From Alphaproteobacteria bacterium (lineage in GTDB: Bacteria > Pseudomonadota > Alphaproteobacteria > UBA8366 > GCA-2717185), in NCBI GenBank assembly GCA_028822585.1, contig JAPKDL010000018.1, positions 1 through 40,658 of the forward strand: a stretch of 40,658 nt of DNA, read 5' to 3'. Within the stretch, counting starts at the first letter, position 1. Each line of letters starts with the position of its first letter. Below the pieces are notes generated by a model. The model did not search any database and had not been told where the DNA came from. It saw only the letters and a list, made by a program, of their open reading frames with translations. This document shows positions 1 to 40,658 of the stretch, piece after piece. The translations under genes were made by a program, and so were the position numbers.

Positions 1-2
1 TT

Positions 3-140
3 CGTTACATTCTTCGTGCGTACTTGCTGCAGAGCTCCTTGTTGCTGCTGTTGATTATAATCCCAAATACGACAGGTAATTCTGCTGAGGCAAAAATTAC
101 CCTGCCTAACATCAAAGTTATCAATGAATATCGGGGCTAA
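3..140 (+). CDS. partial small ORF cut by the window edge, hydrophobic segment near its middle
   Basis: An open frame enters from the left edge and stops at TAA 138-140, leaving 45 visible codons. The translation has a basic stretch, then a run of Leu and Ile (about residues 13-24), then a polar tail ending INEYRG. The hydrophobic run followed by SAEA resembles a signal peptide with a cleavage site, so this could be the end of a short exported protein, or simply an open frame without function. The start lies outside the window and I recognise no family. Confidence that it is coding is low. Confidence 0.25.
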   Translation, partial: RYILRAYLLQSSLLLLLIIIPNTTGNSAEAKITLPNIKVINEYRG

Positions 141-196
141 CTATTTAGCCAAATTATGGGCGTCGTAGTATCGCTGGCTCTGCCTGGATTCGCCTT

Positions 197-541
197 TTAG
201 TGGTCGGCAGTGCGGAGGATTTGGTCCGCCATGTTGGTTTCATACGCCACGCCTTCGGCGGTCAGGGTGATGTATTGGGGGAAGAAGCCGCCGGTAAGAT
301 TTTTGCGGGTGAGTGCGGCGAAGACCGCTTCGTTACGTAGCCCGGTGGCGTCCTTGCCATCAACCAGATACGGTCCAAGATGAAAGTGGTTGCCATGGGC
401 GTGCGGCAGGCCGGAGATGGTGACTGCGCCGGACGATGGGTCCGGGGTCGCCATGTCGGGTTGTTGGGCGATGGCCTGCAACAGGGTGAGGGTTTTGAGT
501 TGCAGTTTGTTGAGTTTTAACGGGTTGCGTTTCGGTGCCAT
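197..541 (-). CDS. conserved hypothetical protein, 114 aa, His-rich centre and winged-helix-like tail
   Basis: The protein starts MAPKRNPLKL. The same frame runs further upstream, but that part lies inside the divergent peptidase gene and reads as noise. Residues 6-28 look like an amphipathic helix. Residues 46-56 (LPHAHGNHFHL) are His-rich with four histidines. Residues 73-100 (FAALTRKNL then ITLTAEGVAYE) have the spacing of a winged-helix recognition helix and wing, such as is seen in small HTH proteins. The His cluster could bind metal, but this is inference. No signal peptide is seen. The gene is divergent from the S9 peptidase with about 90 nt between the starts. I think similar proteins occur in related alphaproteobacteria but know no function. 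Confidence 0.7.
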   Translation of the reverse strand: MAPKRNPLKLNKLQLKTLTLLQAIAQQPDMATPDPSSGAVTISGLPHAHGNHFHLGPYLVDGKDATGLRNEAVFAALTRKNLTGGFFPQYITLTAEGVAYETNMADQILRTADH

Positions 542-631
542 AGCGGTTCCAACCTTGGTTCTTGAGTGCGGTTCCGCCACAATTAGCGGCCCATGACCGG
601 GCGTCAAGACATAACGTGAAAGAGTACAGGC

Positions 632-2548
632 ATGACCGAAAAAACTATCGCGCCCTATGGGGCCTGGGCCTCGCCCATCACCGCTGATCAAATTGTCCAG
701 GGCAGCGTCGGGCTGGGGCAGATTGTCGTGGATGATCGCGATCTGTATTGGTCGGAATCGCGCCCGTCGGAAAAGGGACGGGTCACCTTGATGCGCCGTG
801 ATGCGGCTGGCGAGGTGGCGGAAGTGCTGACGCCTGATTTCAGCATGCGCAGTCGAGTGCATGAATATGGCGGCGGCGCCTATACGGTATCAAACGGCGT
901 GGTGTATTTCGTGCGCGACCGGGACCAACGTGTGTGGCGTATGGTGTCAGGGAATACGCCGGAGGCTTTAACATCGGAAGGGACGTCCCGCTACGCTGAT
1001 CTTGTAGTGGATGGAGATCGGGTAATTGCCGTGCGGGAAGACCATCGCGCGGGGCTGTCAGAGCCGGAGAACGATCTGGTGGCGATCGCCGGGAGTGGCG
1101 CCTCCAAGGGTTCGATCAGTGTACTGGCTAGCGGTGATGATTTCTACGCTTCGCCCTGTGTGTCGCCGGATGGAACACAACTGGCTTGGCTGTCCTGGTC
1201 GCACCCTAATATGCCGTGGGACGGCACGAAGCTGTGGCTGTCGGATTCCAAGGGCGAGGGTGCGCGGGTGGTTGCGGGCGGGGCGGACGAGTCAATTTTT
1301 CAACCAAGCTGGGCGCCGGACGGGACGCTGTATTTCGTGTCGGACAAGAGCGGGTGGTGGAACTTGTACGCCTATGGCTCAGAGGACTCGGTGCGCGATA
1401 TCTGCCCTATGGAGGCTGATTTCGGGCGTCCACAATGGGCGTTTGGCATATCGGCCTATGCGCATTTGGATAGTGGTGGCATAGTCGCGACGTTTTCTCA
1501 AAATGGCGCGCGATCTATGGGGTTGGTGGATCCGGCCCGTGGGGAGGTGCAAATTCTGAGTACGCCCTATTGTGAATTCGATGGCGTTACGGCCATGGGC
1601 GAAGACGTGGTGTTCCTCAGCGCTAGCCAGACTGACGCCGCGCGGTTGGTTCTGTTGAAAGAGGGTGGGGTGGAGTCAGTCGTTGTACGCTTGTCACTCG
1701 ATTTTGTAGTGGATCCCCACGATATCTCCTGCGCCGAAGCGATCGAATTCCCCACCGAAGGTGGGGTGACCGCCCATGGATTCTACTACGCACCCGCCAA
1801 CTGCCGATTTGTGGGTGAGGGGCCTCCGCCCTTGATCGTTAAAAGTCATGGCGGGCCTACCGGCCAGAGCAGTGAGTCGTTCAGTTTAAAAATCCAGTAC
1901 TGGACCTCGCGCGGCTTCGCGGTGCTCGACGTGAACTATCGCGGATCCACCGGGTATGGCCGGGCGTATCGACGGATGCTGGACGGCGCCTGGGGCGTGG
2001 TGGATGTAGATGATTGTGTGCATGGCGCGCGCTGGTTGGTCGACCAGGGCCACGTTGACGGCGAGCGCTTGATCATCACTGGGGGCAGTGCGGGCGGATA
2101 CACAACGCTATCCGCCTTGACCTTTCGCAATACATTCAAGGCCGGCGCGAGCCATTATGGCATCGGTGATTTGACGGCGCTGGCCAAGGACACCCATAAA
2201 TTTGAAGGTCGTTATCTCGACCGGTTGGTGGGGCCGTGGCCGGATTCCGAAGCGTTATATCGGGCGCGCTCGCCGATTGAACATGCGGACGGGTTGGACT
2301 GCCCGGTGATCTTCTTTCAAGGGCTCGACGACAAGGTGGTGCCGCCGAATCAGGCTGAAGAAATGGTTGCGGTGTTGCGGGACAAGGGCATTCCTGTCGC
2401 CTATGTGCCGTTTGCGGGGGAAGGGCACGGTTTCCGTCAGGCAGCGAACATCAAACGTGCGCTGGAGGCGGAGCTGTATTTCTACGGGCGGGTGTTCGGG
2501 TTTACGCCCGCAGATAAAATGGCGGCGGTGGAGATTTCAAACTTGTGA
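632..2548 (+). CDS. S9 family peptidase (prolyl oligopeptidase / acylaminoacyl-peptidase type)
   Basis: This is a 638-residue serine peptidase of the prolyl oligopeptidase family, which cleaves short peptides or acylated N termini. Residues 1-370 carry beta-propeller-like segments (SPCVSPDGTQLAWLSW, FQPSWAPDGTLYFVSD). Residues 390-625 are the alpha/beta-hydrolase domain. The catalytic triad is visible: Ser486 in GGSAGGY, Asp567 in GLDDKVV and His599 in GEGHGF. The length fits the S9C subgroup. There is no signal peptide, so it is probably cytoplasmic. The ATG at 632 is preceded by a weak purine-rich stretch. The gene is divergent from the small hypothetical gene and convergent with the DsbA-like gene, with only 9 nt between stops. 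The exact substrate cannot be read from the sequence. Confidence 0.93.
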   Translation: MTEKTIAPYGAWASPITADQIVQGSVGLGQIVVDDRDLYWSESRPSEKGRVTLMRRDAAGEVAEVLTPDFSMRSRVHEYGGGAYTVSNGVVYFVRDRDQRVWRMVSGNTPEALTSEGTSRYADLVVDGDRVIAVREDHRAGLSEPENDLVAIAGSGASKGSISVLASGDDFYASPCVSPDGTQLAWLSWSHPNMPWDGTKLWLSDSKGEGARVVAGGADESIFQPSWAPDGTLYFVSDKSGWWNLYAYGSEDSVRDICPMEADFGRPQWAFGISAYAHLDSGGIVATFSQNGARSMGLVDPARGEVQILSTPYCEFDGVTAMGEDVVFLSASQTDAARLVLLKEGGVESVVVRLSLDFVVDPHDISCAEAIEFPTEGGVTAHGFYYAPANCRFVGEGPPPLIVKSHGGPTGQSSESFSLKIQYWTSRGFAVLDVNYRGSTGYGRAYRRMLDGAWGVVDVDDCVHGARWLVDQGHVDGERLIITGGSAGGYTTLSALTFRNTFKAGASHYGIGDLTALAKDTHKFEGRYLDRLVGPWPDSEALYRARSPIEHADGLDCPVIFFQGLDDKVVPPNQAEEMVAVLRDKGIPVAYVPFAGEGHGFRQAANIKRALEAELYFYGRVFGFTPADKMAAVEISNL

Positions 2549-2557
2549 GGGAGGCGC

Positions 2558-3319
2558 CTATTTTTGTTTGGCGCGGGCAAGTTTGATTAGTTTGCGCATT
2601 TGATCTTCGCCGATGGCGCCGGGGATGACATGCTCGCCGATGATGAAAGCGGGGGTGCCGTTGACCCCTAGCGACTGGCCTAACCGTAACGTTTCTTCGA
2701 GATATGCGCTAATGGCGGGGTCGTTCATATCCTTGTTGAGGCGGGGGATGTCCAACCCGATTTTTTGCGCCGCATCCATGATGCGCTGCTCGCTTAACCG
2801 ACCTTTCAGGCTCATGATGGCGACGTGGAATTCGAAGTATTTGCCTTGCTTCTTTGCCGCCATAGCCGCCACGGCGGCGATCCGTGACGCGGGACCTAGA
2901 ATCGGAAATTCCTTCCAGGCGACCTGAATTTTTTTGTCTGTTTCCAATATCTTAAGAACTGTAGAGAAGGCCTTCTTACAGTAACCGCATTGGTAATCGA
3001 AGAACTCCACGATGACGAGATCATGGGTTCCCTCCGCCGCGCCGGAGATGGGCGTCATGGGGTTTTCGTACACTTTAGAATCCAGCGAACTTAGCGTTTT
3101 ACGTTGCTGTTGGTCGCGGTTGGTCTCACGCCTTTTTTGCCACTGCTCCATGGAGTCGGCGATGACTTCCGGGTGTGTCAAAATATATTCCCGGATGAGA
3201 GAGTCGATATCGCCGCGCTGTTTATCGCTGAAAGTTTGTGCGGATGCACCGCTGAAAAATGGCGTAAGGATCACCATCAAGACGGCGAGTGTTGAAAATA
3301 AGGGGCGTATAAATTTCAT
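2558..3319 (-). CDS. secreted DsbA-family thiol:disulfide protein (253 aa)
   Basis: The frame extends far upstream, but the sensible start is the ATG at 3319, giving a signal peptide (MKFIRPLFST, hydrophobic core, GASAQ cleavage region near residue 27). Residues 30-90 form a charged helical N-terminal domain (EYILTHPEVI) common in BdbD/ScsC-like DsbA relatives. Residues 100-250 are the thioredoxin-fold domain with the active site C111-G-Y-C114 in DYQCGYCKKAF and the cis-Pro loop NGTPAF (Pro223). It probably oxidises or isomerises disulfides in periplasmic proteins. The BepA-like protease gene lies just upstream on the same strand, 85 nt away. BepA-type proteases are linked to outer-membrane protein folding, so a shared envelope quality-control role is plausible but inferred. 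Confidence 0.9.
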   Translation of the reverse strand: MKFIRPLFSTLAVLMVILTPFFSGASAQTFSDKQRGDIDSLIREYILTHPEVIADSMEQWQKRRETNRDQQQRKTLSSLDSKVYENPMTPISGAAEGTHDLVIVEFFDYQCGYCKKAFSTVLKILETDKKIQVAWKEFPILGPASRIAAVAAMAAKKQGKYFEFHVAIMSLKGRLSEQRIMDAAQKIGLDIPRLNKDMNDPAISAYLEETLRLGQSLGVNGTPAFIIGEHVIPGAIGEDQMRKLIKLARAKQK

Positions 3320-3404
3320 TATAAATGTTCCAGAATTCCACCGTAAGACCAAGCACATCCATCGCATGTTCCGCCGCCGGGGTAAACAATAAGCCGCCCG
3401 TGGG

Positions 3405-4778
3405 TCATGGGGATTTGTTCTTTGCGTCATTTTGGGCGGCGTTGCGGATGTCCTGGGCGCGGAACCACGCGCTGGATCCATACGGCAACAGTTCGAGCGC
3501 CCGTTTGGCGCGGGATCCGGCTTCCGGTTTGCGACCCCGCAGCATCGCTTCTTCCGCCAACGCCAGCATGACATTACCCTGATCGCCCTGCCGCGCATAG
3601 GCGGTCGACAGCAATCGCCAGGCCCGCGCGTCTTTGGGTTCGTAGCGAATGGCGTTGGCAAGATGGGTCAGGGCCTCATCGTCGGCCTTTGGCTCGTTAA
3701 GTTCCAGCAGGGATTGCGCCAAATTCGTGCGGATCAACGCTGCCCATGGCAATATGCGCACCGCCTTCCGATACGGGGTGATCGAGGCGCGAATTCGCCC
3801 GGCGTCTTGCAGGATATCGCCTGTTAATTCATGGAAGAACGGGTCTTCCGGAGACGCCAATGTCAGCGCGTCCATAATAGCTAGGGCTTCGTCAATACGG
3901 TGGAGTCGTTTGAAGGCGACAGCGCGGGCGTATTTGGCGCCAATTGTGGGATCATCCGGTGCGAATTCATTCAATGTCCGAGCGGGAGGATTGATGAAAC
4001 CTTTGAGCTTGCCGTGCATACGGCCATGCATGATTCGCAGGTTTTGCGGCGTTTGAGATTTAGTGTGCGGCGATTTGATAATGTGGTTTTGTAGAAATTT
4101 TATGCGGTCTGTCGTCATCGGATGGGATCGAACGTAAGGGTCCTGGCTGTCGACGATCTTGGCTTCTTGTTCAGATAAAACATGCAGGAAGTCCAGTAAG
4201 CCTTCGGACGAAACGCCTGCCGCGTCCATGAATGTCGCCGCAGCTTGATCGGCGCTTTGCTCCATGGAACGGGTATAGCTTAACAAGGACGCCCGTTGAA
4301 TTTGGGCGCCGCCCGCGATTACAGCTTGTGCGGCGCCGGCTTCACCTGCCGCAACCGCAGCAATCCCGCCCAGGACGAATGTCATGATTGTTTGCGCCGT
4401 TACATTGCGGAGGTTGTCCTGAATGCGCGCCAGATGGCCCCCGGTGATGTGCCCAATTTCATGCGCCAATACGCCAATAACCTGATTGGCACCGGAGGCG
4501 CGAATTAACAGGCCGGTGTTAATGAAAATATTTTGACCGCCGGTAACAAAAGCATTCAGCGACGGATCGTTTACGAGTAATATACGCACGTCGCTTGATC
4601 GCAGGCCCGCTATTTTGAATATCGGCGCGGTGTAGACACGGATGGTGTTTTCGATCTCCGTATCGCGAACAAACGAGAATCCTCTTGCCGCCGCCGTGCC
4701 CGGCAGCGTAATCAGAACACTAAGAGATAATGTGGCAACCACGGTTAAGGCGCGAAGAACGGCAATGCGTTTCAACAA
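3405..4778 (-). CDS. M48 family periplasmic metalloprotease with C-terminal TPR repeats (BepA/YfgC-like)
   Basis: The 457-residue protein has a signal peptide (MLKRIAVLRA, hydrophobic core, cleavage near TAAARG at residue 32). The M48 peptidase domain shows the zinc motif HEIGH at 106-110 and the third ligand Glu173 in SMEQSAD. Residues 135-160 are Ala/Gly-rich and hydrophobic, as in BepA. Residues 265-440 carry TPR-like helices (PFFHELTGDILQDAGRI, ALTHLANAIRYEPKDARAW). The family acts in the periplasm on assembly or degradation of outer-membrane proteins. It is divergent from the gamma-glutamyltransferase-like gene and followed by the DsbA-like gene on the same strand. Confidence in the family is high; the substrate is inferred. 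Confidence 0.93.
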   Translation of the reverse strand: MLKRIAVLRALTVVATLSLSVLITLPGTAAARGFSFVRDTEIENTIRVYTAPIFKIAGLRSSDVRILLVNDPSLNAFVTGGQNIFINTGLLIRASGANQVIGVLAHEIGHITGGHLARIQDNLRNVTAQTIMTFVLGGIAAVAAGEAGAAQAVIAGGAQIQRASLLSYTRSMEQSADQAAATFMDAAGVSSEGLLDFLHVLSEQEAKIVDSQDPYVRSHPMTTDRIKFLQNHIIKSPHTKSQTPQNLRIMHGRMHGKLKGFINPPARTLNEFAPDDPTIGAKYARAVAFKRLHRIDEALAIMDALTLASPEDPFFHELTGDILQDAGRIRASITPYRKAVRILPWAALIRTNLAQSLLELNEPKADDEALTHLANAIRYEPKDARAWRLLSTAYARQGDQGNVMLALAEEAMLRGRKPEAGSRAKRALELLPYGSSAWFRAQDIRNAAQNDAKNKSP

Positions 4779-4827
4779 GTTAAATCTCCGGTTAGGCTCC
4801 TGGCGGCGATCCTGTACATTTGGGAGT

Positions 4828-6519
4828 ATGAGCGGCTTTGGTCAAGTCGTAATCACTTTCGTCGTTCTGGGACTAATTTCGGGATGTTCCGCAGATTCTA
4901 GAAATTCCGGAGACGGGGGCGTGACGGGGGCTCTCACTGGATTTTTCCGCGATGAAGCGCCGCCCAGTGTAGTTTGGCGCGCGCTGGAACCTGTAACGGG
5001 ATTGTCTACAAAAGTAGCGAGGGTGGTAAAGAACGACACGGTCTTTTTTGGCGTTGTGGCGGGAGATGAACCAAATTCAGTCCAGGCGGCTGAGAAAGTT
5101 CTTAAATCCGGCGGCACGGCCGCGGATGCCGCAACCGTGCTGGCGTTAAGTTTGGCGGTCACGATGCCCTCGGCAGCCAGTTTGGGTGGCGGCGGGGTTT
5201 GCCTTGTGCACAGTCCTGGCGACGGCAAGACCGAAGCGCTTGATTTCATTGCTCCGGCGCCGGAGCGAGTAGACCGTCGTGCGGACCGCCCGGCGGCGGT
5301 GCCCGCTTTGTTGCGTGGCGTCGCGGCGCTTCATGCGCGGTATGGGGCGGTCGATTTTCGCAGCCATCTTGGTAAGGCGGAGCAATTGGCGCGGTTTGGC
5401 CACGTAGTGTCTCGCGCGTCGGCAAAAGAATTTTTGCTTGCCGCGAGCCCTCTTTTCACAGACGCGGCGGCGCGGCGTGTTTTTGCGCGGTCCGATGGAC
5501 ATCCTTATGTCGAAGGCGATCGGTTGGTACAGCAGGATTTAGCTGATTTTTTCGCCGAACTGCGAATAGAGGGTGTCAGTAATTTTTATAATGGTGAAAT
5601 AGCCGAAAAATTTGTTCGCGCCGCGCAGGCTGCTGGAGCTGGGTTAACGCTGTCCGATATGCGAGGCTTTAGGCCACGTTGGCGGAAGCCGATACAGATT
5701 GTCTTTAGAAATCTAATTTTAAGCTTTGCGCCTGCGTCAGCAGGTGCTGGAGTCGCCGCCAGTCATATGTGGCGAATGTTGGCGTTAAACGACCGATACC
5801 GAGGTGTGAACGCGTCGGAACAGATGCATTTGCTGGCCGAGGCCGGGAAACGGGCCTTTGGTATGCGGGACCAACCGTCAAACGGGACCGATGCCGCTGC
5901 AGCGATGCAATCTTTTGATTCGGCGCGTGCAACAGCGCCGAATGAATTGACTGCAAAGGCACATGGGATATCAGAAAACCCGTCGCAAACATCTTTTGTC
6001 GTCGTCGACCTTGTGGGTCAGACTGTGGTTTGCACATTGACGAATTACAATTTGTTCGGAACCGGTCGAGTCGCGCCGGGATTGGGCGTTGTTCTGGCGG
6101 CAGCGCCGGGACGTGGCGACCGAAACGCTCTGTCGTTAGGGGGCATGATTGCCGCGAATGTCGAGGGGCAGGATGTGCGGTTTGCGGCGGCGGCGTCAGG
6201 CGGCGCTGCGGCGACGACAGCGTTGATGCGGGTTGCTGCGGATACCTTAGCGTCGGAGAAAACGCTTGAACGTGCCATGTTGGGCGCGCGCATCCATCAT
6301 AGTGGCGCACCGGATATTACGTTAATTGAACAAGATGTTCCCGACGCCATTGTCGCGCGGTTGGTGCGAAAGGGGCACCGAATTGAGCGCGCGCCCAGTC
6401 TTGGACGCGTCAACGCCGCGGAATGTCCCTTGGGTCTGGGGGTAGGTAGTGAGGCCGCCGCCTGCTTTGTCTTTGCTGATCCGAGAGGCAACGGGTTGGC
6501 GAGTGAGGCGGAGAGGTAG
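4828..6519 (+). CDS. gamma-glutamyltransferase-family lipoprotein, probably catalytically altered
   Basis: The 563-residue protein has a lipobox (LISGC, Cys20), so it is probably an envelope lipoprotein. The large-subunit core is recognisable (SGGTAADAATVLALSLAVTM at 94-113, SLGGGG at 118-123), and so is the small-subunit core around TSFVVVD at 388-394 and LFGTGRVAPG at 409-418. Active family members have an Arg just after the DF pair (E. coli Arg114) and a nucleophilic Thr that begins the small subunit. Here the first reads DFIAPAP, and the position aligned with the nucleophile is Gln387, with Thr388 one residue later. The PLSSM and GSPGG loops are also changed. An upstream ATG at 4765 would add a basic, RR-containing N-terminal extension but would overlap the divergent protease gene. 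The GGGAG before 4828 lies only 1 nt from the ATG, so the start is uncertain. Confidence 0.82.
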   Translation: MSGFGQVVITFVVLGLISGCSADSRNSGDGGVTGALTGFFRDEAPPSVVWRALEPVTGLSTKVARVVKNDTVFFGVVAGDEPNSVQAAEKVLKSGGTAADAATVLALSLAVTMPSAASLGGGGVCLVHSPGDGKTEALDFIAPAPERVDRRADRPAAVPALLRGVAALHARYGAVDFRSHLGKAEQLARFGHVVSRASAKEFLLAASPLFTDAAARRVFARSDGHPYVEGDRLVQQDLADFFAELRIEGVSNFYNGEIAEKFVRAAQAAGAGLTLSDMRGFRPRWRKPIQIVFRNLILSFAPASAGAGVAASHMWRMLALNDRYRGVNASEQMHLLAEAGKRAFGMRDQPSNGTDAAAAMQSFDSARATAPNELTAKAHGISENPSQTSFVVVDLVGQTVVCTLTNYNLFGTGRVAPGLGVVLAAAPGRGDRNALSLGGMIAANVEGQDVRFAAAASGGAAATTALMRVAADTLASEKTLERAMLGARIHHSGAPDITLIEQDVPDAIVARLVRKGHRIERAPSLGRVNAAECPLGLGVGSEAAACFVFADPRGNGLASEAER

Positions 6520-6522
6520 AAA

Positions 6523-7680
6523 ATGTCATTAAAAGTGTCGGCGCGGTCCCGCGATCTTCCACCATTCTATGCCATGGAGGTCATGCGCGCGGCAAACGCC
6601 CGTGAGGCGGCGCAACAGGCCGTATTCCACATGGAGGTCGGGCAACCTGACACCAGTGCGCCCGAGGGGGCGCTGCGCGCTGCGGAAGCGGCGTTGCGGA
6701 ACCATCGCCTTGGTTACACCGAAGCATTGGGCTTGCCGACACTACGCCAGGGAATAGCAAAGCATTACAAGGATTACTACGGCGAAGAATTGAATGTTGA
6801 CAGGGTCGTCGTGACTACGGGGTCGTCTGGTGCCTTTGTGCAGGCGTTCCTCGCCGCCTTTGATGCTGGTGACCGCGTTGCGATTGCATCACCGGGATAC
6901 CCTTGCTACCGCACGATTTTGGTGGCACTGGGCATTGAAGCGGTGTTGCTAGAAACGGAAATTGAGCATGGATTTCAGCCGATGCCGGATCTTCTGGACC
7001 AAGCGCTACGGGATGGACCTTTAGACGGTTTAATTGTCGCCAGTCCTGCGAACCCGACCGGGTCGATGTTATCGGATCGCGATCTTGAAGCGTTGGCGGC
7101 GTATTGCGATGAGCATGGAATACGTTTGGTGTCGGACGAAATATATCATGGCGTAACCTATACCGGAAAAGCCGCGACAGCCTTGGCCTATAGCCCGAAC
7201 GCCATCGTCATCAACAGCTTCTCGAAGTATTTTTCCATGACCGGCTGGCGATTGGGCTGGATGATTGTGCCTGAAGAATTGACGCAGGTGTGCGAATATC
7301 TAGGTCAAAATTTATTTATTTCACCGCCGACCCTGTCTCAAATCGCCGCGACCGCCGCCTTCGATTGCAAGGTGGAACTGGACGCTAACGTCGCGCGGTA
7401 TGCGCGGAACCGAACGTTGATGTTGGAGGAGTTGCCCAAAATTGGATTCGATAAACTGGCGCCGGCGGATGGCGCGTTTTATTTGTATGCGGATGTATCC
7501 AAGCTGACGAATGACAGTCAGGAGTTCTGTGCGCGGATGTTGTCCGAAACCGGCGTGGCCGCAACGCCAGGCCTCGATTTTGACGCGGCGCGCGGCCATC
7601 GTTTTATGCGGTTTTCATTTGCCGGCGCCACCGATGATGTGGCGGCGGCGGTCGAAGCGTTACGCGTTTGGGATCGCTGA
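6523..7680 (+). CDS. class I/II pyridoxal-phosphate aminotransferase
   Basis: This 385-residue fold-type I aminotransferase has the PLP-binding Lys235 in SFSKYFSMTGWRLGW, Asp205 and Tyr208 in SDEIYHG, and NPTG at 177-180. The N-terminal part (VGQPDTSAPEGALRAAEAAL) matches aspartate or aromatic aminotransferase-like enzymes. The amino donor cannot be told from sequence. The ATG at 6523 follows the previous stop by 3 nt and has AGAGG upstream, so it is probably co-transcribed and coupled with the gamma-glutamyltransferase-like gene. It lies tail to tail with RNase E. Confidence 0.92.
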   Translation: MSLKVSARSRDLPPFYAMEVMRAANAREAAQQAVFHMEVGQPDTSAPEGALRAAEAALRNHRLGYTEALGLPTLRQGIAKHYKDYYGEELNVDRVVVTTGSSGAFVQAFLAAFDAGDRVAIASPGYPCYRTILVALGIEAVLLETEIEHGFQPMPDLLDQALRDGPLDGLIVASPANPTGSMLSDRDLEALAAYCDEHGIRLVSDEIYHGVTYTGKAATALAYSPNAIVINSFSKYFSMTGWRLGWMIVPEELTQVCEYLGQNLFISPPTLSQIAATAAFDCKVELDANVARYARNRTLMLEELPKIGFDKLAPADGAFYLYADVSKLTNDSQEFCARMLSETGVAATPGLDFDAARGHRFMRFSFAGATDDVAAAVEALRVWDR

Positions 7681-7875
7681 GGTATTACGCGTTTAGAATC
7701 AGTAGTATTATGTTTCAAAAGTACATCTCATAAAACGGGACGTACTTTCTTTTAAGTCTGCATCAGGTCACAATCTAATTGTTCAGCTATCCCACTAGAT
7801 TGAATAAAATAGGACGCTGTTTCACGCAAAATTTAAAGACACGAAGTTCACGATCAGGGTGCTAACTTACTTCTC
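7681..7875. other. convergent intergenic region with two 7-bp inverted repeats
   Basis: This noncoding stretch separates the aminotransferase (plus) and rne (minus) stops. It holds two inverted repeats. AAAGTAC (7718-7724) pairs with GTACTTT (7742-7748), followed on the plus strand by CTTTT. CAATCTA (7771-7777) pairs with TAGATTG (7796-7802). Both have loops of 17-18 nt and AT-rich arms, so they are weak candidates for terminators of the two converging transcripts. No open frame here looks coding. Confidence 0.35.
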
Positions 7876-10284
7876 CTATCCTAGAACCCGTTGCCACCAA
7901 CCGCCGCGCCTTGGTTTTGGCGGCCCTGTCGGTTGTTCCGGCGCCACGACGGGGGCTTTTTCTATCTCCGACGTATCGGCGACTGGTTTTGCTTTGGCGC
8001 GACGTCGGCGGGGTCGCTTCGGTGCTTCAGCAGGTTCCGTTGTCGCGTCTGCATCGGGCACTGCTTTGGACACCGCATCCGGCGCTGCATCCGTTGTGGC
8101 GGTTTTCTCTAAATCCGCAGGTGTATCCGATTTAAACACAGGTGAAGTTTCCTTCGGTTTCGTGTCTTCTACTACCTTGGCTGTCCGACGACGACGGGGC
8201 CTTTTCGATTTCGGTTCGCTTTCTTCAAGGTTCGGTTGTTCGGTGGTCGCTGGATCCGGCGCAGTTATTATAGCCGCTTCCGGCGTTTCGGTCGTCTCGA
8301 CAGACACGCTCTCCGCGCCATCACTGTCGACGCCGTCTTTGATTGCGGCATCCTGATTGGCGACTTCTTGAGTCGCGCCTTCTTCATTCTGGCGTCCGCG
8401 TTTGCGCCCGCCACGTCTGCCGCGTCGGCTGCGTTTCTTCGGTGCGTTTTCGTCTTTTGCGTCTGGCGTGGCGGCGACGTCTTCCGGTGCGTCGATTGCG
8501 CTTTCGCTTTCGCTTTCTACAGTTTCTCCGCCGACGTTTTTGGTCGCCTGTTCAGACTGATCTTCTCGTTGAGGACGACGCCGGCGAGACCGGCGTTTCC
8601 GGGGCGAATTTTCTCCCGTAACCTCATCGTTGAGGGCTGGTCTTTGCGGACGTTGTTGGGCGACGGCCTCTTCTTCGCCCGGTTGGCGCACACGATCGAG
8701 TCTAAAGTCAGGCGGTACCAGCGCTTCGTCGGCTTCAACAGTCACGTTGAATGAATAACGGCCTTCGATTACCGTTAATGTCGCGCGTTTCTGGTTGAGA
8801 ATGTACAACGCGACTTTGGTCGGGACATGTAACGTAATCATCCCGGACGGTTTGCGAACACCTTCTTCTTCCAGGGCGCGAAGGGCGTGCAAGGCGGCCG
8901 ATTCCGTTGAACGGATATGACCAACGCCGCCGCAAACCGGGCAAAGCTCGCTGGACGTTTCAGTAACGCTTGGGCGCAGTCGTTGTCGCGACATCTCCAT
9001 CAAGCCAAACGGGCTGATGCGGCCCACTTGTATGCGGGCGCGATCGTCTTTCAAAGAGTCCTTCAATTTGCGCTCGACCGCATGAATGTTGCGCGAGTTT
9101 TCCATATCGATGAAATCGATGACGATCAAACCGGCCAGGTCACGCAGTCGCAATTGACGCGCGACTTCCTCTGCGGTTTCCATATTGGTCTTGAACGCCG
9201 TTTCCTCGATATTTCGTTCTTTTGTCGAACGACCGGAGTTGACGTCAATGGCGACCAATGCTTCGGTCGGGTTGATGACCAGATATCCCCCTGAGCGCAG
9301 TTGAACTATCGGGTTGTGGATCGCGTCGATCTGGCTTTCCACTTGATAACGATGTAGCACTGGTACGGTTTCGTTCTTGTACTGTTTTACGCGGGTGGCG
9401 TGACTGGGGATGAGGGACTTCATGAAGTCCTTCGCGAGACGATATCCCGCATCGCCTTCCACCAGGACTTGGTCGATTTCCTTGGAATATAAATCCCGGA
9501 TTGACCGCTTGATGAGGTTGCCCTCTTCGTTGATCAGGCAAGGTGCCGTCGATTCCAGTGTCAGGTTGCGGATCGTGTCCCACTGGCGCATCAAGTATTC
9601 GTAATCGCGTTTGATTTCCGCTTTGGATCGGTCAGCACCCGCAGTACGAACAATCACCGCCATGCCTTCAGGTATATCGAGGCCGTCAACGATGCCTTTC
9701 AGGCGTTTGCGATCCTTTGCGCTGGCGATTTTTCGGCTTATGCCACCGCCGCGCGCGGTGTTTGGCATCAACACGCAATACCGGCCTGCGAGCGAGAGAT
9801 ACGTTGTCAACGCCGCACCCTTGTTGCCGCGTTCTTCCTTGACCACTTGCACCAGCATAATTTGCCGACGTTTGATGACTTCCTGAACTTTGTAGTGGCG
9901 GTAGGATTTTGTACGCCGGCGCTCGACTTCTTCCTCGATTTCATCGCCGCCAACAACTTCCACGCTGGCACCGTCGACCGGCTCTTCCGCGTCCTCTACT
10001 TCGGGTTCTGATTCAACCAGCTTCTCACGGTCCGACACCGGAATTTGGTAATAGTCGGGGTGAATCTCGTTGGAAGCGAGAAACCCGTGTCGATTTCCGC
10101 CATATTCGACGAACGCTGCCTGCAGGGATGGTTCGACCCGCGTTACTTTCGCGAGGTAGACATTTCCCTTTAGCTGTTTCTTGCTGCTTGATTCAAAGTC
10201 GAATTCTTCGAGTTTATGTCCACTGACAACGGCGACACGCGTTTCTTCCGCGTGCGTGGCGTCGATTAACATTATTTTCGTCAT
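7876..10284 (-). CDS. rne: ribonuclease E
   Basis: The 802-residue endoribonuclease is the scaffold of RNA decay and rRNA/tRNA processing. The start is MTKIMLIDATH at 10284; codons upstream in frame do not fit the family. Residues 37-140 are the S1 domain, interrupted by an acidic insert (about 90-125) typical of alphaproteobacterial homologues. The catalytic DNase I-like region carries Asp347 (VAIDVNSG) and Asp390 (IDFIDMEN). The zinc-link is C448-P-V-C451. Residues 530-790 are low-complexity, with alternating Arg-rich patches (RKRRSRRRR, RRGRRGGRKRGR, RPRRRR twice) and acidic Ala/Glu segments, the usual scaffold for RNA and degradosome partners. The C-terminus RRGGWWQRVLG is a conserved tail in this group. 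The gene is divergent from the amidase across a 455-nt region. Confidence 0.97.
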   Translation of the reverse strand: MTKIMLIDATHAEETRVAVVSGHKLEEFDFESSSKKQLKGNVYLAKVTRVEPSLQAAFVEYGGNRHGFLASNEIHPDYYQIPVSDREKLVESEPEVEDAEEPVDGASVEVVGGDEIEEEVERRRTKSYRHYKVQEVIKRRQIMLVQVVKEERGNKGAALTTYLSLAGRYCVLMPNTARGGGISRKIASAKDRKRLKGIVDGLDIPEGMAVIVRTAGADRSKAEIKRDYEYLMRQWDTIRNLTLESTAPCLINEEGNLIKRSIRDLYSKEIDQVLVEGDAGYRLAKDFMKSLIPSHATRVKQYKNETVPVLHRYQVESQIDAIHNPIVQLRSGGYLVINPTEALVAIDVNSGRSTKERNIEETAFKTNMETAEEVARQLRLRDLAGLIVIDFIDMENSRNIHAVERKLKDSLKDDRARIQVGRISPFGLMEMSRQRLRPSVTETSSELCPVCGGVGHIRSTESAALHALRALEEEGVRKPSGMITLHVPTKVALYILNQKRATLTVIEGRYSFNVTVEADEALVPPDFRLDRVRQPGEEEAVAQQRPQRPALNDEVTGENSPRKRRSRRRRPQREDQSEQATKNVGGETVESESESAIDAPEDVAATPDAKDENAPKKRSRRGRRGGRKRGRQNEEGATQEVANQDAAIKDGVDSDGAESVSVETTETPEAAIITAPDPATTEQPNLEESEPKSKRPRRRRTAKVVEDTKPKETSPVFKSDTPADLEKTATTDAAPDAVSKAVPDADATTEPAEAPKRPRRRRAKAKPVADTSEIEKAPVVAPEQPTGPPKPRRGGWWQRVLG

Positions 10285-10308
10285 TATTGCTCTCCAGCGG
10301 TCGCATTT

Positions 10309-10336
10309 CCACACGGTGCGTGACGGTGCCGTGTGG
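10309..10336 (-). promoter_or_regulatory. hairpin in the rne 5' leader
   Basis: A perfect 8-bp inverted repeat, CCACACGG (10309-10316) and CCGTGTGG (10329-10336) with a 12-nt loop, begins 25 nt upstream of the rne ATG. In the rne mRNA it would be a stable GC-rich stem just before the ribosome-binding region. E. coli rne is autoregulated through hairpins in its leader; that this stem has the same job is inference. Confidence 0.5.
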
Positions 10337-10686
10337 GCGCGCTGCGCTATATTCGGTAAAGCCGATTACGTCGCTTATCGATTTGTCGAACGGGAAGATC
10401 ATTAGATTTTTCACCAGGACAAAGATTCAGTCGAACGTTTAGGTTTCCCAAGCATGTCTGTCTTCAAAATGCACTAGAGATCGGCTTCGTCAGTAATTAA
10501 AAAGTGACCACTCCGGTAACGTATAGCATCGCTAACTTTCATCACGGTCACGGGGTAATTTTCGCGCGCCGGATGAGGGTTGGCTATGCGCTTACGCAAT
10601 CGATTAGGGCGAACCATAATCGATAGGGCGTCGTCAATCACGCCAGCATAAACTACGCGCTCGGTTCATCTTCCACAAATGGTATT

Positions 10687-10716
10687 TTGGATTTATTTGA
10701 ATTTTTCATGTAAAAT
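10687..10716 (+). promoter_or_regulatory. candidate sigma-70-type promoter for the amidase gene
   Basis: TTGGAT (10687-10692) and TAAAAT (10711-10716) are separated by 18 nt, 24 nt before the GTG start. The -10 matches consensus at five positions and the -35 at only three, so this is a weak call based on position and the AT-rich context. Confidence 0.3.
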
Positions 10717-10739
10717 CGAGTCTACTGCTTGAGAGATTA

Positions 10740-11987
10740 GTGCGAATCGCCAATATATTGGTCTGTATGAAGGAATTGTCCCGAATTTACGTGCTTCTTG
10801 GTTTGATCACAGTCTCGTGTGTTTCGTTAATCTATGGATCTGCGACGGTGTTGGCGACGCCAGAGGTAACTGGGTCGCGAATCGGGGTGCACCCGAATTC
10901 CACACGTCTTGTGCTCGAACTCAGCGAATCTGTTGCGTATCAGGTGTTCACGCTGGATAAGCCCTATCGCGTTGTCATCGACCTTCCTGAAGTCCGGTGG
11001 CGGTCCTCGCGTAAACCGATGATGTCGGCGATAGGCCTTGTGTCCGAATTCCGCTTTGGTTTGTTTCAGACAGGTAATAGTCGGGTGGTGTTGGGAACGA
11101 CCGCGCCAACCAAAGTGTCAAAGCATTTTATTTTGGATGCCGAAAAAGGAGCTCCACCACGGCTGGTGTTGGATCTGGTGGAAACCTCCGTGGCGAATTT
11201 TTCGCCGGGACGTATGATTAAATCTGCAGGCTGGAAGGCGGTTGTGCAACCTCGTGCTCGCCAGCCTGATCCGTATCGACTAGCCAAAACTGGCCGTCAC
11301 GTGATCGTGCTGGATCCCGGTCATGGCGGTGTCGACCCCGGCACGATTGGCGTCACGGGGGCGTATGAAAAGAAAATTACGTTGGCGGTGGCGCATGAAG
11401 CCAAGAAGCAATTTGAAGCCACGGGCCGTTACCGGGTTGTCTTGTCGCGGACGCGTGATGTCTATGTCCGATTGCGGGACCGGTTCGAGATCGCGCATCG
11501 CCACAAGGCGGAATTGTTCGTCTCTTTGCATGCTGATTCCATCAAGAATAGAAAAGTACGCGGTGGGTCTGTTTATACGTTGTCCAACAAAGCCTCCGAC
11601 AAGGAAGCTGCGTCATTGGCGACCCGTGAAAACAAGTCCGACATCATCGCGGGTGCGGATTTATCGGGATTTGCGCCGGAAGTATCGGAAATTCTCATCG
11701 ATTTAGCGCAAGGCGCGACCAATAAGGAATCCTGGTTTCTGGCGGAAATGATGGTGAAGGCGCTGGGGCAGCGGACCAAACTGCTACGTAATTCGCACCG
11801 TTTCGCCGGGTTCGCCGTCTTGAAGTCGCCTAATATTCCCTCGGTCCTGTTGGAATTGGGGTATTTGTCCAATCGCATAGATGAGAAAAACCTGTCAAAA
11901 CCGAAGTATCGTCGGAGAATTGCGCGCGCGTTGTTGCAGGCGGTGGATACCTATTTTAAACGTAAATCTAAATTGCGGAAACCTTGA
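10740..11987 (+). CDS. N-acetylmuramoyl-L-alanine amidase, AmiC type with AMIN domain
   Basis: This periplasmic zinc amidase removes stem peptides from peptidoglycan during cell separation. The 415-residue form starts at a GTG with GAGAG 4 nt upstream; an ATG at codon 10 (10767) would still keep the whole signal peptide (MKELSRIYVLLGLI, end near VLAT at 40) but has no clear ribosome site. Residues 42-150 form the AMIN targeting domain (RLVLELSESVAYQVFTLDKP). Residues 187-408 form the Amidase_3 domain with zinc ligands His195 (DPGHGG), Glu210 and His264 (SLHAD), and a late LLELGYLSN motif that supplies the catalytic Glu. The PBP1A gene follows after 77 nt, so murein hydrolysis and synthesis are probably co-expressed. 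Confidence 0.94.
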   Translation: MRIANILVCMKELSRIYVLLGLITVSCVSLIYGSATVLATPEVTGSRIGVHPNSTRLVLELSESVAYQVFTLDKPYRVVIDLPEVRWRSSRKPMMSAIGLVSEFRFGLFQTGNSRVVLGTTAPTKVSKHFILDAEKGAPPRLVLDLVETSVANFSPGRMIKSAGWKAVVQPRARQPDPYRLAKTGRHVIVLDPGHGGVDPGTIGVTGAYEKKITLAVAHEAKKQFEATGRYRVVLSRTRDVYVRLRDRFEIAHRHKAELFVSLHADSIKNRKVRGGSVYTLSNKASDKEAASLATRENKSDIIAGADLSGFAPEVSEILIDLAQGATNKESWFLAEMMVKALGQRTKLLRNSHRFAGFAVLKSPNIPSVLLELGYLSNRIDEKNLSKPKYRRRIARALLQAVDTYFKRKSKLRKP

Positions 11988-12064
11988 GCCGCCTTAACTC
12001 GGCCACAATTATCAAAGATAATCACCGGATTAACCGCTGAGAGCAATGCGATCCTATCAAGCCT

Positions 12065-14524
12065 ATGCGAATTTTACTGAAACTGTTCTTGATCACACTG
12101 TCACTGATCGTTGTCCTTGCGGCGGCCGGTGCGGGCGGTGCCGCGTATATTTTATATCGGTATGGTCGAGATCTTCAGGATTACAAACAATTGGCGGATT
12201 ACGAACCGGCGATGATGACGCGGGTTCATGCTGGCGACGGGCATTTAATCGCCGAATACGCCAAGGAACGCCGGGTCTTCGTACCTGTGGCGGCGATGCC
12301 CCGACGAGTCGTCAACGCGTTTGTCGCGGCGGAAGATCAAAATTTTTACACCCATGTCGGCGTCGATCCCGTGGCCTTGGCTCGGGCGATCGTGATGAAT
12401 GTCGTCTATTACTGGCGCGGTCGGAAACTTATCGGCGCGTCGACAATTACCCAACAGGTCGCCAAGAATTTTCTGCTGACCAACGAAGTTTCCATGGAGC
12501 GAAAAATTAAGGAAGCCATTTTGGCGTTTCGCATCGAACGGGCGCTGCCGAAGGACCGCATTCTTGAGTTATACCTGAATGAAATCTACCTCGGTTATGG
12601 GTCCTACGGCGTGGCGGCGGCGGCCCTGAATTATTTTAATAAATCTCTTGATGAATTGACGATGGCGGAAGCGGCCTACCTGGCGGCGTTGCCGAAAGCG
12701 CCTAATAATTATCATCCGATTCGCAAGTCGCGTGCGGCCAAGGCACGCCGGGATTGGGTGATCGGTCGGATGCTTGAAGAAGGTTTTGTGGATCGCGACA
12801 CGGCAGAACTCGCCAAACACGCGGCGCTACGGGTCATTCCGCGGACCGCCACGGAATTTGTCGAGGCGGATTATTTCGTGGAGGAAGTGCGTCGCGAATT
12901 GGCAGATAAGTTTGGCGAAGATCAACTTTACGAGGGCGGGTTGTCAGTCCGCACCACGCTGGATTCCCGGCTTCAAGGATTCGCGGAACAGGCCTTGCGC
13001 CAAGGATTAATCACTTATGACCGACGCCACGGATGGCGCGGCCCTCTGACTAACATCGCCGTTGACAATGGTTGGTTCGGACCATTGCTCGGGGTAAAGC
13101 GGCCCCTGGGCGTTGATGAATGGTCGCTTGCCGTGGTGCTTGGTGTTGATGAGGCGGGCGTCGATATTGGCGTGGTCGACGGCGTTGTTGGGCACCTGCC
13201 GTTAGAGGAACTGACCTGGGCGCGCGAACCGCGTAAAAATCGTCGCTTGGGGCCAAAAATCACGCACCCCGGCGAAGTGTTGAAAATTGGCGATGTGGTG
13301 TTAGTTGAACCTGCACCCAAGGTGCCTGACGTCGACGTTAAAACTCAACCCGCGCCGCCAGACCCCACAGAAGAAGCGCGATATGGTTTACGTCAAATTC
13401 CCGGAATTGAAGGTGCCATTGTTGTGCTTGACCCGCATACGGGGCGGGTCCTTGCGATGAATGGCGGATTTCACTATGCGCTTAGCGAATTCAACCGTGC
13501 GACCCAGGCGTTGCGGCAGCCTGGATCCGCCTTCAAGCCGTTTGTGTATCTTGCGGGGCTCGATAACGGATTTACGCCCGGCACGTTAATTCTCGACGCA
13601 CCCTTCGTTCTTGATCAAGGCCCGGGGAAACGGAAATGGAAACCTGCCAACTATTCTAAGAAATTCTACGGTGCCAGCCCGATGCGGATCGGCATTGAAA
13701 AATCCCGTAATTTGATGACCGTGCGATTGGCGCGCGCGATCGGCATGGAGACCATCTCCGAATACGCCGGTCGGTTCGACATCATGAAGAACATGCCCTG
13801 GCAGTTGTCGATGTCGCTGGGCGCGGGTGAAACCACACTGCTTCGACTGACAGCTGCGTATGCGATGCTAGTGAATGGCGGAAAGCGGGTGACTCCAACC
13901 TTTATCGATCGAATTCAAGACCGCGACGGAAAAACCGTGTTTCGCCATGATTTGCGACCCTGTGAAGGTTGTGTGGTTGATGAGTGGCGCAACGATCCGG
14001 TGCCGCTTTTGCCCGATGTGCGTGAAGCCGTTACCAGTCCCGCTAGCGCGTATCAGATCGTGTCGATGTTGAAAGGCGTCGTGCAACGCGGCACGGGGCG
14101 ACGCATTCGTGCGGTTGGTAAGCCGCTGGCGGGGAAAACAGGGACGACGAACCGGGAAATGGACACGTGGTTTATTGGCTTTTCTCCAGATCTTGCTGTT
14201 GGCGTGTTCGCAGGCTTCGATAGGCCCAAGCCGTTGGGACGTCGGGAAACTGGATCTTCGGTCGCGGCACCGATTTTTCGGGATTTCATGACGCTGGCGT
14301 TAAAGGGCAAGCCCAGCATACCCTTTCGAATTCCTCCAAACGTTCGGCTGGTGCGGGTCGAGGCCGCCACGGGTCGGGCTGCTAGACCCGGTGATAAACA
14401 GGTCGTCCTGGAAGCTTATAAAATTGGCGCGGAGGATGGTGAGGCGGTGCTGATCGACGGGTCGGACGAGCCTGACGAGGGCGGTTTGGCGGCCCCTGAC
14501 ACCAAACTGGGTGGCAAATATTGA
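12065..14524 (+). CDS. mrcA: penicillin-binding protein 1A (bifunctional transglycosylase/transpeptidase)
   Basis: The 819-residue class A PBP polymerises and crosslinks peptidoglycan at the inner membrane. A transmembrane anchor spans residues 4-30. The GT51 domain (about 50-235) shows the catalytic EDQNFYTH motif at 90-97, GASTITQQ near 124-131 and ERALPKDRILELYLNEIYLG. An OB-like insert (about 310-430) follows, as in PBP1A. The transpeptidase domain carries the Ser488-A-F-K tetrad, S547-R-N and K691-T-G. The C-terminus has an acidic tail. The ATG at 12065 has only a weak ribosome site. The gene lies between the amidase and prfB, an order I recall as common in alphaproteobacteria. Confidence 0.96.
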   Translation: MRILLKLFLITLSLIVVLAAAGAGGAAYILYRYGRDLQDYKQLADYEPAMMTRVHAGDGHLIAEYAKERRVFVPVAAMPRRVVNAFVAAEDQNFYTHVGVDPVALARAIVMNVVYYWRGRKLIGASTITQQVAKNFLLTNEVSMERKIKEAILAFRIERALPKDRILELYLNEIYLGYGSYGVAAAALNYFNKSLDELTMAEAAYLAALPKAPNNYHPIRKSRAAKARRDWVIGRMLEEGFVDRDTAELAKHAALRVIPRTATEFVEADYFVEEVRRELADKFGEDQLYEGGLSVRTTLDSRLQGFAEQALRQGLITYDRRHGWRGPLTNIAVDNGWFGPLLGVKRPLGVDEWSLAVVLGVDEAGVDIGVVDGVVGHLPLEELTWAREPRKNRRLGPKITHPGEVLKIGDVVLVEPAPKVPDVDVKTQPAPPDPTEEARYGLRQIPGIEGAIVVLDPHTGRVLAMNGGFHYALSEFNRATQALRQPGSAFKPFVYLAGLDNGFTPGTLILDAPFVLDQGPGKRKWKPANYSKKFYGASPMRIGIEKSRNLMTVRLARAIGMETISEYAGRFDIMKNMPWQLSMSLGAGETTLLRLTAAYAMLVNGGKRVTPTFIDRIQDRDGKTVFRHDLRPCEGCVVDEWRNDPVPLLPDVREAVTSPASAYQIVSMLKGVVQRGTGRRIRAVGKPLAGKTGTTNREMDTWFIGFSPDLAVGVFAGFDRPKPLGRRETGSSVAAPIFRDFMTLALKGKPSIPFRIPPNVRLVRVEAATGRAARPGDKQVVLEAYKIGAEDGEAVLIDGSDEPDEGGLAAPDTKLGGKY

Positions 14525-14609
14525 GCGACCCATCAGTTCATTTGACAAATACGTCAGACAAGACTTGCTTTGCCGGTATGAATTTTGAATATATCGCGTT
14601 CAGAAATGC

Positions 14610-14639
14610 CCCGAGAGTCATCAACCCGAGAGTTATGAA
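14610..14639 (+). repeat. 15-nt imperfect tandem duplication in the prfB leader
   Basis: CCCGAGAGTCATCAA (14610-14624) is followed directly by CCCGAGAGTTATGAA (14625-14639), with two differences. It lies 14 nt before the prfB start. It may be a simple slippage product or a double binding site; nothing in the sequence decides. Confidence 0.6.
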
Positions 14640-14653
14640 GACGTACGGAGACC

Positions 14654-15776
14654 ATGATGCGCGCGGAAATCCTATCAGTCGTTGAAGAAATCAAGCAGTC
14701 CTTGGAACTGCTGAGGAGGTCTCTTTGACATTGATTCCGCCCGGCTTCGCCTCGATGAACTAAACGCGGCGGCTGAAAACCCCGATCTCTGGAACGACCC
14801 TGCCACCGCGCAAAAAGTCATGCGCGAACGTACGCAATTGGACGACGCGGTAAAAGGTATCGACGCCATGGACTCGGGCATGGCCGAAAATATCGAACTT
14901 CTGGAGTTAGCCGAAGCCGAAGACGATGCAGATATGGTGGCGGAGACGGAATCCGCGCTCACCGCACTTCGTGACGACGGCGCCAAGCGACAGTTGGGAA
15001 GTCTGTTGTCAGGGGAAGCGGATTCCAACGATGCGTATTTGGAAGTGCATGCAGGTGCCGGCGGGACCGAGTCTCAGGACTGGACCGAAATGTTGTTGCG
15101 CATGTACACGCGCTGGGCTGACCAGCGCGGCCATAAAGTTGAACTGCTGGAAGAAAGCCCTGGCGAAGAGGCGGGTATAAAATCGGCGACGATTCGAATT
15201 TTGGGGGCGAACGCTTATGGGTGGTTAAAGACGGAAACTGGCGTGCATCGACTGGTTCGAATTTCACCCTTCGATTCACAGTCGCGCCGTCACACCAGTT
15301 TCGCGTCTATCGATATTTACCCGGTCATTGACGACACCATACAAATTGAGGTCGAGGATAAGGACATCCGAATCGACACTTATCGCGCCTCTGGCGCGGG
15401 TGGGCAGCACGTAAATCGCACCGATAGCGCTGTACGTATCACGCATGAACCGACCGGCATTGTCGTGCAATGTCAAAACGATCGCTCGCAACATAAAAAC
15501 CGAGCGGCGGCAATGAAGATGTTGCAGGCGCGGCTGTATGAGCGAGAACTAAAACGCCGGGAGGACGCCACCCGCGCCGAACACGAAGCCAAATCGGATA
15601 TTGGGTGGGGTCATCAGATCAGGTCGTACGTGTTGCACCCCTATCAGATGGTCAAAGACTTGCGTACCAACGTTGAAACCGGCAACGCGCAAGGCGTGCT
15701 CGACGGTAATTTAGATGATTTCCTGGAAGCCGCCCTGGCGGCGAAAGCCGATAAGACGCGAGCCAACGGAACTTAG
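14654..15776 (+). CDS. prfB: peptide chain release factor 2 (programmed +1 frameshift)
   Basis: RF2 ends translation at UGA and UAA. The gene is two overlapping frames: 14654-14725 encodes 24 codons ending in CTT just before an in-frame TGA at 14726-14728, and reading resumes in the +1 frame at GAC 14727 to the stop at 15776. The predicted product is 373 residues. The second frame carries the anticodon-like tripeptide SPF ([15 protein letters not shown]) and the catalytic GGQ at about 249-251 ([11 protein letters not shown]). The N-terminus [20 protein letters not shown] fits the family. ATG 14654 or the adjacent ATG 14657 could be used; GGAG lies just upstream. The gene is downstream of PBP1A. 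Confidence 0.95.
14714..14729 (+). promoter_or_regulatory. prfB programmed +1 frameshift site
   Basis: A Shine-Dalgarno-like AGGAGG (14714-14719), a 3-nt spacer, then CTT TGA C (14723-14729). This is the known RF2 autoregulatory arrangement: low RF2 leaves the UGA unread, and the upstream AGGAGG helps the ribosome slip from CUU to UUU. The spacing equals that of E. coli prfB. Confidence 0.93.
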
Positions 15777-15875
15777 CGGTTAGGTCAGATCAGGGTTAAT
15801 GTGATGCAGTTTATGCAACGAATTAATCCTGTGAATCATCTCGTCAATATAACAAACAGCAAAGAAAGAAGATCG

Positions 15876-15902
15876 GGAGGCTCGCCAACGGCGATTCCCT
15901 CC
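15876..15902 (-). terminator. hairpin between convergent prfB and DUF455 genes
   Basis: A nested inverted repeat: outer arms GGAGG (15876-15880) and CCTCC (15898-15902), inner arms TCGCC (15882-15886) and GGCGA (15890-15894) around the loop AAC. Read on the minus strand it is followed by a T/C-rich tract (complement of 15856-15870), so it fits a rho-independent terminator for the minus-strand operon. It could also stop prfB transcripts, though the plus-side T tract is poorer and displaced. Confidence 0.5.
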
Positions 15903-15916
15903 AGCTATGATTTTCT

Positions 15917-16726
15917 CTAACGGCCCAATGGTTCGTACCAATCGGCGGGAAAATTGGCGGCCTCACGCGCATCTGTATTAAAGGGGGGTTTCAGCGGGCT
16001 CTTAAAATAACGTTTTACCATTTCCTGATACGCTGCCTTCGGTGCCAAACTCCGCTGTTCCGCAACCCATAAAAACCACCGCATCCCCGTTGCTACATGG
16101 CCGATTTCATCGTGGTATATAATTGCCAGGACGGCGGCGCTGTCGGTGTCGTCCACACTTTCAAGTTTGGCGATCATGCCCGGCGTCACATCCAACCCGC
16201 GTGCCTCCAGTAACAGCGGGGCGATGGCTAGCCGGGCTATCAAATCACCACAGGTTTGGTCCGCAGCATCCCACAAGCCGTCATGAACGGGAAAATCGCC
16301 ATACCTGGTGCCGAATCCCGCCAATCGTTCCGATAGAAGTTGGAAATGTTTGGCCTCTTCCCCGGCGACTCCGATCCAATCATCGTAAAACGCGACGGGT
16401 AGGTCATCATCGGTGAACCGCGCGATGATGTCCCACGCCAAATCGATGGCGTTCAGTTCGATATGTGCAATGGCGTGCAGCAGCGCGATACGCCCGGCCG
16501 TCCCTTTGTTGATACGACGGCGCGGCATGTCGCGCGGTGCTCTGAGCGCCGGCTGCGCGGCGCGCGGTGGTCGCAACGGTGGCTGAGAGCGGCCCGTGTC
16601 TTGAATGTCGCCCGCTCGCCAGGCGGCGACGACCTCATGGGTCAACCGCGCCTTATCCGCCGCCTGCGGTGTGTTGAGAATATTGCAGGCGGCGCGGGCG
16701 AGTGTGATGCCGTCGAAATTAGGAAT
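15917..16726 (-). CDS. ferritin-like DUF455 family protein, apparent AUU start
   Basis: A predicted four-helix ferritin-like protein with two ExxH-type motifs (GEEAKHF and HDEIGHV) and further Glu residues in helices (AHIELNAIDLA, LLLEARGLD), the pattern of a diiron site. The substrate is unknown. The first canonical start in frame is TTG at 16645, but the 27 codons before it (GITLARAACNILNTPQAADK) match the N-terminal helix I expect in this family. Upstream of that TTG the frame has no ATG, GTG or TTG before a TAG. The best start is the ATT at 16726, which lies across the stop of the FAA hydrolase gene and has GATGG 6 nt upstream. It is the last gene of the glnE-bcp unit. The family call is strong; the start is inferred. 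Confidence 0.8.
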   Translation of the reverse strand: MPNFDGITLARAACNILNTPQAADKARLTHEVVAAWRAGDIQDTGRSQPPLRPPRAAQPALRAPRDMPRRRINKGTAGRIALLHAIAHIELNAIDLAWDIIARFTDDDLPVAFYDDWIGVAGEEAKHFQLLSERLAGFGTRYGDFPVHDGLWDAADQTCGDLIARLAIAPLLLEARGLDVTPGMIAKLESVDDTDSAAVLAIIYHDEIGHVATGMRWFLWVAEQRSLAPKAAYQEMVKRYFKSPLKPPFNTDAREAANFPADWYEPLGR

Positions 16727-17564
16727 CGGCGACCATCTTTTGTTTCTGGACGCCCATGCCGTCGACGCCTAACCGCACGGTGTCGCCAGGTTTCAAGAAG
16801 ACTCGGGGTTTTTGCCCCATGCCTACGCCCGGGGGCGTTCCCGTCGCCACGACATCTCCCGGTTGTAACGACATGAACTTGCTTAGATAGCTGATTAGAT
16901 ATTGTACGCCATAGACCATCGTATTGGTGTTGCCATTCTGGTAGCGATGACCGTTGACTTCGGTCCATAACCCTAACGCCTGCGGGTCGGCCACTTCGTC
17001 CGCTGTCACTAGCCAAGGGCCAAGCGGACCGAAGGTGTCGCAGCTTTTACCTTTGGTCCATTGGCCTTCCATTCGGATTTGAAAATTTCGTTCGGACACG
17101 TCGTTGACGACGCAATAACCGGCCACATGGGACATCGCATCGGCTTCGTTGATATATTTGCCGCCCTTGCCGATAACGAAGCCAAGTTCGACCTCCCAGT
17201 CGGTTTGCTCGGAATCACGAGGGATGATCACGTCATCATTAGGGCCCTGGATGGCGCTGTTGGCTTTCATGAACAAGATTGGTTCCGAGGGCACTTCACC
17301 GCCGGTTTCGGCGGCGTGATCGGAATAGTTCAATCCAATGCACATGAATTTTCCAACATTTCCGACACACGCGCCGATGCGAGGCGACCCATCGACCTTG
17401 GGCAGGGAGGCGGGGTCGATCGCTTTCAATTTTTCAATTGAATCCGGTAATAAGGCGTCGCCGCTAATGTCGGCGATAGCTCCGGAAAGATCTCGAATGG
17501 CACCATCGGCGTCCAATACACCAGGCTTTTCGGCACCTGCCGGTCCATAACGTAAAAGTTTCAT
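16719..17564 (-). CDS. fumarylacetoacetate hydrolase family protein
   Basis: The 281-residue protein has the FAH fold, used for hydrolysis, isomerisation or decarboxylation of 2-keto or acylpyruvate compounds. Metal ligands are visible as Glu124 and Glu126 in DWEVELGFVIG and Asp155 in VVNDVSERN. SGSS-type variation is absent; the substrate loop reads QWTKGKSCDTFGPLGPWLV and the C-terminal TGTPPGVGMG is typical of the 2-hydroxyhepta-2,4-diene-1,7-dioate isomerase group. The substrate cannot be fixed. The upstream aminotransferase ends 93 nt before its start, and its own stop overlaps the likely start of the DUF455 gene. Confidence 0.9.
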   Translation of the reverse strand: MKLLRYGPAGAEKPGVLDADGAIRDLSGAIADISGDALLPDSIEKLKAIDPASLPKVDGSPRIGACVGNVGKFMCIGLNYSDHAAETGGEVPSEPILFMKANSAIQGPNDDVIIPRDSEQTDWEVELGFVIGKGGKYINEADAMSHVAGYCVVNDVSERNFQIRMEGQWTKGKSCDTFGPLGPWLVTADEVADPQALGLWTEVNGHRYQNGNTNTMVYGVQYLISYLSKFMSLQPGDVVATGTPPGVGMGQKPRVFLKPGDTVRLGVDGMGVQKQKMVADS

Positions 17565-17657
17565 TGTGTTTCTAACTCCCTGTTTTCGCGCTGTGCGCGT
17601 GTCAAACCCCGATCCAAGTAGGTGTATTGCAAGCGCCGTGAAGATTCAATCGGGACA

Positions 17658-18830
17658 CTAGCGAAGCATTGCTGCGATTCGATCCATCGCCGTGCGCAGT
17701 AATTTCGGTTCCTGGGCGAAGCAGAGGCGTATCCAGCCCTCACTATCGTCGCCAAACGAGATTCCCGGCGCCACGCCGACACGCGCTTCGCGCACCAAAC
17801 GTTTCGCCAACGCCATGGAGTCGGTTTCGCCTTCGATGGCGAAAAAGGCGTAGAAGGCGGCCTCCGGCGGCGAAATTTGAATTCGGTTCACGCGGCCCAG
17901 AATATCACACACGATGTCACGACCGGCTTCGCAATAATCGCGGAATTCATCAACGAAGGGCTCGCATTGTTCGATGGCGGCAAGACCGCCGGCTTGAACA
18001 AAGGCGGGCGAGTTGCTGTTGGTCAGCTGTACGATGGAGCCCAAAGTTTTGAAAACGGACGGCGGCGCGGTCAACCAACCAAGGCGCCAGCCGGTCATGG
18101 CCCAGCTTTTGGAAAAGCTATTAACTGCAAAGACAGCGTCCTCGGGATCGCAAATATCCAGAAACGATGGCGATGTCGGTCGGTCATAAACGATCCGCTT
18201 GTAGACTTCGTCAGCGATCACCCAAATGCCACGGTCGCGCGCGAAATCCAGAATTGCCTGCTGTTCCACCGTCGAACACATCCATCCTGTCGGATTGTTG
18301 GGGGAGTTTATGAACAGCGCCTTGGTGCGGCCATCGCAGGCGTCAAACAATTGATCCAGATCTAGTCGCCAACGCCCATTGTTGCCATAGGCTAAAGCGA
18401 CACGGCGCGGCTCCGCGCCCATGATCGTGACCGCGCCATCGGCATTCGGCCATACCGGCGTGACCAAAACTACGTTGTCCCCGGCGTCGCAAATAGTTTG
18501 TAACGCGACATGTAATGCGGTCATGCCGGACGCGGTGACGGTGATGCGGTCTGGAAGAATGTCCCGCCCATGCAAAACACTGTCATAGACCGCGATGGCG
18601 TTGCGCAATTCATCGACGCCACTTTCCGCCTGATAGAAGGTATCGCCCCTGTTGAGAGAGTCAATCAATGCACGGCGCGGAATATCCGGTGTCGGTAAGT
18701 CGGATTCGCCATACCATAGCGGGATAATATCGTCGAATTGCGCACCGTAGGTCGAGATGTCGGTAATGCCTTGAGGGCGCAACGTTGCGATGGAATTCCG
18801 AATTGGTGCAGGGCGAATGTGGGCCTTCAT
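17658..18830 (-). CDS. class I/II pyridoxal-phosphate aminotransferase
   Basis: This 390-residue PLP enzyme shows NPTG at 179-182, ADEVYKR at 207-213 and Lys241 in NSFSKSWAMTGWRLGW. It is clearly a different paralogue from the aminotransferase at 6523. The start MKAHIRPAP at 18830 is chosen because its ATG overlaps the TGA of bcp (ATGA), a common coupling arrangement; the frame upstream lies within bcp. The amino donor is not predictable. It belongs to the glnE-bcp-aminotransferase-FAH-DUF455 unit. Confidence 0.92.
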   Translation of the reverse strand: MKAHIRPAPIRNSIATLRPQGITDISTYGAQFDDIIPLWYGESDLPTPDIPRRALIDSLNRGDTFYQAESGVDELRNAIAVYDSVLHGRDILPDRITVTASGMTALHVALQTICDAGDNVVLVTPVWPNADGAVTIMGAEPRRVALAYGNNGRWRLDLDQLFDACDGRTKALFINSPNNPTGWMCSTVEQQAILDFARDRGIWVIADEVYKRIVYDRPTSPSFLDICDPEDAVFAVNSFSKSWAMTGWRLGWLTAPPSVFKTLGSIVQLTNSNSPAFVQAGGLAAIEQCEPFVDEFRDYCEAGRDIVCDILGRVNRIQISPPEAAFYAFFAIEGETDSMALAKRLVREARVGVAPGISFGDDSEGWIRLCFAQEPKLLRTAMDRIAAMLR

Positions 18831-19294
18831 GATAAGGCTTTCGCGGCGTCGAGCACCTTTTCCACATGGTTTTTGACACGAACCTTGCGCCAAACGTCCT
18901 GTATTACGCCTAACTTGTCGATGAGGAACGTGCTGCGCTCGATCCCCATGTATTTCCGGCCATACAGATTTTTTTCAACCCAAACGCCGAAGGCGTCACA
19001 AATTTCACCAGATTGGTCGGAAACCAACGTGAAATTCAGGTCGTGCTTGGCTATGAAATTATCATGCTTTTTTACGGTGTCTTTCGAAACGCCGATAACC
19101 CGCGCTCCGGCTTCGGCAAAGTCCTTTTTTAGATCTCGAAAGGCGATAGCTTCGGTGGTGCAGCCCGGTGTGTTGTCCTTGGGATAGAAATAAACGATGA
19201 CGGCACCGCCTTTCATCGCCGATAGCGTCGCGGTTCCCGCACTGTCGGTGGGGGCGGTGAAATCAGGTGCGGCGTCGCCTTGGGTTAAATTCAT
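18827..19294 (-). CDS. bcp: thioredoxin-dependent peroxiredoxin, Bcp/PrxQ type
   Basis: The 155-residue peroxidase reduces hydroperoxides in the cytoplasm. The peroxidatic Cys45 lies in KDNTPGCTTEA. The usual resolving Cys five residues later is Ile50, so this enzyme must resolve through Cys99 (GEICDAFGVW), another protein or a small thiol; variants without that Cys are known in the family. The start overlaps the end of glnE by 32 nt, and the stop overlaps the following aminotransferase start (ATGA). A partner thioredoxin is not in the window. Confidence 0.94.
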   Translation of the reverse strand: MNLTQGDAAPDFTAPTDSAGTATLSAMKGGAVIVYFYPKDNTPGCTTEAIAFRDLKKDFAEAGARVIGVSKDTVKKHDNFIAKHDLNFTLVSDQSGEICDAFGVWVEKNLYGRKYMGIERSTFLIDKLGVIQDVWRKVRVKNHVEKVLDAAKALS

Positions 19295-22241
19295 GGGGTT
19301 CCTTCGATTCTGTAGCGATCATGGTGTTGAAGAGGGTTCTAACGCGATTGGCGGCAAAGTCCATTTCCGCTTCCAAGGCTGTCATGTTTTGTCTGCCGCC
19401 GGCGCGAACCAAGAGGTTGCGTTGGCCGATTGGCATCATTGACTCCGTTGCGGAATTTTCCGATGTCAGCCGCAATACGCACTGCAGATTTTGCCAGAGA
19501 CGCAAGGTTTCTATAAGAATTCGCGCGTCGCCAGAATCAAGAAAACCGGCGTCGCGTAGAATTTCGAGCGCTTCGAACGTGTTGGTTGAAAGGACTGCCA
19601 CGTTACTGGCGGCGTGTCTCAGCATCAAATATTGAGCGATGAATTCAATGTCGACGAGTCCGCCCGGACGGTGCTTGATGTCCCACGGTGAATGGCCTGG
19701 ATGTTCCTGAGCTATGCGGCGGCGCATTGTTGCGACGTCGGCCCGTAATATTTCCGGATCGCGCTGCACAGTCAGGGTTCGCATTAAAATGGCGGAAACA
19801 TGTTGCTCTAATTCAGGCGGGGAAGCCACGATACGCGCACGCGTTAACGCCATATTTTCCCACGTCCAAGCGCTTTCCGCGTGATAGCGATTGAACCCTT
19901 CCAAGCGCGATGCAATTGGTCCTTTGTTGCCCGAAGGCCGCAACCTCATGTCGATTTCGTATAGCGCGCCTTCCGCCGTCTGGACCGATAACGCGCTAAT
20001 CAGTCGCTGGGACAGTCGGGTGAAGTACAAACTGGGCGCCAGTGAGCGGTCCCCATCGGACCCCGTGGCGTCGGGATAATGATCGTAGATGAAAACGAGA
20101 TCCAGGTCGGAACGTGGTGCCATTTCCCGCCCTCCCAGTTTTCCAAACGCCACAATCGCCATGGCACCACCGGGAACCATTCCGTGTTGTTCCTCGAATT
20201 CGTCCTGTATTTTTCGCCACAACTCGGTGATAGCAGTGTCGGCGATGGCCGACAGGACGCTCCCGACGCCGGCGCCGTCGATCTGTCCGCGAAGAAGTTG
20301 GACGCCATTTTGAAACCGGTTGTCATTGGTCCAATGCCGGACGGCGTCCAGGACGTCTTGCAAATCGGACGTCTCCTTTAGCGATCGGGACAATGGGTCT
20401 AAGAACGGATCGGATTCATCGGTCGGTTCGAAAAAATCCGGCGTTAAAACAGCCTCTAGGCAGGAGGGATTGCGCCGCAGCCAGTCGGACATATGCGGCG
20501 CATTGCCCATGATTTCCACCACTAAATCCAACAAAGCCGGATTGGCGGTGAAGAGCGCAAACAATTGAACACCTGTTGGCAATCCCTGCAAAAATGTATC
20601 GAAATGAATTAAGGCTGCGTTGGGGTCGGCGGTGTCGGCAAAGGCCTTCAGTAATCGCGGCGTCAATTCCGTTAACCGTTGACGCGACCGTTCACTCCGA
20701 GTTGAATTGTATCGACCATGATGCCAGGCGCGAATGATCGAGGAGACGGTGCGGCCATCGACAAATCCCATATCCTCTATGTTTTTCATCGTATCGGGGT
20801 GATCGTCGGCGCCGGTAAAAACCAGCGCAACGCCGGCACCTAAATCTTCGGATTCCTCAAATAACGCAGCGTAGTGCCGCTCCACCAATTCCAGGTAATG
20901 CAAAAATTCATGCCGAAACGCAGATTCGGAATCGTGGCCTAGAAATATTGCGAGGCTTTGGATCCCATCATCGGTCTCGGGAATGTCGTGGGTCTGTGCG
21001 TCGTTGGTCATCTGTATCCGGTGTTCCACGCCGCGTAGATAGTGGTAGGCCTCGATCAGATCGTTCGCCGTTTCATCGACGATGTGTCCGTGTTTGGCTA
21101 ATGTCAGCAATGTTTCGCAAGTTCGACGTCCGCGCAGATCCGGGTTGCGTCCGCCCCAAATGAGTTGCTGGGTTTGTACGAAAAATTCAACCTCGCGAAT
21201 GCCCCCCCGCCCGAGCTTGACATTGTGTCCATTCACCGCCAATACACCGCCGCCACGGTGCGCGGTGATCTGCCGTTTGATGGAGTGAATGTCGTCGATT
21301 GCGGCGAAGTCGAGATTGCGACGCCAGATATAGGGTCGAAGGTTGCGTAGAAATTCCAGTCCAAGCGCGATGTCGCCGGCGACCGGGCGCGCTTTGATCA
21401 TTGCCGCGCGTTCCCAGTTCTGACCCATGCTTTCGTAATAATCCTCGGCGGCTTGCACGGAAACCGCCAAGGGTGTGGCCGCTGGGTCCGGTCGCAGCCG
21501 TAAATCCGTGCGGAAGACATAACCGTCCGCCGTTCGTTCGTCGATCATTCGCATCAAGGATCGCGTCAGGCGGACCAAGTCGCGGCGCAAACGATCCGGG
21601 TTGGGGCAATCTATTTTTTCCGGATCGTAGAGGACGATCAAATCAATGTCGCTGGAGTAGTTCAACTCCCGTGCGCCAAGTTTCCCCATGCCTAAAACCA
21701 CGTAACCGCATTTTTGTTGCGGGTCTTGGTCGTCGGCTAGTTTGATGACACCCTGCGCATCGGCTTCGCGCAACAAGCTGGAAAGTGCAATTTGTAATGC
21801 GCTTTCGGCGAAATCCGACAAGGCACCGGTCACTTGGTCGAGGTTCCAGGTTTTTGTGATATCCGCCAGCGCAATGAGCAACGCCGCTTTCCGCTTCGCG
21901 ATGCGCAACGTTGTCATGATCGTCGCTATGGTGGAGGTTTCAGCCGTGCTCTCTTCCATTTCGGCGAGCAGGCGTGGGAACATGACATCCGGTCCTTCAA
22001 GCAGACAATGGTGGAAGAAGGGTAATTCCAACACCAAACATTGCCCTAGAAACGGGCTGTTCCCGAAAATGGCGTCGAGCAAATTTCGGCCAAATTCATC
22101 GTCACACAAAATGTTCACGAACGCAGATAATTCGTTCTCATCGGTGGCAGCGTCACGGAGTCGTTCAATGCCGATGCGGGCGCGCGCCGCGTCGGAAGGA
22201 CCTGGAAGGTCGGGTCGGCCGAAAGTTACAAAGCGCTTCAT
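19263..22241 (-). CDS. glnE: bifunctional glutamine synthetase adenylyltransferase/deadenylase
   Basis: The 992-residue nitrogen regulator adds and removes AMP on glutamine synthetase. Two nucleotidyltransferase halves are visible: the N-terminal half with GMGKLGARELNYSSDIDLIVLYD (Asp198, Asp200) and the C-terminal half with AFGKLGGREMAPRSDLDLVFIYD. The adjacent GlnD_UR-type helical regions (HNVKLGRGGIREVEFFVQ, IKHRPGGLVDIEFIAQYL) follow each. Length matches the family. The start at 22241 gives MKRFVTFGRP. It is divergent from the YhdP-like gene (114 nt between starts) and is the first gene of the minus-strand unit down to 15917. Confidence 0.96.
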   Translation of the reverse strand: MKRFVTFGRPDLPGPSDAARARIGIERLRDAATDENELSAFVNILCDDEFGRNLLDAIFGNSPFLGQCLVLELPFFHHCLLEGPDVMFPRLLAEMEESTAETSTIATIMTTLRIAKRKAALLIALADITKTWNLDQVTGALSDFAESALQIALSSLLREADAQGVIKLADDQDPQQKCGYVVLGMGKLGARELNYSSDIDLIVLYDPEKIDCPNPDRLRRDLVRLTRSLMRMIDERTADGYVFRTDLRLRPDPAATPLAVSVQAAEDYYESMGQNWERAAMIKARPVAGDIALGLEFLRNLRPYIWRRNLDFAAIDDIHSIKRQITAHRGGGVLAVNGHNVKLGRGGIREVEFFVQTQQLIWGGRNPDLRGRRTCETLLTLAKHGHIVDETANDLIEAYHYLRGVEHRIQMTNDAQTHDIPETDDGIQSLAIFLGHDSESAFRHEFLHYLELVERHYAALFEESEDLGAGVALVFTGADDHPDTMKNIEDMGFVDGRTVSSIIRAWHHGRYNSTRSERSRQRLTELTPRLLKAFADTADPNAALIHFDTFLQGLPTGVQLFALFTANPALLDLVVEIMGNAPHMSDWLRRNPSCLEAVLTPDFFEPTDESDPFLDPLSRSLKETSDLQDVLDAVRHWTNDNRFQNGVQLLRGQIDGAGVGSVLSAIADTAITELWRKIQDEFEEQHGMVPGGAMAIVAFGKLGGREMAPRSDLDLVFIYDHYPDATGSDGDRSLAPSLYFTRLSQRLISALSVQTAEGALYEIDMRLRPSGNKGPIASRLEGFNRYHAESAWTWENMALTRARIVASPPELEQHVSAILMRTLTVQRDPEILRADVATMRRRIAQEHPGHSPWDIKHRPGGLVDIEFIAQYLMLRHAASNVAVLSTNTFEALEILRDAGFLDSGDARILIETLRLWQNLQCVLRLTSENSATESMMPIGQRNLLVRAGGRQNMTALEAEMDFAANRVRTLFNTMIATESKEPHEFNPRRRRT

Positions 22242-22355
22242 AATGCCGCTAACATGTTACGTGGATAAACAAATCGAATCATGCGATGAATGCAGGCATA
22301 AAAGGTGCGTGATCTGGTTCACGTGGTCAAGGATCGATAGGGGACGGCCGGTAAG

Positions 22356-25300
22356 GTGATCCGACGTACATCTGTTTTCATTCTGGAAATATTCGCGGGC
22401 CTTGTCGCTGGTGGCGTCATCGTGGCGCTTGTCGGCGTTTGGTTGTTATCAAGCGGGCCGGTCAGCTTGACGTTTCTGACGCCTTATATTGAACGGGCAC
22501 TGTCGCCTGAGGATGGAACACTAACAGTCGAAATTGAAGACACGCGGTTGATTTGGGCCGGTTGGATCCGCGCTGTCGATATCCGGGTGGACAATGTCCG
22601 CTTGTTGAATTTTGAACGAGAAGAACTCGCCGTTTTGCCGCAAGTGGCCATTGGATTGTCCATAAAGGCGATGATGCGGGGTATCGTTGCGCCAGTAAGC
22701 TTGGAGATCATCTCGCCAAAGGTAGCGGGTGTGCGGACTAAGGACAGCCATTTAAATTTTGGTTTTTCGAGCAATGATTCGACTCAACGGTCACTGGAAA
22801 CCGAAATGTTGTCGCGTTTGGTTACAGACCTTTTGGGGGCTCCGGATCCGTCACGACCATTTGGGTATTTAAAAAAGGTCAGCATTCGCAATGCAGATCT
22901 CTCGTTTGAGGATCGAAAATTAGGCAATTTTTGGAGCGCCCAAAGTTCGGATATGGAGTTTCGACGGGACCGGACAGGAATCAAGGTCTTGGGTGCCCTT
23001 GACCTTGTTCTGGACGGGAAAAAAAGCCGCGTTGATGGCTCGATTGTGTTCAATTCGTCGAGCGAAAATTTGGATATTGAATTACGGTTTGACGGGTTTG
23101 AGCCCGGCCTGGTCACGCGCCATTCAGGCATTGAGCTAGTCCGCAAACTCTCGGCCTTTAATTTATCGCTTTCCGGTGAACTTGGCGTGCGGATGAACAT
23201 CGATGGGTTGGTTAAATCCGTTCGGTTGGATTTGTCGTCGCGCCTTGGGGAGGCGAGTGGTCGCCTGACGTTTCATCCGGACGGCTATAATTACACGGCT
23301 AAATTCGATATTGGCGGCGTGCCGGTCGCTCGCTTGGCCGAGGTCATGCCCGAGTATAATGGTTTGGCGGCCTTCCAGGCGAGTGCTTCCGGCGCGGTGA
23401 CGTTGGAGGGTGCCATTGACGGTCGAATTGGCGTGGTTGATTTCGATCTTCAGATTAGCGACGGAGTGTTGGAGGCACCGAACGCCTTGGCGGCGCCTAT
23501 TAAATTCAAGAGTGGCCGTTTGAGCGGTCGCATCGAAGAGGATTTGTCGCAATTTCAAATTCGCGAGGCGTCTCTAGCGTTGGAGCAAGGTGCGGTGTCG
23601 GTCCATATTTCGGGTTGGCGAGTCGGCGCGGGCTTCGATATTAGCCTTGATGGTGTCGCGACTGATTTGACCCTTCAAACTTTCCGCGCCTCATGGCCAC
23701 CCTCCCTTTTGTCGAGCGCCCGGGATTGGCTCATGGAGAATGTAACCACGGCCAACATTGAAGACGCTCGGTTTGGAATGGTCGCCCATATTAAAAATGG
23801 TGATCTTGATCAAGCCGAGGTTGGGTCGGTGAACGGGTCGGCGCGTGTATCGGGCGGGACCGTTGCATATTTAAAACCGTTGCCGCCGCTGACCGGGGTC
23901 GCCATGGACATGACCTTCACCAAAAACCGTTTTGATATCGCCGCGCGACGGGGCCGATCGGGCGATCTTATCATGCGTAACGGGACGGTGCGAATCAACG
24001 GCTTGAGCGAATATGATCAGGACATTGCAATTGACATGGTTATTGAAGGGCCGGTTAACGCCGCCGTTGCAATCCTGGGACAGGAACCGTTGAATCTATT
24101 TCAAGAACTTGAACTGGTGCGAGCGGATATCCGCGGCGACATGGCTGTACAGCTGAAGCTCCAATTTCCTTTGACCTTTGCGTTACGTTCCACCGATGTG
24201 GGTCTAGCGGCGGCCGCCAATTTGCGTGATGTTGCGATGGATACGAACATTAACAATTTGAGTCTGAGCGGAGCCGAATTGACCTTGCAGCTTACCGGGC
24301 AGGAAATGGATATCATGGGGACGGGCGCGTTGAATGGCGTTCCGGCAAAAATTAGATGGCGCGAAGAATTTTCGAGACCGGGCGGCGTGCGGAGCCATGT
24401 GGAGGTTTCGGGTCGATTAGGAAATGAAGATCGTAAGGCGTTGGGGATTCCTGAATTATCCTATGTCTCTGGCGAGATGTCTGTCAATGTTGGCTACACA
24501 AACTTCGTCGATGGTCACGGTGAAGTTATCGTCAAAGGGGATTTGACGGCAACCGATGTGAACGTTCCGGATATTGGCTGGCGCAAGCAGAGTGGCGCAC
24601 CGGGCAATTTGAATTTTTTCATGAAAATACAGAAGGACGGCACCGTCGTTTTTGAAGATTTTCGGTTCACGACTCCGGAAATGCAATTGGATGCACGCAT
24701 TACGCCAAACGTTGGGTTTTCCGGCGTGCGTCGTGTTGAGTTGCGAAATTTTCAATACGCAGGCAATCAAGTGCAGGGGACAGTTCAAAAGCTTGATGGT
24801 GGGGGATATGATTTGCGGTTATTCGGTCGCCAAATTGATGTGTCTTCTTTTTTGAAGGGAGTCGAGGATATTGGCGATTTGTCGAAAGAGGCGCAGCTGC
24901 CGCCGCTCTTCATAGAGGCTAAATTCGACAACGTCTTGATCGGGGAGGGGCGGCGGTTGGATAACGTGACGGCGGCGTTGCGCCGGACTGGACGGCATTG
25001 GACCCAGATTGGGGTGCGGGGTGGGTTTGGAAAAACTGGTCGGGTTCAAATCAATTATGGCCCTGTACGGAAAGGTCATGCGTTACGAATTTCAAGTAAC
25101 GACGCTGGTCAGGCGCTCTCGGCGTTAGGCTGGTCGAAGCGCATCAAAGGTGGCAGCATGATTGTCGTTGGTCGCCAAACGGCGCCTGGAACGCCCATGA
25201 CCGGACGTTTTCAGTTTGGCCGTTTCAAGGCAACGGAAGCCCCCGCACTGGCGCGTATTCTTCAAGTCTTATCCCTGACAGGTATCTTCAGCGCCTTGAA

Positions 25301-25697
25301 CCAACAAGGGCTGGATTTCGAAACGTTTGAAGGGGAGTATAACTATTTTGGCGGCGTGCTCAGTTTTCCTCGCGCGCGCGCCTTTGGCTCTGATTTGGGC
25401 ATTACGACGAAAGGGAATATTTTCCTGCACAACGACACCGTGGAGCTGAGCGGAACCGTGGTGCCTTCATATACGGTCAATCGGGTGCTTGGAAAAATTC
25501 CTATTTTGGGAGGGCTGTTGACAGGGGGAAAAGATGAAGGGTTATTCGCAGCAAATTATAAAATGAATGGGCCGCTCGAAGATCCAAAGGTTAACGTTAA
25601 TCCATTATCCATCCTGGCACCGGGAATTTTGCGCCGCCTGTTCAGCGGCGATGTCGAGCCATTGAATGAACCCGAATTCGAAAACGCCTCGGAATAA
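22356..25697 (+). CDS. AsmA/YhdP-like envelope protein (DUF3971 and AsmA-like C-terminal region)
   Basis: The 1113-residue protein has one N-terminal transmembrane helix (about 5-31) and then a long beta-rich periplasmic region. The N-terminal third reads like DUF3971 (TPYIERALSPEDGTLTVEIEDTRLIWAG). The C-terminus (FETFEGEYNYFGGVLSF, GSDLGITTKGNIFLHNDTVELSGTVVP, ILGGLLTGGKDEGLFAANYKMNGPLEDPKVNVNPLS; quoted in separate parts) is typical of AsmA-like proteins. The family forms lipid-carrying bridges between the membranes; that role here is by homology. The start is GTG at 22356 with no strong ribosome site. It is convergent with tyrS with an 8-nt gap. Confidence 0.85.
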   Translation: MIRRTSVFILEIFAGLVAGGVIVALVGVWLLSSGPVSLTFLTPYIERALSPEDGTLTVEIEDTRLIWAGWIRAVDIRVDNVRLLNFEREELAVLPQVAIGLSIKAMMRGIVAPVSLEIISPKVAGVRTKDSHLNFGFSSNDSTQRSLETEMLSRLVTDLLGAPDPSRPFGYLKKVSIRNADLSFEDRKLGNFWSAQSSDMEFRRDRTGIKVLGALDLVLDGKKSRVDGSIVFNSSSENLDIELRFDGFEPGLVTRHSGIELVRKLSAFNLSLSGELGVRMNIDGLVKSVRLDLSSRLGEASGRLTFHPDGYNYTAKFDIGGVPVARLAEVMPEYNGLAAFQASASGAVTLEGAIDGRIGVVDFDLQISDGVLEAPNALAAPIKFKSGRLSGRIEEDLSQFQIREASLALEQGAVSVHISGWRVGAGFDISLDGVATDLTLQTFRASWPPSLLSSARDWLMENVTTANIEDARFGMVAHIKNGDLDQAEVGSVNGSARVSGGTVAYLKPLPPLTGVAMDMTFTKNRFDIAARRGRSGDLIMRNGTVRINGLSEYDQDIAIDMVIEGPVNAAVAILGQEPLNLFQELELVRADIRGDMAVQLKLQFPLTFALRSTDVGLAAAANLRDVAMDTNINNLSLSGAELTLQLTGQEMDIMGTGALNGVPAKIRWREEFSRPGGVRSHVEVSGRLGNEDRKALGIPELSYVSGEMSVNVGYTNFVDGHGEVIVKGDLTATDVNVPDIGWRKQSGAPGNLNFFMKIQKDGTVVFEDFRFTTPEMQLDARITPNVGFSGVRRVELRNFQYAGNQVQGTVQKLDGGGYDLRLFGRQIDVSSFLKGVEDIGDLSKEAQLPPLFIEAKFDNVLIGEGRRLDNVTAALRRTGRHWTQIGVRGGFGKTGRVQINYGPVRKGHALRISSNDAGQALSALGWSKRIKGGSMIVVGRQTAPGTPMTGRFQFGRFKATEAPALARILQVLSLTGIFSALNQQGLDFETFEGEYNYFGGVLSFPRARAFGSDLGITTKGNIFLHNDTVELSGTVVPSYTVNRVLGKIPILGGLLTGGKDEGLFAANYKMNGPLEDPKVNVNPLSILAPGILRRLFSGDVEPLNEPEFENASE

Positions 25698-25705
25698 CCT
25701 TTTGC

Positions 25706-26959
25706 TCAAACAGGCCGAACGATGGCGTGCTTCTTTTTACCCGCCGATATTTTAATGATTCCTTCGGCGTTGATGTAGGATGAGTTGATGATGGCCTTGT
25801 CATTCGCGATCTTAGCGTCATTCACACGACCGCCGCCGCCTTTGATCAACCGTCGCGCTTCACCATTACTCGCGGCCAGATTCGCGCGGCGCAATAATTC
25901 GTAGGCCAGCACCCCGTCGTTCAGTTCTGCTTGGGGAACATCGATACTCGGCAGATCGTTGCCGATGCCGCCATCATCAAATGTTTTGCTAGCCGTGTCT
26001 GAAGCGGCTCTGGTGGCGTCGGCACCATGACATAATTTGGTGGCTTCATTTGCAAGAATTTTTTTAGCTTCGTTAATTTCTGCGCCGTCGAGTTTTTCCA
26101 GGTGTGCAATTTCATCCAATGGCAATTCTGTAAACAGTTTCAGGAAGCGCCCGACATCATCATCATGGGTGTTGCGCCAATATTGCCAGTAGTCATATGC
26201 GGACAGCCGGTCGGCGTTGAGCCAAACGGCGCCGTCTGCAGTTTTCCCCATTTTCGCGCCGGTGGCGGTTGTTAATAGCGGCGTGGTCAGGCCGAACAGG
26301 GTCGTTTGATCGAGTCGACGGGCCAAGTCAATGCCGCTGACAATGTTGCCCCATTGGTCCGACCCGCCCATTTGCAAGCGACAGCCATTGCGGCGCGACA
26401 GTTCCAGAAAATCGTAAGACTGCAACACCATGTAATTAAATTCCAGAAACGATAGTGGTTGTTCCCGATCGAGACGAAGTTTGACCGAATCAAAGGACAA
26501 CATTCGGTTGATGGAAAAATGCCGTCCGTAATCGCGCAGGAAGGATATGTAGGCGAGACCGTCTAGCCAATCGGCGTTGTTGACCATGGCGGCGTCGCAC
26601 GCGCCATCGCCGAAGCTTACATATTTGGTGAAGACGCTTTGAATGCCCCGGATGTTGGCCGTGATATCGGCGTCGCCAAGCAGTCTGCGTTGTTCGTCCT
26701 TGCCGGAAGGGTCGCCGACCTTGGTCGTGCCGCCACCCATCAGAACGACGGGCTTATGGCCAGTTTGTTGCAACAGCCGCAACAACATAATCGGTACAAG
26801 ACTGCCAACATGAAGCGAATCGGCAGTGGCGTCAAAGCCGATATAGGCGGTGACGGTTTCTTCAGTAAACAAATGGTCAAGAGCACCTAAATCCGTGCAT
26901 TGGTGGATAAAGCCACGTTCGGCTGCGGCTTGTAGGAATGCGGAGCGAGGTTTATCCAT
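25706..26959 (-). CDS. tyrS: tyrosyl-tRNA synthetase
   Basis: The 417-residue class I synthetase charges tRNA-Tyr. The nucleotide-binding HVGS signature is at 50-53, the KMSKS-equivalent KMGKT at 236-240 and the tyrosine/tRNA region GGSDQWGN at 198-205. The C-terminal S4-like RNA-binding domain spans about 350-412 ([20 protein letters not shown]). The ATG at 26959 has GGAA upstream. The gene is divergent from anmK with 95 nt between starts. Confidence 0.97.
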
Positions 26960-27054
26960 GTTACAATTCCGATGGTGCTTACGGGAGTTGCTTGCAGGCG
27001 CGGCGCTCGTTTAACACAATCGCGACCGCCCCTCAAACCATACAGGTTTTTTAA

Positions 27055-28176
27055 ATGTCGGAAACCGTATATGCAGGGTCTAGCGCTGGAGGAAAAAGGG
27101 TCTTCCTCGCCATAGGGTTGATGAGCGGCACGTCGCTTGATGGTGTGGACGCCGCGCTCATCCGCACGGACGGCGTCTCGACGGTTGAGGCGCTGGGCGC
27201 GGTGACTATTCCTTATGCCGAAGATCTTCGAAAAAATTTACGCGACGCCATTCGGCGCGCTGAATGGCTGCCAAATACTGGCTCGCTTGCGGCGGCGTTG
27301 ACCCGCGTTCATGCGAACGCCGTGGCCACATTGTCAGCGTCGGTGGGTGTGCCGCTCAACAGCGTTCATGTTATCGGCTTTCACGGACAGACTATCCTGC
27401 ATCGACCGAAAGTAGGCCTGACCTGGCAGATTGGCGACGGTGCCATGCTCGCAGAACTTACCGGTGTTGATGTTGTTTCCGATTTTCGAAGCGCCGATGT
27501 CGAATCCGGCGGCGAGGGCGCGCCGTTGGCGCCAATCTTTCACGCGGCCATCGCCGCCAAATTGAAAAAGCCGGTGGCGATCCTGAATATTGGTGGTGTC
27601 GCTAATGTGACCTGGATTAGTGCCGACGGCGCGTCGTCTTTACTTGCATTTGACACCGGCCCTGGCAATGCAATGATCGATGACTGGATGTTGGCGCATA
27701 TGGGGACGCTGATGGATAAAGATGGCGCTTTGGCGGCCCGCGGACAGGTGCATGACGATATTCTCGCCGGATTGATGGGGAACGATTATTTTGACAGGCC
27801 GCCGCCAAAATCGCTGGATCGCAATGCATTCAGTGCAAAACCCGTTGCGAATTTGTCGCCATCCGACGGCGCGGCGACCCTTACAGCGTTTACGGTGGCG
27901 GCTGTGGGGCGTGCGCTGGATCATTTTTCGACCGCGCCTGCCCGGTGGCTGGTTTGTGGTGGGGGACGGAGGAACCCGACGTTGATGTCGATGTTGGCGG
28001 TGCGCATCCAGGCACCGCTTGAGCCGATAGAAGCGATTGGATTGGACGGCGATTCCCTTGAGGCGCAAGCCTTCGGGTACCTCGCCGTGCGCCATTTGCG
28101 CGGACTGCCCATCAGTTTTCCGACCACCACCGGCGTCTCGACGGCAATGTCTGGCGGCAGCCTAGATGAAGGCTGA
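27055..28176 (+). CDS. anmK: anhydro-N-acetylmuramic acid kinase
   Basis: The 373-residue sugar kinase turns anhydroMurNAc from cell-wall recycling into MurNAc-6-phosphate. The signature GLMSGTSLDGVDAAL is at 21-35, IGFHGQTILHRP at about 108-119 and FDTGPGNAMIDDWM at about 199-212, with the catalytic Asp in the last or nearby. VCGGGRRNPTLM fits the C-terminal nucleotide region. Downstream recycling genes (etherase murQ) are not in the window. It is convergent with the hydrolase gene, with a 14-nt gap. Confidence 0.95.
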   Translation: MSETVYAGSSAGGKRVFLAIGLMSGTSLDGVDAALIRTDGVSTVEALGAVTIPYAEDLRKNLRDAIRRAEWLPNTGSLAAALTRVHANAVATLSASVGVPLNSVHVIGFHGQTILHRPKVGLTWQIGDGAMLAELTGVDVVSDFRSADVESGGEGAPLAPIFHAAIAAKLKKPVAILNIGGVANVTWISADGASSLLAFDTGPGNAMIDDWMLAHMGTLMDKDGALAARGQVHDDILAGLMGNDYFDRPPPKSLDRNAFSAKPVANLSPSDGAATLTAFTVAAVGRALDHFSTAPARWLVCGGGRRNPTLMSMLAVRIQAPLEPIEAIGLDGDSLEAQAFGYLAVRHLRGLPISFPTTTGVSTAMSGGSLDEG

Positions 28177-28190
28177 TGGGCCTGGCGGCG

Positions 28191-28850
28191 TTATTTCGCC
28201 GCTTCGCCTTCGTCGGACATCGCGCGGTCAATATAACCGCCGACCTGCTTGTCCAATTTATCGATTTTCCCGTGAAAAAAGTGGTTCGCGCCGCTGATTG
28301 TTTCCAAATCGATGGTGATGCCTTTTTGCTGGCGTAACTTATCGATCAGCTTATCCACGGCGCTTGGTGGGACGACGTCGTCTTTATCGCCACGCAGAAC
28401 CAGGCCCGAGGACGGGCAGGGCGCCAAAAACGAGAAGTCGAACATATTCGCGGGCGGCGCCACAGAAATGAAACTGTCGATTTCCGGTCGCCGCATCAAA
28501 AGCTGCATGCCAATCCAGGCGCCGAACGAAAATCCAGCGACCCAACATTGCGACGAATCTTCGTTGTAGGATTGCAACCAATCCAACGCCGTCGCGGCGT
28601 CTGACAATTCGCCTTCACCGCGTGAAAACGTGCCTTGGGAGCGCCCTACGCCTCGAAAATTGAACCGAAGGCACGCAAACCCCCGTTGGGCGAAGGCATG
28701 ATATAGCGTGTAAACGACCTTGTTGTTCATCGTCCCGCCGTGTTGGGGATGGGGATGTAAGATGAGCGCGATGGGGGCGTTTGGTTCTTTGGCGGGCAAG
28801 TAACGAGCCTCAATGCGGCCTTCGGGTCCGTTGATGATGATCTCTGGCAT
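28191..28850 (-). CDS. alpha/beta hydrolase (219 aa)
   Basis: A small alpha/beta hydrolase with HPHPQHGGTMNN at 32-43 (oxyanion region), nucleophile Ser108 in GFSFGA, Asp157 in GDKDDVV and His190 in GANHFF. The start at 28850 (MPEIIINGPEG) has GGAG 7 nt upstream; an upstream in-frame Met at 28904 would add 18 residues without a clear ribosome site. The substrate is unknown. In several alphaproteobacteria a similar hydrolase sits next to the cysteine desulfurase and suf genes, to my recollection, so the position may be conserved. Confidence 0.88.
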   Translation of the reverse strand: MPEIIINGPEGRIEARYLPAKEPNAPIALILHPHPQHGGTMNNKVVYTLYHAFAQRGFACLRFNFRGVGRSQGTFSRGEGELSDAATALDWLQSYNEDSSQCWVAGFSFGAWIGMQLLMRRPEIDSFISVAPPANMFDFSFLAPCPSSGLVLRGDKDDVVPPSAVDKLIDKLRQQKGITIDLETISGANHFFHGKIDKLDKQVGGYIDRAMSDEGEAAK

Positions 28851-28930
28851 TTGGTCTCCAGTAAAGTATTTGTTCGGCGCTATATGTTTTGGCGTCGTCT
28901 TCAAATCGGCGGCCTAGTTATGTCCTGTAA

Positions 28931-29028
28931 ACCCTTGAAGGGTAAGGTGGAAGAACCCGGCAAACTTGACGGGTGATTGCGGACGCCTATATCCTTGTAA
29001 GGATGTAAATAGTCTATCCGATTTCGGA
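28931..29028 (+). promoter_or_regulatory. cluster of palindromes on the cysE promoter region
   Basis: Four short dyads lie in 98 nt. ACCCTT-G-AAGGGT is at 28931-28943 and ATCCTT-GT-AAGGAT at 28991-29004; these two share the pattern AYCCTT/AAGGRT. ACCCG and CGGGT (28955-28959, 28970-28974) flank the -35. TCCGA-TT-TCGGA is at 29017-29028. The second related dyad begins inside the -10 element. This is the geometry of operators for a repressor, but no regulator is identified. Confidence 0.5.
28966..28993 (+). promoter_or_regulatory. candidate sigma-70 promoter for the cysE operon
   Basis: TTGACG (28966-28971) and TATATC (28988-28993) with a 16-nt spacer; the -35 matches consensus at five positions and the -10 at four. 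Transcription would begin near 29000, giving a leader of about 100 nt before cysE. Confidence 0.5.
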
Positions 29029-29098
29029 CGTCAAAGCGTGAACCTTTAATATTGGCGTTGTTGTCGTCAATTACATGGAAAATTTTATCGGAAATGTG

Positions 29099-29863
29099 AT
29101 GTTCAAGACCTTCCGTCATGAAATCCGCAGTGTCATGGTGCGTGATCCCGCAGCCCGGTCGTGGTTGGAGGTTGTTGTTTGCTATCCTGGTTTTCACGCC
29201 GCGATGTTGCATCGGGCGTCAAGTTGGTTGTGGTGGCACCATTGTTATTTGCTAGGGCGTGCGTTGTCGCAGTTGGCGCGGGCTTTTACGGGCATAGAAA
29301 TTCATCCCGCCGCGAAAATAGGGCCGGGGTTTTTCGTCGATCACGGCATGGGCGTGGTTATTGGTGAAACGGCGGAATTGGGCCGCAATGTTACGCTGTA
29401 TCATGACGTTACGTTGGGCGGCGTATCACCGGCTGTCGAATCCGAATCTCAACGCAACCAAAAACGGCATCCGACGCTTGAAGATGATGTGATTGTTGGA
29501 TCTGGCGCACAAATATTAGGTCCAATTACTGTTGGCACCGGCGCACGTGTCGGCGCGAATGCGGTTGTGACGAAGGACGTGGCGCCAAACACTACAGTCG
29601 TTGGCATTCCCGCCCGCGCGGTTGTGCGAGAGCGTGGGGCCGAAAGCGTCGAATTCGCACCCTATGGCACGCCCATGGGCGATTTTCCGGACCCGGTGGC
29701 GAGAGCGCTTGAAGGCTTGATGGATCAGGTGACGAGTTTGAAGACTAGGATTAGCGAATTGGAAACGCAGGTTGAAAGCATAGACGCGACCTGTCGTCCT
29801 ATCCCGTTTGACTCGGATGATATAGGTTCTGGAGACGCGGGCCCCAAAGTGGGGCGAAGTTAA
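29099..29863 (+). CDS. cysE: serine O-acetyltransferase
   Basis: The enzyme makes O-acetylserine, the direct precursor of cysteine. The start chosen is ATG 29099 (MFKTFRHEIR), which has GGAA 7 nt upstream and matches the family N-terminus; an ATG at 29075 in frame has no ribosome site. The left-handed beta-helix shows hexapeptide repeats, DHGMGVVIGETA at 81-92 with Asp81 and His82, HDVTLGGVS at 102-110 and His124 in KRHPTL. Residues about 215-240 form a short coiled coil (VTSLKTRISELETQVE) not usual in the E. coli enzyme. The tail ends GPKVGRS without the C-terminal Ile that binds cysteine synthase in E. coli. It probably leads the operon running to tenA. Confidence 0.94.
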   Translation: MFKTFRHEIRSVMVRDPAARSWLEVVVCYPGFHAAMLHRASSWLWWHHCYLLGRALSQLARAFTGIEIHPAAKIGPGFFVDHGMGVVIGETAELGRNVTLYHDVTLGGVSPAVESESQRNQKRHPTLEDDVIVGSGAQILGPITVGTGARVGANAVVTKDVAPNTTVVGIPARAVVRERGAESVEFAPYGTPMGDFPDPVARALEGLMDQVTSLKTRISELETQVESIDATCRPIPFDSDDIGSGDAGPKVGRS

Positions 29864-29906
29864 AGCGTTAGTGTTAAGGACGCCCAAATAATAGGAGTGG
29901 TGTGAA

Positions 29907-30374
29907 GTGCGATTGAGCACGAAGGGAAGATACGCCGTCATGGCGATGGCCGATCTTGCAATTAATGGTAATGGCGGCCCTGTTACCTTAGCGGATATAG
30001 CGTCTCGGCAGGAAATTTCATTGTCCTATATGGAGCAATTATTCGCCAAGTTGCGGCGCGCTGAACTTGTAAAAAGCGTGCGCGGGCCCGGTGGTGGTTA
30101 TCTGTTGGGGCATACTTCCAAGGAAACCCGTATTTCCGATATCATTCGGGCTGTGGATGAAACAATTCAGATTATCCGTTGTAAAGCCGGATCGCCACAA
30201 GGCTGTATGGCGAGCAAAGGGCGTTGCATCACTCATGACCTTTGGGAAGAACTGGAAAATCACATTCATTTGTTTCTCAGTTCCTTGTCGTTGGAAGATG
30301 TCATTGAGCGGCGCATCCTTGGTGCCAGCGGTGTTTCCCATCGAAATGAGCTGCCCGTCGCCGTCGCGCGATAA
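29907..30374 (+). CDS. Rrf2 family regulator, IscR-like with Fe-S ligands
   Basis: The 155-residue winged-helix regulator starts at GTG with GGAG 9 nt upstream. The HTH is MRLSTKGRYAVMAMADLA plus SLSYMEQLFAKLR (about 1-50), with the wing RGPGGGYLL. Cys92, Cys100, Cys107 and His110 are placed as in IscR (E. coli Cys92, 98, 104 and His107), so a [2Fe-2S] cluster is expected. IscR senses Fe-S status and represses the isc genes. The position before a desulfurase and ferredoxin supports the same job. It follows cysE by 43 nt, probably in the same transcript. Confidence 0.9.
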   Translation: MRLSTKGRYAVMAMADLAINGNGGPVTLADIASRQEISLSYMEQLFAKLRRAELVKSVRGPGGGYLLGHTSKETRISDIIRAVDETIQIIRCKAGSPQGCMASKGRCITHDLWEELENHIHLFLSSLSLEDVIERRILGASGVSHRNELPVAVAR

Positions 30375-30399
30375 ATCTTAATTAGGTTTCGACGCTGCG

Positions 30400-31518
30400 A
30401 TGACGGTCTATCTTGACTACAATGCGACGGCACCAATGCACGACGCTGTCTTTGATATAATGACAACCGTTTTGCGTGAAACCGGAAACGCTTCGTCGGT
30501 TCATCAATTTGGCCGTCGGGCGCGAAACCATGTGGAATCGTCGCGCCGTGATGTCGCTGCCCTTGTGGGTGCCCGTGCACAGAACGTCGTATTTACGGGC
30601 GGCGGGACGGAAGCAAACAATTTGGCGCTTGCATGCTCGACGGGGTCGCTACTGATCGTAGCTGCGACAGAGCATGTGTCCGTATTAGAGGCTGCGGAAA
30701 ATATCGAAATCGTACCGGTGGATGCGCGCGGTCTCATAGACCTTGAGGTGCTAGAAACGCGGTTGGCGTTGGGTGAGGGGCCGACGATCGTGTCGGTGAT
30801 GGCGGCGAATAATGAAACGGGGGTCCTCCAACCGATCGCCGAAATCGCAAAACTTGTTCATGCCCACGGCGCCTTGTTGCATTCTGATTTCATTCAGGCG
30901 GCGGGGCGGGTCGAGCTGGACATGAACCGGGATGGCGTTGATTTCGCGAGTTTGTCCGCTCACAAAATTGGGGGACCGCAAGGCGTCGGTGCCTTAATTA
31001 TGCGCGATGACGCCGCGCCAACGCCCTTGATTCGCGGCGGGGGACAGGAACGAGGCCATCGAGCGGGTACGGAAAATGTGGCCGGGATCGCGGGCTTCGG
31101 GGCGGCGGCGCGGTTGGCGGGCGCCGCAATTGGTAACATGGCGGAGGTGGAACGTCTCCGGAATGATTTGGAAAAGCGAGTGCTTGAGATTGCGCCCGGC
31201 GCTGTCGTGTTCGATCAGGGCGCGCCCCGGCTACCAAACACAAGCTGTCTCGCTATGCCGGGGGTGAAAGCAGAAATTCAAATTATGGGTTTGGATTTAG
31301 CTGGTGTGGCGGTAAGCGCAGGATCCGCCTGTTCATCGGGCAAGGTTCAGCCCAGTCATGTATTGAGTGCTATGGGGGTTGAGGCGGCGACCGCAGCTTG
31401 CGCAATACGCATTAGTCTGGGATTAGCGACGACGGCGGCGGATATTGACGAATTTCTGGATGCCTGGGGCTCATTTATTCACCGCGTTGCAAAATATGAC
31501 GCCCCATCTGGGAAATGA
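30400..31518 (+). CDS. cysteine desulfurase, NifS/IscS type (group I)
   Basis: The 372-residue PLP enzyme removes sulfur from cysteine as an enzyme-bound persulfide. It shows YLDYNATAP at 4-12, His92 in TEHVSV, Asp163 and Gln166 in HSDFIQAAG, the PLP Lys189 in SAHKIGGPQG and the active Cys311 in GSACSSGK. The active Cys sits in the long mobile loop of group I, unlike the SufS-type enzyme at 36770. It is shorter than E. coli IscS. It lies 25 nt after the IscR-like gene and 3 nt before the ferredoxin gene. Confidence 0.93.
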   Translation: MTVYLDYNATAPMHDAVFDIMTTVLRETGNASSVHQFGRRARNHVESSRRDVAALVGARAQNVVFTGGGTEANNLALACSTGSLLIVAATEHVSVLEAAENIEIVPVDARGLIDLEVLETRLALGEGPTIVSVMAANNETGVLQPIAEIAKLVHAHGALLHSDFIQAAGRVELDMNRDGVDFASLSAHKIGGPQGVGALIMRDDAAPTPLIRGGGQERGHRAGTENVAGIAGFGAAARLAGAAIGNMAEVERLRNDLEKRVLEIAPGAVVFDQGAPRLPNTSCLAMPGVKAEIQIMGLDLAGVAVSAGSACSSGKVQPSHVLSAMGVEAATAACAIRISLGLATTAADIDEFLDAWGSFIHRVAKYDAPSGK

Positions 31519-31521
31519 TTG

Positions 31522-31854
31522 ATGCCTAAAATGATTTTTGTGGAAGCGGACGGGAACCGTCGCGAGATTGCGGCGGAGGCTGGACGCTCCGTCCTTGAAA
31601 TTGCGCATGCGAATAATATCGACATTGAAGGCGCCTGCGAGGGCGCACTGGCGTGTTCGACATGCCATGTCGTTGTTGACCAGGACTGGTTTGAGAGGCT
31701 CCCGGCACCGAGCGAGGACGAAGAAGATATGCTCGACCTGGCGTTCGGCCTGACGCGCTGGTCTCGGCTCGGCTGTCAATTGGAATTAACCGCCGAATTG
31801 GACGGACTCGTGGTGGAATTGCCCACGGAAACCAGAAACCTTTTGTTGGAATAA
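31522..31854 (+). CDS. 2Fe-2S ferredoxin, adrenodoxin/ISC type
   Basis: The 110-residue ferredoxin has ligands Cys39, Cys45, Cys48 and Cys85 (CEGALACSTCHVVV, then SRLGCQLEL), the C-x5-C-x2-C pattern of ISC-type ferredoxins that deliver electrons for Fe-S assembly. A TTG codon precedes the ATG, which I take as the start. It follows the desulfurase stop by 3 nt, so the two are probably translated from one message. The acidic EDEEDMLDLAF helix is the usual partner-binding surface. Confidence 0.94.
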   Translation: MPKMIFVEADGNRREIAAEAGRSVLEIAHANNIDIEGACEGALACSTCHVVVDQDWFERLPAPSEDEEDMLDLAFGLTRWSRLGCQLELTAELDGLVVELPTETRNLLLE

Positions 31855-31876
31855 ATACAATTAACGCGGCGATGTG

Positions 31877-32548
31877 ATGACAATATATAATTTGTACGAA
31901 ACCCTTACGGTAGGTTGTGGTGACGATTGGGCGGCGTATATCCAGCATGAATTTGTTCGTGGCCTTGGCGACGGGACATTGCCGCGCACATCGTTTCAAT
32001 ATTATCTTCGGCAGGATTATTTGTTCCTGATCCATTTCGCCCGCGCACACGCCTTGGCGGCCTTCCAGGCGGATACGCTGGAAGATTTGCGACAATCAGC
32101 GGCGACGGTTTCGGCAATTCTCGACGGAGAAATGCAATTGCACGTCACGTTCTGCGCCGGATGGGGCATAACCGAAGCACAAATGGCGGCCACGCCTGAA
32201 GACCCCGCCAACATGGCCTATACACGCTATGTCCTGGAACGTGGTCTTGCGGGGGATGGGTTGGATTTAGCGGTCGCATTGGCGCCCTGCATTGTCGGCT
32301 ATGCGGAAGTGGCGGCGTTTCTGAAATCTGACCCCGATACAGTCCTTGACGGGAATCCTTATCGCGAATGGATCGAGACCTATGCGGCGGATGACTATCA
32401 AGAAGTCGCGTGGGGACATGCGGCCCAATTGGATCGATTGTTGGCGGCGCGTGGTGGACCGGGGCGGCTTCGCGCACTGTCGAAAACATTTCATGATGCG
32501 ACGCGGCTTGAGATCGGTTTTTGGCAAATGGGCCTGGATCGAGCCTAA
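31877..32548 (+). CDS. tenA: TenA family thiaminase II / aminopyrimidine aminohydrolase
   Basis: The 223-residue helical protein salvages the pyrimidine part of degraded thiamine. Catalytic residues expected in the family are seen: Asp47 (RQDYLF), Tyr116 or near it, Cys138 (LAPCIVGYAEV) and Glu212 (LEIGFW). The start is ATG 31877; a GTG directly before it is also possible, and the ribosome site is weak. It lies 22 nt after the ferredoxin gene, so it probably belongs to the cysE-iscR-desulfurase-ferredoxin transcript. No other thiamine gene is nearby, which makes the placement unusual. Confidence 0.88.
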   Translation: MTIYNLYETLTVGCGDDWAAYIQHEFVRGLGDGTLPRTSFQYYLRQDYLFLIHFARAHALAAFQADTLEDLRQSAATVSAILDGEMQLHVTFCAGWGITEAQMAATPEDPANMAYTRYVLERGLAGDGLDLAVALAPCIVGYAEVAAFLKSDPDTVLDGNPYREWIETYAADDYQEVAWGHAAQLDRLLAARGGPGRLRALSKTFHDATRLEIGFWQMGLDRA

Positions 32549-32643
32549 GAGAGAATATTTCTACACTAAACATTGCGTCTTTACGATATTTCCCCCAAAA
32601 ATTCGTTTTAGGGCTTGAAATTGTGGTGATTAGAGAACATTTA

Positions 32644-32672
32644 CCAATCCGTACTAAATTCGTACGGATTGG
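32644..32672 (+). promoter_or_regulatory. perfect 11-bp dyad at the suf regulator gene, candidate operator
   Basis: Arms CCAATCCGTAC (32644-32654) and GTACGGATTGG (32662-32672) flank TAAATTC. The last two bases are also the first two of the GGAGG ribosome site (32671-32675) of the Rrf2 gene starting at 32681. Dyads of this size are bound by Rrf2 regulators, so autoregulation is likely, but the site could equally act as an mRNA stem hiding the ribosome site. Confidence 0.65.
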
Positions 32673-32680
32673 AGGCGGAT

Positions 32681-33169
32681 GTGTTTAAAATTAGTCGGAT
32701 GATCGATTATGGCGTGGTTATTATGTCACAGTTGGCGCATACGCAACGGGAGGTGATGACGGCACCGGAAATTTCGGGTGCCACCGGTTTGCCAATGCCA
32801 TCGGTTTCGAAAGTGCTGAAATCTCTGGGGCGTAGCGATATAGTTAACTCTCATCGCGGTGTGCATGGCGGCTACTCGTTGGCTCGGCGGCCAGACGACA
32901 TCACGCTGGCGGATATTATTGAAACATTAGAAGGGCCGGTCGCCTTAACTGCGTGCGTCGATGGCTCGGATGACCAATGCAAGGTCGAAACCTTGTGCCC
33001 GATCCGAGGTGGCTGGGAAAAGGTGAACTTCGCCATCCGCAATGCGTTGGAGGAAGTGACGTTGAGCGAGCTTTCTACTTTCTCGGAATTCCCGTTGCCC
33101 AAACCGGTGGCGGACGACGCAGATAAATTAGCCCAGCAAGATACGTATAAGAATACGGGAGTTCAATAA
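32681..33169 (+). CDS. Rrf2 family regulator of the suf operon
   Basis: The 162-residue regulator starts at GTG with a strong GGAGG 5 nt upstream ([19 protein letters not shown]). The HTH spans about 5-52 ([15 protein letters not shown]) with the wing [10 protein letters not shown]. Cys92, Cys100 and Cys106 in [18 protein letters not shown] are positioned for a [2Fe-2S] or similar cluster. It is clearly different from the IscR-like regulator at 29907 and begins the suf operon; sufB follows after 2 nt. It probably represses suf when Fe-S supply is sufficient, acting at the dyad just upstream. Confidence 0.9.
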
Positions 33170-33171
33170 TA

Positions 33172-34629
33172 ATGGCGGCGACGAGCGAAACCGTAGAGCA
33201 AGTGCAGACCTTAGCCGATGACGGTTACAAGCACGGCTTTGTTACGGATATCGAAATGGAAACCGCGCCGAAGGGATTGAGCGAGGATACTGTCCGCTTC
33301 ATTTCGGCGAAAAAGAATGAACCCGAATGGTTGTTGGAATGGCGCCTGACGGCGTACCGCCATTGGCTCACCATGCCCGAACCGACATGGTCCAAGGTGT
33401 CCTTCCCACCGATCGACTATCAAGATTCCTATTATTTTGCGGCGCCCAAAAGCGACAAGGATAAACCAAAGAGCCTGGATGAAATTGATCCCAAGCTCTT
33501 AGAGACCTACGAAAAACTCGGCATTCCACTTTTGGAGCAGGAAATGCTGGCTGGTGTGGCGGTGGATGCCGTGTTTGACAGTGTTTCCGTAGCGACGACA
33601 TACAAAAAGAAACTCGAAGAGGTCGGTGTTATTTTCGGATCGATTTCCGATGCGATTCAAACCCACCCCGAACTGATCCGAAAATATCTGGGGTCGGTGG
33701 TGCCTTATGGTGACAACAAACACGCGGCGCTGAATAGCGCGGTCTTTACCGACGGGTCCTTTGTGTACATTCCCAAGGGCGTGCGATGCCCGATGGAGTT
33801 GTCCACGTATTTCCGGATTAATGCGGAAAATACCGGCCAATTCGAACGCACGTTGATCATCGCGGACGAAGGATCTTATGTCAGCTATCTTGAAGGCTGC
33901 ACGGCGCCGCAGCGCGACGAAAACCAACTGCACGCCGCCGTGGTCGAATTGGTCACGCTCGACGACGCGGAAATAAAATATTCGACGGTGCAGAACTGGT
34001 ATCCTGGCGATGAAGAGGGGCGCGGTGGTATTTATAACTTCGTCACCAAGCGCGGCTTGTGCCAGGGGCGGAATTCGAAAATTGCCTGGACTCAGGTGGA
34101 AACGGGCTCGGCGATTACCTGGAAATATCCAAGCTGCATCCTGAAAGGCGACAATTCGATCGGTGAATTTTATTCCGTGGCGATCACCAACAATATGCAG
34201 CAGGCGGACACCGGTACGAAGATGATCCACATCGGCAAGAATACGCGCTCGACGATTGTGTCGAAGGGTATTTCGGCGGGGCGTGCGGATCAAAGTTATC
34301 GTGGGTTGGTTAAAATCCTGGCCGGCGCCGAAGGCGCGCGGAATCATACACAATGTGACAGTTTGTTGATCGGCGACCAATGTGGAGCGCATACGGTGCC
34401 ATATATCGAATGCGCCAACCCGACCGCCAGCGTCGAACATGAAGCGACCACGGCCAAGATCAATGATGACCAGTTATTTTATTGCCAGCAACGTGGACTG
34501 AACGAAGAAGAAGCCGTTTCGTTGATCGTCAATGGTTTTTGCAAGGATGTGATGAAAACGCTGCCGATGGAATTCGCGGTCGAAGCACAGAAATTGATTG
34601 GAATTAGTCTTGAAGGCAGCGTCGGATAA
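33172..34629 (+). CDS. sufB: Fe-S cluster assembly scaffold SufB
   Basis: The 485-residue scaffold works in the SufBC2D complex. Family markers are visible: [10 protein letters not shown]-like [17 protein letters not shown] at 45-61, [53 protein letters not shown] (quoted in part) and [21 protein letters not shown]. The Cys in HTQCDSLL corresponds to the sulfur-accepting Cys of E. coli SufB (Cys405). The ATG follows the regulator stop by 2 nt. Confidence 0.97.
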
Positions 34630-34686
34630 CGCTGCGCGAGTCTATTCAAGATTTTGGGGCAATGACTTTAGGAACGAAAGAAAACA

Positions 34687-35445
34687 ATGCCGTTACTTGA
34701 AATACAAAATTTACACGCCACGGTGGGCGACAAGGAAATCCTGAAGGGAATTAACCTTGTAATCAAGCCTGGCCAAGTACACGCGATCATGGGGCCAAAC
34801 GGCTCCGGCAAAAGCACGCTGTCCTATATCTTGGCGGGCCGCGACGGGTACGACGTTACCAAGGGCGAAGTTCTGTTTGACGGTAAAGATTTATTGTCGA
34901 TGCCAGCGGATGAGCGTGCGTGCGCCGGTTTGTTTTTGGGTTTTCAGTACCCAGTGGAAATTCCTGGCGTCGCCACGATGACGTTCCTTAAAACTGCGCT
35001 GAATGCGGTGCGCGCCTATCGCGGGGACGACCCGCTGGACGCTATGCAGTTCCTCAACTATGTCCGGGAACGCGCGATGGTGTTGAATGTAACCGATGAC
35101 ATGTTGCGGCGCGCGCTGAATGTCGGGTTTTCTGGTGGGGAAAAGAAGCGTAACGAAATTCTGCAAATGGCGGTGCTGGAACCCAGGCTTGCGGTTTTGG
35201 ATGAAACTGATTCCGGGCTTGATATAGACGCCCTTAAAATCGTTGCGGAAGGCGTCAACGCCATGCGTACGCCGGAACGCGGCATGTTGGTGATTACGCA
35301 CTATCAACGTTTGTTAAATTATATAGAACCCGACCACGTGCATGTGTTGGCGCAGGGTCGCATTCTGCAATCCGGCGGCAAGGAGTTGGCGCTGGAGCTT
35401 GAAAAGAACGGTTATGGCGATATCACCGGCGCTGAAGCAGCGTGA
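34687..35445 (+). CDS. sufC: Fe-S assembly ATPase SufC
   Basis: The 252-residue ABC ATPase powers the SufBCD complex. Walker A is GPNGSGKST at 36-44, the signature SGGEKKR at 149-155 and Walker B LAVLDE at 168-173, followed by the SufC-typical TDSGLDIDALKIVAEGVN. His-switch ITHYQRLLNYI is present. The start at 34687 lies 57 nt after sufB, with GGAACGAAAGAA upstream. Confidence 0.97.
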   Translation: MPLLEIQNLHATVGDKEILKGINLVIKPGQVHAIMGPNGSGKSTLSYILAGRDGYDVTKGEVLFDGKDLLSMPADERACAGLFLGFQYPVEIPGVATMTFLKTALNAVRAYRGDDPLDAMQFLNYVRERAMVLNVTDDMLRRALNVGFSGGEKKRNEILQMAVLEPRLAVLDETDSGLDIDALKIVAEGVNAMRTPERGMLVITHYQRLLNYIEPDHVHVLAQGRILQSGGKELALELEKNGYGDITGAEAA

Positions 35446-35457
35446 GCTGGATAAATT

Positions 35458-36780
35458 ATGTCTCGTAACGTAACCAAATTGCTTCCCTTCGTGGACGAAG
35501 TTCAGGTTTCACGGCCTGACGACGCGCCCTGGACATCCGCCTTGCGACAAGAGGGCTTTAATCGCTATCGTGAGTCCGGATTGCCGACGCCGCGTACGGA
35601 AGCTTGGAAATACACCAATCTTCGCCGCCTCGCGGGGATGAATTTCGCGCCCAATGAAGCCGCGCCCGAAGGTGTCGCCATCCCGGAGGATCATCTGGTG
35701 AAGATCGACGGCTTTCGCGCGGTTGTTATCAATGGCCGCTTCCAGGCGAATTTATCTGATTTGAGCGGATTACCGCGTGGCCTTCGTGTCGAAGGACTCG
35801 CCAATATGTTGCGTAAGTCCCCGGCGCTGTTGGAACCCTTGCTCGGACGGATAGCGATTCGGGACAACAGGCCGCTGACCGCGTTGAACGCTGCCCATTT
35901 GGACGATGGTTTGTGTGTGTTTGTTGAAAAGGGCGTTGTGCTTGACAAGCCAATTCATATCGTTTCTATCGGCGCTCCTTGCGGCGATGAAGCCGCGAGT
36001 TTTCATCCGCGCCTTCTTGTTTCTCTGGGAGCGGGAAGCGTTGCGACAATTGTTGAAAGTCATGTTGGCAAGGGCGCTTATTTCTCCAACGGGGTCGCTG
36101 AATTCGTTGTGGGCGCCGACGCGGTCTTGAACCACTACAAAGTTCAGGAAGAAAGCGATGAGGCGTATCATCTCGCCGATACAACGCTCCGGCTTGAGGA
36201 TCGGTCCACTTATGATGGGTTTACTTTTCAGTCCGGTGGTGTGCTGGCGCGCAATGAAATTTACGCATGTCTCGACGGAGAAAATGTCGACTGCCGGGTC
36301 AACGCCGCCTATTTGGGCGCGGGTAAGCAGCACATCGACAACACGGTGTTCATCGACCACGTAAAGCCCGGCAGCCGGTCGCGGGAAGTTTGTAAGGGCG
36401 TCCTGGACGATCAGTCGCGCGCCGTGTTTCAGGGAAAAATTCTAGTCCGCAAAGATGCACAGAAAACCGATGGCTTTCAATTGAACAAGGCGCTGTTGTT
36501 GTCGCGCGGCGCGGAAATTGATTCCAAGCCGGAATTAGAAATATACGCCGACGACGTTAAGTGTAGCCATGGTGCCACGGTGGGTGAATTGGACGCCGAC
36601 GCTTTATTTTATTTGCGGTCCCGTGGGATCGATACAGTGGCGGCGCGCAATTTGCTGATCTCGGCGTTTGTTGCCGAAGCGGTTGCCGAAATTCAGTCTG
36701 AAACGGTGCGTGACGCTGTGTCGGATATGGTTCAGGTGAAGCTTGAAATGCGACACGAAGGACGGGTCAATGAGCGATAG
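35458..36780 (+). CDS. sufD: Fe-S cluster assembly protein SufD
   Basis: The 440-residue protein is the SufB paralogue of the SufBC2D scaffold. Markers: PRTEAWKYTNLRRL at 45-58, GKQHIDNTVFIDHVKPGSRS, AVFQGKILVRKDAQKTDGFQ and the C-terminal CSHGATVGELDADALFYLRS. The start is 12 nt after sufC. The last 11 nt overlap the start of sufS, so the two are coupled. Confidence 0.96.
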   Translation: MSRNVTKLLPFVDEVQVSRPDDAPWTSALRQEGFNRYRESGLPTPRTEAWKYTNLRRLAGMNFAPNEAAPEGVAIPEDHLVKIDGFRAVVINGRFQANLSDLSGLPRGLRVEGLANMLRKSPALLEPLLGRIAIRDNRPLTALNAAHLDDGLCVFVEKGVVLDKPIHIVSIGAPCGDEAASFHPRLLVSLGAGSVATIVESHVGKGAYFSNGVAEFVVGADAVLNHYKVQEESDEAYHLADTTLRLEDRSTYDGFTFQSGGVLARNEIYACLDGENVDCRVNAAYLGAGKQHIDNTVFIDHVKPGSRSREVCKGVLDDQSRAVFQGKILVRKDAQKTDGFQLNKALLLSRGAEIDSKPELEIYADDVKCSHGATVGELDADALFYLRSRGIDTVAARNLLISAFVAEAVAEIQSETVRDAVSDMVQVKLEMRHEGRVNER

Positions 36781-38041
36781 CGCGGTCAACCAAGCGGTCA
36801 ACCAGGCCGGGCTCCAAGAAATCTACGACGTTGAGCGGTATCGGCGGGATTTCCCGATTCTGTCACAGACGATGAACGGCGAGCCGCTGGTCTTCCTGGA
36901 CAGTGCGGCGTCGGCGCAAAAGCCACGCCAGGTGATCGACGCGGTCAGCGCGGTTTATGAAACCGAATACGCCAATGTGCATCGCGGTGCCTATGAATTA
37001 TCGGCGCGCGCCACGGACGCCTATGAAGGCGCGCGGGCGAAGGTGCGCGACTTCCTAAATGCCGCGCATGATCGTGAAATTATCTTCACAAAGAACGCTA
37101 CGGAATCCATCAACCTCGTCGCCAACACTTATGGGCGTCGTTTTCTGCAGCCGGGTGATGAAATTATCATCTCTGGGTTGGAGCACCATTCCAATATCGT
37201 GCCCTGGCAGATGCTGCGTGATGAAAAGGGCCTAGTGCTGAAAGCGGTTCCGGTTTCTGATGATGGCGAATTTATGCTGTCCGAATTTAAAAATTTGCTG
37301 TCGTCAAAGACCAAGCTGGTCGCTATAACGCACACCTCTAATGCGCTCGGCACGGTGACGCCGGCGGCGGAAATCGCGAAATTGGCGCATTCGGCAGGCG
37401 CAAAAGTGCTGTTTGACGGGTCGCAGGCCGTCGTCCACATGCCAGTCGACGTTCAGGCGCTGGACGCTGATTTTTACGTGTTTACTGGTCATAAGCTATA
37501 CGGACCGTCCGGCGTTGGCGTGTTGTACGGTAAGGAAGAATTGCTCAACGCCATGCCGCCGTTTATGGGCGGCGGTGAAATGATCGCGGAAGTAACGTTG
37601 GAGAAAAGCACTTGGGCGGCGTTGCCCAACAAGTTTGAGGCGGGCACTCCAATGATCGCCCAAGCCATCGGGCTGGGTGTTGCGGTGGATTACGTCACCG
37701 CCATCGGCATGGATCGGATCGCAGCGCATGAACAGGATTTACTGAAATATGCGACGCAACGCCTGTCGTCGGTGGAAGGTTTGCAGGTTATCGGCACAGC
37801 GCCCGTCAAGGCGGCGGTTATTTCCTTTACGCTGGGTGATATCCATCCCCACGATATCAGCACAATTATCGATCGGGCGGGGGTCGCCTGTCGGGCGGGC
37901 CATCACTGCGCCCAACCGGTGATGGACCGATTTGGTGTTGCGGGAACGACGCGGGCGTCGTTTGGATTATACAATACGCGAAGCGAGGTGGACGCCCTGG
38001 TTGACGCTATTGAAAGCGCACGGGAGTTTTTTGGCGGATGA
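36770..38041 (+). CDS. sufS: cysteine desulfurase, SufS type (group II)
   Basis: The 423-residue PLP enzyme supplies sulfur to the SUF machinery. It has FLDSAASAQKP at 42-52, the PLP Lys242 in FTGHKLYGPSG and active Cys380 in RAGHHCAQPVM, with the short group II loop. The start is MSDSAV at 36770, overlapping the sufD stop. The N-terminus carries a 12-nt tandem duplication (36782-36805) giving VNQAVNQ. The stop overlaps the following gene (ATGA). It is the second desulfurase in the window. Confidence 0.96.
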   Translation: MSDSAVNQAVNQAGLQEIYDVERYRRDFPILSQTMNGEPLVFLDSAASAQKPRQVIDAVSAVYETEYANVHRGAYELSARATDAYEGARAKVRDFLNAAHDREIIFTKNATESINLVANTYGRRFLQPGDEIIISGLEHHSNIVPWQMLRDEKGLVLKAVPVSDDGEFMLSEFKNLLSSKTKLVAITHTSNALGTVTPAAEIAKLAHSAGAKVLFDGSQAVVHMPVDVQALDADFYVFTGHKLYGPSGVGVLYGKEELLNAMPPFMGGGEMIAEVTLEKSTWAALPNKFEAGTPMIAQAIGLGVAVDYVTAIGMDRIAAHEQDLLKYATQRLSSVEGLQVIGTAPVKAAVISFTLGDIHPHDISTIIDRAGVACRAGHHCAQPVMDRFGVAGTTRASFGLYNTRSEVDALVDAIESAREFFGG

Positions 38042-38502
38042 TGGATGAGCTTAGAGAATTGTATCAGGAGGTAATCCTGGATCACGGGAAAAACCCCCGG
38101 AATTTTCGCGATGTCGAGGATGCGACCAGCCACGCTCATGGCAGTAATCCGCTCTGCGGCGATCAGCTTGTGGTTTACCTAAAATTGAATCTGGATGAGG
38201 TCATCGAGGATGTGTCATTTGTAGGTAAAGGCTGTGCAATTTCGGTAGCGTCGGCGTCGATGATGACGGAACTGGTGCGTGGTAAAACTGTCGATGAAGC
38301 GAATGACATCTTCGACCATGTACATCACATGTGCACCGGGGAAGGTGAACCAAGTACTGCGAATTTGGGGCCGGACGCGGATCGTCTGGGGGTCTTGTCC
38401 GGCGTCCGTCAATTTCCGGTGCGTGTGAAATGCGCGACCCTGGCGTGGCACACGTTAAAGGCGGCGATAGAGGGCGGCGAAGACGCAACAAGCGAAGCGT
38501 GA
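38038..38502 (+). CDS. sufU: SufU-type Fe-S / sulfur-transfer protein (NifU N-like)
   Basis: The 154-residue NifU/IscU-like protein takes persulfide from SufS. Ligands Cys40 (NPLCGDQ) with Asp42, Cys66 (GKGCAIS) and Cys132 (RVKCATLAWHTL) are placed as in SufU, which binds zinc at these residues and has an 18-20-residue insert between Cys66 and Cys132 (GEPSTANLGPDADRLGVL is the likely insert). It overlaps sufS (ATGA); the next Met at 38041 is also possible. Confidence 0.93.
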   Translation: MMDELRELYQEVILDHGKNPRNFRDVEDATSHAHGSNPLCGDQLVVYLKLNLDEVIEDVSFVGKGCAISVASASMMTELVRGKTVDEANDIFDHVHHMCTGEGEPSTANLGPDADRLGVLSGVRQFPVRVKCATLAWHTLKAAIEGGEDATSEA

Positions 38503-38521
38503 AGAACCATGCTAAATAAGG

Positions 38522-38938
38522 ATGAACGAGACCATGCATCAATATGACCCTGGCTTCCAATCTTTCATGCCCGGCGCTACCGAAGGGGAAGATAGCGTTG
38601 CCAATGCGGGGGAACCGCTGGACCCGTCGGTCAAAATCGCTGAAAGCAGCGCGGTGGTTGCGGCGCTGAGTACGGTGTATGATCCAGAAATTTCCGTTAA
38701 TATCTATGACTTGGGATTGATTTATAGTAGAGACATAGACGATGCGGGGGCGGTCAGCGTAAAGATGACCCTGACATCGCCCACATGCCCCGTGGCGGGC
38801 ATTCTGCCGGGTCAGGTGGCCGACGCGCTCGCTGCTGTTGAGGGCGTGGGAGAGGTCACGGTCGAGCTTGTTTGGGACCCGCCCTGGGATCAATCCATGA
38901 TGTCGGACGTGGCCAAGGTCGAACTGGACATGTTTTAA
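38522..38938 (+). CDS. sufT: SufT, MIP18/DUF59 family Fe-S maturation protein
   Basis: The 138-residue protein has an N-terminal extension (about 1-40) and a DUF59 domain with VYDPEISVNIYDLGLIY at 52-68 and Cys89 in TSPTCPVAG. SufT helps Fe-S maturation under high demand. The ATG at 38522 is directly after AAGG, which is too close; ATG 38534 is the next option. It lies 19 nt after sufU. Confidence 0.92.
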   Translation: MNETMHQYDPGFQSFMPGATEGEDSVANAGEPLDPSVKIAESSAVVAALSTVYDPEISVNIYDLGLIYSRDIDDAGAVSVKMTLTSPTCPVAGILPGQVADALAAVEGVGEVTVELVWDPPWDQSMMSDVAKVELDMF

Positions 38939-38995
38939 TCGGCGTTTGGCGTGATTACCTGTTAGAGTGACAAAAGGCGACCAAGGAGTAGAAAA

Positions 38996-39334
38996 ATGGA
39001 AAGACCCCCAGCAATGACATTGACCGATGCGGCCGCGGCGCGCGTAAAAGCGTTGATCGGGCAATCGGAAACGCCCGTGGTCGGGCTGCGAGTTGGCGTG
39101 AAGGCCCGAGGGTGTTCGGGCATGAGCTATTTCGTCGAATACGCGGAAAAGGAACTACCCTTCGAAGAGATCGTGGAAGACAAGGGCGTCCGTATTCTGA
39201 TCGACCCTGCCGCGACCATGTTTCTGATTGGTTCTGAGATGGATTACCAGGAAGACAAATTGCAAACCGGTTTCGTGTTCAGCAACCCCAATGAAAAAGG
39301 CCGCTGTGGCTGTGGCGAATCGTTTCATGTCTAG
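38996..39334 (+). CDS. sufA: A-type Fe-S carrier (SufA/IscA/HesB family)
   Basis: The 112-residue carrier has Cys40 (ARGCSGMSY) and Cys104/Cys106 (GRCGCGESF), the three conserved ligands of A-type carriers. It delivers clusters to apo-proteins. A strong AAGGAG lies upstream of ATG 38996, so translation is independent of sufT even if co-transcribed. The TAG stop is inside a 13-nt tandem duplication. Confidence 0.93.
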
Positions 39335-39357
39335 GGATCACATTTAGGGATCACGTT
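39332..39357 (+). repeat. 13-nt tandem duplication spanning the sufA stop codon
   Basis: TAGGGATCACATT (39332-39344) is followed by TAGGGATCACGTT (39345-39357), with one difference. The first copy contains the stop of sufA, and the second ends 6 nt before mnmA. It looks like a recent local duplication. Confidence 0.75.
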
Positions 39358-39363
39358 GAAATA

Positions 39364-40494
39364 ATGGACTCGTTGGGATTCGATAAACCTGCCGCCGAGA
39401 CACGCATTGTTGTTGCCATGTCTGGCGGCGTTGATTCGTCGGTGACGGCGGCGTTACTGGCGGAAGCCGGGTACGATGTGGTCGGCGTCACGCTGCAACT
39501 CTACGATCACGGCGAAGCGCTGGCGCGTAAGGGCGCGTGTTGCGCTGGACAGGATATACAGGACGCGCGCAATGTCGCCGCCCAGCTGGATATCCCCCAT
39601 TATGTATTGGATTACGAATCAGCCTTTCAGGAAAGCGTCATCGACGATTTTGCCGACGCCTATGTCCGGGGTGAAACACCCATTCCCTGTGTGCGCTGTA
39701 ATCAAACCGTCAAATTTCGCGATCTTTTATCGACCGCGAAGGACCTCGGCGCGGAAGCCTTGGCCACTGGGCACTATGTGCGCCGCGCCATGGGCCACTC
39801 AGGAGCGGAATTGCACCGGGCCATCGACGATACGCGGGATCAGAGCTATTTTCTGTTCGCGACAACGGGTGCACAATTGGACTTCCTACGCTTTCCGTTA
39901 GGCGGCATGGACAAGGCTGAAACACGGCGGCACGCCGCGCGATTTGACCTGCCCGTCGCCGATAAGCCTGACAGTCAGGACATTTGTTTTGTACCGAATG
40001 GATCATATGCGCGAATCGTTGAAAAATTACGACCTGAAGCGCTAACGCCGGGTGATATTGTGGACCGGGACGGCAACATTTTGGGCCAGCATGACGGTAT
40101 AATTAATTATACCGTCGGTCAACGCCGGGGGCTGGGGATTGGCGGACGGCGTGGCGATGATGATGTGTTGTACGTCCTAAGGCTCGACCCCGCGGCGCAC
40201 CGCGTAGTGGTTGGACCGCACGCCGCCTTGGCGGTGGATCGCGTCCGGGTGGGTGAGGTGAATTGGCTTGGCGACGGCCCGTTAAGCGGGCGGGAATGCA
40301 TGGTGAAGCTACGCTCCATCATGGCACCAGTCGCGGCCCGTCTAACCGCCAACGTTTCCGGGATCGATGCCATGGTCGAATTGGCAGTCCCCGAATTCGG
40401 GGTGTCGCCGGGTCAAGCCTGCGTATTTTACGACGGCGACCGCGTCCTTGGCGGCGGCTGGATTAAAGCCCAGCCAGATGTTCTGGTTGCATAA
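39364..40494 (+). CDS. mnmA: tRNA 2-thiouridine(34) synthase
   Basis: The 376-residue enzyme thiolates U34 of glutamate, lysine and glutamine tRNAs using persulfide sulfur. The PP-loop is SGGVDSS at 20-26, the catalytic Cys pair is Cys112 (VRCNQTVKF) and Cys208 (DSQDICFV), and the C-terminal beta-barrel shows [14 protein letters not shown]. The ATG at 39364 has a weak ribosome site and lies 29 nt after sufA. Its sulfur demand links it to the desulfurases upstream; MnmA normally takes sulfur from IscS via relay proteins or from SufS-type enzymes. Confidence 0.96.
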
Positions 40495-40526
40495 AAAATT
40501 TCAATTAAGTCCACGCTTTCCGATGG

Positions 40527-40555
40527 TTGACAGGTGCCAGTGGCGTGCGTATGAC
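40527..40555 (+). promoter_or_regulatory. candidate sigma-70 promoter for the tRNA-Met gene
   Basis: TTGACA (40527-40532), a perfect -35 match, and TATGAC (40550-40555) with a 17-nt spacer. Transcription would begin about 40 nt before the tRNA, leaving a short 5' leader for RNase P. Confidence 0.6.
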
Positions 40556-40601
40556 ACCGGTGTCGCAACGACCCTGTGGACCATGCTCGGGGCCGCCTTG
40601 G

Positions 40602-40658
40602 GGCGGAGTAGCTCAGCTGGTTAGAGCAGCGGAATCATAATCCGCGTGTCGGGGGTTC
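40602..40658 (+). tRNA. tRNA-Met (CAT), 3' part outside the window
   Basis: The acceptor 5' half GGCGGAG, T8-A9, D stem GCTC/GAGC, anticodon stem GCGGA/TCCGC and loop ATCATAA with anticodon CAT can be folded by eye. The window ends in the T loop. The D arm and acceptor fit elongator rather than initiator tRNA-Met; a tRNA-Ile2 with lysidine at the wobble C is an alternative that CAT cannot exclude. Confidence 0.9.

Follow-up and report, generated by a model that had tools for sequence, protein, structure and literature searches.

Where does translation of a conserved gene begin when no ATG, GTG or TTG stands at the head of its reading frame? This question is raised by a DUF455 gene in the window, which is the complete stretch of 40,658 nucleotides analysed here (contig JAPKDL010000018.1 of assembly GCA_028822585.1, Alphaproteobacteria bacterium). 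The gene lies behind a gene of the FAH family, and the features needed at the outset are the following.

15917 to 16726, minus strand: DUF455 (PF04305) coding frame as read from an ATT, with its TAG stop at the low end (PF04305, E=2e-97).
16719 to 17564, minus strand: FAH-family gene, immediately upstream and the overlapping partner (PF01557, E=2.2e-71).
16769 to 16771, minus strand: in-frame TAG in the sequence, which blocks starts farther upstream.
16643 to 16645, minus strand: TTG, the first canonical start and codon 28 when the ATT is codon 1; from the sequence, PF04305 and the structural model, the protein would be truncated if it were used.

The TAG at 16771-16769 stands 15 codons above the ATT at 16726-16724 in the DUF455 frame, and from this TAG down to the TTG at 16645 the window sequence holds no ATG, GTG or TTG in that frame, which is what the original prediction had described, with correct coordinates. 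The lack of a canonical start able to serve the conserved N-terminus of DUF455 is thereby confirmed as a real observation in the window species; its congeners carry canonical codons at unshared positions.

The N-terminus in question is probably a regular part of the protein. Read from the ATT, residues 19-265 match positions 2-247 of the 247 in the PF04305 profile with 326 bits (E=2e-97), the curated cut-off being 34.3 bits, and with this match over the full model the window gene is like the rest of the PF04305/DUF455 family. An AlphaFold2 model of the protein from the ATT, made with 20 sequences, has a mean pLDDT of 93.2 and a pTM of 0.91, and predicts helices at residues 9-17 and 22-37, with a block of pLDDT 96-97 over residues 11-40. 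The original prediction had also looked to the relatives for conservation of the N-terminal residues, and this is found: between the window species (L001) and its nearest relative (L002) codons 7-27 are identical at 19 of 21 residues, and five of the seven base differences are at third positions. Taken from the Pfam match, the predicted helices and this conservation, the DUF455 protein probably needs the stretch before TTG 16645.

As to the nature of the protein, the residues E124, H127, E174, E207 and H210 are invariant among the 20 sequences and to our eye are reminiscent of the ExxH pairs in ferritin-like diiron proteins, so the conserved acidic and histidine residues suggest a ferritin-like diiron site. 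A Foldseek search with the model ranked bacterioferritins first, weakly (best E 0.2) and with no match at E 0.001, and a sequence search of known structures gave no solved relative at E up to 1. We take DUF455 to be a ferritin-like protein, from its sequence and its predicted fold, and assign no activity to it.

The ATT is placed across the end of the FAH gene, and two further features describe the junction.

16724 to 16726, minus strand: ATT, the most likely start (codon 1), overlapping the Asp and Ser codons of FAH; present in L001, L002 and L003.
16719 to 16726, minus strand: overlap of the DUF455 start with the FAH stop, 8 nt, ATTCCTAA in the window and ATTCCTGA and ATTCCTAG in the two congeners.

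The FAH reading frame runs from 17564 to 16719 and ends with the TAA at 16721-16719, and the ATT begins 5 nt before that stop. FAH also stands directly before DUF455 in both congeners (tblastn identity 92.5% in L002 and 87.9% in L003), and the ATT is found at the same place in all three species of the genus that were compared, where the 3' end of FAH reads GTC GCC GAT TCC and then TAA, TGA or TAG. Both congeners have canonical codons in reach, namely a GTG at codon -13 in L002, which has no canonical codon over 40 codons from the ATT on, and a TTG at each of codons -9 and +9 in L003, so that the strict lack holds only for the window species. Since these codons are at unshared positions, the ATT is the sole candidate common to the three species.

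The surroundings of the ATT are unusually constant. When FAH is compared in the three species, passing over Met, Trp and codons with a changed residue, 103 of the 232 comparable codons are synonymously invariant, and the longest invariant run comprises the 7 codons at the very end of the gene (CAG, CAA, AAG, GTC, GCC, GAT, TCC), the next longest being 4. By our own arithmetic a 7-codon invariant run at a named FAH position has a chance of about 0.003. Because the bases of the ATT encode Asp-Ser of FAH, the conservation of the ATT among these three species is partly explained by FAH, whose own coding needs could suffice to preserve it. The FAH Asp codon is GAC in four junctions of sister genera that were read by eye (L004, L005, L008 and L010). 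In L010, of genus g2, a GCG also replaces the GTG of L005 and L008, and the nearest canonical codon is a TTG inside the end of FAH, which makes it another weakened start.

A GATGG does lie 6 nt before the ATT, as the original prediction had said, but the role of a Shine-Dalgarno sequence that it had been given was rejected, since the congeners have GCTGG and GTTGG and the predicted pairing is weak. Pairing with the anti-Shine-Dalgarno before the ATT is calculated at -3.5 kcal/mol in L001 and L002, and the -5.6 kcal/mol in L003 is found at a distance of 14 nt. The DUF455 ATT thus has no strong Shine-Dalgarno at proper spacing of the kind found in infC. What it has is the overlap with the final codons of FAH that had been claimed for it, 8 nt long if the ATT is the start, and such an overlap is what a reinitiation site would have.

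With a confidence somewhat above even, and arguing from the sequences, we favour the reading that DUF455 has a weak start, reached by termination-reinitiation; in the window this would be AUU 16726 inside the overlap AUUCCUAA. DUF455 would be second in a pair of genes that overlap stop to start, and would be translated mainly by ribosomes that have just completed the gene before it, FAH or bcp, and restart on the nearest acceptable codon. Since such a ribosome would already be positioned, the start codon could be weak and might tolerate the near-cognate codons CUG, AUA and AUU. In the window genus, where the upstream neighbour is FAH and not bcp, initiation would most likely take place on AUU 16726, while the apparent starts in other lineages would be UUG, GUG or CUG (in NTGA, with the bcp stop) or AUA. 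The output of DUF455 would on this account be low and sensitive to IF3.

That reinitiation makes use of the AUU and not of an AUC is likewise what we infer, and here the strongest rival has to be weighed. It concerns a second near-cognate codon, overlooked in the original prediction.

16706 to 16708, minus strand: ATC (codon 7), the rival near-cognate start, from alignment with the starts of a sister genus.

The proposal of an AUU start across the FAH stop stands in so far as the ATT is present in three of three species in an invariant context, but ATC 16708 could serve instead, also by reinitiation, 10 nt after the FAH stop and with an ATA (L002) and the TTG of codon 9 (L003) as its counterparts. 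We regard this as possible, though clearly the less probable choice. In sister genus g3 the position of the ATC is taken by an ATG (L004 and L006) or a TTG (L009), L001 and L002 show clear coding constraint from codon 7 onward, and the last canonical codon not beyond codon 10 falls at +1 to +9 in 73 of 91 orthologues. Against it, codon 7 is GAA in L003, and in L005 and L008 of genus g2 it is Ile (ATC or ATT) and follows an ATG or GTG, which makes codon 7 an ordinary residue as well; neither has ATC 16708 a Shine-Dalgarno sequence. Residues of codons 3-6 agree in only 2 of 12 pairwise comparisons among the three species, so that constraint can be seen only from codon 7. Relatives with a TTG start also conserve the equivalent stretch poorly (15 of 50), however, and the weak constraint at codons 3-6 is therefore no argument against the ATT. 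Codon-position statistics on these codons do not choose between ATT and ATC, the stretch being too short.

Other explanations are less probable still. It is improbable that translation starts at TTG 16645 and that the protein is simply shorter in the window species. This TTG is the sole canonical start in range, but it was rejected because domain and helices would be lost: 9 residues of the PF04305 match, the whole of helix 9-17 and 6 residues of helix 22-37, in a high-confidence part of the prediction. The nearest relative L002 has no canonical codon at the position of the TTG, and codons 7-27 are conserved nonetheless. Nor do the orthologues begin at the residue encoded by TTG 16645, an alternative that had been named beforehand, since in 141 of 153 a canonical start falls within codons -14 to +10.

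Quite unlikely, too, is initiation at some other non-canonical codon between the TAG and helix 1, for instance the ACG at codon -11, or a start shared out among several weak ones; codons of this kind are present in the 15-codon stretch above the ATT, but none upstream of it is common to the three species. We attach as little weight to the idea that a normal start was lost through an error of sequencing or assembly, or through a mutation that recently inactivated it. The genome of the window is a draft in 265 contigs, and one base change would suffice. Against this, the genomes of two other species have the ATT there and no canonical start at a shared position, the DUF455 reading frame is intact, and other families again contain missing starts, with genome completeness reaching 100%. 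An error hiding an ATG or GTG, which the original prediction had held possible, was rejected on the strength of the identical ATT in these other genomes, as judged from assemblies. Very improbable indeed is a programmed +1 frameshift at the FAH stop that fuses FAH with DUF455, for although DUF455 is in the +1 frame of FAH and this frame is open across the stop, the fusion was rejected because the stop is TAA, TGA or TAG depending on which of the three species is read, no slippery motif being recognised, and because DUF455 lies directly behind bcp and not behind FAH in 90 of the 153 placed loci.

Having argued for reinitiation on AUU 16726 in the window, we turn to DUF455 starts in the wider class. 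A total of 156 alphaproteobacterial loci were anchored by profile from their conserved part, of which 153 could be placed and 3 could not; 19 duplicate or fragment loci and 27 distant ones (L040-L066) were left out. From 97 genomes of the class with a match, 30 had a locus in the set already and 40 more were added, lower-scoring genomes being under-represented, and a few of L033-L039 may duplicate species of other genomes in the set. Within codons -14 to +10 an ATG was present in 77 of the 153 loci, only GTG or TTG in 64 and no canonical start in 12. Canonical starts only farther upstream were seen in L028, L114 and L204, which were not counted as near-cognate. In L186-L189 (G359, G354) and L185 (G146) DUF455 is fragmented or has in-frame stops, and these are decayed copies or assembly errors.

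The bcp genes of the same 156 loci served as control. After removal of 40 loci without a bcp match, 26 with a late match, 3 at an edge and 2 with a weak match, 85 were usable, with 83 ATG, 2 GTG or TTG and none lacking a canonical start, whether the range was extended to +3 or to +10. This control replaced an earlier one with 69 usable loci (67 ATG, 2 GTG or TTG, 0 none), where the exclusions were 48 DUF455 matches that were late and, on the bcp side, 26 late matches, 3 at an edge and 2 weak. A nearby ATG is thus missing from 76 of 153 DUF455 genes and from 2 of 85 bcp genes. The p values from Fisher tests are about 3e-16 for “no ATG” and 0.005 for “none”, and they are only a guide because the tests ignore relatedness and three families were fully sampled after a case. 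As these families (f106, f108 and f64) were searched in full once a case had appeared, the frequency of missing starts is not an unbiased one. On a FastTree tree the cases are scattered and do not form one clade, several nodes being weakly supported, and nine cases require nine state changes in either direction. The missing start in the window is, to judge from these sequences, probably one instance of a tendency of the DUF455 family, with a near-cognate start used by reinitiation.

The commonest neighbour of DUF455 elsewhere is a peroxiredoxin gene, which in the window is found at some distance.

18827 to 19294, minus strand: peroxiredoxin gene of the AhpC-TSA family (PF00578, E=7.9e-41), which we take to be bcp.

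In the window (16719-19294) bcp is separated from DUF455 by an aminotransferase gene (PF00155) and by FAH. In three other members of the family, L005, L008 and L010, about 980 nt lie between the bcp stop and DUF455, which leaves room for FAH alone. In 90 of the 153 placed loci, the commonest arrangement, bcp is directly upstream with its stop within 62 nt. The two genes are in the register of a 4-nt overlap in 71 of these 90, with 30 expected for random frames, and 63 of the 71 (63 of 90) have an NTGA overlap, namely TTGA in 28, CTGA in 17, GTGA in 15 and ATGA in 3. Another canonical start is in range in 10 of the 17 CTGA loci and in none of the other 7, which are L096, L190 and L191 (f64), L111, L182 and L184 (genus g198) and L178 (f106). 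The overlapping codon is accordingly CTG in 7 of the 12 loci without a canonical start; another genus has an ATA.

The clearest sign of CTG use is a pair of sequences from genus g250, where L198 has CTA TGA (an ATGA overlap) and L191 has CTC TGA (a CTGA overlap), a synonymous difference in bcp, with the conserved helix about equally far from both overlaps. In genus g198 the CTGA is present in all 5 species for which the DUF455 N-terminus is available, L181 having an ATG as well and L183 a TTG farther on; the remaining four genomes in this genus yielded only DUF455 fragments (two) or no match (two). In genus g120 the only N-terminal start of L177 is an ATA directly after an in-frame TAA (ATG AGG CTT TAA ATA), with a GAGG six bases upstream. 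The same ATG AGG CTT TAA ATA is found in L176 together with a GTG inside the helix, while in L175, the third species, the overlap is TTGA and contains a TTG. The last codon of bcp in the overlaps is CTT in 25 cases, CTC in 13, CTG in 9 and CTA in 1. As CTT (8) and CTC (11) also prevail in pairs without overlap, we do not claim selection for weak codons at the wobble base of the terminal Leu.

We hold it to be an evenly balanced proposition, resting on these junctions, that the DUF455 family has been freed from the AUG/GUG/UUG rule and starts on whatever codon the last bases of the upstream gene give. If so, the AUU of the window would be one of several separate losses of a canonical start, and standard gene finders would truncate or mis-call such DUF455 starts, so that annotation hides the cases. 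Near-cognate starts recurring at overlaps would show that a ribosome which reinitiates is less exacting in its choice of start codon, and the ATGA and CTGA within one genus would offer a natural pair for gauging the importance of start-codon identity in reinitiation.

Near-cognate starts are known from infC, the gene of IF3, and from pcnB in E. coli. The DUF455 gene of the window is like these, and like the near-cognate genes of S. aureus, in having no usable AUG, GUG or UUG and an AUU in place that is present in the three species compared. The S. aureus starts in PMC13009471 are AUA in infC, AUA in ccpN and AUU in cvfC1; the same source puts them at about 10% of AUG in poor medium, with ccpN reaching up to 30% in rich medium, and describes strong, extended Shine-Dalgarno sequences for these genes. 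In the parts available of PMC6728339, PMC10666635 and PMC12548453, coupled pairs translated by termination-reinitiation have the same geometry as DUF455, which has NTGA with bcp and 8 nt with FAH, and spacings of -4, -1 and -8 nt are given as common short ones by the portions seen of PMC12548453 and PMC10666635. The coupled pairs in these excerpts have ATG or NTG starts, whereas TTG is a frequent start in DUF455, and several lineages apparently use CTG, ATA or ATT. Within the excerpt of PMC10666635 ATT occurs only as a possible explanation of -5 overlaps, and Hecht 2017 is quoted there for an AUU start at about 0.3% of AUG in E. coli. Raised IF3 inhibits non-canonical starts and reinitiation without a Shine-Dalgarno (PMC2268962). 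A literature search for an ATT start codon in alphaproteobacteria found none, the matches listed for DUF455 appear incidental from their listing, and those listed for non-canonical or CUG starts and coupling hold nothing on the DUF455 family in their titles and abstract openings.

A design like that of infC, which the original prediction had suggested, did not hold up, since infC of the window's family has an ATA behind an invariant AGGAGGAA (11 of 11 genomes) and the DUF455 site has no such motif. The S. aureus genes and the family's infC, with AGGAGGAA before the ATA, have a strong Shine-Dalgarno, while the DUF455 of the window has weak pairing and overlaps the upstream stop. Its near-cognate codon also varies by lineage (AUU, AUA, CUG), unlike that of infC-type genes. 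Across the 11 family genomes (L078-L088, L083 being the window's own) infC lacks a canonical start throughout and shows an unvarying AGGAGGAATCT-ATA, so that the ribosomes of the family very probably do initiate on AUA, and infC itself probably has, judging by this constancy, an AUA start with a strong Shine-Dalgarno sequence.
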